A stretch of 64,000 nucleotides of DNA from Streptomyces mangrovi. Lineage in GTDB: Bacteria; Actinomycetota; Actinomycetes; Streptomycetales; Streptomycetaceae. The stretch lies in assembly GCF_900114215.1 (NCBI RefSeq), contig NZ_FOSG01000026.1:1-64000 (forward strand), written 5' to 3'. Position 1 is the first letter of the stretch. The number at the start of each line of letters is the position of its first letter. A program made the translations under genes and the position numbers. The notes beneath the pieces are model-generated. The model was not told the origin of the DNA. It made no database searches and saw nothing but the letters and a program-made list of their open reading frames with translations. This document shows positions 1-64,000 of the stretch, in pieces.

Positions 1-130
1 GAACGGGGTATCAACATATCTGGCGTTGACTTTTGGCACGCTGTTGAGTTCTCAAGGAACGGACGCTTCCTTCGGCACCCCTTCCGGGGCCCCTCCGGGC
101 GCTTCCCTTCGGTGTCTCCGACTCTATCAG
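1..130 (-). promoter_or_regulatory. 5' leader of an rRNA operon (16S gene lies left of the window)
   Basis: Read leftwards, this stretch carries the conserved Streptomyces rrn leader: a TCTGATAGAGTCGG core-promoter/start-like segment near 117-130, the GAAGGGAAGCGCCCGGAGG segment, then the box TTCCTTGAGAACTCAACAGC near 41-60, then GCCAGATATGTTGATACCCC at the edge. The box resembles the antitermination (boxA-like) and RNase III processing region that precedes 16S. A -10 like TAGAGT is visible at 121-126, but its -35 is poor, so I do not fix the start site. Identification rests on remembered leader sequences. The 16S gene itself is not in view. Confidence 0.7.
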
Positions 131-252
131 ATCCCTTTTCGGTCTCCGAATCCCCGCCGGCGGGGTCCTGCCTTTTCCTTCCGCGCCGTTTCCGGCGCTT
201 CCACCACCGTAGCGGATTCCCCGTCCGGCTCCTAATCGAGCCACCCGGACCG

Positions 253-274
253 GAATTGCGGCATGCCGCAATTC
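253..274. repeat. Perfect 22-bp palindrome upstream of the rrn leader
   Basis: The two 11-base arms (GAATTGCGGCA and its complement) meet without a loop. The palindrome lies between the proC terminator and the rrn promoter region, so it could be an operator for the rrn promoters or a cruciform-forming spacer. It is richer in A+T than its surroundings. Confidence 0.6.
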
Positions 275-327
275 ACCCCCGGAAGGGATTCACACCAAGT
301 GAGTGGTCGCCGCCGAAGGCGACAGAA

Positions 328-363
328 GAGCTGCCCGGTGTCGGATCGACTCCGTGGCAGCTC
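328..363 (-). terminator. Hairpin downstream of proC
   Basis: GAGCTGCC at 328-335 pairs with GGCAGCTC at 356-363. The interior also pairs as CGG/CCG and GTCG/CGAC around a GAT loop. It lies 40 bases past the proC stop and would separate proC from the downstream rrn promoters. There is no U-tract, as usual for Streptomyces terminators. Confidence 0.6.
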
Positions 364-403
364 GGAGAACAGTACACGACCGTGAGCGGTCCATCAAACA
401 GCC

Positions 404-1216
404 CTAGCCGTTGCCGCCGGAGGCCAGTTCACGGCTGCGGTCGCGGGCCGCTTCCAGGGCCGCGATGAGCGCGGCGCGTACACCGTGCCGCTCCAGCTCG
501 CGGATGGCGCTGATCGTGGTGCCCGCCGGGGAGGTGACCGCCTCGCGGAGCTTGACCGGGTGCTCACCGCTGTCCCGGAGCATCACCGAGGCGCCCACGG
601 CCGCCTGGACGATCAGGTCGTGTGCCTTGTCCCGGGGGAGGCCGAGCAGGATGCCCGCGTCGGTCATGGCCTCCACCAGGTAGTAGAAGTACGCCGGCCC
701 CGAGCCGGAGAGCGCCGTGGCGGCGTCCTGCTGGGACTCCGGGACGCGTAGCGTCTTGCCGACCGGCTGGAAGATCTCCTCGGTGCGGACGAGGTGGGCC
801 TCGGTGGCGTGGGTGCCGGCCGAGATGACGGACATGCCCTCGTCCACCAGTACCGGGGTGTTGGGCATGACGCGGACGACCGGGACGCCCTGGGCGAGGC
901 GTTCCTCGATGAAGGCCGTCGGAATTCCCGCGGCCGCGCTGACGACCAGGCGGTCGGCGGGGACGTGGGGGGCCAGCTCGCCGAGGAGGGCCGCCATGTC
1001 CTGCGGCTTGACCGCCAGGATCAGTGTGTCGGCCGTCTTGGCCGCCTCGGCGTTCGTGACCGCGGCGACGCCGTGGCGGGAGCGCAGTTCCTCGGCGCGC
1101 TCCGCCCTGCGGGCGGTGACCAGGAGGTCGGACGGGGACCAGCCGGCGCGGATCATGCCCGACAGCAGGGCTTCGCCGATCTTGCCGGTTCCGAGTACGG
1201 CGATCTTCTGGGTCAT
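404..1216 (-). CDS. proC: Pyrroline-5-carboxylate reductase
   Basis: This cytosolic enzyme catalyses the last step of proline synthesis, reducing 1-pyrroline-5-carboxylate with NAD(P)H. The 270-residue length is normal. The N-terminus MTQKIAVLGTGKIGEALLSG is the Rossmann dinucleotide fold. RVMPNTP in the middle and SGSGPAYFYYLVEAM in the helical dimerisation half are family signatures. The start at 1216 is preceded by AAGGTGAG, a good ribosome site. An open frame extends 28 codons upstream but lacks such a site. A short inverted repeat (1245-1251/1261-1267) lies in the presumed promoter. The gene is monocistronic. Confidence 0.95.
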   Translation of the reverse strand: MTQKIAVLGTGKIGEALLSGMIRAGWSPSDLLVTARRAERAEELRSRHGVAAVTNAEAAKTADTLILAVKPQDMAALLGELAPHVPADRLVVSAAAGIPTAFIEERLAQGVPVVRVMPNTPVLVDEGMSVISAGTHATEAHLVRTEEIFQPVGKTLRVPESQQDAATALSGSGPAYFYYLVEAMTDAGILLGLPRDKAHDLIVQAAVGASVMLRDSGEHPVKLREAVTSPAGTTISAIRELERHGVRAALIAALEAARDRSRELASGGNG

Positions 1217-1337
1217 GGGACGACTCACCTTGTCCGGGTCCGGTACATGCGTGCGTGCCGCGCATGTGTGCGTCTGTGGGATGCGCTGCAATCCTCGCAC
1301 TCGCGGCGGCGGCGCCGCCGGTTCGTCCGTCTGGCGG

Positions 1338-2075
1338 TCAGGGGGTGCGGCGGCGGAGGGTGGCCGCGCCGAGGAAGAGTACGAGCAGGGCGCTTCCGGC
1401 GACGACAGCGATGTCGCGGACGAGGTCGCCGGTGACGTCGGGGCTGCGCAGGACCTCGTTCATGCCGTCCACCGCGTAGGACAGGGGCAGGACGTTCGAG
1501 ACGGCCTCCAGGAGGGGCTGCATGGTGTCGCGCGGTGTGAGCAGGCCGCAGAGCAGGAGCTGCGGGAGGATCAGCGCGGGCATGAACTGGACGGCCTGGA
1601 ACTCGGTGGCGGCGAAGGCGGAGACGAACAGGCCCAGCGCGGTGCCGAACAGTGCGTCGAGCAGGGCGATGAGCAGCAGCAGCCAGGGGGAGCCCGCGAA
1701 GTCCAGGTCCAGGAACCAGATGGTCACCCCGGTGGCCAGGGCCGCCTGGGCGACGGCCAGCAGGCCGAAGGCCAGTGCGTAGCCCAGGAGCAGGTCGGCC
1801 TTGCCCAGCGGCATGGACAGCAGGCGCTCCAGGGTGCCCGAGGTGCGTTCGCGCAGGGTGGCGATGGAGGTGACCAGGAACATCGTGATCATCGGGAAGA
1901 TGCCGAGCAGCGAGGCTCCGATGCGGTCGAAGAGTTCGCGGTCGTCGGCGTAGACGTAGTACAGCAGGACCGTCAGCAGCACGGGGACGAGCAGCAGCAG
2001 CGCGATCGTGCGGGGGTCGTGCGCGAGCTGGCGCAGTACGCGGCGGGCGGTGGCCAGGGTTCGGAGCGCGCTCAC
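1338..2075 (-). CDS. ABC-2 type transporter permease
   Basis: This 245-residue membrane protein has about six hydrophobic segments: one near residues 24-42, one near 60-75, and a cluster from about 90 to the C-terminus. It shows the ABC-2 pattern (the LRERTSGTLERLLSMPL loop and the LCGLLTPRDTMQPLLE segment). It forms the membrane half of a DrrB/NodJ-like exporter with the ATPase encoded just upstream. The GTG start overlaps the ATPase stop by four bases (GTGA), so translation is probably coupled. The substrate is unknown; relatives export drugs, lipids or polysaccharides. Confidence 0.88.
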   Translation of the reverse strand: MSALRTLATARRVLRQLAHDPRTIALLLLVPVLLTVLLYYVYADDRELFDRIGASLLGIFPMITMFLVTSIATLRERTSGTLERLLSMPLGKADLLLGYALAFGLLAVAQAALATGVTIWFLDLDFAGSPWLLLLIALLDALFGTALGLFVSAFAATEFQAVQFMPALILPQLLLCGLLTPRDTMQPLLEAVSNVLPLSYAVDGMNEVLRSPDVTGDLVRDIAVVAGSALLVLFLGAATLRRRTP

Positions 2076-2845
2076 CGGGTCTCCTCCTCGTCGGTCCTCT
2101 CGTCTTCCCGGGCGGTGTCGACCAGGTGGAGGAAGGCGTCTTCGACGGTGCTGGTGCGGGTGCGGGTCCGCAGGGTGTCGGGGGTGCCGTCGGCCAGGAG
2201 GCGGCCGGCGCGCATCAGCAGCAGACGGTCGCAGCGGTCGGCCTCGTCCATGACGTGGGACGAGACGAGCAGGGTGGTGCCGCGTTCGGCCGCGAGGCGG
2301 TGGAAGAGGCCCCACAGGTCGCGGCGGAGGACGGGGTCGAGGCCGACGGTGGGCTCGTCGAGGACCAGCAGCTCGGGGGAGCCGAGCAGGGCGACGGCCA
2401 GGGAGACCCGGGAGAGCTGCCCGCCGGAGAGGTTGCCGGCGAGTGCGTCGGCGTGGGTGGTGAGGTCGACGTCGGCGAGGGCGCGTTCGACCTGTGCGCG
2501 GCGGTCGGCGCGGGGCAGGCCCAGAACGGAGGCGAAGTACTCCAGGTTCTGGCGGGTGGTCAAGTCGGTGTAGACGGAGGCGGCCTGGGTGACGTATCCG
2601 ACGCGGGAGCGCAGCGGTGCGGCTCCGGCCGGCCGGCCGAGCACGTCGAGGGTGCCGGTGACCTTCGCCTGGGTACCGGCGATGGCGCGCATCAGGGTGG
2701 TCTTGCCGCAGCCGCTGGGGCCCAGCAGGCCGGTGACGGTGGAGCGTGGGACGTCGAAGGAGAGGCCGTCGACGACGGTGCGGCCACCGCGGACGACGGT
2801 GAGGCCGTCGGCTCTGACGGCCGGCCCCGCAGCAGAATTCATCAT
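2072..2845 (-). CDS. ABC transporter ATP-binding protein
   Basis: This 257-residue ATPase powers the permease encoded next. It has Walker A GPSGCGKTT near residue 43, Q-loop VGYVTQ, signature LSGGQ, Walker B ELLVLDEP, the D-loop, and the H-loop in LVSSHVMDEADRCDR. This is a complete domain of the DrrA/CcmA type. Two adjacent ATG codons (2845 and 2842) could start it. It is the first gene of a two-gene operon, and no regulator is adjacent. An acidic Glu/Asp/Arg tail after residue 240 is probably disordered. Confidence 0.92.
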   Translation of the reverse strand: MMNSAAGPAVRADGLTVVRGGRTVVDGLSFDVPRSTVTGLLGPSGCGKTTLMRAIAGTQAKVTGTLDVLGRPAGAAPLRSRVGYVTQAASVYTDLTTRQNLEYFASVLGLPRADRRAQVERALADVDLTTHADALAGNLSGGQLSRVSLAVALLGSPELLVLDEPTVGLDPVLRRDLWGLFHRLAAERGTTLLVSSHVMDEADRCDRLLLMRAGRLLADGTPDTLRTRTRTSTVEDAFLHLVDTAREDERTDEEETR

Positions 2846-2906
2846 GCGTTGAATAATGCTCCCGCGCCGGCCCGGGCGTCAAGCGGGACAGGGCCGGGTA
2901 CGCCGG

Positions 2907-2937
2907 ACGCCCCCCGTCCGGGACGGACGGGGGGCGT
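2907..2937 (-). terminator. Strong GC hairpin, 13-bp stem
   Basis: ACGCCCCCCGTCC at 2907-2919 pairs perfectly with GGACGGGGGGCGT at 2925-2937 around a five-base loop. It follows the stop at 2999 and precedes the ABC operon start, so it ends leftward transcription from ilvD and the small membrane gene. Just beyond it, GCGGGCGGTGTT is repeated in tandem at about 2939-2965. Confidence 0.75.
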
Positions 2938-2998
2938 TGCGGGCGGTGTTGCGGGCGGTGTTGCGGGGGCGCGGGGCGGGCGGCTCGGCCCGCTTCCC

Positions 2999-3505
2999 TC
3001 AGCGCCTGCGGCCGGGCCTCCCGGAGCCGCGGCGGGCGGCCGGGTTGCCGCGGCGCGCGGAACGGGTGGCGCCACGGCGCTCGTGCCGCGCGACGGCCCG
3101 GTCGTACTCGGCGCGCCGCAGCTTCTCGCCGGGGGCCTCGACCAGGCTGCGCGCGGCGTAGGCGAGCAGGACGCCGAGGAAGCCGACCATCTTGACCGGG
3201 CGCATCGCCGCGTCGTCGGAGCGGGCCTCGCCGGGCTCGCGGGTGTAGTCGGTGAGGGTGCGGCTGAAGGCCATGGAGCTGGACAGTGCCAGGGCGACCA
3301 CGAGCAGGACGCCGATCACACCGCCGTCCGCGAAGGTGCTGCCCTCGTACGCCAGCCGCAGCACCCAGGCTCCGGCGGCGGCCAGCAGCAGCGCCCCGAG
3401 TCCGAGTGCGATCCGGCGCAGGAGGTAGCCACCGGAGTGGTCCACCCAGGTGGTGCCGTAGAACCGGATCGGCTCGGGCTCGGGGCGCTCCCGCTTCTCG
3501 CTCAT
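2999..3505 (-). CDS. Small membrane protein, function unknown
   Basis: This 168-residue protein has a charged N-terminus (MSEKRERPEPEP) and two or three hydrophobic segments (about residues 31-48, 61-78 and 104-118). Its C-terminal tail of about 50 residues is very basic and Arg/Gly-rich, likely cytoplasmic and perhaps nucleic-acid- or lipid-headgroup-binding. It lies 56 bases downstream of ilvD on the same strand and could be transcribed with it. I do not recognise a named family. Similar small proteins sit beside ilvD in other streptomycetes, as far as I recall. Confidence 0.75.
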   Translation of the reverse strand: MSEKRERPEPEPIRFYGTTWVDHSGGYLLRRIALGLGALLLAAAGAWVLRLAYEGSTFADGGVIGVLLVVALALSSSMAFSRTLTDYTREPGEARSDDAAMRPVKMVGFLGVLLAYAARSLVEAPGEKLRRAEYDRAVARHERRGATRSARRGNPAARRGSGRPGRRR

Positions 3506-3561
3506 GGTGTCGATTATGCGGGCGGGCGCACGGGGTGTGTCGGAGGGTGTCGGGGCCGGGG

Positions 3562-5400
3562 TCAGCCGAGCCTGGTGACGTCCCGCACCGCGCCCTTGTC
3601 GGCGCTGGTGGCCATGGCCGCGTAGGCGCGCAGTGCGGCGGAGACCTTGCGGTCGCGCGCCGCCGGCGCGTACCGGCCGCCGAGCGCCTCGCGGCGGGCG
3701 GCGAGGGTGGCCTCGTCGACCTTCAGCTCGATGGTGCGGGCGGGGATGTCGATGCTGATCAGGTCGCCGTCCTCGACCAGGGCGATGGTGCCGCCCGCGG
3801 CCGCCTCGGGGGAGGCGTGGCCGATGGAGAGTCCCGAGGTGCCGCCGGAGAACCGGCCGTCGGTGATCAGGGCGCACTTGGCGCCCAGGCCCCGGCCCTT
3901 GAGGAAGGAGGTCGGGTAGAGCATCTCCTGCATGCCGGGGCCGCCCCTGGGCCCCTCGTAGCGGATGACGACGACGTCGCCCTCCTTGATCTGCTTGCCC
4001 AGGATCTTCTCGACGGCCTCCTCCTGCGACTCGCAGACCACGGCCGGGCCGCTGAAGGTCAGGATGGACTCGTCGACGCCGGCGGTCTTCACCACGCAGC
4101 CGTCGACGGCGAGGTTGCCGTGCAGGACGGCCAGTCCGCCGTCCTTGGAGTAGGCGTGCTCCACGTCGCGCACGCAGCCGCCGGCCGCGTCGGTGTCCAG
4201 GGACTCCCAGCGCTCGGACTGCGAGAAGGCGCTGGCGGAGCGGACGCAGCCGGGGGCGGCGTGGAACAGCTCGACGGCCTCCGGCGACGGGGAGCCGCCG
4301 CGGATGTCCCAGGTCTTGAGCCATTCGGCCAGGGAGTCGGAGTGGACGGTGCGGACGTCCTCGTTGAGCAGGCCCGCGCGGTACAGCTCGCCCAGGATGG
4401 CGGGGATGCCGCCGGCCCGGTGGACGTCCTCCATGTAGTACGACCCGTTGGGCGCGACCTTGGACAGGCACGGCACACGGCGCGAGACGGCGTCGATGTC
4501 GGTCAGCCCGAAGTCCAGCCCGGCCTCCTGCGCGGCGGCGAGCAGGTGAAGGATCGTGTTGGTGGAGCCGCCCATGGCGATGTCGAGGGCCATGGCGTTC
4601 TCGAAGGCGGCGCGGGAGCCGACGGCGCGCGGCAGGACGGTCGTGTCGTCCTGCTCGTAGTGGCGCCCGGTGATCTCCACGACCGTGCGGCCGGCGTTCT
4701 CGTACAGCGCCCGGCGGGCGGTGTGGGTGGCCAGCACCGAGCCGTTGCCGGGCAGGGAGAGGCCGATGGCCTCGGTGAGGCAGTTCATCGAGTTGGCGGT
4801 GAACATGCCCGAGCAGGAGCCGCAGGTGGGGCAGGCGTTCTCCTCGATGAGCGCCATGTCCTCGTCGGAGACGGCGTCGTTGGCCGAGTCGGCGATGGCG
4901 CTGATCAGGTCGAGCTTACGGACCGTGCCGTCGACGAGGGTGGTGCGGCCGGACTCCATCGGCCCGCCGGAGACGAAGACCGTAGGGATGTTCAGGCGCA
5001 TCGCGGCCATCAGCATGCCCGGGGTGATCTTGTCGCAGTTGGAGATGCAGATCAGGGCGTCGGCGCAGTGCGCCTCGACCATGTACTCCACGGAGTCCGC
5101 GATCAGGTCGCGGGAGGGCAGGGAGTAGAGCATGCCGCCGTGCCCCATGGCGATGCCGTCGTCCACGGCGATGGTGTTGAACTCGCGCGGGACGCCGCCC
5201 GCTTCCTTGATCGCCTCGCTGACGATCCGGCCGACCGGCTGGAGGTGGGTGTGTCCGGGCACGAACTCGGTAAAGCTGTTGGCCACCGCGATGATCGGCT
5301 TGCCGAAGTCCTCGCGCGCTACGCCGGCGGCCCGGAGGAGGGCGCGGGCGCCCGCCATGTTGCGGCCGTGGGTGACGGTGCGGGACCTCAGCTGGGGCAT
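3562..5400 (-). CDS. ilvD: Dihydroxy-acid dehydratase
   Basis: The enzyme dehydrates 2,3-dihydroxy-3-methyl acids to 2-keto acids, the penultimate shared step of valine, isoleucine and leucine synthesis. The 612 residues match the long E. coli-like form. The iron-sulfur cluster cysteines are visible in [10 protein letters not shown] and [31 protein letters not shown] and [11 protein letters not shown] are conserved active-site segments. The start at [12 protein letters not shown] is chosen because family members begin here. The frame stays open 19 codons upstream without similarity. The three cysteines suggest a [2Fe-2S] or [4Fe-4S] cluster that is oxygen-sensitive to some degree. Confidence 0.96.
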
Positions 5401-5531
5401 GGTGCTCCACTCCTTCGTGAACCGTGGGAAGACCGTCGGGCGCGGTCCTCGGGCCATGGCTGCCGAGCGTACGCCTCCCGCTCAAGATCTGGACGAAAAG
5501 TCCGGATCGTAAGACATGAGGGACGCTGGAT

Positions 5532-6236
5532 TCACCCTCCGCGCGGGTGTTCGCCGACGGGTCCGGTCAGATGGTGCTGGACGGCCGGCGCGAGGCGGGC
5601 GACCAGCTCCTCGGGCTCCGCGGAGGCCAGCGGCTCGATCTCCAGGACGTACCGCATGATCGCCACGCCCACCATCTGCGCGGCGGCCAGTTCCACCCGC
5701 AGCCGGCGGTCCGGGGCGTCCAGCCGGTGCGCCACCCGGGCCATCAGCTGCCGCGTCACCATGCCGCGGAAGATCCGGGCGGCGGTCTCGTTGCTGAGCG
5801 CCGAGCGGACGACCGCCAGCAGGGGCGCGCGGACGGCCGGGTCCTCCCAGACGCCCAGGAAGAAGCGGACGAGTTCCTCGCCCAGGCCGTCGGGGCCGTG
5901 CGGGACGAGATGGCCCAGGCCCTCGGCGGCGGGGGCGAAGGAGACCTCGGCGGCGGCCTCGAAGACCTGCTCCTTGGTTCCGAAGTAGTGGTGGACCAGC
6001 GCCGGGTCCACCTCGGCGCCGCGGGCGATGGAGCGGATGGACGCCTTGTCGTAGCCGCGCTCGGCGAACTCCGCGCGGGCCGAGGCCAGGATGCGGTCGC
6101 GTGCCGCCTCCCCGGCCGCGGCGCGGTCGGCCGACGCGGGGCGGCCGCGGCGGCGCGCGGGGCGTGGGGCGTCCCCGGCGCCCTTCACGGGCTGTGCGGA
6201 CTGTGCCGGCCGGGCGTTGGTGTCCCGCGCGCTCAC
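5532..6236 (-). CDS. TetR-family transcriptional regulator
   Basis: This 234-residue DNA-binding protein has a disordered basic N-terminus (about 45 residues, ending [11 protein letters not shown]). The TetR helix-turn-helix follows: [26 protein letters not shown] and [19 protein letters not shown]. The C-terminal ligand domain has the TetR_C features [15 protein letters not shown] and [20 protein letters not shown]. The GTG start overlaps the stop of the isomerase-like gene by four bases, so the pair is coupled and the regulator may respond to that enzyme's substrate. The ligand and targets cannot be read from sequence. Confidence 0.9.
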
Positions 6237-7057
6237 GGTCCGGCCTTCCGGGGCACGGAGGCCAGGTGGCGGCGGGTGAAGGCCAGGGCCTCGGCGAGGT
6301 CGGCCTCGCGCTCGGCCGACGACATCGCCCGGCGGGTGTTGACCTCGACCACCACGTGCCCGTCGAAGCCGCCGGCCGCCAGGTGCTCCAGGACCTCCGC
6401 GCACGGCTGGTCGCCGCGCCCGGGGACGAGGTGCTCGTCCTTGGCCGAGTCGGTGCCGTCGGCGATGTGGAGGTGCGCCAGGCGGTCGCCCATGCGGTCC
6501 ACCATCGCCAGGGTGTCGTTGCGGGCGGTGGCGGTGTGGGAGAGGTCGAGGGTGAAGTGGCGGTAGTCGTCCTCGGTCGGGTCCCAGGCGGGGGCGTAGG
6601 CGAGCATCTCGCGGTCGCGGTAGCGCCAGGGGTACATGTTCTCGACGGCGAAGCGGACGTCGGTCTCGTCGGCCATCCGCCACACGCCGCGGATGAACTC
6701 CCGGGCGTAGGAACGCTGCCAGCGGAACGGCGGGTGCACCACGACCGTGCTCGCGCCCAGCTTCTCGGCGGCCTCGCGGGATCGCTGGAGCTTGGTCCAG
6801 GGGTCCTTGGACCACACGCGCTGGGTGATCAGCAGGCAGGGGGCGTGGACGGCGAGGACCGGGACGCCGTGGAAGTCGGAGAGCCTGCGCAGCGCCTCGA
6901 CGTCCTGACTGACCGGATCGGTCCACACCATCACCTCCACCCCGTCGTAACCGAGGCGTGCGGCGATCTCGAAGGCCGTCGCCGTGGTCTCCGGGTAGAC
7001 GGAGGCCGTGGAGAGGGCGACCTTCGGTGCCGGAAGGGACAGCTCTGGATCGACCAC
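6233..7057 (-). CDS. Sugar phosphate isomerase/epimerase-like TIM barrel
   Basis: This 274-residue protein has the AP-endonuclease-2/xylose-isomerase fold. Metal-binding landmarks include [53 protein letters not shown] and VVVEVNTR. His, Glu and Asp at these strands usually bind one to three divalent cations. Such proteins isomerise or epimerise sugars or act in inositol catabolism; the real substrate is unknown. I choose GTG at 7057; a TTG two codons earlier is also possible. Both lack a strong ribosome site. It is cotranscribed with the TetR gene. Confidence 0.8.
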
Positions 7058-7132
7058 GCACAACAGCCTACGGCGACCGGGAGTGCGTTACGGAGGTCGT
7101 CGCGGGGCCCGCGGGCCCGGGTGTGGGGAAGG

Positions 7133-8074
7133 TCACGGAGTCCCGTTGCCGGACAGCGTGTCCAGCCGGCGCAGGATGACGCCCTCGCGCAGCGCCCAGG
7201 GGCAGATCTCCAGCCGCTCCACACCGAACAGGTCCATGGCGCCCTCCGCCACCAGCGCCCCCGCCAGCAGCTGCCCGGCCCGGCCCTCGGAGACGCCGGG
7301 GAGGGCGGCCCGTTCGGCGGCCGGCATGGCGGCCAGCTTGGGCACCCACTCCTCCAGCGACGCGCGCACCAGTTCGCGCTGCGTGTAGGGGCCCTCGGCG
7401 GAGCGGGGGGCGCCCCCCAGCCGGGCGAGCTGCTTGAAGGTCTTGGAGGTGGCCACCACGTGGTCGGGGGCGCTCAGCCGGCTGAAGCCCCCGACGACCC
7501 GGGCGATCTCGTGCCGCACATGGCGGCGCAGCGCGCGGACGTCGGCCGGGTCGGGCGGGTCGCCGGGCAGCCAGGAGGCCGTGAGGCGGCCGGCGCCCAG
7601 TGGCAGCGAGGCGGCGGCGTCGGGCTGCTCGTCGATGCCGTACGCGATCTCCAGCGAGCCGCCGCCGATGTCCAGGACCAGCAGCCGTCCGGCCGACCAG
7701 CCGAACCAGCGGCGGGCAGCGAGGAAGGTCAGCCGGGCCTCGTCCTCGCCGGAGAGCACCTTCAGCTCCACGCCCGTCTCGGCGGCCACCCGCTCCAGCA
7801 CGTGGTCGGCGTTGGCGGCGTCCCGTACGGCCGAGGTGGCGAACGGCAGCAGGTCCTCCACGCCCTTGTCCTCGGCGACGACCATCGCCTCCCGGACGGT
7901 CGCGGCGAGTTTCCCGACGCCCGCCGGGCTTATGGAGCCGTCCTCGTCGAGGAGTTCGGCCAGGCGCAGTTCCGCCTTGTGGGAGTAGGCGGGCAGGGGG
8001 CGGGCACCCCGGTGCGCGTCCACCACCAGCAGGTGAACGGTGTTGGAACCCACGTCGAGGACACCGAGTCTCAT
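7133..8074 (-). CDS. Ppx/GppA-family phosphatase (exopolyphosphatase-like)
   Basis: This 313-residue member of the actin/Hsp70-fold phosphatases hydrolyses polyphosphate or pppGpp. Phosphate-1 loop [17 protein letters not shown], catalytic-region [22 protein letters not shown] and phosphate-2 loop [15 protein letters not shown] are all present. It has only the catalytic core and lacks the C-terminal helical domains of E. coli Ppx, like mycobacterial Ppx1. The start [12 protein letters not shown] is family-typical. Its role is likely in polyphosphate turnover or alarmone balance. It stands alone, divergent from the gene at 8141. Confidence 0.9.
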
Positions 8075-8140
8075 GGGGAGCCACGCTACTGCGACGGGAC
8101 GGTGGCCCGGAGCCCGGCCCGTGGTGCATACCCTGTGTGC

Positions 8141-9046
8141 GTGGCGAAGACGAAAACGGTGAAGCCGGACAAAGAGGCGAACACGGGCGGGGAGCGGCGG
8201 CGGGCCGCGGGCGACGAGGTGGAGCTGGACCACGCCCGGATGTGGGTGGAGTTCCCGGACCCGGCGGACGAGGAGCAGGTGTTCCGGTGCGACCTGACCT
8301 GGCTGACCTCCCGCTGGGGCTGCATCTTCGGCCAGGGGTGCCAGGGCATCAGCGCGGGGCGCGCGAGCGACGGCTGCTGCACGCTGGGCGCGCACTTCTC
8401 GGACGAGGACGACGAGAAGCGCGTGGCGGCGCACGTGGCGCGGCTCACGCCCGAGAGCTGGCAGTTCCACGCGGAGGGCTCCTCCGGGCGCGGCTGGGTG
8501 GAGGTGAACGAGGACGGCGAGCGCCAGACCCGGCTGCACCGGGGCGCGTGCATCTTCCTCAACCGCCCCGGCTTCTCCGGCGGCATCGGCTGCGCGCTGC
8601 ACACGATGGCCCTGCGGGAGGGCCGCGAGCCGCTGGAGACCAAGCCGGACGTGTGCTGGCAGCTGCCGGTGCGGCGGACGTTCGAGTGGGTGGAACTGCC
8701 CGACGGCGAACAGCGGCTGTACGTGTCGATCGGCGAGTACGACCGCCGCGGCTGGGGTCCGGGCGGGCACGACCTGCACTGGTGGTGCACCGGCGCGCCG
8801 TCGGCGCACGGGGCGGGCGAGCCGGTGTACGTCTCGTACCGGCCGGAGCTGACGGAGCTGATGGGGCCGGCCGGGTACGCGCGGCTGGCCGAGCTGTGCG
8901 AGGAGCGGCTGGCCTCTCAGCTGCCGCTGGTGGCACCGCACCCGGCGGACGGGCCGGCGGGCGGGCCCGCCGCGGGTGCCGCGGGGCCGCCCGCGGGCCG
9001 TACCGAGCCGGGGCGTGCGGAGCCGGGGCACACGATGCCGGGGTGA
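8141..9046 (+). CDS. Cysteine-rich conserved protein, possible metal/Fe-S binder
   Basis: This protein has 301 residues. A Lys/Glu-rich N-terminus precedes a core with clustered cysteines: [51 protein letters not shown] and KPDVCWQLP. The spacing resembles zinc- or iron-sulfur-binding YkgJ/DUF3109-like clusters, but I cannot confirm the family. The last 50 residues are Pro/Ala/Gly-rich and probably disordered. The start is GTG at 8141 (protein begins with Ala-Lys-Thr-Lys). It is divergent from the phosphatase gene, with 66 bases between them for both promoters. The function is unknown. Confidence 0.8.
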
Positions 9047-9098
9047 GCGGCCCGGGGTGAGCGGCGTCCGGGTGAAAGGCGCCGGACCGGCGCGGCCG

Positions 9099-10739
9099 CT
9101 AGTCCGGTTGCCCCGCCGGGGGCGATAAGGGCTCCGCGGGCGGTGTGCTCGACGGCGGCTCGGGGGTCGGTTCCGGCGCGGGCGACTCGGACGGCTCGGG
9201 CTCCGGGGGCTCGGAGGGGCGCGGCTGGGCGGGCGCCGCGCCGTGCCCGCGCAGGGTGATCACCGCCTTCGCCGGGGCGATCGAGATCCGCGCGGTCCAC
9301 GCGCCCGCCGGCTCCCGCGAACGGTCCACGGTGACGGTGAAGGCGGCCGACTCGCCGGGCCGCAGCGTCCCGTGCGTACGGTCCAGCCGCAGCCAGGGGG
9401 CGTCCACCGAGGCCGTCCAGTCGACCGGGGAGCCGCCGGAGGCGACGAGGGTGACGACGGTGGCGTCCCCGGACGGCTGGGCCTCGACCGTCAGCCGGCC
9501 CGGCCCCGTACCGGTGTCCCCGCGCTGCGGGCCCTCCCCGTCGGCTCCGTCGGCTCCGTCCGTGCCGTCCGTACCGGAGGACGGGGTGTCCCGTCCTTCC
9601 CCGCCGTCCGCGCCGGCCACATCGATACGGACGCCGGATCCGTCGCGGGAGGCCCCGGCGCCCCCCGTCCGGCTCCCGTCGCCCCGGGGGTCGCCGTACA
9701 GGCCGCCCGGGTCCTGCCGCTCGGAGGCCGAGACGGGGGCGCCGCCCGGGCCGCCGTCCACCGGCGGCGCGCCGCGGTACGCGGCCCACAGCGCCAGCAG
9801 CGGCGCGGCGACGACGGTGGCGACGACCGTGGTGGTCACCGCGCGGCTGCGCAGCCGGTCGAAGCGCTCGGCCCGGTCCCGGACGTTGACGGGGAAGCCG
9901 CGCCGGTCGAAGCGCGGGGTGTGCCGGGCCCGTGCGCGCTGCGCGGCGAGCATCGCGGCGTGCACCTCCGCCCGCGGGGCGGGGAGCACGGTGAGCGCGC
10001 CGACATCCGCGGGGGCGGTGCCCGGCCACGGGCCGCCCGCCAGCACCCGCTCGGCGGTACGGCGGCACTCGGGGCACTCGTCCACGTGCCGCACCAGCTC
10101 CCGGCGCAGCGCGCTGCCCAGCAGCACCTCCCGGTCCCCGGCGAGCCGGGCGACGGCCGGGCAGCCGCCCCGGTCGACGACGGCGAGCGCGGTGCGGGTG
10201 CGCTCCACCTCGCAGGCGGCGCTGGACAGCAGCAGCTCGGTGCCGTCGTGATCCGTGCCGAGGACGGCGGCGACCTCGTGGACCGGCAGGTGGTGGCGTA
10301 CGGCCAGTTCCAGGGCCTCGCGCTGCTCGGGGCCGGTGCCGGCGGCCTCCGGCCAGGCGAGCGCGGCCAGCTCGCGGCGGCGCGCGGTGGCCAGGGGGCC
10401 GGGCAGCTCCGGGGGTTCGGGGCGGACGCCGTGGCGCTCGGCCAGGAGCCGCAGGCAGGACCAGCGGGCCAGCGCGTACAGCCAGGGCCGGTGCAGTGCC
10501 GTGTCGGCGGGGGTGCGGCCGCGGCGGCGCTGCCGCTCGGCGACGGCCAGGGCCTCGCCGAGGACGGAGACGGCCGCCTCGTGCTCGCACATGACGGACA
10601 GGCAGTAGGTGAACAGCCCGTCCAGGTGGTCCCGGTAGGGGTCGACGGGCACCGGCGGCCGGGCCGCGGCGCGGTGCGTGCCACGGTGCGCCCGGTGTAC
10701 GCCGGTGGTGTGCGTGGGGTGCTCGCGCCGAGTGCTCAT
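9099..10739 (-). CDS. Membrane protein: sigma-like N-terminus, CxxC zinc-like motif, TM helix, BACON domain
   Basis: This 546-residue protein has a composite layout. Residues 25-190 look like degenerate ECF sigma regions 2 and 4 ([39 protein letters not shown]). About 215-235 holds [16 protein letters not shown], like the HCC zinc motif of anti-sigma factors. Near 300-320 is a single TM helix ([22 protein letters not shown]). A Gly/Asp-rich linker follows, then a BACON-like beta domain ([20 protein letters not shown]), then a Pro/Glu/Ser tail that probably lies outside the membrane. The predicted role is transmembrane regulation or a wall-associated sensor; no function is established. The start [10 protein letters not shown] follows the operator-like repeat. 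Confidence 0.8.
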
Positions 10740-10768
10740 CACCCAGCCGACCGTAGGCGGAAGGCCGG

Positions 10769-10801
10769 GCATCACTGGTGATGCTTGCGTGGGTTTAACC
10801 C
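10769..10801. promoter_or_regulatory. Two palindromes in the divergent region upstream of the BACON-protein gene
   Basis: GCATCACTGGTGATGC (10769-10784, 7-bp arms) begins 30 bases before the leftward start. GGGTTTAACCC (10791-10801) follows six bases later. Both are compact, A/T-containing inverted repeats in a GC-rich setting, as expected for a dimeric repressor or activator site. They may control the leftward gene, radA, or both. Confidence 0.5.
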
Positions 10802-10989
10802 TTACGGGTGACGATCTGCGGTAAAACGCACAAACGCTCAACGGTGGGTGGCAGGGGGGTGCGCGAGGGCGCACGGGGGCCGGGCTCATACGGTGTCCAC
10901 GGTGTCCGCCCCGCCCCGCCGGTCCGCTCCCCGGCCGCCCCGTGCCCGCCGGCGCCCGGTTGTCAGAGGCTCCGGCTACCGTGAGGCCC

Positions 10990-12432
10990 ATGGCTGCCCG
11001 CAAGTCGTCCGCCAAGGACCGCCCCGCCTACCGCTGCACCGAGTGCGGCTACACCACCGCCAAGTGGCTCGGCCGCTGCCCGGAGTGCCACGCCTGGGGC
11101 ACCGTCGAGGAGACCGGCGGCACCCCGGCCGTCCGCACCACCGCGCCCGGCCGGGTCTCGTCCCCCGCGCTGCCCATCGGGCAGGTGAACGGGCAGGTGG
11201 CCACCGCGCGCAGTACGGGCGTGCCGGAGCTGGACAGGGTGCTGGGCGGCGGGCTGGTGCCGGGCGCGGTGGTGCTGCTGGCGGGCGAGCCGGGGGTGGG
11301 CAAGTCCACGCTTCTGCTGGACGTCGCGGCCAAGGCGGCCGACGCCGACCGCCGCACGCTCTACGTCACCGGCGAGGAGTCGGCCGGGCAGGTGCGGCTG
11401 CGGGCGGACCGGATCGGGGCGATAAGCGACCACCTGTACCTGGCGGCCGAGACGGACCTGTCGGCCGTCCTGGGCCATCTGGACGAGGTGAAGCCCTCGC
11501 TGCTGGTCCTGGACTCGGTGCAGACGGTCGCCTCCCCCGAGATCGACGGCGCGCCCGGCGGCATGGCGCAGGTGCGGGAGGTGGCCGGGGCGCTGATCCG
11601 GGCCTCCAAGGAGCGCGGGATGTCCACGCTGCTGGTGGGCCACGTCACCAAGGACGGCGCCATCGCCGGTCCGCGCCTGCTGGAGCACCTGGTGGACGTG
11701 GTCCTGCAGTTCGAGGGCGACCGGCACGCCCGGCTGCGGCTGGTGCGCGGTGTGAAGAACCGCTACGGCGCCACCGACGAGGTGGGCTGCTTCGAGCTGC
11801 ACGACGAGGGCATCACCGGTCTGGCCGACCCGTCGGGCCTCTTCCTCACCCGCCGGGACGAGCCCGTGCCCGGCACCTGTCTGACCGTCACCCTGGAGGG
11901 CCGCCGCCCGCTGGTGGCCGAGGTGCAGTCGCTGACGGTCGACTCGCAGATCCCCTCCCCCCGGCGCACCACGTCCGGGCTGGAGACCTCGCGCGTGTCG
12001 ATGATGCTGGCCGTGCTGGAGCAGCGGGGCCGGATCAACGCGCTGGGCAAGCGGGACGTCTACACCGCCACCGTCGGCGGGGTGCGGCTGTCGGAGCCCG
12101 CGGCCGATCTGGCCATGGCGCTCGCGCTGGCCAGCGCCGCCAGCGACACGCCGCTCCCGAAGAACCTGGTGGCCATCGGCGAGGTGGGGCTGGCCGGCGA
12201 GGTCAGGCGTGTGACGGGTGTGCAGCGCCGGCTGGCGGAGGCCGCGCGGCTGGGCTTCACCCACGCCCTGGTGCCCACCGACCCGGGCAGGATCCCGTCG
12301 GGAATGCGGGTGCGGGAGGTGGCGGACATAGGGGAGGCGCTGCGGGTCCTGCCCGCCCGGCCGCCCCGGCCGGACCGCTCCGAACGGGAGGGGCGCGACG
12401 GGGCCGATCGGAGCACGCCGCACGAGGGCTGA
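10990..12432 (+). CDS. radA: DNA repair protein RadA (Sms)
   Basis: This 480-residue RecA-like ATPase drives branch migration in homologous recombination. It has an N-terminal C4 zinc finger (Cys16, Cys19, Cys30, Cys33), Walker A GEPGVGKST near residue 100, and Walker B SLLVLDSVQT. The RadA-specific KNRYG motif appears as VKNRYGATDEVG. A Lon-protease-like C-terminal domain contains RINALGKRDVYTATVGGVRL and AIGEVGLAGEVR. Lon's catalytic Ser is not required. In this phylum RadA sits beside disA, and in Bacillus RadA inhibits DisA's cyclase. Here the gap is 60 bases. The start at 10990 matches family N-termini. Confidence 0.95.
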   Translation: MAARKSSAKDRPAYRCTECGYTTAKWLGRCPECHAWGTVEETGGTPAVRTTAPGRVSSPALPIGQVNGQVATARSTGVPELDRVLGGGLVPGAVVLLAGEPGVGKSTLLLDVAAKAADADRRTLYVTGEESAGQVRLRADRIGAISDHLYLAAETDLSAVLGHLDEVKPSLLVLDSVQTVASPEIDGAPGGMAQVREVAGALIRASKERGMSTLLVGHVTKDGAIAGPRLLEHLVDVVLQFEGDRHARLRLVRGVKNRYGATDEVGCFELHDEGITGLADPSGLFLTRRDEPVPGTCLTVTLEGRRPLVAEVQSLTVDSQIPSPRRTTSGLETSRVSMMLAVLEQRGRINALGKRDVYTATVGGVRLSEPAADLAMALALASAASDTPLPKNLVAIGEVGLAGEVRRVTGVQRRLAEAARLGFTHALVPTDPGRIPSGMRVREVADIGEALRVLPARPPRPDRSEREGRDGADRSTPHEG

Positions 12433-12492
12433 CACCGCCGGTAGACTTTGCCCTGGTCTCGCCCGTACGTACGCATGACCCGAAGGAGTGCC

Positions 12493-13593
12493 GTGGCAGC
12501 CAACGACCGGGCAGCAACCGGCGCCGACGGCCTGTTGCGCGCCTCACTGAGCGCGGTCGCGCCTGGTACGGCCCTGCGCGACGGCCTGGAGCGCGTGCTG
12601 CGGGGGAACACCGGCGGGCTCATCGTCCTGGGCATGGACAAGACCGTCGAGGCTCTGTGCTCGGGCGGTTTCGTGCTGGACGTGGAGTTCAGCGCGACGC
12701 GGCTGCGCGAGCTGTGCAAGCTGGACGGCGCGCTGATCCTCGACAAGGACATCACCAAGATCGTGCGGGCGGGCGTACAGCTCGTGCCGGACGCCTCGAT
12801 CCCGACGGAGGAGACGGGCACCCGGCACCGCACCGCGCAGCGGGTGTCGATCCAGACCGGCTTCCCGGTGGTGTCGGTCAGCCAGTCGATGCGGCTGATC
12901 GCGCTGTACGTGGACGGCCAGCGGCGCGTGCTGGAGGACTCGGCGGCGATCCTGTCCCGGGCCAACCAGGCGCTGGCGACGCTGGAGCGCTACAAGCTGC
13001 GGCTGGACGAGGTGGCGGGCACGCTCTCCGCGCTGGAGATCGAGGACCTGGTGACGGTCCGGGACGTCTCCGCGGTGTCGCAGCGGCTGGAGATGGTGCG
13101 GCGGATCGCCACGGAGATCGCCGAGTACGTGGTGGAGCTGGGCACGGACGGGCGGCTGCTCTCCCTCCAGCTCGACGAGCTGATCGCGGGTGTGGAGCCC
13201 GAGCGCGAGCTGGTCGCCCGCGACTACGTGCCCGAGCCGACCGCCAAGCGGTCCCGCACCGTGGGCGAGGCGCTGACCGAGCTGGACCGGCTGACCCATA
13301 CCGAGCTGCTCGAACTGCCCACGGTGGCCAAGGCCCTGGGGTACAGCGGGTCGCCGGAGACGCTGGACTCGGCCGTCTCGCCGCGCGGTTACCGCCTGCT
13401 GGCGAAGGTGCCGCGGCTGCCGAACGCCGTGATCGAGCGGCTGGTCGAGCACTTCGGCGGGCTGCAGAAGCTGCTGGCCGCGAGCGTGGACGACCTGCAG
13501 GCCGTCGACGGGGTGGGCGAGGCGCGGGCCAGGTCGGTCCGCGAGGGCCTGTCGCGGCTGGCGGAGTCGTCGATCCTGGAGCGGTACGTCTGA
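12493..13593 (+). CDS. disA: DNA integrity scanning protein DisA, diadenylate cyclase
   Basis: This 366-residue enzyme makes the second messenger c-di-AMP from two ATP. The DAC domain spans residues 10-150 with the catalytic DGA (78-80) and RHR (111-113) motifs. A helical linker follows, and the C-terminal helix-hairpin-helix domain ([34 protein letters not shown]) binds branched DNA. GTG at 12493 is the start, with GAAGGAG at 12482-12488. An in-frame ATG six codons earlier lacks such spacing. A -10-like TAGACT at 12442-12447 in the radA-disA gap suggests an additional own promoter. It is probably important for osmotic and cell-wall control in Streptomyces. Confidence 0.96.
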
Positions 13594-13633
13594 CGCGTTC
13601 GGTCCGGGCGGGGCCGCCGCGCCCGCCCGGCCC

Positions 13634-13660
13634 CGTCCGGTCCGCGGCGCGGACCGGACG
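13634..13660. terminator. Bidirectional hairpin between disA and the convergent membrane gene
   Basis: CGTCCGGTCCGCG (13634-13646) and its exact complement (13648-13660) flank one base, so the practical hairpin has about 11 pairs and a short loop. It sits between two converging stop codons and can serve both strands. Confidence 0.65.
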
Positions 13661-13669
13661 TTCCCCGGT

Positions 13670-14560
13670 TCAGTCCTTGGTGAGGACGAACGAGATGCGC
13701 ACCTTCTCCAGGCCCTCCACCTCGGCCTCGACCAGATAGGTGCCGGCCTTCGCCCCGGCGCCCGGCGTGCCGCACTCGGGCGTGCTGTGCCTGCGGTCCC
13801 ACTCCAGGGTGCGGACGGCCGTTCCGCCCGCCGGGACCTTGTAGAGGGCCGAGCGGGCGCCCTTCGGGCAGTGCTCGGACTTCCAGACCTTCTCGTCGCC
13901 GTCCTCGGCTTCGATGATGGTGAAGGCCGTGGCACCGGTGCCGAAGTCGACCTTGCAGGCGCCGCCGCCCTCGTTGCGCACGGTCAGCCGGAAGACGGGC
14001 TTCTCGCCGGGCGCGTACCGGTTCTCCTCACTGCGCAGCGTCACCTCGACCGAGCCGGGGCGGCAGTCGGGGAGGGTGGAGTCGGCAGGCACGGCCTCGA
14101 CCCCGCCCGAGACGACACCGGCGGATCCGCCGCCCGCTCCTGCGGCACCCGGACCGCCCGAACCGGAACCGTTCGCGCCGCCTTCGCCCTCGCCGTCCGC
14201 GCCCCCGCCGCCGGATCCGGATCCGGCCGGTCCTTCCGTGTCACCGCCCCCGCCGCCGGTGCCTCCCGAACCGCCCGATCCCCCCGAACCGCCGGTGCCT
14301 CCGTCGGACTCCTCGCGCCCGCCGGGGCGTTCGCTGATCAGGGACTCGGACGAGGACGGCCCGGGTGTGATGGTGCCCGGCACCTCACCGCCGCCCTGCT
14401 TCCCGCCCTGGTCGCTCCCGCCGCCTCCGCCCGGCCCTCCGGACCTGACGGCCCATATGACGAGCAGTGCCAGGACCAGCAGGAGCGCAAGCATGACCGC
14501 CCTTCGCCTCCAGTAGATGGAGGAGGGAAGGGGCCCAACCGGATTGCGCAGAGATCCCAC
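13670..14560 (-). CDS. Membrane-anchored protein with Gly-rich linker and C-terminal beta domain
   Basis: This 296-residue protein has one TM helix after RRRAVML (about residues 22-38). A linker of more than 100 residues is almost only Gly, Ser, Glu and Asp. A C-terminal beta-sandwich-like domain follows (VEVTLRSEENRYAPGEKPVF, DFGTGATAFTIIEAEDG), with paired cysteines (CRPG/GACKV, EHCPKG/PECG) suggesting disulfides outside the cell. GTG at 14560 is preceded by AAGG at good spacing. In mycobacteria a membrane protein gene also lies between disA and mutY (Rv3587c-like), so the neighbourhood is conserved. Its function is unknown, perhaps envelope-related. Confidence 0.78.
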   Translation of the reverse strand: MGSLRNPVGPLPSSIYWRRRAVMLALLLVLALLVIWAVRSGGPGGGGGSDQGGKQGGGEVPGTITPGPSSSESLISERPGGREESDGGTGGSGGSGGSGGTGGGGGDTEGPAGSGSGGGGADGEGEGGANGSGSGGPGAAGAGGGSAGVVSGGVEAVPADSTLPDCRPGSVEVTLRSEENRYAPGEKPVFRLTVRNEGGGACKVDFGTGATAFTIIEAEDGDEKVWKSEHCPKGARSALYKVPAGGTAVRTLEWDRRHSTPECGTPGAGAKAGTYLVEAEVEGLEKVRISFVLTKD

Positions 14561-14721
14561 GCGCAAACCTTACGAGACATCATGTGCCCCATACGGTCTT
14601 ACCCGCCGCACTGAAGACCAACTTTTATGATGAACGGCCCGGCAGAGCCCGGCGACCGTCAGGGGTGACGCCCGACTGTTGCGGGGAGTGACCGTACGCT
14701 TCCTTTTCGTACCGTTCACGC

Positions 14722-15387
14722 ATGAGCAGTGATCTTCGAAGCGACCCCCTCGGTCCTCCCCCGGGTGCCTCCCGGGGCGCCTCCCGGGGCGCCTCCCCGG
14801 ACGGCCTCCACAGCGACCTCTACCGGGATGTCGCCGACTTCGCGCACGGCACCCCGGACTGGCTGCACTCGCTCGCCGAGTACGGCACCGAGGGCGGTCT
14901 GCTGGTCCTCGCCGCGCTGCTGGCGGCGGCGTGCTGGCGGGTCCGGCGCGCCGAGCCGGGGATCCTGGCCCGGGCCCTGCTGGGCGGGGCCGCGGTGGCT
15001 GCGGCGTACGGCCTCAGCGAGGCCGTCAAGCTGGTCGTACGGGAGGAGCGGCCCTGCCGTGCCGTGGCGGGCGCGCCGGCCCCGATCGCCCCCTGCCCGA
15101 AGCCGGGCGACTGGTCCTTCCCCAGCAACCACGCCACCATCGCCGCCGCCGCGGCGGTGGCCGTCGTACTGGTCTGGCGGGCGATGGCCTGGCTGGTGCT
15201 GCCGCTGGCGGTGCTGACGGCCTTCTCCCGGGTGTTCCTGGGAGTGCACTACCCGCACGACGTGGTGGCGGGCGCGCTGCTGGGCGCGGCCGCGGTACTG
15301 CTGGTGACCCGTTCGGCGGCCGGGCCCGCGACCGCGCTGACAAACCGGGTGCGGACCGGGCTCGGCTACACCGGCCCCGCCTCGTAG
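14722..15387 (+). CDS. PAP2-family membrane phosphatase
   Basis: This 221-residue integral membrane protein has about five TM helices. The three phosphatase motifs are KLVVREERPC (motif 1, KX6RP), PSNHA (motif 2, usually PSGH), and SRVFLGVHYPHDV (motif 3). The catalytic His residues are therefore present, with Asn replacing the usual Gly of motif 2. Such enzymes dephosphorylate undecaprenyl pyrophosphate or phosphatidic acid at the outer face of the membrane. The Pro/Gly/Ala/Ser N-terminus has a triplicated GASRG-like repeat. No clear ribosome site precedes ATG 14722. Confidence 0.9.
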   Translation: MSSDLRSDPLGPPPGASRGASRGASPDGLHSDLYRDVADFAHGTPDWLHSLAEYGTEGGLLVLAALLAAACWRVRRAEPGILARALLGGAAVAAAYGLSEAVKLVVREERPCRAVAGAPAPIAPCPKPGDWSFPSNHATIAAAAAVAVVLVWRAMAWLVLPLAVLTAFSRVFLGVHYPHDVVAGALLGAAAVLLVTRSAAGPATALTNRVRTGLGYTGPAS

Positions 15388-15536
15388 ACGACGATCGCCG
15401 CCGGTCCCGGCCTCCGCCGGAAGCCGGGCGGCACTCCCCCCGAACGAAAGGGACACATCGGGACGGGTGGTGCCTGCCGTCCATCGGCGCGGGCCGCTTC
15501 GCCGTCGCGCCCCTCCGTGTCAGGATCGGAGACGCC

Positions 15537-16499
15537 ATGACTGCGACCACATCCGAGCACAGCGCCACCGGTCTGACCGCGACCGGCCTCCTTCCCCCCG
15601 AGTCCCCTTCCCCCTCCGACCTCCACGGACCGGTCATCGACTGGTTCGGCGAACACGCCCGCGACCTGCCCTGGCGCCGCCCCGAGGCGGGCGCCTGGGG
15701 CGTGATGGTCAGCGAGTTCATGCTCCAGCAGACGCCCGTCAGCCGGGTGCTGCCCGTGTACGAGCAGTGGCTCGCCCGCTGGCCGCGCCCCGCCGACCTG
15801 GCCGCCGAGCCGCCCGGCGAGGCGGTGCGCGCCTGGGGCCGGCTGGGCTATCCCCGCCGGGCCCTGCGGCTGCACGGCGCCGCCGCCGCCATAACGGAAC
15901 GGCACGGCGGCGACGTGCCCAAGGAACACGCACAGCTCCTGGCCCTGCCGGGGGTGGGCGAGTACACGGCCGCGGCCGTGGCCTCCTTCGCCTACGGGCA
16001 ACGGCACCCGGTGCTGGACACCAACGTCCGGCGGGTCTTCGCCCGCGCGTTCGGCGGCCGCGAGTTCCCCCCGACCGCCACCACCGCCGCCGAGCGCAGA
16101 CTCGCCCGGACCGTCCTGCCCGAGGAGGACGCGACGGCGGCGCGCTGGGCGGCGGCCACGATGGAGCTGGGCGCCCTGGTGTGCACGGCCCGCAAGCCGG
16201 ACTGCGAGAACTGCCCGGTCATGGACCTGTGCGCCTGGCGCCGTGCCGGCTCGCCCGCGCACGACGGTCCGCCGCGTCGCGGCCAGAGCTACGCGGGCAC
16301 CGACCGCCAGGTACGCGGCAGGCTGCTGGCCGTGCTGCGCGAGGCCGTGGGGCCGGTGTCGCAGGCCGCGCTGGACGCGGTGTGGGACGAGCCGGTGCAG
16401 CGGGCGCGCGCGCTGGACGGGCTGGTCGCGGACGGGCTGGTCGAGCCGCTGGAGAACGGCGTCTACCGGCTTCCCCAGGGCCGGGGTCCGGCCATGTGA
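15537..16499 (+). CDS. mutY: A/G-specific adenine glycosylase
   Basis: This 320-residue base-excision repair enzyme removes adenine mispaired with 8-oxoguanine. The catalytic Glu60 lies in WGVMVSEFMLQQTPV. The helix-hairpin-helix LPGVGEYTAAAV (about 137-148) and catalytic Asp161 (HPVLDTNVRR) follow. The [4Fe-4S] ligands fit C-X6-C-X2-C-X5-C (CTARKPDCENCPVMDLC). After the cluster there are about 75 residues that look like a small winged-helix segment (QAALDAVWDEPVQRARALDG). This is not the MutT-like 8-oxoG-reading domain of E. coli MutY. The start at 15537 is the only good candidate for the family N-terminus. Confidence 0.94.
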   Translation: MTATTSEHSATGLTATGLLPPESPSPSDLHGPVIDWFGEHARDLPWRRPEAGAWGVMVSEFMLQQTPVSRVLPVYEQWLARWPRPADLAAEPPGEAVRAWGRLGYPRRALRLHGAAAAITERHGGDVPKEHAQLLALPGVGEYTAAAVASFAYGQRHPVLDTNVRRVFARAFGGREFPPTATTAAERRLARTVLPEEDATAARWAAATMELGALVCTARKPDCENCPVMDLCAWRRAGSPAHDGPPRRGQSYAGTDRQVRGRLLAVLREAVGPVSQAALDAVWDEPVQRARALDGLVADGLVEPLENGVYRLPQGRGPAM

Positions 16500-16503
16500 G
16501 ACG

Positions 16504-16557
16504 GGGTGCGGCGGTCACGGCCGCCGCACCCGCCCGCCGCGGTGCGGCGGGCGGGTG
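16504..16557. terminator. Two overlapping hairpins between mutY and the VOC gene
   Basis: GGGTGCGGCGG (16504-16514) pairs with 16521-16531. The alternative CACCCGCCCGCCGC (16527-16540) pairs with 16544-16557 around a GGT loop. The two share 16527-16531, so only one can form at a time. The pair lies between convergent genes, and each strand's transcript meets its own first hairpin. Confidence 0.65.
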
Positions 16558-16563
16558 CGGGAA

Positions 16564-17013
16564 TCAGTCGCAGACCTCCGACCACTCACGGCTCAGGACC
16601 AGCCCGCTCGTCCGCTCCTCGGCCAGCGAGTACCGGTTGCCCGACTCGTCCCGGAAGACCGCCTCGGTGCCGTGCGGCCCCTCGAGCGGTTCCTGGAGGA
16701 ACTCCACGCCCCGTTCCACCAGCCACTCGTACGCGGAGCGGCAGTCGTCCGTCCGCAGCACACCCGCTCCCAGGACCCCTTTGCGGACCAGCCCGGCCAG
16801 CGCCCGGGCCGACTCGGGGTCGATGCCGGGTCCGTATGCCGGCACCAGCGTCAGCCCGACGTCCGGCTGGCCCCTGGCTCCGACGGTGATCCGGCGCGTT
16901 CCGTTCTCGGTGGCATCGCCGCGTACCTCGAAGCCGAGCTTCTCGGTGAAGAACCTCAGGTCCCGCTCCTGGTCGGTGGACCAGACGGTGGCTGCGGCCA
17001 GACCCTTGATCAT
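16564..17013 (-). CDS. VOC-family protein (glyoxalase/bleomycin-resistance fold)
   Basis: This 149-residue protein has paired beta-alpha-beta modules: WSTDQERDLRFFTEKLGFEV in the first half, and VEFLQEPLEGPHGTEAVFRDESGNRYSL in the second. The usual metal ligands (His/Glu/Gln) are only partly recognisable, so catalysis is uncertain. It may act as a dioxygenase or isomerase, or simply sequester a ligand. I choose ATG 17013 because GGGAGGCACC lies directly before it. A second ATG 12 bases upstream is in frame. It is divergent from the NACHT gene with 259 bases between. Confidence 0.85.
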   Translation of the reverse strand: MIKGLAAATVWSTDQERDLRFFTEKLGFEVRGDATENGTRRITVGARGQPDVGLTLVPAYGPGIDPESARALAGLVRKGVLGAGVLRTDDCRSAYEWLVERGVEFLQEPLEGPHGTEAVFRDESGNRYSLAEERTSGLVLSREWSEVCD

Positions 17014-17272
17014 GGTGCCTCCCATGGTCGCGGACGTGCGGTCCACCGTGGGCAGCGCGCCCACCGGCCCGTCCCTCCAGGATCGCGCCGTGTGCGGCGG
17101 TCCGTCCACAGTACGGTGCGGCACCGCGGTGCGATCCGCCAAACCCCTTACGCCTCAGGTGAGTTGGCATAGCCTTGGGGGCGGGCGCCCGCCGGGCCGC
17201 ACGCCGCCTCAGGCCGTCGCCGGACCACCGTCAGACCACCACCAGTCCACAGGGCCGTCGGGGGAGGGCCGA

Positions 17273-19840
17273 ATGGAAGAAGCCGTCGCGAGAATCCCCT
17301 CGAACAGGGCCGCGCCCCTGGTCCGCGAGCTGTTCGCCGACCTCCCGCCGGCCTGCGACGGCCCCCGGCTGGTGGCGGGGCTGGTGTCGTTCCGGGGCCT
17401 GCGGCCCGAGCGGACGTACGACGACGTGGCACGGATCGCCCGGGAGCTGGTGCGGATCGCCCGGCCGGGCGGCGGCAGGGCGCCGGAGGACCCGGCCGAC
17501 CGGCCCGTGGCCCTGGTCCTGGGGCGGACCCTGGCCGCGCTCGGCGAGCTGGACCTCGACGACGTGGAGGCCGTCCGCATGGGACCGCAGGACTGCGCGC
17601 GGCGACTGCGCCGGGCCGTCCCCGGCGCCGACCGGGAGCTGACCGGCGAGCAGGCCTGGTTCCACGACCAGCTGCTGGACAACGTCTGCCTGCACGTCCT
17701 GCACTTCCTGATCCGGCACTCGCCGTACGTCGCCGGGCACCTGGCCGAGCAGAGCCACCGCATACGGCAGCTCGTCGACCTCAACGACGCCGACGCCGTG
17801 CGCCGCCCCCTGCCCTCCCCCGAGGACCTCGCCTTCGAGGAGGAGTACGCCGCCTTCCTCGTCCGGCGGCACAACCGCCTGACCATCCACGGCATCGACC
17901 TGCCCAACGCCCCCGGAAGCTGGCCGCTGGACGCCACCTATCTGAGCCTGGGCGCCGAGTTCGCCACCCCCGTCGAGGGGTCGTCCGGGCAGCCGGCGCT
18001 GCCCGCCGACCGCGCCCTGGCCGGACAGGAGCGGGTACTGCTGCGCGGAGTGGCCGGATCGGGGAAGACCACGCTGGTGCAGTGGCTGGCCGTGGCGGTC
18101 ACCCGCAACGACCTGCCCGGGGAGCTGGCCGCGCTGCGCGGCCGGGTGCCCTTCGTGCTGCCCGTGCGGCACTTCGCACGCGAGGGCTTCCCGGCGCCCG
18201 AGGAGTTCTTGTCCGTGGGGCGCTGCCGGGCGGCGCTGCCGGGCGGCGAGCCTCCCGGCTGGGCCGTCCGGGTGCTGGTCGAGGGACGGGCGCTGCTGCT
18301 GGTGGACGGGATCGACGAGGCGCCCGAGGCCCGCCGGGAGGAGCTGCGGGCGGGGCTGCGCAGACTGCTGCACATCCACCCCGGCACGGTCTGCCTGGTC
18401 ACCACCCGGCCGTCGGCCGTCGAGCCCGACTGGCTGGCCCGGGAGGGGTTCAGCGAGCTGATGCTGGCGCCGATGAGCCGCGACCAGGTGGCGGAGTTCA
18501 TCCGCCACTGGCACCGGGCCGCCCGGCGCGACGGCGGCGGGGACCAGGAGCGGCTCGCCGGCTACGAGCAGCGGCTGCTGCACTCGGTGCGGGTCTACCG
18601 GGAGCTGCGCCGGCTGGCCACCAACCCCTTGATGTGCGGTCTGATCTGCGCCCTGAACAGGGACCGCGCCGGGACGCTGCCGCAGGGCCGCAAGGAGCTG
18701 TACGACGCGGCCATGGACATGCTGCTCCAGCGACGCGACCCGGAGCGCGACGTGCTGCACGCCGACGACGTCGAGCTCCAGCGCGCGCCGCGCGAGCGGC
18801 TGCTGCAGAAGCTCGCGCACCGGATGCTGACCGAGGACCGCACGGATCTGGACCGGGAGAGCGCCGTCGCGGTGCTCGACTCCCATCTGCCCGCCATCCC
18901 GGCCGCCCGCGGCCAGGGGGACGCGGAGAAGATCTTCGGCCATCTGCTGCACCGCACCGGGCTGCTGCGCGAGTCGGACGACGGCCGGGTGGAGTTCGTG
19001 CACCGGACCTTCCAGGACTATCTGAGCGCCAAGGAGATCGTGGCGCGGGGACGGTTCGGGGATCTGGTGGACCACGCCCACGAGGCGGGATGGGAGGAGA
19101 TCGTCCGGATGGCCGCCGCCCACGCCCGGCCCGACGAGTGCGCGCGCTTCATCGAACAGCTGCTGGCTCCCTGCGGGCATCTGAAGACCTCCGAGACCAA
19201 GCACCGCAGGCTGATGGCGGCGGCCTGTCTGGAACACGTCACAGAACTGGATCCGGAGACACGGAGGCTGGTGCGCGACCGCACCGAGAAGATCGTCAGC
19301 CCCACCGATCCGCTGGGCGCCCGCAACCTGGGGTGGATCGGGCCCGTCGTGCTGGAGCTGCTGCCCGATCCGGCGGCCGTACCGGACGACAAGGCGTATC
19401 TGCTCGCCATCACCGCGACACGGGTGCGGGACGAGGCGGCCGTCGACTATCTGGTACGGCTGCGGGACCGGTCGTCGCTGAGGGTGAGGGCGGAGCTCGC
19501 GCGGGCCTGGCGCAACTTCGACACCGCCCGCTACGCCCGCGAGATCGTCTCCCGGCTGGACCCGGAGGGGCTGTACTTCCCCGTCTCCGACCTCTCCGAG
19601 CTGCGGGCGCTGCGCGACATGGGCGGCCGGGACCGCATCCAGATCGCGGGCGGCTTCACTCCGGAGGAACTGCTGCACGGCACGGTGCGCGACCGGCTGA
19701 CGCATCTGTGGCTCGCCTACGACCTCGGGGTCGACATGGGATGGCTGAGCGCCTTTCCGCGGCTGCACACCATCCGGGTGAATCCGCGGCTGCCCCGGGT
19801 CGGCGGGGTTCCGGAGGGCGTCCGGATCATCGCGCGCTGA
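17273..19840 (+). CDS. NACHT-domain NTPase, likely antiphage defence protein
   Basis: This protein has 855 residues. The N-terminal 200 residues are an alpha-helical effector-like domain of the kind seen in Streptomyces NACHT proteins (RLVAGLVSFRGLRPERTYDD, LCLHVLHFLIRHS-like segment near 140). The NACHT core follows: Walker A GVAGSGKTT at 259-267, Walker B ALLLVDGIDEAPE near 340-352, sensor LVTTRPS near 374, and RLATNPLMCGLICAL. A winged-helix stretch ends in FVHRTFQDYLSAKEIV. The remaining ~270 residues are helical-repeat-like and close with a leucine-rich-like strip (LTHLWLAYDLGVDMGWL). Bacterial NACHT proteins are established antiphage STAND ATPases. This one is a single-gene unit with GGGGGAGG before ATG 17273. 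Its target is unknown. Confidence 0.88.
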   Translation: MEEAVARIPSNRAAPLVRELFADLPPACDGPRLVAGLVSFRGLRPERTYDDVARIARELVRIARPGGGRAPEDPADRPVALVLGRTLAALGELDLDDVEAVRMGPQDCARRLRRAVPGADRELTGEQAWFHDQLLDNVCLHVLHFLIRHSPYVAGHLAEQSHRIRQLVDLNDADAVRRPLPSPEDLAFEEEYAAFLVRRHNRLTIHGIDLPNAPGSWPLDATYLSLGAEFATPVEGSSGQPALPADRALAGQERVLLRGVAGSGKTTLVQWLAVAVTRNDLPGELAALRGRVPFVLPVRHFAREGFPAPEEFLSVGRCRAALPGGEPPGWAVRVLVEGRALLLVDGIDEAPEARREELRAGLRRLLHIHPGTVCLVTTRPSAVEPDWLAREGFSELMLAPMSRDQVAEFIRHWHRAARRDGGGDQERLAGYEQRLLHSVRVYRELRRLATNPLMCGLICALNRDRAGTLPQGRKELYDAAMDMLLQRRDPERDVLHADDVELQRAPRERLLQKLAHRMLTEDRTDLDRESAVAVLDSHLPAIPAARGQGDAEKIFGHLLHRTGLLRESDDGRVEFVHRTFQDYLSAKEIVARGRFGDLVDHAHEAGWEEIVRMAAAHARPDECARFIEQLLAPCGHLKTSETKHRRLMAAACLEHVTELDPETRRLVRDRTEKIVSPTDPLGARNLGWIGPVVLELLPDPAAVPDDKAYLLAITATRVRDEAAVDYLVRLRDRSSLRVRAELARAWRNFDTARYAREIVSRLDPEGLYFPVSDLSELRALRDMGGRDRIQIAGGFTPEELLHGTVRDRLTHLWLAYDLGVDMGWLSAFPRLHTIRVNPRLPRVGGVPEGVRIIAR

Positions 19841-19877
19841 GCCGGCCCCGGCGCGCGGTGGTCCGGACGCCCTCGCA

Positions 19878-19929
19878 CACACGGGCGCGGCCCGGGACCG
19901 TGTGTGCGGTCCCGGGCCGCGCCCGTGTG
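19878..19929. terminator. Very strong bidirectional terminator, 23-bp perfect stem
   Basis: Arms 19878-19900 and 19907-19929 pair without mismatch around the loop TGTGTG. The hairpin lies between the NACHT stop (rightward) and the clpC stop (leftward), so it ends both transcripts and insulates the two units. Confidence 0.85.
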
Positions 19930-19967
19930 ACTTCCGTGTGGCGTGTGGCTCGGTGACGCCCCGCGCC

Positions 19968-22493
19968 TCACGCCTCCTTGGAGAGGTTCGGGCCGCCGCC
20001 CGCCGCGGACTCCACCGGAGGGGCGTCCGGCAGGGCCGACTTCTCCTCGCCGCGGAAGGTGAACTCCTTCGCCTCACCCTCGCCCTCGGTGTCGACGACC
20101 ACGATGTGACCGGGGCGCAGCTCGCCGAAGAGGATCTTCTCCGACAGCACGTCCTCGATCTCCCGCTGGATCGTCCGGCGCAGCGGCCGGGCGCCCAGGA
20201 CGGGGTCGTAGCCCTTCTTGGCGAGCAGCTTCTTGGCGTCACCGCTGAGCTCGATGCCCATGTCGCGGTCCTTGAGCCGCTCGTCCACCTTGGCGACCAT
20301 CAGGTCGACGATCCGGATGATGTCTTCCTCGGTGAGCTGGTGGAAGACGACGGTGTCGTCGACACGGTTGAGGAACTCCGGCCGGAAGTGCTGCTTGAGC
20401 TCCTCGTTGACCTTGGCCTTCATCCGCTCGTAGCCGGTCTTGGCGTCGCCCTGGGCGGCGAAGCCCAGGTTGAAGCCCTTGGAGATGTCCCGGGTGCCGA
20501 GGTTGGTCGTCATGATGATGACGGTGTTCTTGAAGTCCACGACCCGGCCCTGGGAGTCGGTCAGACGACCGTCCTCCAGGATCTGCAGCAGCGAGTTGAA
20601 GATGTCCGGGTGGGCCTTCTCGACCTCGTCGAACAGGACGACCGAGAACGGCTTGCGGCGGACCTTCTCCGTGAGCTGGCCGCCCTCCTCGTACCCCACG
20701 TAGCCGGGGGGCGAGCCGAAGAGCCGCGAGACGGTGTGCTTCTCGCTGAACTCCGACATGTCGAGGGAGATCAGGGCGTCCTCGTCACCGAAGAGGAACT
20801 CCGCCAGCGTCTTGGACAGCTCGGTCTTACCGACGCCGGACGGGCCCGCGAAGATGAACGAGCCACCGGGGCGCTTGGGGTCCTTCAGGCCCGCCCTGGT
20901 GCGGCGGATGGCCTGGGAGAGCGCCTTGATGGCGTCCTCCTGCCCGATGACGCGCTTGTGCAGCTCGTCCTCCATGCGCAGCAGGCGCGAGGACTCCTCC
21001 TCGGTGAGCTTGAAGACCGGGATGCCAGTGGCCGTGGCCAGGACCTCGGCGATCAGCTCCTCGTCCACCTCGGCGACGACGTCCATGTCGCCGGCCTTCC
21101 ACTCCTTCTCCCGCTTGGCCTTGGCCGCCAGGAGCTGCTTCTCGGTGTCGCGGAGGGAAGCCGCCTTCTCGAAGTCCTGCGAGTCGATCGCGGACTCCTT
21201 CTCCCGGCGCACGTTCGCGATCTTCTCGTCGAACTCGCGCAGGTCCGGCGGTGCGGTCATCCGGCGGATGCGCATCCTGGAGCCGGCCTCGTCGATCAGG
21301 TCGATCGCCTTGTCCGGCAGGAAGCGGTCCGAGATGTAGCGGTCGGCGAGCTGCGCGGCGGCCACCAGGGCGGCGTCCGTGATGGACACCCGGTGGTGCG
21401 CCTCGTAGCGGTCGCGCAGACCCTTGAGGATCTCGATGGTGTGCGGCAGCGACGGCTCGGCGACCTGGATGGGCTGGAAGCGGCGCTCCAGGGCCGCGTC
21501 CTTCTCCAGGTGCTTGCGGTACTCGTCCAGCGTCGTCGCGCCGATGGTCTGGAGCTCCCCGCGGGCCAGCATCGGCTTGAGGATGCTGGCGGCGTCGATC
21601 GCGCCCTCGGCCGCGCCCGCACCCACCAGGGTGTGGAGCTCGTCGATGAACAGGATGATGTCGCCGCGGGTGCGGATCTCCTTGAGGACCTTCTTCAGGC
21701 GCTCCTCGAAGTCACCGCGGTAGCGGGACCCGGCGACCAGGGCGCCCAGGTCCAGCGTGTACAGGTGCTTGTCCTTGAGCGTCTCGGGCACCTCGCCCTT
21801 GACGATGGCCTGGGCCAGGCCCTCGACGACCGCCGTCTTGCCGACGCCGGGCTCGCCGATGAGGACCGGGTTGTTCTTGGTGCGGCGGGACAGCACCTGC
21901 ATGACCCGCTCGATCTCCTTCTCGCGCCCGATGACCGGGTCGAGCTTGGACTCGCGGGCCGCCTGGGTGAGGTTGCGGCCGAACTGGTCCAGCACCAGGG
22001 AGGTCGAGGGAGTGCCCTCGGCGGGGCCGCCCGCGGTGGCCGCCTCCTTGCCCCCGGAGTAGCCGGAGAGCAGCTGGATGACCTGCTGCCGCACCCGGTT
22101 GAGGTCGGCGCCGAGCTTGACGAGGACCTGGGCGGCGACGCCCTCGCCCTCGCGGATCAGGCCGAGCAGGATGTGCTCGGTGCCGATGTAGTTGTGGCCG
22201 AGCTGAAGGGCCTCGCGGAGCGACAGCTCCAGGACCTTCTTGGCACGGGGGGTGAAGGGGATGTGGCCGGAGGGGGCCTGCTGGCCCTGGCCGATGATCT
22301 CCTCCACCTGCTGGCGGACCGCCTCGAGCGAAATCCCGAGGCTCTCCAGTGCCTTAGCGGCGACACCCTCACCCTCGTGGATCAGGCCCAGGAGGATGTG
22401 CTCGGTGCCGATGTAGTTGTGGTTGAGCATCCGGGCTTCTTCCTGAGCCAGGACGACAACCCGCCGCGCGCGGTCGGTGAACCTCTCGAACAT
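19968..22493 (-). CDS. clpC: ClpC AAA+ unfoldase of the ClpCP protease
   Basis: This 841-residue HSP100 ATPase unfolds proteins and feeds them to ClpP. Two N-terminal Clp repeats ([40 protein letters not shown]) come first. NBD1 has Walker [18 protein letters not shown] coiled middle UVR-type region follows ([20 protein letters not shown]). NBD2 has Walker [21 protein letters not shown] and Walker [14 protein letters not shown]. The ClpP-binding loop is expected near VLGARPLRR. The control region upstream holds SigR- and ClgR-like sites, given separately. It is monocistronic and bounded by the hairpin at 19878-19929. Confidence 0.97.
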
Positions 22494-22680
22494 CGTTAAT
22501 CGCTCCTCAGAGCGGTCAGGCAGTAAGGGGTCGGTCCCCTCCCTGTCCTTCCGCAGCTTAGTCCCGCAAGCGGGGACCGCTCATTCCAACTGCCGACACC
22601 CGTCCGGATCGCTCCCGCGCTGGCGGGGGAGGAGAGCCCGTTACCTCTCGCCCTCGTCCCGAACAGCCGACAACAGTTCC

Positions 22681-22707
22681 AACCCGATGGTGCGAGACGA
22701 TGTTCCC
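22681..22707 (-). promoter_or_regulatory. SigR-type ECF promoter for clpC
   Basis: On the leftward strand the sequence is GGGAAC-N18-GTT, preceding GGAAC. This fits the thiol-stress sigma factor SigR consensus (GGAAT/C, 18-19 bases, GTT). The predicted start near 22672 would give a leader of about 180 bases before clpC ATG. ClpC is a reported member of the S. coelicolor SigR protein-quality regulon, which supports the match. Confidence 0.55.
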
Positions 22708-22735
22708 GCAGGCCAGACATATCCGCCCGCTTCCG

Positions 22736-22752
22736 CTACGCCGACGGCGAAC
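22736..22752 (-). promoter_or_regulatory. ClgR-like activator box upstream of clpC
   Basis: On the leftward strand the sequence is GTTCGCCGTCGGCGTAG. It keeps the CGC-Y-N4-type core and GCG half of the actinobacterial ClgR box (CGC, five bases, GCG). It is centred about 72 bases before the predicted SigR start, a normal activator position. One core position (A) differs from consensus. Confidence 0.45.
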
Positions 22753-23216
22753 GCCTCTGGGCCGCCACGTCCGTCCACCGCTCCATCGCCGGTGCCGCAC
22801 CCCCGTTCCACGTGGGATTTCTTCACCGACTTCTTACCCCGGGACACTGACAGTCCATGCCGGGCAAGGGGGGTACATCCGCTACTGGCGAACACTCTTG
22901 CGTGGCGTACCGCACCTTCCCCACCCGCCCGCCGGACACCTGGAGTGCCGGACCGTGACCCCGGGTAAGGGGTGCTTCGGCCGGCGCGTGGGCAGAACGC
23001 GAGCCGGTGGCCGCGCCGTACACGGCGCATGTGACGTACACGACGCGCACGGGCGCCTCACCAAGGCGCCCGGCGACCACCCCGCCGCCCCGGCCGCACG
23101 CGTCCCCGGGAGGCCGCGGCACGGCTGCGGCCTCCCGGACGGGGGCACGAGGCGTCCCTCGCCGGTCCGGTGAGCGCGGCGGCGACGGACACCGCCGCAC
23201 GCGGCTCGCCCGCGAC
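22753..23216. other. Gene-free stretch between lsr2 and the clpC control region
   Basis: I see no coding region here: open frames are short and lack ribosome sites or family likeness. It holds a hairpin with an 8-bp stem (GGGCGCCT at 23051-23058, AGGCGCCC at 23064-23071). A GCGGCG...CGCCGC repeat lies close after the lsr2 stop and may terminate lsr2. Further clpC promoter elements or an untranslated RNA cannot be excluded. Confidence 0.5.
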
Positions 23217-23549
23217 TCAGGCGTTCGCCTTCTCGTAGGCCTCGCGGATGTTGGCGGGGACACGGCCGCGGTCGTTGACCTCGTAGCCGTTCTCCTTCGC
23301 CCAGGCGCGGATCTTCGCGGTGTCCTGGCTTCCGCCGCCGGCGGACGGACGGGACTTGCCGCGAGCCGAACGGCCACCGGTGCGACGACCGTTCTTGACG
23401 TAAGGCTCCAGCAGACCCCGGAGCTTGTCCGCGTTGGCGGTGGTGAGGTCGATCTCGTAGGTCTTGCCGTCGAGAGCGAACGTCACGGTCTCGTCGGCCT
23501 CACCGCCGTCGATGTCGTCGACAAGAAGGACCTGAACCTTCTGCGCCAC
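23217..23549 (-). CDS. lsr2: Lsr2, nucleoid-associated gene silencer
   Basis: This 110-residue protein is the actinobacterial counterpart of H-NS. It binds A/T-rich DNA, silences foreign genes and specialised-metabolite clusters, and compacts DNA. The N-terminal dimerisation domain (VQVLLVDDIDGGEADETVTF, YEIDLT) joins through a basic Gly/Ser/Arg linker to the C-terminal DNA-binding domain. That domain carries the minor-groove motif DRGRVPANIREAYEKA. The start is GTG at 23549 with GGGAGT upstream. Length and domain order are complete. It is single-gene, preceded by an unusually A/T-rich 171-base gap. Confidence 0.96.
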   Translation of the reverse strand: MAQKVQVLLVDDIDGGEADETVTFALDGKTYEIDLTTANADKLRGLLEPYVKNGRRTGGRSARGKSRPSAGGGSQDTAKIRAWAKENGYEVNDRGRVPANIREAYEKANA

Positions 23550-23584
23550 CGGTTACTCCCATTCGTCGTGTGTGGTCAGTCACC

Positions 23585-23640
23585 GAAAACCGATTACTGA
23601 TACTGACGGTGAAAGCAAACCGCTTTTCCCGGGAAAACAC
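23585..23640 (-). promoter_or_regulatory. A/T-rich lsr2 upstream region with palindrome
   Basis: The 14-bp perfect palindrome TTTTCCCGGGAAAA lies at 23624-23637. It sits next to a leftward promoter-like pair TTGCTT (about 23611-23616) and TAATCG, 16 bases apart. The A+T content is well above that of the surroundings. This fits Lsr2 autoregulation or another factor's operator. Confidence 0.45.
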
Positions 23641-23720
23641 AAACCCTCCGGGAACATTGCCGAGCCGATCCGGCCGGATTGGAGGGACCTTTCGGACATA
23701 GGGCGCACGAAGCGGGTGCC

Positions 23721-24266
23721 TCATAGGTGCAGCAGCATCCGCGTGTTGCCCAAGGTGTTGGGTTTCACTCGTTCGAGACCCAGGAACTCGGCTACACCTT
23801 CGTCATAGGAACGCAGCAGCTCGCTGTAGACATCCCCGTCCACCGGCGTCTCGCCGATCTCGGTGAAGCCGTGCCGGGCGAAGAAGTCCACTTCGAAGGT
23901 GAGGCAGAAAATTCGCCGGACTCCCAGCCAGCGCGCGGTCTGCAGCAACTTCTCCAGCACCAGGTGCCCCACTCCCGTGCCCCTGAGCGCGGGGTCGACG
24001 GCGAGCGTGCGGACCTCCGCCAGGTCCTCCCACATCACGTGGAGGGCACCGCAGGCGACCACCTCGCCGTCGTGGTCGCGTTCGGCGACCCAGAACTCCT
24101 GGATGTCCTCGTAAAGCGTCACCATCGCTTTGTCGAGGAGGATGCGGTCGCGCGCGTAGGCGTCGATGAGACGGCGCACGGTGCGCACATCACTGGTTCT
24201 CGCCCTGCGGACGGTGACCTCGCTTACAGGGCTCACGGGGCTTACGCGACTTACGGCTTCTGGCAT
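23721..24266 (-). CDS. GNAT acetyltransferase, probable N-acetylglutamate synthase
   Basis: This 181-residue single GNAT domain has the acetyl-CoA site VDPALRGTGVGHLVLEKLLQ (motif A). The segment ILLDKAMVTLYEDIQEFWVAE and the C-terminal LTFEVDFFARHGFTEIGETP resemble mycobacterial ArgA (Rv2747), the short NAGS that starts arginine synthesis. I infer the same role; no arginine genes lie nearby. The first 15 residues contain a repeated SPVS and may be extra, since a GTG near VTVRRART is an alternative start. The BlaI-type gene lies 9 bases upstream on the same strand. Confidence 0.75.
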   Translation of the reverse strand: MPEAVSRVSPVSPVSEVTVRRARTSDVRTVRRLIDAYARDRILLDKAMVTLYEDIQEFWVAERDHDGEVVACGALHVMWEDLAEVRTLAVDPALRGTGVGHLVLEKLLQTARWLGVRRIFCLTFEVDFFARHGFTEIGETPVDGDVYSELLRSYDEGVAEFLGLERVKPNTLGNTRMLLHL

Positions 24267-24275
24267 GTCGGGACG

Positions 24276-24686
24276 CTATCGCTCCGGAGAACCCCGGCCC
24301 TCGGCGGGGGCACCGGGGTGCGTGTCGTCGAGATGCGCGACGCGCAAGGCGTCCCGCAGCGCTTCCGTCTGTTCCGGCGACATCATCCCGAAGAAGGCCA
24401 CCAGTGCCGCCGCGGGGTTGTCGCTCGCCGCCCAGGCCTCGTTCATGAGTGCCGCGGAGTAGGCGGCCCGGGTGGAGACGGCTTCATATCGATAGGCCCG
24501 GCCCTCGCGCTCTCGCCGCAGCCATCCCTTCTCCCGCAGGTTGTCCATTACGGTCATGACCGTGGTGTAGGCGATCGGCCGTTCACGCCGGAGGTCGTCG
24601 AGCACTTCTCTCACCGTGACCGGGCGGTTCCACTGCCATACCCGCGTCATGACCGCGTCTTCCAACTCTCCCAGTGGCCGAGGCAC
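24276..24686 (-). CDS. BlaI/MecI-family winged-helix repressor
   Basis: This 136-residue protein has the Penicillinase_R fold: VPRPLGELEDAVMTRVWQW, VTVREVLDDLRRERPIAYTTVM (recognition helix region), and LREKGWLRREREGRAYRYEAV. The C-terminal dimerisation helices follow. GTG at 24686 gives the family N-terminus. Little space for a ribosome site exists, and TATCGT lies about 8 bases upstream, so it may be leaderless. Homologues repress beta-lactamase or respiration genes and are cleaved by a BlaR1 M56 protease; no such protease gene is in the window. It lies 9 bases before the GNAT gene, so the two may form an operon. Confidence 0.85.
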   Translation of the reverse strand: MPRPLGELEDAVMTRVWQWNRPVTVREVLDDLRRERPIAYTTVMTVMDNLREKGWLRREREGRAYRYEAVSTRAAYSAALMNEAWAASDNPAAALVAFFGMMSPEQTEALRDALRVAHLDDTHPGAPAEGRGSPER

Positions 24687-24752
24687 ACCAAGAACGATAG
24701 CCGCATATGAACGGCATTGAGCACTTTGTTTTGGCCGGACGGTAAACAAAGA

Positions 24753-24793
24753 GGAGCGCGCACCGGGAAGGCGAACCTCCCGGTGCGCGCTCC
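24753..24793 (-). terminator. 16-bp perfect hairpin
   Basis: GGAGCGCGCACCGGGA (24753-24768) pairs exactly with 24778-24793 around a nine-base loop. It follows the stop of the 62-residue membrane protein by about 40 bases and separates it from the BlaI gene. Confidence 0.8.
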
Positions 24794-24832
24794 CGCGCCG
24801 CCGCGGCCTCCGCCGCCCTGCGGTACGCGCCG

Positions 24833-25021
24833 CTAGCTCCTGGACGCGCCGTCCGCCGACGACGCGGCGCGCGCGGACTCGGCCTGCGCCAGAGCGCGGT
24901 CCACCGCGGCGTCCTCCTTGGACTTGTTGGCACCGCCCTGGCTCTTGACGATCGTCACGATGAGAGCGGTGAAGGCCACGGCCATCACCACGGACGGGGT
25001 GAGTGCGGCGATGTACTCCAT
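24833..25021 (-). CDS. Small membrane protein, 62 residues
   Basis: The protein has one TM helix (about residues 8-27, SVVMAVAFTALIVTIVKS) and a hydrophilic Ala/Ser/Lys/Asp tail predicted helical. ATG 25021 follows a perfect AAGGAGG ribosome site, which supports real translation despite the small size. It is bounded by its own terminator at 24753-24793. I do not recognise a family. It could be a subunit or regulator of a membrane complex. No neighbour suggests a partner. Confidence 0.75.
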   Translation of the reverse strand: MEYIAALTPSVVMAVAFTALIVTIVKSQGGANKSKEDAAVDRALAQAESARAASSADGASRS

Positions 25022-25078
25022 GCCGGATCAGCCTCCTTGGATACCGGACCTCCAGCCTACCGGCGGCTCCGCCGGGCC

Positions 25079-25114
25079 CTCGCTGCCGGGCCCTCGCGAG
25101 GGCCCGGCAGCGAG
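25079..25114 (-). terminator. Perfect 36-bp palindrome (terminator-like)
   Basis: Eighteen bases (25079-25096) are followed immediately by their exact complement (25097-25114), with no spacer. It lies directly after the stop at 25122 and before the small membrane gene's ribosome site, so it is most likely the terminator of the gene at 25122-25712. As DNA it could extrude a cruciform. Confidence 0.75.
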
Positions 25115-25121
25115 CCGCGCG

Positions 25122-25712
25122 TCAGGCCGGGAGGGCCTGACGGCACGCCCCTGACGGACTACCGGGCGGGAAGACCTCGGCCGGGGTGGGGACCGGGCGC
25201 GGTACGGCCGCCGGGCGGCCGCGGCCCGGGGGCTCCGGCGTCCGGGACGTCCGGAAGGGTTCCGCGGGCGCCGCCGGCCGTTCGCAGCGCCGCAGCAGCA
25301 CGGCGCGGCGTCGGGTCTCCGCCTCGCCGGTCCCGTGGGCGCACAGTTCGCGCAACGCCCTCAGATCCTCCGCGCGCGGCGCACAGCCCAGCGCGAGGGC
25401 CTCCTCCAGCCGCGCGAGGTACCCCGGGGCCGAGCCCGGCAGTGCGGCGCGGTAGCGGTCGAGGTCCGCCGGCAGGAAGGCCCTCAGCCGGTCCGCCTCA
25501 CGGCTCGCCTCGTCCAGCGCGTCGGCCAGCCACAGACACGCGCGCACCACCTCGGCGCACTCCCCCGCCACCCCTTCCGGGCCCCGCCCGCCGGCGTGCG
25601 CGGACGGCCGGGCGGGGGCGGGACGGAGGACGAGAGCGAGTGCGCTGCGCAGAACGCGCAGCTCGTCCGGACCGAGGACCATGGCGCCTCGGGAACCATA
25701 GGGCGTGGGCAT
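25122..25712 (-). CDS. Conserved hypothetical protein, alpha-helical
   Basis: The protein has 196 residues. Residues 10-135 are predicted helical (LGPDELRVLRSALALVLRP, ECAEVVRACLWLADALDEAS, LDRYRAALPGSAPGYLARLE, LRALRELCAHGTGEAETRRR). The last 55 are Pro/Arg-rich and likely disordered. There is no signal peptide or TM segment, so it is cytosolic. I do not recognise it; codon bias and start context (ATG 25712) support a real gene. It lies 95 bases after the end of the NAD/CoA operon and may be its own unit. Confidence 0.65.
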   Translation of the reverse strand: MPTPYGSRGAMVLGPDELRVLRSALALVLRPAPARPSAHAGGRGPEGVAGECAEVVRACLWLADALDEASREADRLRAFLPADLDRYRAALPGSAPGYLARLEEALALGCAPRAEDLRALRELCAHGTGEAETRRRAVLLRRCERPAAPAEPFRTSRTPEPPGRGRPAAVPRPVPTPAEVFPPGSPSGACRQALPA

Positions 25713-25807
25713 ACGGCGACATTACGACAGGAACCAACGAAACAGACATATCGCCGCCCTGCTGTGTCCCGTCCCGCACCCGGTCCTGTGCTCAGCCGCT
25801 CAGCCGC

Positions 25808-26605
25808 TCAGCCCCGCGCCATGTTCCGCTCGTAGACCAGGCGCAGCCCGATCAGCGTCAGCCACGGCTCGTGCTCGTCGATCCCCGTGGACTCGCCCAG
25901 CACCATCGGGGCCAGGCCGCCGGTGGCGATGACGGTCACGTCCTCCGGGTCGTCGGCCAGTTCGCGGGCCATCCGCTCCACCACACCGTCCACCTGTCCG
26001 GCGAAGCCGTAGAGGATGCCGGACTGCATCGCCTCGACGGTGTTCTTGCCGATGACGCTGCGCGGCCTGGCCAGCTCGATCTTGCGCAGCTGCGCACCGC
26101 GCACGCCGAGTGCCTCGACCGAGATCTCGATGCCCGGCGCGATGGCGCCACCGGTGTACTCGCCCCGGGCGGAGACCGCGTCGAAGGTGGTGGCGGTGCC
26201 GAAGTCCACGACGACGCACGGTCCGCCGTACAGCTCCACCGCGGCCACCGCGTTGATGATCCGGTCCGCGCCGACCTCCTTGGGGTTGTCCGTGACGACC
26301 GGCATACCGGTCTTGACACCCGGCTCGACGAGGACGGAGGGGATGTCGCCGTAGTGGCGGCGCGTCACCTCGCGCAGTTCGTGCAGGACGGAGGGGACGG
26401 TGGAGCAGATGGCGATGCCGTCGATGCCGTCGCCCAGGTCCTCGCCGAGCAGCGGGTGCATGCCCATCAGTCCCTGGAGGAGCACGGCCCACTCGTCGGC
26501 GGTGCGGCGGGCCTCGGTGGAGATCCGCCAGTGCTCGACGATCTCGTCGCCGTCGAACAGGCCGAGGACGGTGTGGGTGTTGCCGACGTCGATCGTGAGC
26601 AGCAT
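25808..26605 (-). CDS. coaX: Type III pantothenate kinase
   Basis: This enzyme phosphorylates pantothenate, the first committed step to coenzyme A, and unlike CoaA is not feedback-inhibited by CoA. The 265 residues show the ASKHA-fold phosphate loop LLTIDVGNTHTVLGLFDG, pantothenate-binding HYGDIPSVLVEPGVKTGMP, and VVDFGTATTFDAVSARGEY. The catalytic Asp is in the first loop. Its ATG shares one base with the nadC stop (TGATG), so the two are coupled. With panC two genes upstream, the operon makes pantothenate and commits it to CoA. Confidence 0.95.
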   Translation of the reverse strand: MLLTIDVGNTHTVLGLFDGDEIVEHWRISTEARRTADEWAVLLQGLMGMHPLLGEDLGDGIDGIAICSTVPSVLHELREVTRRHYGDIPSVLVEPGVKTGMPVVTDNPKEVGADRIINAVAAVELYGGPCVVVDFGTATTFDAVSARGEYTGGAIAPGIEISVEALGVRGAQLRKIELARPRSVIGKNTVEAMQSGILYGFAGQVDGVVERMARELADDPEDVTVIATGGLAPMVLGESTGIDEHEPWLTLIGLRLVYERNMARG

Positions 26606-27669
26606 CAGTCGCTCTCCTGTCCGCCCGCGCCGCCGCGGGCCTCGTCACGCAGGTCAAGGCCGATGTCGAGGATCGGGGAGGAGTGGGTGAGCGCTCCGAC
26701 CGCCAGGTAGTCCACACCGGTGTCCGCGTACGCGCGGGCGTTCGCCAGGGTGAGGCGGCCGGAGGACTCCAGCTTCGCCCGGCCGGCGACCAGCGCGACC
26801 GCCTCGGCCGTCTGCCCCGGGGTGAAGTTGTCCAGCAGGATCAGATCGGCGCCCTCGGCGAGGACGGGCTCGATCTGGTCCAGCCGGTCCACCTCCACCT
26901 CGATCGGCACACCGGGGAACTCCTCGCGCACCCGCTTGAACGCCTCGGCCACCCCGCCCGCGGCGATCACGTGGTTGTCCTTGATCAGCGCGGCGTCCGA
27001 CAGCGACATCCGGTGGTTGACCCCGCCGCCGCAGCGCACCGCGTACTTCTCCAGGGCGCGCAGCCCGGGAGTGGTCTTGCGGGTGTCGCGGACCGCCGCG
27101 CCGGTGCCCCGGAGCACGTCGGCCCAGGCGCGGGTGGCGGTGGCGACACCGGACAGCCGGCACAGGATGTTGAGCGCGCTGCGCTCACCGGTGAGCAGAT
27201 CGCGGGTGCGGGCGCGCACCGACAGCAGCCGCTGTCCCGCCTCGACGCGGTCACCGTCCTCGACGTGCCGCTCGACCTCGAACTCCTCGGTGCAGACCAC
27301 CGACAGCACCGCCTCGGCGATCCGCAGACCGGCGACGGTGCCCGCCTCCCGGGCGGTGAAGTCGGCGGTGGCGACGGCGTCCTCGGGGATGGTCGCGACG
27401 GTGGTGACGTCCACACCCTGGTCGAGGTCCTCCTCGATCGCCATGTGCGCGATGTCCTCGACCTGCACCGGGTCCAGGCCGGCGTCCACGAGCAGCGCGG
27501 CCAGGTCCGGGTCCAGACCGCACTCCAGCGGGTCCAGGTCGAGTCCGTCGTCCGCACCGCCGCAGCCGCAGGCGTCGCCGCAGCCCCCGCCGGTGCCGTT
27601 CACCGCCTCGCCGGGGCGGCCGAAACCGATCTGGAGCAGCGGAAGTTCGTCGGGCGTGGGGCTGGTCAC
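26605..27669 (-). CDS. nadC: Nicotinate-nucleotide pyrophosphorylase (quinolinate PRTase)
   Basis: This 354-residue enzyme converts quinolinate and PRPP to nicotinate mononucleotide. It is longer than usual (about 285). The catalytic body begins near residue 55 (LDPDLAALLVDAGLDPVQVE) and includes DTRKTTPGLRALEKYAVRCG, NHRMSLSDAALIKDNH and EVEVDRLDQIEPVLAEGADL. The extra N-terminus has a Cys/Gly motif, GGGCGDACGCGG, of unknown role. GTG 27669 follows GAGGAGA. It lies downstream of nadB across a repeated spacer. No nadA is in the window. Confidence 0.93.
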   Translation of the reverse strand: MTSPTPDELPLLQIGFGRPGEAVNGTGGGCGDACGCGGADDGLDLDPLECGLDPDLAALLVDAGLDPVQVEDIAHMAIEEDLDQGVDVTTVATIPEDAVATADFTAREAGTVAGLRIAEAVLSVVCTEEFEVERHVEDGDRVEAGQRLLSVRARTRDLLTGERSALNILCRLSGVATATRAWADVLRGTGAAVRDTRKTTPGLRALEKYAVRCGGGVNHRMSLSDAALIKDNHVIAAGGVAEAFKRVREEFPGVPIEVEVDRLDQIEPVLAEGADLILLDNFTPGQTAEAVALVAGRAKLESSGRLTLANARAYADTGVDYLAVGALTHSSPILDIGLDLRDEARGGAGGQESD

Positions 27670-27670
27670 T

Positions 27671-27845
27671 GCATCTCCTCGTGAGCTTCTCCACCCACGC
27701 GGCACAGCGGCGCGGGCATCTTCCTCAACCGCGGCCCGGCGGCCGCGCGTGCGACACCCGGCATCCCCGCGTGAGCTTCTCCGCCCACGCGGCACAGCGG
27801 CGCGGGCATCTTCCTCAACCGCGGCCCGGCGGCCGCGCGTGCGAC
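27671..27845. repeat. Two copies of an 85-bp direct repeat, period 90 bp, in the nadB-nadC gap
   Basis: Copies lie at 27671-27755 and 27761-27845. The last 75 bases of each (27681-27755, 27771-27845) differ at one position, and the first ten at two. Each contains a GC hairpin (stem 27730-27736/27741-27747) and, on the leftward strand, the open peptide segment PRLRKMPAPLCRVGGEAH. The unit starts GTGAGCTTCTCC. It fills the whole intergenic region, including close to the nadC ribosome site. It looks like a small mobile or REP-like element duplicated in place. Confidence 0.85.
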
Positions 27846-27847
27846 GC

Positions 27848-29572
27848 TCACTGTGCCCCCCTGCCCATGACCGGGGGAAACGCCGTCGAGTCGGTCGTGC
27901 GGACGATGAGCTCGGAGCCCTCCGCCGTGGGACGCAGGGCGACGACCAGGTGCCGGCGCCAGGTCGCGTCGTCCCGTCCGGGATGGTCCTCGCGCCAGTG
28001 GCAACCGCGGGTCTCGGTACGGCGCAGGGCGGCGGCGACCAGGACGCCGGCGACGAGGTGGAGGTTGGCCGCCTCCCAGGTCTCGACTCCGGGCTCGGCC
28101 GGTTTGCCGTCCCTGCCGCCGGCGCTGCCCCCGGCCTCGTCCGGGGCCAGGGCCGCCAGTTCCCGCGCGGCCCGCGCCAGGCTCTCCGCGGAGCGCAGCA
28201 CCCCGGCCCCGGCGGTCATGGTGCGCTGGATCGCGTACCGCGCCTCGGCCGGCGGCAGCGAAACGGTCCGCGTGCCCGCCGGATCGCCGGGTTCGGCGGG
28301 CACCGGGACGCGAGCGGGGGTGCGGGCGATGTCGGCGGCGATCCGCTCGGCGAAGACCAGGCCCTCCAGCAGAGAGTTGGAGGCCAGCCGGTTGGCGCCG
28401 TGCACGCCCGTGCAGGCGACCTCGCCGCAGGCGTACAGACCGGGCACGGTGGTACGGCCCGCCAGGTCGGTGCGCACCCCGCCGGAGGCGTAGTGCGCGG
28501 CGGGCGCGACCGGGACCGGCTCGGTGACCGGGTCGATGCCGTGGGCGCGGCAGGCGGCGAGGATGGTGGGGAACCGCTCGCTCCACATCCGTGCGCCGAA
28601 GTGCCGGGCGTCCAGGTACATGCGGTCGGCACCCTGCTCGCGCATCCGCCGCATGATGCCCTTGGCGACGATGTCGCGCGGGGCCAGCTCGGCCAGTTCG
28701 TGCTGCCCGGCCATGAAGCGCTCGCCGCCGGCGTCGACGAGGTGCGCGCCCTCGCCGCGCACGGCCTCCGACACCAGCGGCTGCTGACCCTCGCTGCCCG
28801 GGCCCAGGTAGAGCACGGTCGGGTGGAACTGGACGAACTCCAGGTCGGAGACCTCCGCGCCGGCCCGCAGCGCCAGCGCGACACCGTCACCGGTGGAGAC
28901 CGGCGGATTGGTGGTCGCGGAGAACACCTGGCCCATTCCGCCGGTGGCCAGCACCACCACCGGGGCGTGGACGGCGCCCACCCCGTCGTGCCGCCCCTCG
29001 CCCATCACGTGCAGGGAGACGCCCGCGGCGTGCCCGCCGGCGTCCTTGAGCAGGTCCAGGACGAGGGCGTTCTCCACCGTCTCTATCCCGGCGTCGCGTA
29101 CGGCCGCCACCAGGGCGCGGGATATCTCCGCGCCGGTCGCGTCGCCGCCCGCGTGGGCGATGCGGCGGCGGTGGTGGCCGCCCTCGCGGGTCAGGGCGAT
29201 CTCGCCGGTCTCGGCGGAGGTGTCGAACCGCGCCCCGGCGCCGATCAGCCGCCGTACCGCGTCCGGTCCCTCGGTGACCAGGGCGCGCACCGCCTCCTCG
29301 TCGCACAGGCCCGCGCCGGCGACCAGGGTGTCGTCCAGGTGCTGGCCGGGGGTGTCGCCCTTGCCGAGCGCGGCGGCGATCCCGCCCTGCGCCCAGCGTG
29401 TGGAGCCGGCGTCCAGCCGGGCCTTGGTGACGATCACCGTCTTCCGGCCGGAGGCCGCGCAGCGCAGTGCGGCGGTCAGGCCGGCCACTCCGGAGCCGAC
29501 CACCACCACGTCCGCCGCGATGGCCCAGCCGGAGCGCGGCGCGTCGAGCCGCAGGCCTGTCATCCCGTTCAC
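27848..29572 (-). CDS. nadB: L-aspartate oxidase
   Basis: This FAD enzyme oxidises aspartate to iminoaspartate, the first step of de novo NAD synthesis. Its 574 residues show FAD dinucleotide motif [54 protein letters not shown], and the FAD C-terminal site [19 protein letters not shown]. The C-terminal capping helices are complete. GTG 29572 overlaps the panC stop by four bases; ATG 29563 is an alternative. Iminoaspartate would go to NadA, which must be encoded elsewhere. Confidence 0.96.
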
Positions 29573-30522
29573 CGAACCCCCCCGGGGCGTCCGAGGCGCA
29601 GCCGGACGTTGTCGATCAGTCGTGTGGTGCCCACCCGTGCCGCCACCGCGAGCACGGCCTCGCCCTCGTACGCGCCGGGCTCCGCCGGGACCTCCGTGAA
29701 GTGGGCCGGGTCCACCAGCGCCAGGTAGTCCAGCTCCAGCGGCGGCCGTGCCCGCCCGGCCCGCGCCAGTACGGCCTCGGCGGCCCGGCGCACCTCGCGC
29801 GGGCCCGCCCCGCCCGCGGCCACCGCGTCGCGTCCGGCGAACAGGGCGCGCGAGAGGGCCAGGGCGGTGGTGCGCTCGGCGTCGGACAGGTAGCGGTTGC
29901 GGCTGGAGAGGGCCAGGCCGTCGGGTTCGCGCACGGTGGGCACGCCCTCGATCTCCACGGGGAAGTTCAGGTCGCGGACCATCCGGGTGATCAGGGCGAG
30001 CTGCTGGGCGTCCTTCTCCCCGTAGAGCGCCAGGTCGGGGGCGGTGAGGTGGAGCAGTTTGGCGACGACGGTGAGCATCCCGTCGAAGTGGCCGGGCCGG
30101 CTGGCGCCCTCCAGGCGCTCGCCCATCGGGCCCGCGCCGATCCTCACCTCCGGCTCCCCGCCGGGGTAGACCTGCTCCGCGGGCGGCGCGAAGACGGCGT
30201 CGGCGCCCGCGCCCGCGGCCACCACGACGTCCGCGTCCAGGGTGCGCGGGTAGCGGTCCAGGTCCTCGCCCGCGCCGAACTGCAGCGGGTTGACGAAGAC
30301 GGTGACCACCACCTGGCCCTCGGGCCCGGCCTTCTCGCGGGCGGCCCGGACCAGGGCCGCGTGGCCCTCGTGCAGGGCGCCCATCGTCATCACCACCGCC
30401 CGCCGCCCCCGGCGCGGCAGGGCGCGCAGTTCGGCGGCGGTGTGCAGGACGGGCACGGGTGTGGGTTCGGCTGCGGGCGCGGGCACGGCTGGGCTCCTGT
30501 GGTCGGCGGTCGGTCCGTTCAC
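29569..30522 (-). CDS. panC: Pantothenate synthetase
   Basis: The enzyme condenses pantoate and beta-alanine with ATP to pantothenate. It has 317 residues. ATP-site HIGH motif [49 protein letters not shown] and the KMSKS-like [10 protein letters not shown] are clear. A 25-residue Pro/Ala N-terminus precedes the Rossmann core. GTG 30522 overlaps the upstream stop by four bases. It is one of the tightly coupled genes of the vitamin operon. Confidence 0.95.
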
Positions 30523-31430
30523 CGGGCGTCCCCGTCGGAGAGGACTTCCAGCAGGTCCTCGGCCAGCTCCGGCCTGAGCAGTCCGCCGGCCAGGGCCCGG
30601 TCGGCGGTGGTGCGGGCCATCGCGAGATAGCCCGCCACCGCCTGCGGGGCGTGGCGGCGCAGCTCGGTGATGTGGGCGGCGACCGTGCCGGCGTCGCCCC
30701 GGGCGACCGGGCCGGTCAGCGCGGCGTCGCCGGAGCGCAGGGCGTTGTCCAGGGCCGCGCCGAGCAGCGGGCCCAGCATCCGGTCGGGTGCGCCGACCCC
30801 GGCGGTGCGCAGCAGCTCCATGGCCTGGGCGACCAGCGTGACCAGGTGGTTGGCGCCGAGGGCCAGGGCCGCGTGGTAGAGCGGGCGGGCCTCCTCGGCG
30901 ATCCACTCGGGCTCCCCTCCCATCTCGATGACCAGCGCCTCGGCGGCCAGTCGCAGCTCCTCGGGCGCGGTGACGCCGAAGGAGCAGCCCGCCAGCCGCT
31001 GTACGTCCACGGGCGTGCCGGTGAACGTCATCACCGGGTGCAGTGCCAGCGGCAGGGCCCCGGCCCGGGTGGCGGGGCCGAGGACGGCGGTGCCGTAGCG
31101 GCCCGAGGCGTGCGCCAGGAGCTGGCCGGGGCGTACGGCGCCGGTCTCGGCCAGGCCCGCGGTCAGGCCGGGCAGGACGTCGTCGGGGACGGTGAGCAGG
31201 ACGAGGTCGGCGCGGGCCAGGACCTCGGCGGGCTCCACCAGCGGCACCCCCGGCAGCAGGGCCTCGGCCCGTCGGCGGGAGGCGTCGGAGACGCCGGAGG
31301 CGGCCACCGGGCGGTGCCCGGCCAGGGCGAGGGCCGCGGCCAGGGCGGGACCGACGCGGCCCGCGCCGACGACGCCGACGGTCAGGCGCGCGGGACGGTC
31401 CCCGGCGGCGCCGGAGGGAGGTTGGTTCAC
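30519..31430 (-). CDS. Rossmann-like/DUF2520 dehydrogenase-type protein
   Basis: The protein has 303 residues. The N-terminal NAD(P)-binding fold ([19 protein letters not shown]) and HASGRYG, LHPVMTF belong to the first domain. The C-terminal helical DUF2520 domain ([31 protein letters not shown]) resembles ketopantoate-reductase-type and 6-phosphogluconate-dehydrogenase-type folds. It is the first gene of the operon with panC, so I infer a role in pantoate or related metabolism, possibly ketopantoate reduction; this is not established. GTG 31430 has GGAAGG upstream. Confidence 0.82.
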
Positions 31431-31540
31431 GTGGTTTCGGCCTTCCGTTCCAGTCCGCAGGACCCGGTACCGGACGATTACCGCCATGCTACGCGGACTC
31501 TCCGGCTCCCCGTTCCGCCCGCCCGCAGGGCGGGACGGGC

Positions 31541-31603
31541 GGCACGCGGAACCCGGTTCGGAATCCGGCACGCGGAACCCGGTTCGGAATCCGGTGCGCG
31601 GAA
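31541..31603. repeat. 26-bp tandem repeat, about 2.4 copies, in a divergent promoter region
   Basis: Units start at 31541, 31567 and (partial) 31593. Each begins GGCACGCGGAACC and includes the 11-bp dyad GAACCCGGTTC. The first two are identical over 26 bases; the third starts GGTGCGCGGAA. The array lies between the leftward operon (31430) and the rightward PLP-enzyme gene (31646), at a spacing of about 2.5 helical turns. A cooperative operator is a reasonable guess. Confidence 0.7.
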
Positions 31604-31645
31604 AAGCACCGGCGCGGGCCGGGCCGGTACGGGAACATCGGGCAC

Positions 31646-32854
31646 ATGACAGCTGACAGGGGAGCCGGAGAAGCAGGGGAAGCACGCGGGGGCGCCGAGG
31701 TCGCCGAGAACGCCGCGGCCGAGCGGGCTCGCAGGCTCGCGGCGTGGACCGCGGCGCGGCGGAAGCTGTCCGACGGCCCGGTGGACGGGACGATCGCCGG
31801 CCGGCTGGCCCGGCTCGCACAGGAGGGCGCCGAGGTCCACGGCCTGGACGGCAGCCCCGACATCTACGGCGACGGGATCGTCACCCGCCTGGAGGAGCGC
31901 ACCGCCGCCGCGCTGGGCCGCGAGGCCGCCGCGTTCTTCCCCACCGGCACCATGGCCCAGCAGGTCGCCCTGCGCTGCTGGGCGGGCCGTACCGGCGACC
32001 CGGTCGTCGCCCTGCACCCGATGGCGCACCCCGAGCGCCACGAGCGGGGCGCGCTGGGGCGGCTGAGCGGGCTGAGCACCGTGCACCCCACCACCGAGCC
32101 GCGCCTGCCCACCGCCGGGGAGGTGCGGGAGCTGGAGGAGCCCTTCGGCACGCTGATGCTCGAACTGCCGCTGCGCGAAGCCGGTTTCGTACTGCCCACC
32201 TGGGACGAGCTGGTGGCGGTGGTGGAGGCCGCGCGGGAGCGGGACGCGGTGGTGCACTTCGACGGCGCGCGACTGTGGGAGTGCGCCGCGCACTTCGGAC
32301 GCACGCTTCCTGAGATCGCCGCCCTGGCCGACAGCGTCTACGTCTCCTTCTACAAGTCCCTCGGCGGCCTCTCGGGCGCCGCCCTGGCCGGTCCCGCGGA
32401 CTTCGTGGCACAGGCGCGCGCCTGGCGGCACCGCTACGGCGGGCAGGTCTTCCAGCAGTGGCCCGCCGCACTGTCCGCCCTGGTGGGGCTGGAGCGGGAG
32501 CTGCCCCGGCTGCCCGGGTACGTCGCCCACGCCAAAACGGTCGCGGCGGCGCTGCGGGAGGGGCTGACGGAGGCCGGGGTGCCGTGGTTCCGGATCCATC
32601 CGGCCGAGCCGCACACCCACCAGTTCCAGGTGTGGCTGCCGTACGGCGCCGACGGGCTGACGGAGGCGGGAGTGCGGCAGGCGGAGGAGGAGGGGACGGT
32701 GCTGTTCCGCGTCTGGGAGGCGCCGGGTACGCCCGGTCCGCCGGGGACGGCCGTGGCCGAGGTGACGGTGGGCGCTCCGGGGCTGCGCTGGGGGCCGCAG
32801 GAGGTGCGCGACGCGCTGTACGGCTTCCTCGCCCGCGTCCCGGAGCGGGGGTGA
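31646..32854 (+). CDS. PLP-dependent beta-eliminating lyase / threonine aldolase family protein
   Basis: This 402-residue fold-type I PLP enzyme has a PLP-site Thr/Gly loop FFPTGTMAQQVALR, Asp/Arg pair HFDGARLWE, and the Schiff-base lysine in VYVSFYKSLGGLSGA. YGGQVFQQWPAALSAL follows. The layout matches low-specificity threonine aldolase, which splits threonine to glycine and acetaldehyde. Some relatives act on other beta-hydroxy or beta-substituted amino acids. ATG 31646 is the start; the first 30 residues are Ala/Glu-rich. It is a single gene. Confidence 0.88.
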   Translation: MTADRGAGEAGEARGGAEVAENAAAERARRLAAWTAARRKLSDGPVDGTIAGRLARLAQEGAEVHGLDGSPDIYGDGIVTRLEERTAAALGREAAAFFPTGTMAQQVALRCWAGRTGDPVVALHPMAHPERHERGALGRLSGLSTVHPTTEPRLPTAGEVRELEEPFGTLMLELPLREAGFVLPTWDELVAVVEAARERDAVVHFDGARLWECAAHFGRTLPEIAALADSVYVSFYKSLGGLSGAALAGPADFVAQARAWRHRYGGQVFQQWPAALSALVGLERELPRLPGYVAHAKTVAAALREGLTEAGVPWFRIHPAEPHTHQFQVWLPYGADGLTEAGVRQAEEEGTVLFRVWEAPGTPGPPGTAVAEVTVGAPGLRWGPQEVRDALYGFLARVPERG

Positions 32855-32877
32855 TCCCCGAGAAAGAATCCGGCCGC

Positions 32878-33564
32878 TCAGGCGCCCTTGCCGCCCGCCC
32901 GCACCAGCCCCGTCTCGTACGCCAGCACCACCGCCTGCACCCGGTCGCGCAGCTCCAGCTTGGTGAGGATGCGGCCCACATGCGTCTTGACGGTGGCCTC
33001 CGAGAGCACCAGGCGCCGGGCGATCTCGCCGTTCGACAGCCCCTGGGCGACCAGCAGCAGCACCTCGTGCTCGCGGTCCGTCAGCCGCTCCAGCTCCTTG
33101 GGTACGGGCCCGCCGGAGGCGGCGGGCAGCAGGGACGCGAAGCGGTCGAGCAGGCGGCGGGTGGTGGAGGGCGCGACCACCGCGTCGCCGCTGTGGACGG
33201 CGCGGATCGCGGCCAGCAGCTCGCCGGGCGGCACGTCCTTGAGCAGGAAGCCGCCGGCCCCGGCCCGCAGCGCGGAGAAGGCGTACTCGTCGAGGTCGAA
33301 GGTGGTCAGGATCAGCACCCGGGGGCTGCCGGGGCCGCCCTCGCCCCCCTCGCAGATGCGGCGGGTGGCCTCGACCCCGTCCAGGCGGGGCATCCGCACG
33401 TCCATCAGCACCACGTCCACGGCCGTGGCGCGGAGCTTGGCCAGCGCCTCGGCGCCGTCCCCGGCCTCGGCGACGACCTCCATGTCGGGCTGGGCGTCCA
33501 GCACCATGCGGAAGCCGGTGCGCAGCAGCGCCTGGTCGTCGACGAGCATCACACGGACGGTCAT
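32878..33564 (-). CDS. NarL/LuxR-family response regulator
   Basis: This 228-residue protein has a receiver domain (residues 1-120) with acidic DDQ at 10-12, the phospho-acceptor Asp in VVLMDVRMPRLDG, and the switch Lys in FLLKDVPPGEL. The LuxR helix-turn-helix follows (LTDREHEVLLLVAQGLSNGEIARRLVLSEATVKTH region). It is activated by the histidine kinase encoded 95 bases upstream on the same strand. The signal is unknown. It is a typical actinobacterial NarL-type pair with the kinase gene first. Confidence 0.95.
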   Translation of the reverse strand: MTVRVMLVDDQALLRTGFRMVLDAQPDMEVVAEAGDGAEALAKLRATAVDVVLMDVRMPRLDGVEATRRICEGGEGGPGSPRVLILTTFDLDEYAFSALRAGAGGFLLKDVPPGELLAAIRAVHSGDAVVAPSTTRRLLDRFASLLPAASGGPVPKELERLTDREHEVLLLVAQGLSNGEIARRLVLSEATVKTHVGRILTKLELRDRVQAVVLAYETGLVRAGGKGA

Positions 33565-33659
33565 GGTCTCCCCTGAGGTGGTGTCGTGGGGCGGTACGGC
33601 GGCGGACGGCCCGGTGGTGAACGGTACGGCGGCGGGCGGCGCGCTCCGCGCGGGGCCGT

Positions 33660-34886
33660 TCACACGGTGCTCTTCAGCGGCAGCACCGCGCTGATCCGGA
33701 AGCCGCCGCCGGGCCGCGGCCCGGCGTCCAGGCTGCCGCCGACCATGCCGACGCGCTCGCGCATGCCGATCAGCCCCTGGCCGAGCCCGTCCAGCCCGCC
33801 GACCTCGTACAGCTCGCGCTGCGCGCCGCGGCCGTCGTCCTCGGCCAGCAGGGTCAGATCGTCGGCGCCGTAGGTCAGCCGCACCGTCGCGCCGACGTCG
33901 GGGCCGCCGTGCTTGCGGGTGTTGGTCAGCGCCTCCTGCACGATGCGGTACGCGGTCAGCTCGACGCTGCTGGGCAGCGGGCGGGGGGTGCCCTCGATGC
34001 GGAAGTCCACGGTCAGGCCCGCGCCGCGCACCTGCTCGACGAGGTCGGCGAGCTGCTCGACGCCGGGCTGGGGCACGTACTCGCCGCCCTCGGAGTGCTC
34101 GCCGGTGCGCAGCACTCCCAGCAGTCTGCGCATCTCCGACAGCGCCTGGCGCCCGGTGCCGGAGATGGTCGCCAGCGCCTGCCGGGCCTGCTCGGGCGCG
34201 GTGTCCATGACGTAGGCGGCGCCGTCGGCCTGGACGACCATCACCGAGACGTTGTGCGCGACCACGTCGTGCAGCTCGCGCGCGATCCGGGCCCGCTCGG
34301 CGGCGACGGCGACCTTGGCCTGCGCCTCGCGCTCGCGCTCCAGCCGGGCGGCCCGCTCCTCCAGCTGCGCGTAGTAGGCGCGCCGGGTGCGCAGCGAGTC
34401 GCCCAGCACCCAGGCCAGCAGGAAGGTGGCGGTGAGGAAGACCGTGCCCAGCACCGCGCCGGCCGTGCCCTGGCCCTCGTTGGGCCAGCGCAGGGTGTGG
34501 ACGGTGGGCGCGGTCAGGGCGCCGGCGAGGGCCAGGCGGGAGGCCCATCGGACGTTGCGGGAGGCGTTGGTGAAGACGATCACCAGCAGGGCGAAGTTGG
34601 CCGGCACCGGGAACGCGCCCGTCACCACCTCCGCCAGCCCGGCCCCGGCGGCCAGCAGCAGCATCTTCTCCGGCGCCCGGCGCCGCAGGGCCACCACGGT
34701 GCACAGGGCCAGGGCGATCGGGACGGAGGCGGCCTGCTGCACGTCCCCCTGCCCCAGCGACTCGGCCGACGCCGGATGCGTCATGACCCCGACGAGCCAC
34801 CCGGCCGACATCACCAGCAGGACGGCGGCCCACGCCCCGTCGACGAGGGTGGGGTGCCTGCGTAGGAACTCGTAGAGCCGGTGCAC
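33660..34886 (-). CDS. Sensor histidine kinase (NarL-partner, HisKA_3 type)
   Basis: This 408-residue membrane kinase has five or six TM helices in residues 14-160. A coiled linker (YYAQLEERAARLEREREAQ) leads to the HisKA_3 dimerisation domain with phospho-His in ARIARELHDVVAHNVSVMVV. The HATPase domain follows (VQEALTNTRKHG N-box; EDDGRG; GLGQGLIGMRERVGMVGG). There is no large extracellular sensor loop, so the signal is probably membrane-associated. The GTG start (34886) has no strong ribosome site. It is the first gene of the pair. Confidence 0.92.
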   Translation of the reverse strand: MHRLYEFLRRHPTLVDGAWAAVLLVMSAGWLVGVMTHPASAESLGQGDVQQAASVPIALALCTVVALRRRAPEKMLLLAAGAGLAEVVTGAFPVPANFALLVIVFTNASRNVRWASRLALAGALTAPTVHTLRWPNEGQGTAGAVLGTVFLTATFLLAWVLGDSLRTRRAYYAQLEERAARLEREREAQAKVAVAAERARIARELHDVVAHNVSVMVVQADGAAYVMDTAPEQARQALATISGTGRQALSEMRRLLGVLRTGEHSEGGEYVPQPGVEQLADLVEQVRGAGLTVDFRIEGTPRPLPSSVELTAYRIVQEALTNTRKHGGPDVGATVRLTYGADDLTLLAEDDGRGAQRELYEVGGLDGLGQGLIGMRERVGMVGGSLDAGPRPGGGFRISAVLPLKSTV

Positions 34887-34922
34887 ATAACCCAGCGTAG
34901 GCAGCCCCGGTACGCGCCGGGG

Positions 34923-36041
34923 TCAACCGGACGGCCGATCCCCCGCCTCCCCGTGTACTCCCCAGGGTGGAGGCAGCGGGATCCCGCGGGGCTGGAGCAG
35001 CCAGGTGAAGGCGCCCAGGCCCGCCGGGTCGGTCAGCTCGGCGGCCTCGCCCGCACGGCCCAGCAGCCGTACGTAGGCGGCGGGGTCGCTCGACGCCAGG
35101 GCGAGCGGCGGCCGCGCGCCGCTCACGCCCAGGGCGCGCAGCGCCTCGCGCTGGGAGAGCGGCAGACCCGGACCGGTCCCTCCGGCGCCGGCGTGCTCGG
35201 CCGCCGCCGCGCACGCGTCGAGGGCGGCATGGGCGGTCAGGTCGCACCGGCCGTCGGGGACGGGCCGGACCTCGCGGCCGTCCCGGTAGCCGGTGAGGGT
35301 GCCCAGCGGGGGGCGGGCGGCGCGGGTGTGGGCGTAGTCGACGGCGACGGCCAGTCCGCGCTCCAGGCAGGACACCGCCCGCGCCCAGGCCGCGTCGCGG
35401 GAGCGGCCGATCTCCGCGCGCGCCCCCGGCTCGGGCGGCAGCGGCCACCAGCGGGCCAGCCACCGGGCGTCCTCGCCGCTCACCGGCTCGCCCGGGTGCT
35501 CGGTGCCGTCGGCGTCCACCAGGACGTACCGGGGGACGCCGTCCCCGCCGGTCTCGGCGACGTCCAGGGGCACGTCGTCCAGCCACTCGTTGGCGAACAG
35601 CAGCCCGACCGCGCCGCGCGGCGGGTCGGCGGACCAGGCGACGGCCGGGTCGAGCCCGTCCGGCCGGGGGGCGCGTTCAACGGCGTGGGGGCGCACCCGG
35701 GCCGCGAGATCGCCGGGGAGCGCGGGCAGCGCGGCCAGCACGCCGGTCAGCAGCTCGCCGCGACCGGCGCCGTAGTCGATCAGCGCCAGTTCACCGGGGC
35801 GCCCCAGCACCTCGTCCACGCGCCGCAGCAGTTCGGCCACCGCGCCCGCGAACAGCGGCGAGGCGTGCACGGAGGTGCGGAAGTGGGCGGCGGGGGCGTG
35901 GCGTACGAAGAAGCCCTCCGGGCCGTAGAGCGCCTCCTCGGCGGCCTCCCGCCAGCGCCGCGGGCCCCCCGGTACCTTCGCCGTTCCTCCCGCCGACCCC
36001 GTCGCTCGCCGGTCCACTCGTCGGTTCACTTGTCGGTTCAC
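34923..36041 (-). CDS. MidA/NDUFAF7-type SAM-dependent methyltransferase
   Basis: This 372-residue protein is of the COG1565 family. Its N-terminal segment [20 protein letters not shown] and [17 protein letters not shown] resemble MidA. The SAM motif is [33 protein letters not shown] matches the conserved NE-x-x-D-x-x-P motif, and AVAVDYAHT the later IDYG-like strand. Human NDUFAF7 dimethylates an arginine of complex I subunit NDUFS2, the NuoD homologue. Here the gene is coupled by a GTGA overlap to a nuoD-type gene, so the same substrate is inferred. The N-terminal GTGAACCGAC motif is repeated, making the exact start uncertain. Confidence 0.82.
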
Positions 36042-37258
36042 TTGTCGATGTCGCCGACGACGAAGAACATCGACCCCAGGATCGCCACCATGTCGGACAC
36101 CAGCGTGCCCGGCAGCAGCTCGGAGAGCACCTGGACGTTGTTGTACGAGGCCGAGCGGAGCTTGAGCCGGTACGGGGTCTTCTCCCCCTTGGAGACCAGG
36201 TAGTAGCCGTTGATGCCGAGCGGGTTCTCCGTCCAGGCGTAGGTGGCGCCCTCCGGGGCCTTGAGCACCTTGGGCAGCCGCTGGTTGACCGGGCCGGGCG
36301 GCAGGTCCGCGAGGCGGTCCAGGCAGGCGTCGGCGAGGTCGAGGGAGTTGCGGGTCTGCTCCAGCAGCACCTCGAAGCGGGCCAGGCAGTCACCCTCGGT
36401 GCGGGTGACGACCCGCAGCACCTCCGCCAGCTCCCCGTACGCCAGATAGGGCTCGTCGCGGCGCAGGTCGAAGTCCACCCCGGAGGCGCGGGCGATGGGG
36501 CCGCTCACCCCGTACGCGTGGACGGTTCCGGGGTCGAGCACGCCCACGCCGCGGGTGCGGCCGCGGAAGATCTCGTTGCCCAGGACGAGCCGGTCGTAGG
36601 TGCCCAGTTTGGCGCGGACGGCGGCCACCGCCTGCCGGGTGCGGCCGGGCCAGCCCGCCGGGAGGTCCTCCTTGAGGCCGCCGACCCGGTTGAACATGTA
36701 GTGGATGCGCCCGCCGGAGACCTCCTCCATGACGCGCTGCAGGTCCTCGCGCTCGGTGAAGGCGTGGAACATGGGCGTGATGGCGCCCAGCTCCAGCGGA
36801 TAGGAGCCGATGAACATCAGGTGGTTGAGGACTCGGTTCAGCTCCGCCAGCAGGGTGCGCGCCCACACGGCCCGCTCGGGGACCTCCATGCCCAGCATCC
36901 GCTCGACGGCCATGACGACGCCGAGTTCGTTGGAGAAGGCCGACAGCCAGTCGTGGCGGTTGGCCAGGACGATGATCTGCCGGTAGTCGCGCGCCTCGAA
37001 CAGCTTCTCCGCGCCGCGGTGCATGTAGCCGACCACCGGATCGGCCGAGCCGATCCGCTCGCCGTCCAGCACGAGCCTCAGCCGCAGCACGCCGTGGGTG
37101 GAGGGATGCTGGGGGCCGATGTTGAGCACCATGTCGGTGCTCTCCGCCGCACCGCCGACGCCGACGGTGGTCACGGCCGCCGTGTTCCCGGCGGGAGCGG
37201 GGCGCTCGGCGGGCACGGCGGACTCGGCGGGCACGGCGTTGGTCCCGGGATCGCTCAT
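36038..37258 (-). CDS. nuoD: NADH-quinone oxidoreductase subunit D-like protein (orphan)
   Basis: This 406-residue protein has a 42-residue Ala/Pro/Glu N-terminus with AVPAE repeated. The 49-kDa complex I fold follows: [20 protein letters not shown] (quinone-site His/Arg segment), [78 protein letters not shown], and C-terminal FFVVGDIDK. It is full length, but no other nuo gene is in the window. S. coelicolor has a comparable second nuoD (nuoD2). Start MSDPGTN is at 37258. The methyltransferase gene is translationally coupled. Confidence 0.9.
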
Positions 37259-37358
37259 GCTCCTCAGTCTGGCAGCTCCGCCGGGAGGGGCGCCGCCCTC
37301 TCCCCTCTCCTCCCCGCGGTGGATACGCACTGTCACCACCGCCGCCTACCCTTGCCGT

Positions 37359-37922
37359 ATGAGTCAGCTGACAGGGGGGCCGCCGTCCGACAGGGAGCCC
37401 CGGCAGACCGGGGAAGCCGGGCAGACCGGTCGGGCCGGTCGGGCCGGAGGGCCGGAGGACGCCGAGCGGTGGCGCGGCGTCGAACGCGGGCTGCTGCGGA
37501 TGCGCAGGACGCTGCTGACGGCCGTGTCCGTGCCGCTCGCCGTGGTGCTGGGCCCGGTCCTGTGGCTGACCGCCGGTCCGTGGTGGGCCGTCCTCGCCGC
37601 GGCGCCGGCGGCGTCGGCGCTGTGGGGATGGCGGGCCATCGCCCGCAACTGGGCCTCCTGGCGGTATTCCGAGCGCGACGACGACCTGCTGATCGAACGC
37701 GGGGTGGTGTGGCGCGGGCTGACCGTCGTGCCCTACGGCCGGATGCAGCTGGTGGAGGTCACCTCGGGGCCGCTGGAGCGGCACTTCGGACTGGCCCGGG
37801 TGCAGTTGCACACCGCCGCGGCGACGACCGACGCGCACATACCCGGACTCGCCCCCGAGGAGGCCGAGCGGCTGCGCGAACGGCTCACCGAGCTGGGCGA
37901 GGCCCGTTCGGCGGGGCTGTGA
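37359..37922 (+). CDS. bPH2-domain membrane protein (YdbS-like)
   Basis: This 187-residue protein has a disordered Gly/Arg N-terminus, two TM helices (about residues 50-90), and one bacterial PH2 domain (YSERDDDLLIERGVVWRGLT, VPYGRMQLVEVTSGPLERHFG, VQLHTAAA). It pairs with the larger bPH2 protein encoded 25 bases downstream, like YdbS/YdbT of Bacillus, whose loss affects antimicrobial-peptide resistance. It acts at the membrane; a structural or scaffolding role is inferred. It is divergent from the nuoD-type gene, with 100 bases between. Confidence 0.88.
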   Translation: MSQLTGGPPSDREPRQTGEAGQTGRAGRAGGPEDAERWRGVERGLLRMRRTLLTAVSVPLAVVLGPVLWLTAGPWWAVLAAAPAASALWGWRAIARNWASWRYSERDDDLLIERGVVWRGLTVVPYGRMQLVEVTSGPLERHFGLARVQLHTAAATTDAHIPGLAPEEAERLRERLTELGEARSAGL

Positions 37923-37947
37923 CGGGCCCGGCCGCGAGGGGGCTGTG

Positions 37948-39264
37948 ATGGCACTGCTCCAGCGCCCGGAGGGCAGGCGGCTGCACCCGGTCACCCCGTG
38001 GCGGCGGGCGTGGGCGCCGCTGGCCGCGCTGTTCGCCTTCGCCGCGCAGGACCCGGAGCGGGCCCGGCAGGGCGTGGAGTCGCTGACGGCCGGCCGGCTG
38101 CTGGCGGTCCTGGCCCTGCTGCTGCCCGCGGCGGCCGCGTACGGCTTCCTGTCCTGGTGGATGACGAGCTACACCGTCACCGAGACCGAGCTGCGCATCC
38201 GCACCGGTCTGCTGTTCCGGCGCGTGGCCCACATCCGCCTGGACCGTCTCCAGGCGATCGACGTGGGGCGCCCCCTGCTGGCCCGCGTCGTGGGCGTGGC
38301 CAAGCTCAAACTGGACGTGGTCGGCACGGACAAGAAGGACGAGCTGGCGTTCCTGGGCGAGCGGGACGCCGTCGCGCTCCGCGCCGAGCTGCTGGCGCGG
38401 GCCGCGGGGATGGCGCCCGAGGCGGCCGCGGAGGTCGGCGAGGCGCCCTCCCGGGAGCTGGTGCGGGTCGGCACGCGGATGCTGGTGGTCTCACTGCTGC
38501 TGCTCGGCAGCGTCTGGGGCACGCTGGCCGCGGCGGTGGCCGTGCCCGCGCTGATCTGGTGGACGAGCGGCAGCCTCTGGCCCGCCCTGGCGGTGGCGGT
38601 GCCGCTGCTCAGCGGTGTGGGGCGCAGCGGTGTGGGCCGCTTCCTCACCGAGTTCGACTGGGTCGTCGCCGAGTCGCCGGACGGGATGCGGCTGGACCAC
38701 GGGCTGCTGGACCGCGCCCATGCCACCGTCCCGCCCGGCCGCGTCCAGGCCGTCCGGATCGTCGAGCCGTGGCTGTGGCGGCGGCGGGGCTGGGTCCGGG
38801 TGGAGCTGGACGTGGCCGCCGGGGGGAACGAGGGCGGCCTGCTGCTTCCGGTCGCCACCCGTGAGACGGCCCGGGGCGTACTGGAGCGGGTGCTTCCCGG
38901 CGTCGACCCGGACGAGGCGGCGGCGTCCCTGGTCCCGGTGCCGCGCCGGGCCCGCTGGGTCGTACCGCTGTGGTGGCGGGGATACGGCCACGGGGTGACC
39001 CATACGGTGTTCGCCTCCCGCAAGGGGCTGCTGTGCCGCACGCTGTCGCTGGTCCCGCACGCGAAGGTGCAGAGCGTGCGTCTCACCCAGGGCCCCTGGG
39101 AGCGGGCCTTCGGTCTGGCGGACGTCCACGTCGACCACGGTGCGAACGGCACGGTGGCGGCCAGGCTGCGGGCGGTGGAGGAGGCCCGTGCGGCGGTGGC
39201 CGCCCAGGCGGGGCGCTCCCGCACCGGGCGCCACCGGGCGCGTCCGGAGCGCTGGCTCACATAG
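37948..39264 (+). CDS. Three-bPH2-domain membrane protein (YdbT-like)
   Basis: The protein has 438 residues. Hydrophobic pairs lie near residues 15-32, 45-65 and 170-215. PH2-type segments occur at YTVTETELRIRTGLLFRRVAH, DWVVAESPDGMRLDHGLLD and GVTHTVFASRKGLLCRTLS, each with a following PxxRVQAV- or HAKVQSV-like strand. Three units are therefore present, as in YdbT. It is probably complexed with the smaller partner upstream. ATG 37948 is chosen; GTG 37945 is one codon earlier. The last 30 residues are basic. Confidence 0.87.
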   Translation: MALLQRPEGRRLHPVTPWRRAWAPLAALFAFAAQDPERARQGVESLTAGRLLAVLALLLPAAAAYGFLSWWMTSYTVTETELRIRTGLLFRRVAHIRLDRLQAIDVGRPLLARVVGVAKLKLDVVGTDKKDELAFLGERDAVALRAELLARAAGMAPEAAAEVGEAPSRELVRVGTRMLVVSLLLLGSVWGTLAAAVAVPALIWWTSGSLWPALAVAVPLLSGVGRSGVGRFLTEFDWVVAESPDGMRLDHGLLDRAHATVPPGRVQAVRIVEPWLWRRRGWVRVELDVAAGGNEGGLLLPVATRETARGVLERVLPGVDPDEAAASLVPVPRRARWVVPLWWRGYGHGVTHTVFASRKGLLCRTLSLVPHAKVQSVRLTQGPWERAFGLADVHVDHGANGTVAARLRAVEEARAAVAAQAGRSRTGRHRARPERWLT

Positions 39265-39297
39265 CCGCGCCGGGCGGGCGGGGGCGGACCGGGCGAA

Positions 39298-40491
39298 TCA
39301 GGCGGACCGGGTGCGGCGCAGGCCCCTGACCGGACCCGCCGGCCGCGGCGTGCCGGCCGCGCTCTCACCGCCCGCGCTCTCACCGTCCGCGGGAGCGGAA
39401 CCCCCGTCCGCGCTCTCGTCACCGCCGGGCTCGCCCAGATCGATGACCTTGCCCGCGACGGCGGGCGAGGGGGTGCGGGCCGGGGCCTCGGGTGCGGCGC
39501 CGGAAGCGGGGGCGTCACCGGAGGCGTCGGCGCGGGCCGAGTCGTCCTCCTGGTCGGAGGACGGCCCGGCCGCGGGGCCCTGTGGCCCCGGCGCCCTGCG
39601 CCGCTTCCGGGCGCCATGGGTGCCGAAGAAGTCGAATCCGCCGCGCTTGGGGGCGCCGCTTCCGCGGCTCCCGGAGCCCTGGCCCCCGGAGCCCTGCCCG
39701 TACGGCTCCCCCGGCCCCGCCGTACCGCCGCGCCGCGGCGTCCGCGGCGGCGGCTGCGGCGGCCGGGCCTGCTGGGCCTGCTGGGCCTGCTGGGAAGTAC
39801 CCGGCTCCGGGGCCGGTACGGTCTCGGCCCCGCCCCGCCCGGCCCCACCCCGCTTCTCCCCTTCCGCGCGCTCCTCGTGCTCCTCGCGCTCCCGCTGCCG
39901 GGCGGCGTTGAGCCGCAGCCGCCTGAGCGCCTCGTCCGCCTGGAGGTAGGTGAGCGGTGTGGGCGCGCCCGACGCCCTGCGGTGGTCGGCGGCCCCGGTG
40001 GTGAGCGCCTTCGCGGGCCCGGCGGCCTCCAGGGCGAGCTGCCGCCGCCCCTCCAGGGCGCTGGCCCGCTCGGTCTCGGCGGTGGCGTACCGGCGCAGCA
40101 GCGCGGCGTGCTCGGTGCGCAGCCTCTCCAGTTCGGCGCGCTTGCTCCGGAGCGTGTCCTCCGCCTTCCGGCGTATCTCCAGGGACTCCTCCAGCTCGGT
40201 CTCCAGCTCGGCCTGGCGTTCCTCGGCCCGCCACTCGGCCGTGGCCTTGGCCGCCCTGACCTCGCCGACCCGCCGGCCGGCCTCCCGGTCCCACCGCCGC
40301 AGCAGCACGGCCCCGGTGACGGCCGCCGCGGCGGCCGCGGCGGCCGGAAGACGCAGTGCCACCATCTCGGGGTCGCCCGCGTCCCCGATCAGCCAGGGGA
40401 CCGCCGCGCTGACGAGCGCGACGGCCGCCACGGCAAACGGCGCGAGCATCCGGTGCAGGGGCGGCGCGTGGCGGTGGCGTCCTCGTGGCAT
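39298..40491 (-). CDS. Membrane-anchored coiled-coil protein
   Basis: This 397-residue protein has two TM helices near residues 16-37 and 46-65. A long coiled coil follows (about 75-185: EWRAEERQAELETELEESLE, LRSKRAELERLRTEHAAL). A disordered Gly/Ala/Pro/Glu tail of about 170 residues contains SQQAQQAQQA. It is reminiscent of cytoskeletal or divisome scaffolds, but I do not recognise a named family. The start MPRGRHRHAPPL is at 40491. It is divergent from egtA, with 230 bases between them. Its function is unknown. Confidence 0.75.
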   Translation of the reverse strand: MPRGRHRHAPPLHRMLAPFAVAAVALVSAAVPWLIGDAGDPEMVALRLPAAAAAAAAVTGAVLLRRWDREAGRRVGEVRAAKATAEWRAEERQAELETELEESLEIRRKAEDTLRSKRAELERLRTEHAALLRRYATAETERASALEGRRQLALEAAGPAKALTTGAADHRRASGAPTPLTYLQADEALRRLRLNAARQREREEHEERAEGEKRGGAGRGGAETVPAPEPGTSQQAQQAQQARPPQPPPRTPRRGGTAGPGEPYGQGSGGQGSGSRGSGAPKRGGFDFFGTHGARKRRRAPGPQGPAAGPSSDQEDDSARADASGDAPASGAAPEAPARTPSPAVAGKVIDLGEPGGDESADGGSAPADGESAGGESAAGTPRPAGPVRGLRRTRSA

Positions 40492-40627
40492 GGCCTGGAA
40501 TTTACCCTGTGCGCCGCCTCCCGATAGGTCTCCGTCCGTATTCGTTGTGTGTTCGCAGTCCAACCGGATGCCGTGGCTTACCGGACCGCGCTCGCGGGTA
40601 GCGGGCGAACAGCGGGCCGACGGCCAC

Positions 40628-40660
40628 GGCCGTCCGCCCGTTCTTGCAGGGCGGACGGCC
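40628..40660 (+). promoter_or_regulatory. Hairpin in the egtA leader
   Basis: GGCCGTCCGCCC (40628-40639) pairs exactly with 40649-40660 around nine bases (GTTCTTGCA), ending 61 bases before egtA ATG. There is no gene end nearby on this strand to need a terminator, so it could be an attenuator or a stabilising leader stem. It could also be a terminator for unseen rightward transcription. Confidence 0.5.
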
Positions 40661-40721
40661 CGGACGGCACCGGCAGGGGAATTGCGCGCGGTACCGGCCG
40701 CATCTGAGGAGGCAAGGCCCC

Positions 40722-42017
40722 ATGGCGTACGGAGCACCGGACGGAAGCGGCGGGAGCGGGCAGCTGACCGAGGACGCCGCCGAGGCGCGGGTCGCGAAGA
40801 GATGCTTCAGGACCGGCCCTCCCCGCCGCGTCGGCGTGGAGCTGGAGTGGCTGGTACACGACCGGGACGACCCGCGACGCGCCCTGTCGGCCGAGCGCCT
40901 CACCGGGGCCGTGGCCCGGCTGGAGGCGCCCGGCGGCCTGCCGGGCGGGAGTTCGCTGACCCGCGAGCCGGGCGGGCAGCTCGAACTCAGCTCCGCCCCG
41001 GCCGGCTCCCTGGGCGGGTGCCTGGCGTCCGTGGCGACCGATCTGGACGTCCTGCGGCAGGCCGTGGGGACGTCCGGGCTGCGGCTCGTCGGCCGCGGCG
41101 TGGACGACGTCCGCCCGCTCGGCCGGGTGCTGGACCACCCCAGGTACCGGGCGATGGAGTCCTTCTTCGCCCGGTCGGGTCCGTGGGGCCGGGTGATGAT
41201 GTGCGCGACCGCGTCGGTCCAGGTGTCCCTGGACTCCGGCGACGGCACCGGGGGAACCTCGGGTTTCCGGCTCCGCTGGGAACTGGCCCACCGCCTCGGC
41301 CCGGTGCTGGTGGCGGCCTTCGCCAACTCCCCGTTCTGGCGGGGCCGCCCCTCGGGCTGGCGCTCGACCAGGCAGGCGGTCTGGGCACGCCTCGACCCGG
41401 GCCGCACCCGCACACCACGCGGCGGCGACCCCCGTACGGCCTGGGCCCGTTACGCGCTGGACGCGGAGCTGATGTGCCTGCGCCGCACCGGTGCCGACTG
41501 GGCGGCGCCGCCGGGGCTGAGCTTCCGCGCCTGGCTGCGCGATCCGCGCGGGGAGCGGCCCCCCACCGCCGAGGATCTGGACTACCACCTCAGCACGCTG
41601 TTCCCGCCCGTCCGGCCGCGCGGCTGGCTGGAGCTGCGGATGATCGACGCCCAGGCCGGTGACGGCTGGATCGTACCGACCGCGGTCGCCGCCGCCCTGC
41701 TGGACGACCCCCTCGCCGCCGACGCCGCGCTCGCGGCCACCGAGTCCCTCGCCCCGCCCGGGGAGCTGCCCGCCACGGCCGTGTGGCTGCGCGCGGCCCG
41801 GCTCGGCCCCGCCGCCCCGGAGCTGGGCAAGGCCGTACGGGCCTGTTTCGCCGCCGCCGAGGCCGCCCTGGCCCGGGCCCGCGTGCCCGCCGGGGTGCGC
41901 GACGCCGTGGCCCGCTTCGCCGAGCGCTACGCGGACCGCGGCCGCTGCCCCGCCGACGACCTGCTGGACACCGTCCGCCGGAGCACGGCAACCGCACACC
42001 GGAAGGAGACGCAGTGA
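40722..42017 (+). CDS. egtA: Ergothioneine pathway glutamate-cysteine ligase
   Basis: EgtA makes gamma-glutamylcysteine, a sulfur donor for EgtB. The 431 residues fall in the GCS2/EgtA superfamily: PPRRVGVELEWLVHDRDDPR, SSLTREPGGQLELSSAP (ATP/Mg segment), MMCATASVQVSLD, and RPRGWLELRMIDAQ. ATG 40722 is preceded by GAGGAGGCAAGG. Its stop overlaps egtB's GTG by four bases. It is the first gene of an intact egtABCD operon. Confidence 0.93.
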   Translation: MAYGAPDGSGGSGQLTEDAAEARVAKRCFRTGPPRRVGVELEWLVHDRDDPRRALSAERLTGAVARLEAPGGLPGGSSLTREPGGQLELSSAPAGSLGGCLASVATDLDVLRQAVGTSGLRLVGRGVDDVRPLGRVLDHPRYRAMESFFARSGPWGRVMMCATASVQVSLDSGDGTGGTSGFRLRWELAHRLGPVLVAAFANSPFWRGRPSGWRSTRQAVWARLDPGRTRTPRGGDPRTAWARYALDAELMCLRRTGADWAAPPGLSFRAWLRDPRGERPPTAEDLDYHLSTLFPPVRPRGWLELRMIDAQAGDGWIVPTAVAAALLDDPLAADAALAATESLAPPGELPATAVWLRAARLGPAAPELGKAVRACFAAAEAALARARVPAGVRDAVARFAERYADRGRCPADDLLDTVRRSTATAHRKETQ

Positions 42018-43489
42018 AACACGACCACGGCGACCACGGCGACCACGGCGGTGCCACGGCGACCGTCGCCCCCGCCCGGGCGGCTTCCCCGCCCGGGGCC
42101 GGTGTGCGGGCCCGGGCGCTGGAGGCGCTCGGGGCCGCGCGGCGCAGGACGCTGGCCCTGACCGACTGCCTCGACGACGAGGAGCTGATGGCCCAGCACT
42201 CGCCGCTGATGTCCCCGCTGGTCTGGGATCTGACCCATGTGGGCAACCAGGAGGAGATCTGGCTGCTGCGCGCGGCCGGCGGCCGGGAGCCGCTGCGCGC
42301 GGACCTCGACCCGCTCTACGACGCCTTCCGCAACCCCCGCGCCGACCGCCCGGCGCTGCCCCTGCTGCGTCCGCCGGAGGCCCGGCACTACATCGCCGAG
42401 GTGCGCGAGCGGGTGCTGGGGATACTGGCCGAATCCCCGCTGGAGGGCTCGCCCCTGCTGGAGAACGCCTTCGTCTTCGGCATGACCGCCCAGCACGAGC
42501 AGCAGCACTGCGAGACGATGCTGGCCACCCACCAGCTGCGCCGGGGCCCCGCGGTGCTCGACGCCCCCGCGCCGCCCGCGGCGCCCGCGGGTGCGGCGGA
42601 CCTGCCGCGCGAGGTGCTGGTGCCCGGCGGCCCGTTCACCATGGGCACCTCCGCCGATCCCTGGGCGCTGGACAACGAGCGGCCCGGTCACACCGTGGAC
42701 GTGCCCGCCTTCCATCTGGACACCGTCCCGGTCACCTGCGGCGCGTACCAGGAGTTCATCGACGACGGCGGATACGACGACCCTCGCTGGTGGACTCCAC
42801 AGGGCTGGGCGTACCGGCGGGAGGCGGGGCTGTCCGCACCGCTGTTCTGGGAACTCCGCGACGGTGTCTGGCTGCGCCGTCGCTTCGGCCGCACCGAGCC
42901 GGTGCCGCCCGACGAGCCCGTGATGCACGTGTGCTGGTACGAGGCGGACGCCTACGCCCGCTGGGCGGGTCGCCGGCTGCCCACCGAGGCGGAGTGGGAG
43001 AAGGCCGCCCGCCACGATCCGGCCACCGGCCGTTCGCTGCGCCACCCCTGGGGGGACGCCGAGCCGGCCCCGGAACTGGCCAACCTCGGCCAGCGGCATC
43101 TGCGGCCCGCTCCGGCCGGCGCGTATCCCTCGGGGGCCGCGCCGTGCGGGGCGCGGCAGCTGCTCGGCGACGTGTGGGAGTGGACCTCCTCCGACTTCGC
43201 CGGCTACCCCGGCTTCGCCGCCTTCCCCTACCGGGAGTACTCCGAGGTGTTCTTTCCCGGCGGCGAGCACGGCGGACAGGGCGGGCGCGGCGGGCAGGGC
43301 GGGCGCGGCGGGCAGGGCGGGCGCGGCGGGCACGCCGAGTACAAGGTGCTGCGCGGCGGCTCCTTCGCCGCGCACCCGGTCGCCTGCCGCGGCACCTTCC
43401 GCAACTGGGACTTCCCCGTCCGGCGGCAGATCTTCTGCGGTTTCCGCACCGCCCGGGACGCCGCCCCCTCGGGGAAAGGAGGCCGGTAG
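42014..43489 (+). CDS. egtB: Ergothioneine sulfoxide synthase (iron-dependent)
   Basis: EgtB joins gamma-glutamylcysteine (or cysteine) to hercynine with O2. The 491-residue protein has a DinB-like N-terminal domain with DLTHVGNQEEIW and the iron-binding HX3HXE motif in TAQHEQQHCETML. The FGE-sulfatase-like C-terminal domain follows (VPGGPFTMGTS, PVTCGAYQEFIDDGG, GRRLPTEAEWEKAAR, GDVWEWTSSDF, VLRGGSF). The N-terminus is His/Asp/Gly-rich (KHDHGDHGDHGG). A GQGGRG tandem insertion splits the FGE domain near residue 425. The GTG start is coupled to egtA. Confidence 0.95.
   Translation: MKHDHGDHGDHGGATATVAPARAASPPGAGVRARALEALGAARRRTLALTDCLDDEELMAQHSPLMSPLVWDLTHVGNQEEIWLLRAAGGREPLRADLDPLYDAFRNPRADRPALPLLRPPEARHYIAEVRERVLGILAESPLEGSPLLENAFVFGMTAQHEQQHCETMLATHQLRRGPAVLDAPAPPAAPAGAADLPREVLVPGGPFTMGTSADPWALDNERPGHTVDVPAFHLDTVPVTCGAYQEFIDDGGYDDPRWWTPQGWAYRREAGLSAPLFWELRDGVWLRRRFGRTEPVPPDEPVMHVCWYEADAYARWAGRRLPTEAEWEKAARHDPATGRSLRHPWGDAEPAPELANLGQRHLRPAPAGAYPSGAAPCGARQLLGDVWEWTSSDFAGYPGFAAFPYREYSEVFFPGGEHGGQGGRGGQGGRGGQGGRGGHAEYKVLRGGSFAAHPVACRGTFRNWDFPVRRQIFCGFRTARDAAPSGKGGR
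43274..43327 (+). repeat. 18-bp minisatellite inside egtB, three units
   Basis: Units GGGCAGGGCGGGCGCGGC (the first with A at position three) run head to tail at 43274, 43292 and 43310. Because 18 is a multiple of three, each adds GQGGRG without breaking the frame. The repeat sits between EVFFPGGEHG and HAEYKVLRGGSF, a loop of the FGE domain. Confidence 0.9.
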
Positions 43490-44308
43490 ATGTGCCGCCA
43501 CCTGGCCTATCTGGGGCCCCCGCTGAGTCTGCGCGAGCTGCTGATCGACCCGCCCGGGGGTCTGTACACCCAGTCCTGGGCCCCTCGCAGACAGCGGTAC
43601 GGCACCGTCAACGCCGACGGGTTCGGCATCGGCTGGTATCCGCAGGACGGGACGCCGCCCGCGCGCTACCGGCGCGCGGTGCCGGTGTGGGCCGACGGCA
43701 ACCTGCCCGATCTGGCCCGCACCGTGCGCAGCGGCGCGGTGCTGGCGGCGGTCCGCTCGGCCACGCCGGGCACCACCCAGGACGAGTCGGCCGCGGCGCC
43801 GTACCGGGAGGGGCGGTGGCTGTTCAGCCACAACGGCGCCGTCCCCGACTGGACCCGCGCACTGACCGAGCTCGTGGGGGAGCTGACGGCCGAGGACCTG
43901 CTGGCGGTGGAGTCCCGCTGCGACTCCGCGCTGCTGTGGCTCCTGGTCCGCCACCGCCTGCGGGCCGGGCGGCCCGCCGGGCCGGCGCTGGCCGACGTCG
44001 CCGCGCGGACCGCGTGGGCGTGCCCGGAGGCGCGGGCGAACCTGCTCCTCACCGACGGCCGGAGCGTCATCGCGACCCGCTGCGGCGACTCCCTGTGGTA
44101 CCGCACGGCGCCCGGCGCCGTGCTCGTCGCATCCGAGCCCTTCGAGCCGTCCGGGCCCTTCGAGCCGTCCGGCGGGGACGGCTGGCGGGAGGTTCCCGAG
44201 CACTCCCTGCTGCGGGCCACGGCGGAGAGCGTCGAGATCACCCCGCTGCCCGCCGCACCCGCCCCCCGCCCCGCCCCTCCCCTGTCCGAGAGGATGCCCA
44301 CCGCATGA
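43490..44308 (+). CDS. egtC: Gamma-glutamyl hercynylcysteine S-oxide hydrolase
   Basis: EgtC removes the glutamate from the EgtB product. The 272-residue class-II glutamine-amidotransferase (Ntn) fold has the nucleophile Cys2 (MCRHLAYLGPP). NADGFGIGWYP, ATPGTTQDESAAAPY and WLFSHNGAVPDW are conserved. The ATG directly abuts the egtB stop TAG. The stop overlaps egtD by four bases. Near the end, FEPSGPFEPSG is a small tandem duplication. Confidence 0.95.
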   Translation: MCRHLAYLGPPLSLRELLIDPPGGLYTQSWAPRRQRYGTVNADGFGIGWYPQDGTPPARYRRAVPVWADGNLPDLARTVRSGAVLAAVRSATPGTTQDESAAAPYREGRWLFSHNGAVPDWTRALTELVGELTAEDLLAVESRCDSALLWLLVRHRLRAGRPAGPALADVAARTAWACPEARANLLLTDGRSVIATRCGDSLWYRTAPGAVLVASEPFEPSGPFEPSGGDGWREVPEHSLLRATAESVEITPLPAAPAPRPAPPLSERMPTA

Positions 44309-45279
44309 CGTCCCGGTTCACCCTCGACCGCCGGCTCCCCGAGCACCACCTCGCCGACTCGCTGCGCGCCGATGTCCTCGCCGGACTGACCGCTCCGCCC
44401 AGGACGCTGCCGCCCAAGTGGTTCTACGACGCCCGCGGCAGCAAGCTGTTCGACGAGATCACCCGGCTGCCCGAGTACTACCCGACCCGGGCCGAACGGG
44501 AGATCCTGCGACTGCGTGCGGCCGACGTCGCGGAGCTCACCGGCGCCCGCACCCTGGTGGAACTCGGCTCGGGGTCCTCGGACAAGACCCGCCTGCTCAT
44601 CGACGCGCTCCTGCGCCGCGGGACCCTGGAGAGCTACGCGCCCGTCGACGTCAGCGAGTCCGCCCTGTCCGCGGCGGGCGAGGCGCTGTGCCACGAGTAT
44701 CCCGGGCTGCGCATCGCGGCCACCGTCGCCGACTTCGGCGACCGTCTGCGTCTGTCGGCCGGTCCCGGCCCGCGGCTGGTCGCCTTCCTGGGCGGCACTC
44801 TGGGCAACCTCGACACCGCGGAGCGCACCGTCTTCCACGAGCGGCTGCGCTCCTGCCTCGGTGCGGGGGACGCCCTGCTGCTCGGTGCGGACCTGGTCAA
44901 GGACGAGGACGTCCTGGTGCGCGCCTACAACGACGCGCAGGGGATCACCGCGGAGTTCAACAAGAACGTGCTGCGGGTACTCAACCGCGAGCTGGGCGCC
45001 GACTTCGACCCCGGTTCCTTCGACCACCTGGCCGTGTGGAACCGCGGGGAGGAGCGCATCGAGATGCGGCTGCGGTCCCGGACCGAGCACACCGTGACTC
45101 TGCCCGCGCTCGATGTGAAGATCCCCCTCGCGCGCGGGGAGGAGGTGCGCACGGAGATCTCGGTGAAGTTCCGCCGCGCCGGACTGACCGACGAGCTGCG
45201 CCGGCACGGCTTCGCGGTGACCCGCTGGTGGACCGACGCCCGGGAGCGTTTCGCCCTGCTGCTGGCCGTACCCCGCTGA
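44305..45279 (+). CDS. egtD: Histidine N-alpha-methyltransferase
   Basis: EgtD trimethylates histidine to hercynine using SAM, the first step of the pathway. The 324-residue protein shows PPKWFYDARGSKLFDEITRL, YYPTRAEREILR, SAM motif LVELGSGSSDKTRLLIDAL, YAPVDVSESAL, FLGGTLGNLD, and C-terminal VKIPLARGEEVRTEISVKF, which recognises the substrate. All four egt enzymes are present, so the strain should make ergothioneine, assuming expression. Confidence 0.96.
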   Translation: MTSRFTLDRRLPEHHLADSLRADVLAGLTAPPRTLPPKWFYDARGSKLFDEITRLPEYYPTRAEREILRLRAADVAELTGARTLVELGSGSSDKTRLLIDALLRRGTLESYAPVDVSESALSAAGEALCHEYPGLRIAATVADFGDRLRLSAGPGPRLVAFLGGTLGNLDTAERTVFHERLRSCLGAGDALLLGADLVKDEDVLVRAYNDAQGITAEFNKNVLRVLNRELGADFDPGSFDHLAVWNRGEERIEMRLRSRTEHTVTLPALDVKIPLARGEEVRTEISVKFRRAGLTDELRRHGFAVTRWWTDARERFALLLAVPR

Positions 45280-45334
45280 CATGCCGGCGGACCGGGAGGG
45301 GTACCCGGGGCGTCCCGACCGGAAGGAGACAGCG

Positions 45335-45802
45335 ATGCGTCCACTGACCCAGGGACTGGTGGCCGGGTCCGTCGGCACGGCCGCTCTCAACATCACGACC
45401 TACGGGGACATGCTGCTGCGGGCACGGCCGGCCAGCTCCGTGCCCTCCGATGTCGTCGACCGGCTCGCCGAGCGCACCGGTGTCGGGCTGGGCGAGGACG
45501 AGGAGGCGTCGAACCGCAAGGAAGCGGCCGGGGCTCTGCTGGGCTTCGTCACCGGCCTCGGCGTCACCGCGGCCTACGCGCTGGTGAGCGGACGACGGCG
45601 AACGCCGCCCGTGCCGGTGACCGCGCCGCTGCTCGGAGCCGCCGCCATGGCCGGCAGTGATGTGTCCGCCACCGCGCTCGGCGTCACCGATCCCCGTTCC
45701 TGGAGCCGCTCCGCATGGCTGTCGGACATCGTGCCGCACCTGGTGTACGGCCTCGCCGCCGGCGCGACGCTCCGGGCGCTGCGAGGGCGCGCCCCCCGGT
45801 GA
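45335..45802 (+). CDS. Small membrane protein (YagU/DUF1440-like)
   Basis: This 155-residue protein has three or four TM segments: QGLVAGSVGTAALNITTYGD, AAGALLGFVTGLGVTAAYALV, VTAPLLGAAAMAGSDVSATAL and VYGLAAGATLRAL. The loop GVGLGEDEEASNRKEAAGAL is soluble. The start MRPLTQ at 45335 follows GGAAGGAG. It is 55 bases after egtD and could be cotranscribed with it. The function is unknown and the family call is tentative. Confidence 0.75.
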   Translation: MRPLTQGLVAGSVGTAALNITTYGDMLLRARPASSVPSDVVDRLAERTGVGLGEDEEASNRKEAAGALLGFVTGLGVTAAYALVSGRRRTPPVPVTAPLLGAAAMAGSDVSATALGVTDPRSWSRSAWLSDIVPHLVYGLAAGATLRALRGRAPR

Positions 45803-45822
45803 CCAAGCCGCCCGCGGACGAG

Positions 45823-47067
45823 TCAGCCCGCTCCGCCGGGCGCCCGTGTCAGCAGGCCCGCGCCCTCGGCCGCCCGCACCACCGAGGCGAGCAGCGCCTC
45901 CCCTCCCCTGGCGGCCACGATCTGGAGCCCGGCCGGGCAACCGTCGCCGGTGAGACCCGCCGGGACGCTGACCGCCGGATGGCCGCTGAGGTTGAAGGCC
46001 CAGGTCAGTGCCGTGCTGTACCGGTCGCCCGGCCCGTCGTGGCCGTGGGGCCGGTTGGGGGTGGCCGGGGTCAGCAGCAGCCGGCCGCCGGCGAGGAGCG
46101 CGTCGAGGCGCGCGTCGTTCTCCGCCCGTGTCCGCTGCGCCGCCGCCCGGTCCCCGTCCGGGGCGCGCAGGGCGAGCCACGCCGGTCCGGGGTCCAGCAG
46201 TACGGCACCCCCTTCCGGCCCTTCCGGGGGCTCCAGGCGTACGACGCCCGCCGCGGCCAGCCCGTCCACCGCCGCCCTCGTCACCCGGACGACATCCGGG
46301 TCGCTCCGCGCGAACCCCAGATCCGGCGACCACACCGCGGCCACCGGTGCCCCGGCCCCCTCTCCGGTGTCCTTCCCGGCACTCTCTCCGGTGCTCTCTC
46401 CGGTGCCCCGGACGGGTATGCCGGGCACGCACTCCAGCCAGGCCGTGAGGTCCGCCGCGCACCGGACCAGGACACCGGGCGCGGCCAGGCCCGAACGGTC
46501 CGCCACGGGCAGCAGCCCGTTGGTCGTCTTCAGCCCGAGCACCCCGCACCACGCCGCCGGGATACGCACCGAGCCGGCGCCGTCGGCCCCGGTGGCCATC
46601 GGCACCATCCCGGCCGCGACCGCCGCCGCCGAACCCGCGGACGAGCCTCCCGGCGACCGGTCCCGGCGCCAGGGGTTGACGGTGGGGCCGCCGGCTCCCA
46701 GGCCCCAGGTCCGCCACGGCGTGCCGGGCCCGGGGACGGAGGTCGCCCCGACCGGTACGCATCCGGCCGCCAGCAGCCGCCGGACCGGACCGGCCGGCCT
46801 CCCGGCCGGTCCCGCCGCCCCCGTCTTCACCCCGATGGGCACCCCGGCCAGCGGCAGCCGGTCGCCCGCCGCGACCCCGCGGTCCACCTCGGCCGCCCGC
46901 GCCCGCGCCCCGTCCGCCCACACCTCCCGGAAGGCGCACAGCGACGGCTCCAGCCGGGCGATCCGGCCCAGTGCCGCCTCCACCACCTCGGCGGCGGACA
47001 CCTCGCGCCGCGCCACCGCACCGGCGATCGCCACCGCGGGCAGCCCCGCGTACGTCTCCCCGTCCAT
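45823..47067 (-). CDS. Amidase-signature hydrolase
   Basis: This 414-residue amidase-signature enzyme has catalytic Lys in GVPIGVKTG, the cis-Ser region [19 protein letters not shown], and the nucleophile Ser in [20 protein letters not shown]. The C-terminal [14 protein letters not shown] completes the fold. A Gly/Glu/Ser insertion ([17 protein letters not shown]) interrupts the middle. It may hydrolyse amides, or act on small acyl amides; it is not the transamidosome GatA, since no gatB or gatC is adjacent. The start at 47067 is a small distance past DUF3180. Confidence 0.86.
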
Positions 47068-47110
47068 CGCCGGTCCCGGATCCCAGGGTTCCCAGGGCCT
47101 CCCGGGTCCC

Positions 47111-47602
47111 TCAGGCCGCCGCGGCCGCCGGGGGCGGGGGCTCCTCGTCGTCCTCCGGGAGCCTGCACACCCGCTGCAGGAAGACGGCCGCCGCCACCAC
47201 CGCCGCGCCCGCCAGCACCGACAGACCGGCGTAGATCGCCTGGTCCCGGCGGGCGGGCACGTCCATGGCGCCGAAGAGCAGATAGACGCCCGCGCCGCCG
47301 TACGCGCCCGCCGCCAGGGCGGCCACCAGCGCGCTGGCCTGCCCCAGGACAACGGCGCGGGCGGCCATCATCGGCTCCACGCCCTTCGCGCCGGGCCGCC
47401 GTTCGCGCTGGGCGCGCAGCCGGGCGCGGATCGACAGCGCGGTGGCGGTCAGGACCGTGGCGATCACCGCGAGCACGATCGGGGCCGCGACGGGCACGGC
47501 GGGCAGGGTGCCCAGCGCGTCCCACATCCGGGCCCCTGCCCAGGACAGCACCAGCGCGAGCGCGAAGATACCGGCCAGCGTTCTGATCCGTAGTTCCCTC
47601 AC
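47111..47602 (-). CDS. DUF3180 membrane protein
   Basis: This 163-residue protein has four TM helices ([82 protein letters not shown]) and an acidic Pro/Ala tail. Genes of this family follow folK in many actinobacteria, and the order is the same here. I choose GTG 47602 ([11 protein letters not shown]) because GGGGAG lies six bases before it; GTG 47614 is an alternative. The function is unknown; the folate linkage is by neighbourhood only. Confidence 0.85.
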
Positions 47603-47774
47603 GGGACTCCCCACGTCACTCGGCGCCCCCCGGAGGGGCGCCGCCCAAACAGCACCGTCGAAACCGCGCCGCGGCCGTCGCGGCCACTGCGGCCGTTGGA
47701 GAACCTTGCCCGTACGGCACCGCCCACACTCCTGGACCCGGTGGACCCGGTGGACCCGGCCGCGGCGCAGCCGG

Positions 47775-48371
47775 TCACTCCGGCAGACTCAGCCCCAGAT
47801 CCTCCCGGCGTGCCACGCCCTCCCTGCCCACGGCGCCCAGGAGGTCGGCCACCGGGCCGTGTCCGGGGACCTCGGCCTCGGGGTCCACATCGTGCCACGG
47901 CGCCAGGACGAAGGCGCGCTCGTGGCACCGGGGGTGCGGCAGGGTCAGTTCCGGGTCGTCGGAGACGACGTCCTGGTACGCCACGATGTCCACGTCGATC
48001 GTCCGCGGGCCCCAGTGCTCGTCGCGGGCCCGTGCGTAGGCCTCCTCGATGGCGTGGGCCCGCTCCAGCAGCGAACCGGGCGGCAGAGTGGTCCTGAGCA
48101 GGACGACGGCGTTGAGGTAGGAGGGCTGGCTGCCCGGCTCCACGCCCCACGGCTCGGTCTCGTACACCGGTGAGACGGCCTTGACCCGCACCCCCGGGGT
48201 CTCCTCCAGCGCGTCGATCGCTCCCTGGAGCGTCTCCATGCGGTTGCCCAGGTTGCTCCCGAGCGAGATGACGGCGCGCTTGGGGTTGTGCAGGGTCACG
48301 TCGGCGGCGTCCACCTGGTGCACCACCGAGGCGGGCACCGGCTGTACGGTCGGGTCGCTGTTCGGCGTCAT
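47775..48371 (-). CDS. folK: Hydroxymethyldihydropterin pyrophosphokinase
   Basis: FolK transfers pyrophosphate from ATP to hydroxymethyl-dihydropterin in folate synthesis. The 198-residue protein has RAVISLGSNLGNRMETLQ, SPVYETEPWG, and Mg/ATP site HWGPRTIDVDIVAY. PHPRCHERAFVLAPW is the conserved end. About 30 disordered residues precede the fold. Its ATG (48371) overlaps the folB stop by four bases, so folB and folK are coupled. Confidence 0.95.
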   Translation of the reverse strand: MTPNSDPTVQPVPASVVHQVDAADVTLHNPKRAVISLGSNLGNRMETLQGAIDALEETPGVRVKAVSPVYETEPWGVEPGSQPSYLNAVVLLRTTLPPGSLLERAHAIEEAYARARDEHWGPRTIDVDIVAYQDVVSDDPELTLPHPRCHERAFVLAPWHDVDPEAEVPGHGPVADLLGAVGREGVARREDLGLSLPE

Positions 48372-48727
48372 ACGCGGCTCCGCTTGATGGTGATGGTCAC
48401 GTCGTCGAACGGGACGGTGACGGGGGCCTCGGGCTTGTGGACGGTGACCTCCACCTCGCGCACCGCGTCGTGCGCCAGGCACTGGTCGGCGATCCGCTGG
48501 GCGAGGGTCTCGATCAGGTCGACAGGCTCGCCCCCGACGATCGCGGCGACCTCCTCGGCGACGATGCCGTAGTGCACCGTCTTCGTGAGGTCGTCACCCG
48601 CGGCCGCGGAACGGGTGTCCAGGCCCATCGCCAGGTCCACCACGAAGGTCTGTCCCTGCTTCCGTTCCCGCTCGAACACCCCGTGATGCCCGCGGATCCT
48701 CAGTCCGCGCAGCGCGACACGGTCCAC
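48368..48727 (-). CDS. folB: Dihydroneopterin aldolase
   Basis: FolB cleaves dihydroneopterin to hydroxymethyl-dihydropterin and glycolaldehyde. The compact 119-residue protein matches the family (about 120), with LRGLRIRGHHGVFERERKQGQ, MGLDTRSAAAGDDLTKTVHYG and LIETLAQRIAD. The catalytic Lys is expected in HKPEAPV. The start is GTG 48727. A strong hairpin upstream separates it from folP. Confidence 0.95.
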   Translation of the reverse strand: MDRVALRGLRIRGHHGVFERERKQGQTFVVDLAMGLDTRSAAAGDDLTKTVHYGIVAEEVAAIVGGEPVDLIETLAQRIADQCLAHDAVREVEVTVHKPEAPVTVPFDDVTITIKRSRV

Positions 48728-48792
48728 GCGCTCTCACTCCCGTCGGTCGTACGGATGCGGCGGCGGGCCGGTGGCCTCCATGCCCCGCACCC

Positions 48793-48848
48793 CGGTGTCC
48801 GGCGGGACCGGCACCGGCCTTCGCCGGTGCCGGTCCCGCCGGACACCG
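48793..48848 (-). terminator. 26-bp perfect hairpin with CTTC loop
   Basis: Arms 48793-48818 and 48823-48848 pair without any mismatch. It lies 24 bases past the SnoaL-like stop and 66 bases before the folB start, so it ends or attenuates transcription from folP before folB-folK. It is one of the longest perfect stems in the window. Confidence 0.85.
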
Positions 48849-48871
48849 AAGCCACTCTCTCAGACCGGCGC

Positions 48872-49366
48872 TCAGAGCACGGTCCCGCCCTCGCCGTCGA
48901 CGCCGTCGATCCCCTCGTCCCCACCGTCCTCGTCGTCCTCGTCCTCGACGAGGACCGGGGAGCCGTGGTGCGCCCACACCCGCCACCGGCCGTCCTCGGC
49001 CCTGCGGAAGACGTTGGTGGCGACCACCAGCCCGCCGACCAGGGGCCCGGCCGAGCCGTCCTCCTCCGCGGGGCCGCCACTGAGGATGTTCTCGGTGCAG
49101 GTGACCAGGGCGGTGTCGCCCGCCACGGAGACCTCGACGTCGGTCAGGAAGAACTGGATGTACTCGGTGTTGGCCATGATCAGCGCGTACGAGCGCAGCA
49201 CCTCGTCGCGCCCGGTGAGCACCGGCCAGCCCGGGTGCACGACGCTGACCTCGTCGTGCAGCCAGTTCTCGGCCAGGGCGTCGATGTCGCCGCGCTCCAC
49301 CGCGTCGTACAGCGCGGCGTTCGCCGCCTCCACGGCCTCGACGTCCGTACGGGCCTCTCCGCTCAC
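48872..49366 (-). CDS. SnoaL/NTF2-like protein
   Basis: This 164-residue cone-shaped NTF2 fold has VEAANAALYDAVERGDIDALAE, WLHDEVSVVHPGWPVLTGRD, ALVTCTENILSGG and RWRVWAHHGSPVL. An acidic Asp/Glu/Gly tail (about 25 residues) follows. It starts with GTG 49366, overlapping the folP stop by four bases, so it is tied to folate synthesis by operon only. These proteins can be ketosteroid-isomerase-like enzymes or binding proteins; the substrate is unknown. Confidence 0.82.
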   Translation of the reverse strand: MSGEARTDVEAVEAANAALYDAVERGDIDALAENWLHDEVSVVHPGWPVLTGRDEVLRSYALIMANTEYIQFFLTDVEVSVAGDTALVTCTENILSGGPAEEDGSAGPLVGGLVVATNVFRRAEDGRWRVWAHHGSPVLVEDEDDEDGGDEGIDGVDGEGGTVL

Positions 49367-50229
49367 CTGGCTCCCTCCAGGGCCCGGGCCACCCGGACCG
49401 CGTCCGCGCTCGCCCGCACCTCGTGCACCCGTACCGCCCAGGCGCCCTCGCGCGCCACGAGCGCCGAGACCGCGGCCGTGGCCGCGTCCCGTTCCCGGGC
49501 GGGCGGCACCTCGCCGCCGTCGCCCGCCAGCACCCGGCCCAGGAACCGCTTCCGGGAGGCCGCGACCAGCACCGGCCGCCCCAGTTCCCGGCGCAGCCGG
49601 GCGGTGGCGTCCACCAGGGCCAGGTCGTGGGCGGCCTGCTTGGCGAAGCCCAGCCCGGGATCGACGACGATCCGCTCCGGGGCGATCCCACCGTCCACCG
49701 CCTGTTCCAGAGCGGCGCGCAGCTCGCCGATCACCTCGGTGACGGTGTCGGTGTAGACGGCCCGGTCGTTCATGTCGATGCTCTGGCCGCGCCAGTGCAT
49801 CACCACGTACGGCACCCCGGCGGCGGCGACCACCGGGACCATGCGCGGGTCCGCGCGCCCGCCGCTGACGTCGTTGACCAGCCGGGCACCTGCCTCCACC
49901 GCCTGCTCGGCGACGGACGCCCGCATGGTGTCCACGCTGATGACCACGCCCTCCCGGGCCAGTTCGCGGACCACCGGGACTACCCGGCGCAGCTCCTCGG
50001 CCTCGTCCACACGGGTCGCGCCGGGCCGGGTGGACTCGCCGCCCACGTCGACCAGGTCGGCGCCCTCGGCCACCAGGGCCAGACCGTGCTTGACCGCGGC
50101 CCCGGTGTCGAACCAGCGGCCTCCGTCGGAGAAGGAGTCCGGCGTGACGTTCACCACGCCCATGACCGCGCACCGGTCCCATGCCGGCAGCCCGGCCACT
50201 TCCCCGCGGGGGACGCGCAAGGTACTCAT
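49363..50229 (-). CDS. folP: Dihydropteroate synthase
   Basis: FolP joins p-aminobenzoate to the pterin pyrophosphate and is the sulfonamide target. The 288-residue TIM barrel has MGVVNVTPDSFSDGGRWFD, DVGGESTRPGAT, VSVDT-like ISVDTMRASVAE, NDVSGG, MHWRGQ, DPGLGFAK and the C-terminal VRVHEVRASADAVRV. ATG 50229 is the start. It lies 106 bases downstream of folE. It is coupled to the SnoaL-like gene downstream. Confidence 0.96.
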   Translation of the reverse strand: MSTLRVPRGEVAGLPAWDRCAVMGVVNVTPDSFSDGGRWFDTGAAVKHGLALVAEGADLVDVGGESTRPGATRVDEAEELRRVVPVVRELAREGVVISVDTMRASVAEQAVEAGARLVNDVSGGRADPRMVPVVAAAGVPYVVMHWRGQSIDMNDRAVYTDTVTEVIGELRAALEQAVDGGIAPERIVVDPGLGFAKQAAHDLALVDATARLRRELGRPVLVAASRKRFLGRVLAGDGGEVPPARERDAATAAVSALVAREGAWAVRVHEVRASADAVRVARALEGAR

Positions 50230-50335
50230 GCCGTCCAGCGTAGGCGTTCCACCGGCGCCTCCCCGCCACCGCCCCGTCGGGCGGACCGCGGCCGGCCGGA
50301 GGCCGACGGGCGGTCGGCGGGCGGCCGACCGGCGG

Positions 50336-50941
50336 TCAGCGGGCCATGATCAGGCTCATCGCCTCGGCGCGGGTGGCGGAGTCACGGAGCTGGCCGCGGA
50401 CCGCCGAGGTGATGGTCTTGGCCCCGGGCTTGCGGACGCCGCGGACCGTCATGCACATGTGCTCGCACTCGATGACGACGATCACGCCGCGCGCCTCCAG
50501 GATCTCCATCAGGGAGTCGGCGACCTGTGTCGTCAGACGCTCCTGGACCTGGGGGCGGCGGGCGAAGACCTCCACCAGCCTGGCGAGCTTCGACAGGCCG
50601 GTGATCTTGCCGGAGTCGGCCGGGATGTAGCCGACGTGCGCCACTCCGTGGAAGGGCAGCAGGTGGTGCTCGCAGGAGGACAGCAGCTCGATGTCCTTGA
50701 CCAGCACCATCTCGTCGTGACCGAGGTCGAAGGTGGTGGTCAGCACGTCCTCCGGCCGCTGCCGCAGACCCGCGAATATCTCCCGGTACGCCCGGGCCAC
50801 CCGGGCCGGGGTCTCCCGCAGGCCCTCGCGGTCGGGGTCCTCGCCGACCGCGATGAGCAGCTCCCGTATGGCGTTCTCGGCACGCTTCTCGTCGAACTCT
50901 CCGACGGAGCCCTCGCCCTCCAGCGTCACCGGGTCGATCAT
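50336..50941 (-). CDS. folE: GTP cyclohydrolase I
   Basis: FolE opens GTP to dihydroneopterin triphosphate, the first step in folate synthesis. The 201-residue enzyme has [19 protein letters not shown] (zinc ligands Cys and His), [19 protein letters not shown], and [11 protein letters not shown] with the third zinc Cys. ATG 50941 follows AAAGAGGA. It begins the folE-folP group and follows ftsH with a terminator between. Confidence 0.97.
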
Positions 50942-50973
50942 GTGGTCCTCTTTCTCGATTGCGGCGGCGAAAA

Positions 50974-51010
50974 GCCGCGCCCCTCCGGTAGTCAACCGGA
51001 GGGGCGCGGC
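50974..51010 (-). terminator. 16-bp perfect hairpin between ftsH and folE
   Basis: GCCGCGCCCCTCCGGT (50974-50989) pairs with 50995-51010 around AGTCA. It follows the ftsH stop by about 60 bases. Because its 3' end is 33 bases before the folE start, it could also act in the folE leader. Confidence 0.7.
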
Positions 51011-51071
51011 GGGCATTCCTCGGGGCTCTCTCCCCGGCGCCGGCCCGGGGGTCGGCGGTGGGGAGCCCCGG

Positions 51072-53114
<2,043 letters not shown>

Positions 53115-53194
53115 CCACACGGGGCGGCGCGCGCCCCGTCCCTCCTGCCACAGTGAGGCACCGCGACCTCGGGTGAGATCGCCTGTGCGTACGG

Positions 53195-53221
53195 TGTTTT
53201 ACTCCGGCGTGTTACTCCGGC
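53195..53221 (-). promoter_or_regulatory. Tandem GCCGGAGTAA direct repeat upstream of ftsH
   Basis: On the leftward strand GCCGGAGTAACAC is followed after a short gap by GCCGGAGTAAAAC (about 14-base period). It lies about 90 bases before the ftsH start. The spacing suggests two adjacent activator or sigma-element sites, one helical turn and a bit apart. The TAACAC/TAAAAC ends might also serve as -10 hexamers. Confidence 0.35.
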
Positions 53222-53372
53222 TTGCTCGGCCTACGAACGGATTGCCCCAACAGACCGACCTTCGGACGGTACCCCAGGATCACGGCCCGAAGCACTGCCG
53301 AGGCGGGCGCCGCCGGCGGACGGTGAACATCCCCGTCCGCCCGTTCCAACGCCGGGGGACCCCCCGAACGTT

Positions 53373-53400
53373 CCCGGGCGGCGCCCCGGACCCGCCCGGG
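53373..53400 (-). terminator. Hairpin after hpt
   Basis: CCCGGGCGG (53373-53381) pairs with CCGCCCGGG (53392-53400) around ten bases, directly after the hpt stop at 53405. It would end the tilS-hpt transcript before ftsH. Confidence 0.6.
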
Positions 53401-53404
53401 CCCG

Positions 53405-53959
53405 TCAGCCTCCGTAGACGTGCGGCGCCAGCGTCCCCACGAACGGCAGGTTGCGGTACTTCTCCGCGTAGTCCAGCCCGTAGCCGACGACGAACTCGCT
53501 GGGGATGTCGAAGCCGACCCACTTCACGTCGATCGCCACCTTCGCCGCGTCCGGCTTGCGCAGCAGGGTGCAGACGTTCAGCGAGGCGGGCTCGCGCGAG
53601 CCGAGGTTCGACAGCAGCCAGGACAGTGTCAGGCCGGAGTCGATGATGTCCTCGACGATCAGGACGTGCCGCCCCTTGATGTCGGTGTCCAGGTCCTTGA
53701 GGATCCGGACCACGCCGGAGGACTGGGTGCCCGCGCCGTAGGACGACACCGCCATCCAGTCCATGGTGACCGGCGAGGACAGGGCCCGGGCGAGGTCCGC
53801 CATGACCATCACCGCGCCCTTGAGGACCCCGACCAGGAGCAGGTCCTCACCCTCGTACTCCGCATCGATCGCCTCCGCCAGCTCGGCCAGCTTCGCGTCG
53901 ATCTCTTCCTTGGTGATGAGCACCGACTTGAGGTCGGCGCCCATGTCCTTGTCGTCCAC
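53405..53959 (-). CDS. hpt: Hypoxanthine phosphoribosyltransferase
   Basis: This purine-salvage enzyme converts hypoxanthine or guanine plus PRPP to IMP or GMP. The 184-residue length is normal. [21 protein letters not shown], the PRPP loop [18 protein letters not shown] and [25 protein letters not shown] are clear. It lies 21 bases after the tilS stop, and the tilS-hpt-ftsH order is widely conserved. The start is GTG 53959, with ATG 53944 possible. Confidence 0.96.
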
Positions 53960-53980
53960 CCTGCTGCTCTCGGTCGGGGA

Positions 53981-55177
53981 TCACACTTGCCGGATGACCA
54001 GTGTGCCACCCTGCCTCCGGGCGGCCACCCGGCCGGGCAGGCTGATGGCCCGCTGGCCGTGCCATTCGGTGACCAGCCGGTCCACCTCCTCGATGTGGCG
54101 GGCGAACAGCGAGCCCGCCGGGGAACCGGCCGCGACCGCCACGCGGCGCAGCACACGTCGGCGGACGGCGGGCGGCAGGGCGCCGAGCCGGGCGACGTCG
54201 AGGGCGGCTCCAGACCCCTCTGTGAGATCCGCGACATCCGCGACATCGCCGGCCCCGTCGGACCTGCCTGCCCCGTCGGACCCGCCGGACCCGTCCGCCC
54301 GGGACGGCGAGGGCTTCGAGGGCTTCGAGGACGGCGAAAGCTCGGTGCGGACCTCCCGCTCGGCGTCGCGGGCCCATGCGTCGAGGGCGTCGGCGTCGTC
54401 CCGGGAGAGCTGCGCGGTGCGGGCCAGGGCCTCGACCACGCCCTTGCCGAGCGCCTTCTCCAGGGCGGGCAGCGCGTCGTGGCGCACCCGGGAGCGGGTG
54501 AACGCGGGATCGGCGTTGTGCGGGTCGTCCCAGACCGGCAGCGACTGCACCATGCACGCCTTGCGGGTGGTCTGCCGGTCCACGGCGAGGAACGGCCGCA
54601 GATAGCGGTGGCGGACGCCCCGGCGCCCGGCCGGTGAGCCGGAGGCGGCGGCCATTCCGGACAACGAGCGGGTGCCGGAGCCCCGGGCCAGACCGAGCAG
54701 CACCGTCTCGGCCTGGTCGTCGCGGGTGTGTCCGAGGAGGACCGCGGCGGCACCGAGGCGGTCGGCGGCCTCGTCGAGGGCGGTGTAGCGGGCGGTGCGG
54801 GCGGCGGCCTCGGGGCCGCCGTCGCGGCCGACGGCCACGGTGAGGGCCTCGGCCGGTTCGAGGGAGAGCTCGGTGAGGCGGCCGACGACCTCCCGGGCCC
54901 GGTCGCCGGAGCCGGGCTGCAGGCCGTGGTCGACGGTGAGGCCCCCGGCCCGCAGGCCGAGGCGGGGGGCTTCGAAAGCGAGGGCGGAGGCGAGCGCCAT
55001 CGAGTCGGCGCCGCCGGAGCAGGCGACGAGCACGAGCGGAGGGCGCCGGTCCGGGGCGGAGGAGCCGACGGAGGGGCCGGCCGGTGCGCCGGAACCGCCG
55101 GGGGCGTCCTGGAGCACGTCACGGAGTGTGCGGCGAACCGCCAGGCGTATCGCGGCGACCGCGGGGTGGGGACCCAT
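53981..55177 (-). CDS. tilS: tRNA(Ile)-lysidine synthetase
   Basis: TilS adds lysine to C34 of tRNA-Ile(CAU), letting it read AUA. The 398-residue protein has the PP-loop [30 protein letters not shown] and [20 protein letters not shown]. Actinobacterial TilS lacks the extra E. coli C-terminal domain. A Ser/Asp/Gly-rich insertion with several SDGAG-like units (about residues 285-320) breaks the helical part; the encoding DNA has small tandem repeats. ATG 55177 is the start. Confidence 0.94.
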
Positions 55178-55332
55178 GTCCGTTCACTTCCTCGGGGAGT
55201 CGTGGCCGCGCAGTCGATGACTACGCTGAGTGCGTCGATGGTGACAGAGAAGTGCCGTATCCCTGAGCATCGCACGCGCACCCGCCGCCCACGGTCCCTC
55301 GTAAGAGTGATTGTCCCGGCGTTCGGCGGTCA

Positions 55333-56469
55333 TCAGTCCGCTTTGCGGTGCACCCTCGCGATCCACTCCGCCGGCCGGGCGATCTCCGCCCTGGTGGGCA
55401 GCGTGTTGGGGGAGGTCCACACCCGGTTGAAGCCGTCCATCCCGACCTCCTCCACCACCGTCCGCACGAACCGCTCGCCGTCGCGGTACTGGCGCAGCTT
55501 GGCGTCGAGCCCCAGCAGCCTGCGCAGCGCCTGGTCGAGACGGCCCGCGCCGGCCGCGCGGCGCTTCTGGAACTTCTCCCGGATCTCGGCGACCGACGGC
55601 ACCACCTGGGGTCCGACGCCGTCCATCACGTAGTCCGCGTGCCCCTCCAGCAGCGACATCACCGCGGTGATACGGCCGAGGACCTCGCGCTGGGCCGGGG
55701 TCTGCACCAGCTCGACGAGGCTGTGCCCCCCGTCCTGCTCCCCGCCCTCCCCGGACTCCGGGCGGCCGCTGCCGGCCAGCGACTGGACGGCCTCGCGCAG
55801 CCGCTCCAGCAGCGCGGAGGGCTCTATCTCGGTCTCCCCGAGGAAGGCGTGGATCTCCCCCTCGATGTGGTCGCGCAGCCACGGCACGGCGGAGAACTGG
55901 GTGCGGTGCGTCTCCTCGTGCAGGCACACCCACAGCCGGAAGTCGTGCGGGTCGACGTCCAGCTCCCGCTCGATGTGCACGATGTTCGGCGCGACCAGCA
56001 GCAGCCGTCCGCCGCCCTCGCCCGGGGCCCCCGGCAGGTCGCGGGTGGGCGGGGCGAAGGTCTCGTACTGGCCCAGGACGCGGGAGGCCATGAACGACAG
56101 CAGCATCCCGACCTCGACGCCGGTCACCTTGCCGCCGACCGCGCCGAGCACCGCGTTGCCGGGGCCGCCGCCGCGCCGCGCGCGCATCTTGTCCAGCAGC
56201 GGCGACAGCAGCTCGCGGAAACCCGCCACGTTCGCCCGGATCCAGCCGGGCCGGTCCACGACGAGCACGGGGGTGTCCGCGGCGCCGTCGGGCGTCATCC
56301 GGGTGAAGCCGCGCACGTGCTCCTCGGCCGCCGCCGCGTGCCGCCGCAGTTCGGCGACGGCCTCGCGCGCCTCCTCACGGCTCACTTCGGGCCCGGGCTT
56401 CACGAGCCGGGTCGCGGTCGCCACCGCGAGATTCCAGTCGACCATCTCCACACCACCGAGGCTCGTCAT
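55333..56469 (-). CDS. Zinc-dependent metalloprotease-like protein (DUF2342/zincin)
   Basis: This 378-residue actinobacterial family member has a putative zinc HExxH in LWVCLHEETHRTQFSAVPW, with EGHADYVMDGVG supplying the third ligand. LLLVAPNIVHIERELDVDP and RVWTSPNTLPTRAEI are conserved. There is no signal peptide, so it is probably cytosolic. An acidic/Gly insertion (GRPESGEGGEQDGG) lies between the two halves. ATG 56469 is the start. It lies between dacB and tilS, all leftward. The substrate is unknown. Confidence 0.87.
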   Translation of the reverse strand: MTSLGGVEMVDWNLAVATATRLVKPGPEVSREEAREAVAELRRHAAAAEEHVRGFTRMTPDGAADTPVLVVDRPGWIRANVAGFRELLSPLLDKMRARRGGGPGNAVLGAVGGKVTGVEVGMLLSFMASRVLGQYETFAPPTRDLPGAPGEGGGRLLLVAPNIVHIERELDVDPHDFRLWVCLHEETHRTQFSAVPWLRDHIEGEIHAFLGETEIEPSALLERLREAVQSLAGSGRPESGEGGEQDGGHSLVELVQTPAQREVLGRITAVMSLLEGHADYVMDGVGPQVVPSVAEIREKFQKRRAAGAGRLDQALRRLLGLDAKLRQYRDGERFVRTVVEEVGMDGFNRVWTSPNTLPTRAEIARPAEWIARVHRKAD

Positions 56470-56509
56470 GACTTCACCGTACGTGCCGGTGCTCCCGAAC
56501 GGGAGCGGA

Positions 56510-56541
56510 CCGCCTCCCGGGCAAGGGTGCCCGGGAGGCGG
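56510..56541 (-). terminator. 14-bp perfect hairpin after dacB
   Basis: CCGCCTCCCGGGCA (56510-56523) pairs with 56528-56541 around an AGGG tetraloop, 28 bases past the dacB stop and 40 bases before the next start. It should end dacB transcription. Confidence 0.8.
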
Positions 56542-56569
56542 CCCGTCACGCCCGCCCGGTCCGGCCCGG

Positions 56570-58093
56570 TCAGCGGCAGCCGCAGTTGGCCAGGGCGGCG
56601 GCGAGGCGGTCCAGGGCGTCGTGGGCGCCGTAGCGGTCGGTGGTGCCCGACGCCGTGAAGGCGAAGGCCAGGAGTCTGCCGTCGGCGTCCACGACCGTGC
56701 CCGCCAGGGTGTTGATCCCGGTCAGCGTGCCGGTCTTGGCGCGGACCAGCCCCGCGCCGGTGCGGGTCGCCTCGTCGTCGTAGCGGCCGCCGAGCGTGCC
56801 GCTGAAGCGGGCCACGGGCAGCCCCGTCAGCACGGACCGCAGCTCGGGGCGGGCGGGGTCGGCGGCGAGGGCCAGCAGCCGGGTCAGCAGGCCGGCGGAG
56901 ACCCGGCCGGACCGGTCCAGTCCGCTGCCGTCGGCGAAGCGGGCGCCCTTCAGCGGCAGCGTCCGGCCGTCCCCGGTGAGCTGTGCGAGCTGCGCCCGCA
57001 CCGCGCGTCCGGCGCCGGCGAAGCTCGCCGGCTCGCCGCGCGCGACGGCGGTCTGCCGGAAGAGGGCCTCGCCGATGTCGTTGTCGCTGTGGAGCATCAT
57101 CCGCTCGACCAGCTCCGCCAGCGGCGCGGAGCGGTGGACGGCCAGCTCCTCGGCGCCCCGCGGCGCCCTGCGGGCGCGGCCGGGGTGCTCGGGGCGCTCG
57201 ACGTCCACGCCGCGCTCGCGCAGGCGGTCGGTGAAGATCCCGGCCGCGTCCCGGGCCGGATCGCCGGAGCGGGGGGCGGGCCCGCTGGTGCTGTCGTCGA
57301 GGCGGCCCTCGTTCACCATCAGCGCGACGACCGGCGCGATGTTCTCGTTCGGCCCGATGGGATGGCGGACGGGCCCGGAGTAGAGCGAGATGTCGTGGGC
57401 CGGCTCGACCCGCTTCACACCGCGCTCCCTCAGCTCCCGGGCGGTGGTGTCGGCCAGCCGCCGCAGCGCGGCCGGGGTGACCGTGGGGTCGCCGCCGCCG
57501 ACCAGGAAGACCCGTTCGCCGTCCGGGTCCCACACCACCCGGGTGGGGATGCGGTGGTCCGGTCCGAGGGCCGACAGCGCGGCGACCGCCGTGGCGATCT
57601 TCACGGTGGAGGCGGGCGCGACGCCCCGGCCGGCCCTGGCGCCGTACAGCTCCCGCCCCGTGGCCACGTCCACCACCGAGGCGGTGCGGAGCGTGCCCAG
57701 GACCGTGTCCTCCAGCAGCGGCTGGAGGGTGTCGGCGAGCGCGGCGGGCGCGGGGGCGGGCGCCTCGCCCGGCTCCGGCGCGGCCTCGCCCGGCTCCGGC
57801 GCGGCCTTGCCGGCGGCCTCGTCGCCCCGGCCGCCCCGCTCCTTTCGGGTCTTACCGGCGGGGGCCGCGCCCAGCGCGGTGAGCACCTCGGCGGCGCTGG
57901 GCGCCGGGGCGGGGCCGCCGGGAAGGCCAGCCCCGGTGTGGTCCGCGCCACTGCCGCGGTCCCAGGAGGCGGCGCGGGCCCGCTCGGCCGTACGCTGGCC
58001 GAAGTCCCAGGGTCCGGCGACGGCCACAGCCGTCAACGCGACCGCGAGTCCGGCGGCGGCGGAACCGGCCGCCACCCGCCATGTGTCCCGCAC
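56570..58093 (-). CDS. dacB: D-alanyl-D-alanine carboxypeptidase (PBP4/DacB family)
   Basis: This serine peptidase of family S13 trims or cross-cuts peptidoglycan outside the membrane. A signal-anchor (about residues 7-27, VAAGSAAAGLAVALTAVAVA) precedes an Ala/Pro/Glu linker with EPGEA repeats. The catalytic motifs are ASTVKI (SXXK), LHSDNDIGE (SXN) and VRAKTGTLTGINTLAG (KTG). The end is CGCR. Starts at 58138 (GTG), 58123 (ATG) and 58093 (GTG) are all possible; I prefer 58093, preceded by GAAAGGGG and giving a normal signal sequence. It is divergent from ppa. Confidence 0.92.
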   Translation of the reverse strand: MRDTWRVAAGSAAAGLAVALTAVAVAGPWDFGQRTAERARAASWDRGSGADHTGAGLPGGPAPAPSAAEVLTALGAAPAGKTRKERGGRGDEAAGKAAPEPGEAAPEPGEAPAPAPAALADTLQPLLEDTVLGTLRTASVVDVATGRELYGARAGRGVAPASTVKIATAVAALSALGPDHRIPTRVVWDPDGERVFLVGGGDPTVTPAALRRLADTTARELRERGVKRVEPAHDISLYSGPVRHPIGPNENIAPVVALMVNEGRLDDSTSGPAPRSGDPARDAAGIFTDRLRERGVDVERPEHPGRARRAPRGAEELAVHRSAPLAELVERMMLHSDNDIGEALFRQTAVARGEPASFAGAGRAVRAQLAQLTGDGRTLPLKGARFADGSGLDRSGRVSAGLLTRLLALAADPARPELRSVLTGLPVARFSGTLGGRYDDEATRTGAGLVRAKTGTLTGINTLAGTVVDADGRLLAFAFTASGTTDRYGAHDALDRLAAALANCGCR

Positions 58094-58215
58094 CTCGGAC
58101 CAGCCCCTTTCGCGACCACACATCTGCGTGAGGGACACTTAACCACCACATCGCCGCTCTCCGGGGGAAGCCCCCGGGCCACTGACGAGTGCTGAAGCAT
58201 ACGGAGGAGTCTCCC

Positions 58216-58713
58216 TTGGAGTTCGACGTCGTCATCGAGATCCCGAAGGGTTCGCGGAACAAGTACGAGGTGGACCACGAGACCGGTCGCATCCGTCTCG
58301 ACCGGCACCTGTTCACCTCCACCGTGTACCCGGCCGACTACGGCTTCGTCGACAACACCCTGGGTGAGGACGGAGACCCCCTGGACGCGCTGGTGCTGCT
58401 GGAGGAGCCGACCTTCCCCGGCTGCATCATCAAGTGCCGGGCGATCGGCATGTTCCGCATGACGGACGAGGCCGGCGGCGACGACAAGCTGCTGTGCGTG
58501 CCCGCGTCCGACCCGCGCATGGAGCACCTGCGCGACATCCACCACGTGAGCGAGTTCGACCGGCTGGAGATCCAGCACTTCTTCGAGGTCTACAAGGACC
58601 TGGAGCCCGGCAAGTCGGTCGAGGGCGCGGACTGGGTCGGCCGTGCCGACGCCGAGGCCGAGGTCGAGGCCTCGATCAAGCGCCTGGAGGCGTCGGGCGG
58701 CAGCCACCACTGA
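58216..58713 (+). CDS. ppa: Inorganic pyrophosphatase (family I)
   Basis: This essential enzyme hydrolyses pyrophosphate and pulls biosynthetic reactions forward. The 165-residue protein has [44 protein letters not shown] and the metal-binding [13 protein letters not shown] 58216 is the start, preceded by GGAGGAG. Upstream GTG 58189 lacks such a site. The unusual TTG may limit translation. The 5' region has a short GC hairpin (58161-58167/58171-58177). It is divergent from dacB. Confidence 0.96.
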
Positions 58714-58757
58714 GCCCGCCGGGCCCGTCCGCCCCGGGCGGGCCCGCCCCGGCTTCC

Positions 58758-58806
58758 CGTGCCCCGGGGCGCACACGGCCACGCGCCGCGTGCGTCCCGG
58801 GGCACG
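58758..58806. terminator. Hairpin between ppa and the convergent exporter gene
   Basis: CGTGCCCCGGG (58758-58768) pairs with CCCGGGGCACG (58796-58806), with an inner CGCAC/GTGCG pair after one mismatch. It lies between converging genes and can serve both directions. Confidence 0.6.
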
Positions 58807-58858
58807 TCCCGTTTCCGGGGGCGTGCCCCGGGAACGGAGGACGGGATCGGGAGCGGGA

Positions 58859-60586
58859 TCAGAAGCCGCGGGTGCGCTTGGCCGCGCGCCGCCCCGGCAG
58901 CGGGGTCTCCTGGCCCGGCACCTTGATGAACAGGCGTGCCAGCTCGTTCCCCAGGTTGACGCCGATCGCGATCGCCAGCGCCAGGGCGGCCGCCTTCGAC
59001 AGGTTCTGCAGACCGTGGTCCAGGTCCCCCTGCGCGATGCCGATCAGCCCGAAGTAGATGGCGCTACCGGGCAGCAGCGGGCCGATCGACGCCGTGATGT
59101 ACGGCAGTGCCGAGACGAACCGGTAGCGCGACATCAGCTGCCCGAACAGGCCCACCAGGCCCGCCGCCGCCGCGGTCGCCGCGACAGGGTCGACCCCGCC
59201 GGTGTCGGCCATCGCGCCGTACACCAGCCAGGCGACACCGCCGTTGAGCGTGGCGAGCAGCACGGTGGAGCGCTCCTGCTGGAGGAGGACGCAGAAGGCC
59301 AGCGCCAGCAGCATCGCCGCCAGGAGCTGGAGCAGCGGCCGGCTGCGGATGTCCAGGCCCTCCGGGTCGAACTCCGCGCCCATCTCGGAGCCGATGTAGA
59401 GCACCAGCAGCACACCGCAGACGATGCCGACGACCAGGTAGACGACCTCCAGCAGCCGGGCCGACGCCGTGATGTAGAAGCCGGTCAGCCCGTCCTGCAC
59501 GGCGGCGACCAGCGCTCTACCGGGGATCAGCGGGAACAGGCCACCGGTGACGACCGCGGACGCCCTGATGACCAGGCCGAGGTCGGCGGCGAACAGCTGG
59601 ACCAGCACTCCCAGCACCGCGGGCGGCATCGCCGCGGCCACGAACTGGTAGAACTCCGGCAGCCCGCGCTGGGAGAAGAACCAGGCGAGCCGGTCGCCGA
59701 GCATCGCGCCGAGCGCGGCCAGGAGGAAGACCACCCAGCCACCGCCCACCAGCGTGGACGCCGCGCCCGCCAGCAGTCCGCTGGCCACGGTGAGCGCGCC
59801 CTTGGAGTACGGGTGGCGGTTGCGGCGGATCTCGGCGAGGCGGCGGTACGCCTCCTCCAGCGTCACGTCGCCGTCGGTGATGTCGGCCACCAGGCGGTAG
59901 ACGCCCGACAGCCGGTTGTAGTCGGTGCCGCGGCGGCGGACCGTACGGCTCAGCGAGACCGGGTCGTCCACCAGCGACGGCTGGTAGGTGATCGTCAGCA
60001 GGGTGAAGGTGACCGTCGGTTCGCAGCGGTCCAGCCCGTACGCGTGGGCCACCCCGAACATCGCCGCCTCGACGTCCTCGGCGCCCTCGCCGCCCGCGAG
60101 CAGCAGCTCGGCGATGCGCAGGGTCAGGTCGAGTACGCGCGGCGCCGACGGCCCGGTGTCGGCGTCCCCCTCGTCGGTGCGCCGGGGGCGTTCGGGCACC
60201 GGCCGCTCGCCCAGCGGCATCCGGACCATGGTGCGCATCCGGTCCTGCCAGGGCGCGCCCGGCCGCACCAGGTTGTTGATCACCGGGATGCCGTCGGGCG
60301 GGGTGAAGGCGGACCCCGGCTCGAAGGCCGCCGTCTTGCGCACGCCCTCGGGCAGAGCGAACTCGGAGGTGGGGTGCTCGTCCTCGGCCGGCGGCGCGGG
60401 GACGGCCCTCAGCCCCTCGGGCAGAGCGAACTCGGAAGTGGGGTGCTCGTCCTCGGAGTACGGGGACGCCAGCGGTACGCCGGAGGGCGGGGCGAAAGCG
60501 CTGCGGGTCTCCTCCGGCGCGGACCTGCGGTCCTCCGGACGGCCGGTCTCGGTCACCGTGCTGTTCCTCGTGGTCTCCAGGGCCAA
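58859..60586 (-). CDS. Threonine/serine exporter family membrane protein (ThrE-like)
   Basis: This 575-residue protein has a hydrophilic N-terminus, then the ThrE domain (DLTLRIAELLLAGGEGAEDVE, YGLDRCEPTVTFTLLTITY, YNRLSGVYRLVADI). About ten TM helices (residues 265-555) follow. This is the two-part fusion seen in Corynebacterium ThrE. The N-terminal 110 residues contain the duplicated EDEHPTSEFALPEG. The start is TTG 60586 or GTG 60556; both have GAGGA-type sites, and the coordinates use the longer. Its role as a threonine/serine exporter is inferred from family. Confidence 0.86.
   Translation of the reverse strand: MALETTRNSTVTETGRPEDRRSAPEETRSAFAPPSGVPLASPYSEDEHPTSEFALPEGLRAVPAPPAEDEHPTSEFALPEGVRKTAAFEPGSAFTPPDGIPVINNLVRPGAPWQDRMRTMVRMPLGERPVPERPRRTDEGDADTGPSAPRVLDLTLRIAELLLAGGEGAEDVEAAMFGVAHAYGLDRCEPTVTFTLLTITYQPSLVDDPVSLSRTVRRRGTDYNRLSGVYRLVADITDGDVTLEEAYRRLAEIRRNRHPYSKGALTVASGLLAGAASTLVGGGWVVFLLAALGAMLGDRLAWFFSQRGLPEFYQFVAAAMPPAVLGVLVQLFAADLGLVIRASAVVTGGLFPLIPGRALVAAVQDGLTGFYITASARLLEVVYLVVGIVCGVLLVLYIGSEMGAEFDPEGLDIRSRPLLQLLAAMLLALAFCVLLQQERSTVLLATLNGGVAWLVYGAMADTGGVDPVAATAAAAGLVGLFGQLMSRYRFVSALPYITASIGPLLPGSAIYFGLIGIAQGDLDHGLQNLSKAAALALAIAIGVNLGNELARLFIKVPGQETPLPGRRAAKRTRGF
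60345..60456 (-). repeat. 43-bp direct repeat within the exporter gene N-terminus
   Basis: Copies at 60345-60387 and 60414-60456 differ at one base. The 69-bp period keeps frame and encodes EDEHPTSEFALPEG twice, separated by LRAVPAPPA. A partly similar third copy (FTPPDGIP) may be degenerate. The repeat lies in the disordered cytosolic N-terminus. Confidence 0.9.
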
Positions 60587-60768
60587 ACTCGCCGCTCCTC
60601 ACGCCTCCAGTCGTTCTCCCGCACGGACGTCAGGCTTCCCGCTCGCGGCGGGATATGTCCGTTACTCCTCAGCGAGGATACGGCCGGACCCCCCTCCGGA
60701 AGAGGGCGTGAAGGTGGCCGTCAGGTGTGAGATGCGTTGCAGGCGCCGGAGCGTGCCGGCAGGCGCCG

Positions 60769-61416
60769 TCAGCCGCGGGTGCGGTCGTGCGGACGCTCCG
60801 CGTAGGGGTTGCCCACCCCCTCGGGCAGCACCTCCACCGACCGTTCGCCCTCGCCCGCCATCACGTACGCGCCCTTCTCCAGACGCTCGATCAGGCCCCG
60901 GGCCCACTCCGCGCCGCTGGCGGCGTTGTGCACCCACAGCCTCATGATCTCGCCGATGTGACCCCACTCGTCCGGGGCGCCCGGGGGTGTCCACTCCCGG
61001 GCGACCTCGGCGCTCCACTCCTCCAGCGCCGCCACGCGCCGCCCGAGCAGTTCGATCGCCTCCCGGCGCGGCAGGTCGACGATGAAGCCGACCCCGGCCG
61101 TGAGCACGTCCGGCTTCTCGTCGTGCGCCGTGAGCGACCGGCGCAGCAGCCGCTGGTACTCCGCCTCGCCGGCGGCGGTCAGCTCGTACTCGGTGCGCGG
61201 CGGGCCGCCGGCCGTGCTCGGCTCGGTGTCGTGGGCGGTCAGCAGGCCCTGCCCGGCCATCTGCTTGAGCGCGTGGTAGATCGACCCCGGCTTGGCGTTG
61301 GACCACTGGTGCGCGCCCCAGAACTCCAGGTCGTTGCGGACCTGGTAGCCGTGTGCGCGCCCGTGCTGGCGGACCGCGCCCAGCACCAGCAACCGGATCG
61401 CCGACACCGCCGACAC
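60769..61416 (-). CDS. PadR-family transcriptional regulator
   Basis: This 215-residue protein has the PadR winged helix: IRLLVLGAVRQHGRAHGYQV, NAKPGSIYHALKQMAGQGLLT and PPRTEYELTAAGEAEYQRLL. The Vir_act_alpha_C-type helical half follows. The GTG 61416 start is six bases after GAGGGG, better than the neighbouring GTGs. PadR proteins are usually autorepressors of an adjacent exporter; the ThrE-like gene is 180 bases downstream on the same strand, but direct control is untested. Confidence 0.88.
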   Translation of the reverse strand: MSAVSAIRLLVLGAVRQHGRAHGYQVRNDLEFWGAHQWSNAKPGSIYHALKQMAGQGLLTAHDTEPSTAGGPPRTEYELTAAGEAEYQRLLRRSLTAHDEKPDVLTAGVGFIVDLPRREAIELLGRRVAALEEWSAEVAREWTPPGAPDEWGHIGEIMRLWVHNAASGAEWARGLIERLEKGAYVMAGEGERSVEVLPEGVGNPYAERPHDRTRG

Positions 61417-61457
61417 CACCGTCCCCTCACCGACCCACCGGTTCACCGGTCGTCCCG

Positions 61458-61498
61458 GTGCCCGCCGCCGACCAGCGTAGACGGACGGCGGCGGGCAC
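61458..61498 (-). terminator. 13-bp hairpin after the DinB-like gene
   Basis: GTGCCCGCCGCCG (61458-61470) pairs with 61486-61498 around 15 bases. It starts close after the stop at 61511 and precedes the PadR start, so it separates the two leftward genes. Confidence 0.65.
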
Positions 61499-61510
61499 GG
61501 GCGCGGGCGG

Positions 61511-62074
61511 TCACCGGAAGGACGACCAGTCCGGCTCCGGCAGCGCGCCCGTGGCGAAGACCAGGTCGAAGGCGCCCTTGCCGTCGATCGTCTCGCGGAT
61601 GATGTCGGCGTGCCCGGCGTGCCGCGCGGTCTCCTCGATCTGGTGGAGCAGGCCCCAGCGCCAGGAGCGGGGCCCGCCCTCGTCCCAGGGCACCTTGGGG
61701 GCCGTGAAGGTGTCGTCGAGGGAGGGCACCGCCCTGACCGCCTCCTCGGTCTCACGCGCCACCCGCCCGTAGAGGTCCAGCAGCTCCTCGACCGTCTCGT
61801 CGTCCCTGATGGCCAGGCTGTCCTCCCACCTCTTCACGCTGGTCTCGAAGTCGAAGGGCTCGCCGCGCATCATCGCCAGCGCGCCGCGCTCGCCCACCGT
61901 GACGTGCTTGAGGATGCCGGCCAGGGAGAAGGCGCTCACGGTCGGCCTGCTGCGCGCCTGCTCGTCGGTGAGACCGTGGAGGGCCCGGCGGATGCCGCCG
62001 CGCTGGGCCTCCAGGTAGTCGAGCAGGGCCGCGCGCTCGTCGCCGCGGTTCTCGGAAGCGACAGGAACGGGCAT
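61511..62074 (-). CDS. DinB-family (DUF664) protein
   Basis: This 187-residue four-helix bundle has RAALLDYLEAQRGGIRRALHGL, FSLAGILKHVTVGERGAL and LLHQIEETARHAGHADIIRE. The two His-rich helix segments (KHVTVGER, HQIEETARHAGH) can form the metal triad of DinB folds. These are often thiol-S-transferases or uncharacterised. The function is unknown here. ATG 62074 follows GAGGAG. It is single-gene. Confidence 0.85.
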   Translation of the reverse strand: MPVPVASENRGDERAALLDYLEAQRGGIRRALHGLTDEQARSRPTVSAFSLAGILKHVTVGERGALAMMRGEPFDFETSVKRWEDSLAIRDDETVEELLDLYGRVARETEEAVRAVPSLDDTFTAPKVPWDEGGPRSWRWGLLHQIEETARHAGHADIIRETIDGKGAFDLVFATGALPEPDWSSFR

Positions 62075-62259
62075 GGGGGTCTCCTCACACGTCGGTCGTC
62101 GGGCCGCTCTCCGGCCCCTTCACCGATAACGACGCTATGAGGTCTTGGGGACGGGTTCTGTCCTCAATGCCCTCCCGGCGACTCTCCGGCCGGATTTCCC
62201 CCCCTCCCGGCGCCGGCGGCGCCCCGGGTGTCCCGGCCGGGGCTCGCCGGCCGGGCCGG

Positions 62260-63141
62260 TCAGATCTCCCCGCGGACCTCGTGGAGGAGTCCGCGGGTGT
62301 CATCCGGGCCGAGACTGTCCCGCAGGAGGCGGTCGAGGACGTCCTCGTACTGGGCGACCTCCTCCGGCTTGTCGACGTAGAGGGCGCTGGTGAGGTGCTC
62401 CAGGTAGACGATGTCGGAGATCTCCGACTCGGGGAAGCGCAGCAGCGTGAAGGCCCCGCTCTCGGCCGGGTGCCCGCCGGTGTCGAACGGCATCACCTGG
62501 AGCGTGATGTGGGGCATTTCGGAGAGTTCCGCGAGGTGCCGCAGCTGGGCGTCCATCACCTCGCGGCCGCCGTAGGGGCGGCGCAGCGCGGCCTCGTCCA
62601 GCACGCAGCGGAACTTCGGGGCCTGTTCGGACAGCAGCAGCTTCTGGCGCTCCAGGCGCAGGGCGACGCGGCGGTCGACCTCCTCCGGGGAGAGCCCCGA
62701 CCGGTGGCCGCTGGTGACGACCGCCCGCGCGTAGTCCTCCGTCTGGAGCAGCCCGGAGACGAACTGCACCTCGTAGACGCCGATGTGCGAGGCCGCCCCC
62801 TCCAGGCCGACGTACGTCTGGAACCAGTTCGGCAGCACGTCGCTGTAGTTGTGCCACCAGCCCGCGACGCTGGACTCACGGGCGAGACTCAGCAGCGGCT
62901 CGCGCTCGGCCTCGTCGGTGATGCCGTACAGCGTGAGCAGGTCCGCCACGTCCCGCGCCTTGAAGCTCACACGCCCCAACTCCATGCGGCTGATCTTCGA
63001 TTCGGAGGCCCGGATGGAATATCCGGCCGCCTCACGGGTGACTCCGCGGGACTCGCGGAGCCGCCGCAGCTGGGAACCGAGCAGGATGCGGCGCACCATG
63101 GAACCATTCGACCCATTGGCCCCGTTAACTCCGTTTTTCAC
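62260..63141 (-). CDS. XRE-family regulator with DUF5753-like domain (WhiJ type)
   Basis: This 293-residue protein has an N-terminal helix-turn-helix (LLGSQLRRLRESRGVTREAA, IRASESKISRMELGR). The large C-terminal DUF5753-like domain follows (LPNWFQTYVGLEGAASHIGV, VQFVSGLLQTEDYARAVV, ITLQVMPFDTGGHPAESGAF). Streptomyces carry dozens of these paralogues with small DUF397 and AbaA-like ATP-binding partners, affecting development. The GTG start is 63141 with AGGAGC before it. It is divergent from an ATP-binding protein gene. No DUF397 gene is in view. Confidence 0.9.
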   Translation of the reverse strand: MKNGVNGANGSNGSMVRRILLGSQLRRLRESRGVTREAAGYSIRASESKISRMELGRVSFKARDVADLLTLYGITDEAEREPLLSLARESSVAGWWHNYSDVLPNWFQTYVGLEGAASHIGVYEVQFVSGLLQTEDYARAVVTSGHRSGLSPEEVDRRVALRLERQKLLLSEQAPKFRCVLDEAALRRPYGGREVMDAQLRHLAELSEMPHITLQVMPFDTGGHPAESGAFTLLRFPESEISDIVYLEHLTSALYVDKPEEVAQYEDVLDRLLRDSLGPDDTRGLLHEVRGEI

Positions 63142-63443
63142 CGGAAATGCTCCTGTTTGTGTTCAGCTCTCCACCCCTGCACCAGTGCAGTCTGCCACCA
63201 ATGCCTTCGTTGCGTGCCCAGGCGGTTACACACAATCGAAAGTCACTCGTGCACGTGCATCTGCCCTTGCATCTGCTGTGGGCATTGGGAACCATGGGGA
63301 AAGACAAGTGCACGCAGAGTCAGGGCACTTGGGCATGCACACAATTCACCGACGCAGCGCAACGAGCGGAACGCGATACGGAGCACCACCGCTGACGGGG
63401 TCCGCCAGGGCCATGACCGCCGCAATGCCAGGAGTGTCTCGTC
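63142..63443. promoter_or_regulatory. Divergent control region with TGCA-rich operator-like array
   Basis: This 302-base gap is less GC-rich than the genome. CTGCACCAGTGCAG (63177-63190) is a near-perfect dyad close to the XRE start. GTGCACGTGCATCTGC and TTGCATCTGC (63249-63276) repeat TGCATCTGC at a 12-base period. A CAAGTGC/GCACTTG inverted pair and a further TGCAC follow at about 63305-63341. The XRE protein is the obvious candidate binder. The ATP-binding gene's AGGAG lies near 63430. Confidence 0.6.
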
Positions 63444-64000
63444 ATGGGGACCGAAGGACCGACCGTGCTCGACCGGTTATGGCATGACTTCCCGTCGCTC
63501 GACCCCGACGCGCTCTCCGGTTCGGCCTCCTGCGCGCTCCAGCCGCGCTACGAGGCGGTGAAGACCGCCCGCGAGTTCACCCGGAACGTACTGCTGCGCT
63601 GGCGGTTGGCCGGGCAGTTCGACACCGTGGCCCTGGTGGTCTCGGAGCTGGTGACCAACGCCCTGCGCCACGGCGTGCCGGGCGCCGTCCCCGGCGAAAC
63701 CCTGGACCCGCCCGTGCGACTCCATCTGATGCACTGGTCCGGCCGCCTGGTGTGCGCCGTGCGCGACCCCAGCGGAAAGGCGCCCGTGGCGAAGAGGCCC
63801 GGCGAGGGGCCCGCCGGGGAACTCGGCGGCGTCGGCTGCGATTTCGGCGACGACCTCGGCGGTCTCGGCGGTCTCGGCGAGGACTTCGACGGGGAGCTCG
63901 GCGGCGTGTTCTTCGACGACACGGCGGAGTCCGGGCGCGGCCTCTTCCTCGTCGAGTCCTTCAGCGACGACTGGGGCTGGCAGCCGATGGCCGGCACCAT
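63444..64000 (+). CDS. ATP-binding (HATPase_c) regulator, AbaA/anti-sigma-like, truncated by window end
   Basis: At least 185 residues are visible, beginning MGTEGPTVLDRLWHDFPSLD. The GHKL ATPase fold appears: N-box ELVTNALRHG, G-box-like CAVRDPSGKAPV, and SGRGLFLVESFSDDWGW. It lacks a visible kinase dimerisation domain, like RsbW-type anti-sigma kinases and AbaA. Between G1 and G2 is a 50-residue Gly/Asp/Glu insertion (GGLGGLGEDFDGELGG) in the ATP-lid region. It is divergent from the XRE gene. The 3' end lies beyond 64000. Confidence 0.82.
   Translation, partial: MGTEGPTVLDRLWHDFPSLDPDALSGSASCALQPRYEAVKTAREFTRNVLLRWRLAGQFDTVALVVSELVTNALRHGVPGAVPGETLDPPVRLHLMHWSGRLVCAVRDPSGKAPVAKRPGEGPAGELGGVGCDFGDDLGGLGGLGEDFDGELGGVFFDDTAESGRGLFLVESFSDDWGWQPMAGT

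Follow-up and report, generated by a model that had tools for sequence, protein, structure and literature searches.

A tandem of two units between nadB and nadC of Streptomyces mangrovi probably belongs to a dispersed, MIRU-like insertion element of Streptomycetaceae

Introduction

The DNA analysed here, a stretch of 64,000 nucleotides of Streptomyces mangrovi referred to below as the window, carries the genes nadB and nadC, and the gap between them is filled by two near-identical copies of a short sequence. What is such a repeat, and how can two genes of an operon be separated by it? An initial annotation, made from the letters alone, had proposed either mobile DNA, of a REP-like or miniature kind, or post-transcriptional control of the NAD operon.

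Several classes of short bacterial repeats are relevant to this question. MITEs are short, have no transposase inside, and have inverted arms and the same few letters at their ends. REPs are dispersed, short, structured repeats that are extragenic and untranslated, and the Rickettsia palindromic elements are dispersed, short, structured repeats located inside genes, where they keep the reading frames. The mycobacterial interspersed repetitive units (MIRUs) were reportedly described by Supply et al. in 1997 and are not known to contain obvious palindromes. A 2025 review (PMC12548453) presents MIRUs as short, apparently mobile repeats of mycobacteria whose insertion targets start codons; the ORF inside the repeat is thereby coupled at −4 nt to the gene, with probably little effect on expression. 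According to another article (PMC2734929), MIRUs measure 40–100 bp and occur at 41 places in H37Rv, with a polymorphic copy number at 12. Among the papers listed in searches of the open-access literature, we found no report of a Streptomycetaceae counterpart of the unit described here.

Results

Two fused units make up the nadB-nadC gap

A repeat search of the window found two direct 85-nt copies, at 27671-27755 and 27761-27845, which match at 82 of 85 bases (96%) with a spacing of 90. Of the 44 rows that Tandem Repeats Finder gave for the 64-kb window, this array scored highest, with 329 against 121 for the runner-up. Both results confirmed the two near-identical 85-bp elements with a period of 90 and three mismatches that had been described initially. 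An identical leftward peptide frame had also been claimed for each copy. The frame is real, and in the operon direction the whole gap is a single open frame of 61 codons running through both copies, which are nearly, rather than fully, identical (Table 1). We also observed a separate 26-bp tandem, CGGCACGCGGAACCCGGTTCGGAATC, in 2.5 copies at window positions 31540-31603.

Table 1. Positions of the features of the nadB-nadC array in the window
Feature	Position	Strand	Basis
nadB, L-aspartate oxidase, upstream gene	27848..29572	-	NCBIfam TIGR00551
GTGA overlap: nadB stop TGA / mini-ORF start GTG (27851-27849)	27848..27851	-	sequence
Mini-ORF, 61 codons + stop, two fused units	27666..27851	-	sequence, translation, overlap analysis
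Unit 1 (upstream) core, 74 nt, R2 86.7 bits	27770..27843	-	covariance model
Unit 1 closing stem, 5' arm, model columns 1-12	27832..27843	-	covariation
Unit 1 closing stem, 3' arm, model columns 51-62	27782..27793	-	covariation
Unit 2 (downstream) core, 74 nt, R2 84.3 bits	27680..27753	-	covariance model
Unit 2 closing stem, 5' arm	27742..27753	-	covariation
Unit 2 closing stem, 3' arm	27692..27703	-	covariation
GAGGAG, Shine-Dalgarno-like, unit 2 end, 5 nt before nadC GTG	27675..27680	-	sequence
GTGA overlap: mini-ORF stop TGA (27668-27666) / nadC start GTG (27669-27667)	27666..27669	-	sequence
nadC, nicotinate-nucleotide diphosphorylase, downstream gene	26605..27669	-	NCBIfam TIGR00078

The unit is dispersed in Streptomyces and related genera

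Searched at the DNA level, the genome from which the window comes contains 10 matches to the repeat. The covariance model R1, built from 8 cores with a two-hairpin fold, gave 11 strong rows in this genome with E up to 1.9e-4; R1 rows near E 1e-3 were taken as chance. The model R2 was built from 27 copies and spans 74 nt, leaving the unit ends outside; the E-values of both models are rough. At E 1e-5 and with 12 candidates scored per genome, R2 matched in 135 of 392 genomes of the genus, many of which had one match each, and with 150 candidates scored it found 11 to 20 copies in each of nine rich genomes. At the family level, matches came from 42 of 200 genomes and covered 8 of 17 genera. A class-level search (E 1e-4) was positive in 11 of 296 genomes, all from the window's genus, that is, 1 of 114 genera.

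An exact-pattern scan of the core middle in named genomes yielded 74 matches in 71 stretches, some of them copies already present in the R1 and R2 searches. All came from Streptomyces except one from Streptantibioticus ferralitis and one from Actinacidiphila oryziradicis, both genera being Streptomycetaceae. Paired matches to the 5' end, GAGCGACGCACGCGAGGCCG, with a 90-base spacing were seen at G181:C1:2838992, G166:C804:1013, G071:C3:3311020 and G400:C1:2158603. These are absent from the R2 list at E 1e-5 and are possibly a diverged subfamily; since R2 missed them, the element family may exceed the present count.

The unit had no Rfam match at the gathering score (two sub-threshold rows, E 1.6 and 3.9), and its peptide had no Pfam or NCBIfam match above the cut-off. 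The sub-threshold rows for BmKX (Pfam, E 0.027), zf-nanos (Pfam, E 0.14) and one NCBIfam model (0.21) do not assign it to a known protein family.

Each unit overlaps its neighbours at start and stop codons

The anatomy of the units was analysed in 177 copies from 121 arrays, after removal of duplicates (L124, L129 and L130, which are the same places as L162, L126 and L127) and of the chance row L078:1068. The unit is ~92 bp long and is located exactly at a DTGA start codon, with GTGA (or ATGA) at both ends; 47 of 74 single-copy arrays measure 92 or 95 bp from start to start, some others being longer with nested blocks. The mini-ORF typically has ~31 codons, compared with the 61 of the window.

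At the upstream end, 109 of the 121 arrays have a mini-ORF whose initial DTGA doubles as the stop of an upstream frame of >60 codons. At the downstream end, its stop overlaps a start codon in 114 arrays, 112 times at −4 and twice as TGATG. Overlaps at both ends were found in 106 of 121 arrays, and as this sample is biased to high-scoring matches and tandems, none of these fractions is a population estimate. Among the 112 arrays with the −4 overlap, the downstream frame has at least 60 codons in 97 and at least 40 codons in 111, and GGAG, GAGG or AGGA occupies a Shine-Dalgarno-like position in 72. In the pattern-found set, for which no minimum upstream length was set and which includes a few upstream frames of less than gene size, 72 of 74 cases have the upstream overlap and 72 of 74 the downstream overlap.

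Seven of the 121 arrays are without the downstream overlap; among them, L188, L194 and L202 end a few bases inside a gene, L008 stops at a contig edge and L191 continues into the downstream gene. In L183, which is counted within the 112, the mini-ORF also extends far into the following gene. As the mini-ORFs of L183 and L191 do not stop at the junction, these inserts may supply a new N-terminus for the downstream protein.

A 27-nt palindromic block (like GGGGGCACCTCCC..GGGGG) lies in frame between GTGAGC and the core in L003, L070, L072, L175, L178, L201 and L208, and additional in-frame blocks are located close to the 3' end in L074, L076, L080 and L083. These blocks look like nested insertions that respect the frame; the count of nested palindromes is little above control.

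A hand-over through TGA/DTG requires a length of 2 mod 3, so the unit lengths bear on the maintenance of the frame. When the flanking starts were chosen without reading the mini-ORF, the start-to-start length was 2 mod 3 in 62 of 74 single-copy arrays; for some of the other 12 a wrong start was picked. In the tandems, we obtained 56 spacings from 29 arrays, those within one array not being independent: 87 (3), 89 (11), 90 (9), 91 (1), 92 (21), 93 (5), 95 (3), and 116, 119 and 122 (one each). All but one are either 0 mod 3, as in the fused units of the window, or 2 mod 3, as for a unit-to-unit hand-over, the sole exception being the 91 in L202.

The same junctions can be empty or hold different numbers of units

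The flanking proteins of the 121 arrays form 35 clusters if either flank may match and 42 if both are required. L115, L188, L194 and L202 lie at a gene start, no coupled upstream gene being seen there, and look like one site; when they are merged, at least 32 distinct sites remain, many of which occur once in the sample. NCBIfam named argC, nuoC, cysD, gatA, hisB and purL among the flanks. Judging by their sequences, other flanks are probably argJ, purQ and nuoB, and further junctions probably pgk-tpiA, pnuC-rib and mrdA-rodA.

In 30 argJ loci of relatives, the argC-argJ junction is a bare GTGAG overlap in 9, filled in 7 and occupied by a shortened in-frame remnant in 1; the other 13 loci were unparsed or were without argC directly before argJ. 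R2 found the unit in exactly the 7 filled loci. The remnant (L237, genome G002) is ~77 nt long and runs from overlap to overlap, its core being no longer detected by R2.

Copy number differs even between the window's genome (G000) and a genome labelled as the same species (G407), whose flanks are 95-98% identical. At nadB-nadC, G000 has two units and G407 three. The corresponding numbers are 1 and 2 at both gatA and hisB and 2 and 1 at a fourth junction, while argC-argJ and one other junction have one unit in both genomes. Four units were found at nadB-nadC of genome G661. The G000 copies C53:338874 and C20:134797 have no counterpart among the G407 matches. At purQ-purL, the G000 assembly breaks within units, at the end of C42 and the start of C31 (L007 and L008), with one unit on each, and a G407 stretch (L362) spans both of these contigs with one unit.

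The suggestion of a miniature mobile element thus holds as far as dispersal goes: the genome has 11 strong copies, and junctions of relatives can be cleanly empty, although no copy was observed to move. The nadB-nadC feature is very probably a tandem of two units of an insertion element that is MIRU-like and dispersed in Streptomycetaceae; this element would pass ribosomes from gene to gene and be near-neutral for its operon.

Many insertions look old

We compared copies of exactly 74 nt, which are 141 of the 177 and to which all statistics on cores (similarity, stops and pN/pS) are limited. Mean similarity was 0.787 for different sites within one genome (82 pairs), 0.794 for different sites in different genomes and 0.834 for the same site. 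The nearest neighbour, determined for 108 arrays, was at the same site for 39, tied for 14 and elsewhere for 55. As copies at different sites of one genome are no more alike than others, no recent burst is visible, and neither a recent burst nor within-genome gene conversion is supported. Many insertions look old. Among the places listed for the 5'-end pattern in 10 genomes, which were compared by eye with known copies, there was no obvious autonomous partner.

A tree of 32 argC-argJ pairs was made by a quick method; 19 of the 51 loci sought were unparsed, and the 23 rows labelled as filled include the remnant L237. On this tree the filled/empty label needs 8 changes, and starred branches force at least 4 of these. 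The label shows no clustering, 313 of 500 shuffles being as low, and the tree thus does not separate gain from loss. Presence and absence at this junction are compatible with one old gain followed by several clean losses.

These observations bear on the possibility that the unit is an ancient operon linker, now immobile, that originally spread by duplication or gene conversion and has since been inherited vertically with frequent loss. It would agree with copies that are not homogenised within genomes, with empty sites mixed among the filled rows of the tree, and with features that many argC-argJ copies have in common across species, such as A-T pairing of columns 10-53 and the end GGAGATGCA. 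However, many sites were seen once in the sample, the clean empty junctions retain the exact GTGA, and units may still be moving. We regard the ancient linker as a rather unlikely account of the units, though one to be kept in mind.

A covarying stem closes each unit

RNAalifold predicted a long-range helix that pairs core columns 1-12 with 51-62. In the 27 copies, 94.9% of the cells of this helix pair and 6 pairs change on both sides; of 500 shuffles, none was as good on four of the five measures, and 13 were on the remaining one. As R2 itself contains the helix, a fairer test of covariation was provided by the 70 distinct pattern-found cores, in which the nine stem pairs tested lay outside the search pattern. 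In these, 93.8% of cells were paired and 35 cells were compensated (sequences counted, not events), against 89.2% and 7.7 in shuffles, with 0 of 1000 shuffles as high on both; 6 pairs had compensated changes, a number reached by 1 of 1000 shuffles. Thinned to 90% identity (33 cores, without shuffle control), the set gave 88.6% paired and 15 compensated cells. That a covarying stem closes each unit is thus well supported by these alignments.

The initial annotation had instead assigned a GC hairpin to each copy. For these local hairpins, 80.3% of cells were paired and the five measures were reached by 39, 57, 6, 371 and 13 of 500 shuffles, which is weak comparative support; the two-hairpin fold of R1 was accordingly replaced by the closing stem.

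A structured RNA located just before nadC could be a cis-acting control element of the NAD genes (an attenuator, a riboswitch-like element or an RNase processing site) that was duplicated locally, and the covarying stem and the stable predicted folds, calculated without a shuffled control, would fit it. The distribution of the unit does not. It occurs at argC, hisB, gatA, nuoC, cysD and purL and in all in at least 32 junctions, its copy number varies within one species, and it stays below every Rfam gathering score. R2 had no strong match in the nadC loci of 17 relatives, where three rows at 23-25 bits (L252, L244 and L257) were taken as chance. The nadC junction was readable in 13 of these relatives and is short, that of G015 being the bare overlap CAGTGACC. 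With the unit at non-NAD junctions and no strong match in the relatives' nadC loci, control of the NAD operon, as proposed initially, is not supported, and NAD-specific RNA control is strongly disfavoured; we consider a control element of this kind very improbable. The repeat neither occurs once in the genome nor is present in all relatives, the two findings that would have argued for a local regulatory duplication. A unit of the dispersed insertion element may have a mild effect on the downstream gene.

The frame seems to be kept open, and the peptide appears unconstrained

No in-frame stop was present in 124 distinct 74-nt cores, where column shuffling gave a mean of 2.5 and zero in 20 of 1000 shuffles. 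The other two frames are also stop-poor (5 against 12 and 43 against 53 in shuffles), which makes the lack of stops no more than moderate evidence. A stop does interrupt the mini-ORF frame in L140 and in L149, the latter being shorter. The pN/pS was 0.95 in the mini-ORF frame and 1.17 and 0.89 in the others; with a value near 1, the evidence for coding lies in the frame and the ends. Selection seems to keep an open, length-compatible frame and to leave the peptide sequence unconstrained. The units might instead encode, between operon genes, a family of conserved small proteins or peptides that are themselves functional. This would agree with a frame open in all 124 cores and reaching from overlap to overlap in most arrays, but it is highly improbable given a pN/pS close to that of the other frames, units that fuse and multiply freely, orthologous sites that can be empty and the lack of protein-family matches above the cut-off.

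Discussion

Our reading of the nadB-nadC array as two tandem units of a dispersed insertion element suggests the following course of events. Units would arrive by insertion at a start codon of the form DTGA, which in most cases shares bases with the stop codon of the preceding gene. Each supplies a mini-ORF that lies between two stop/start overlaps, usually with a Shine-Dalgarno-like sequence near its 3' end. Ribosomes finishing nadB would then re-initiate on the mini-ORF, traverse both units and re-initiate on nadC, so that the insert would be nearly neutral for the operon and for that reason persist. Selection would keep the frame and a compatible length while the peptide sequence is free, and the units could afterwards expand and contract in tandem. 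The closing stem may serve mobility, as DNA ends or as RNA, or the structure of the mRNA.

The closest known system is that of the MIRUs. Like these, the Streptomyces unit is short (up to ~100 bp) and dispersed, and it lies at start codons, with the bare GTGAG at 9 of 30 argC-argJ loci; its internal ORF has the anatomy of coupling at −4 nt, the coupling being predicted. Tandem copy number, which in MIRUs differs between isolates, differs between G000 and G407 at four assembled loci and is equal at two. Unlike MIRUs, the Streptomyces unit has a covarying closing stem, and it is found in Streptomycetaceae. R2 had no match in the 17 PE-bearing genomes of genus g8 in the class draw, a comparison of the core model with genomes rather than an alignment to MIRU letters; g8 is most likely Mycobacterium, as inferred from PE, which also matched other genera and an E. 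coli control. As the form is that of a MIRU and the sequence test, at its present sensitivity, was negative, we describe the unit as working in the manner of a MIRU but leave it outside that class: it is a MIRU-like, apparently translated, stem-closed unit of Streptomycetaceae.

Similarities to other classes are partial. Like MITEs, the unit is short, has no transposase inside, and has inverted arms and the same few letters at both ends. However, its 11-bp covarying arms are internal and not at the insertion boundaries: in the usual form they start 8 nt after the mini-ORF start and end >12 nt before the other end. Coupling, too, needs the GTGA(G) that stands at each end, which is thus not clean evidence of target duplication. 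The unit shares with REP/RAYT repeats and the Rickettsia elements its dispersal, short length and secondary structure. REPs are extragenic and untranslated, whereas the unit sits in coupled junctions with a frame whose translation is predicted; this location, at start codons inside operons and with a maintained frame, argues against the REP-like nature that had been considered at first. The Rickettsia elements also keep frames, but inside genes, whereas the Streptomyces unit makes a separate, coupled ORF between genes.

It is conceivable, and we put it forward tentatively as somewhat short of an even chance, that the unit represents a second lineage of mobile DNA targeting start codons, which arose in Streptomycetaceae, unrelated in sequence to the MIRUs and convergent with them. 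Its only cargo would be a linker that ribosomes can pass, and the stem would be recognised for movement or precise loss. If this is true, inserting at DTGA would generally allow mobile DNA to reside in operons and leave them intact.

If the reading as a dispersed insertion element is right, MIRU-type behaviour is not peculiar to mycobacteria, and hidden, translated linkers of variable number lie in core operons (arg, his, pur, nuo, nad and cys) of bacteria that make antibiotics, where they affect how gene starts are annotated and can interrupt assemblies. The loci could possibly serve as markers for strain typing. The natural series of junctions that are empty or hold one, two or three units would, in ordinary laboratory Streptomyces, make the effect of the unit on operon expression directly testable.
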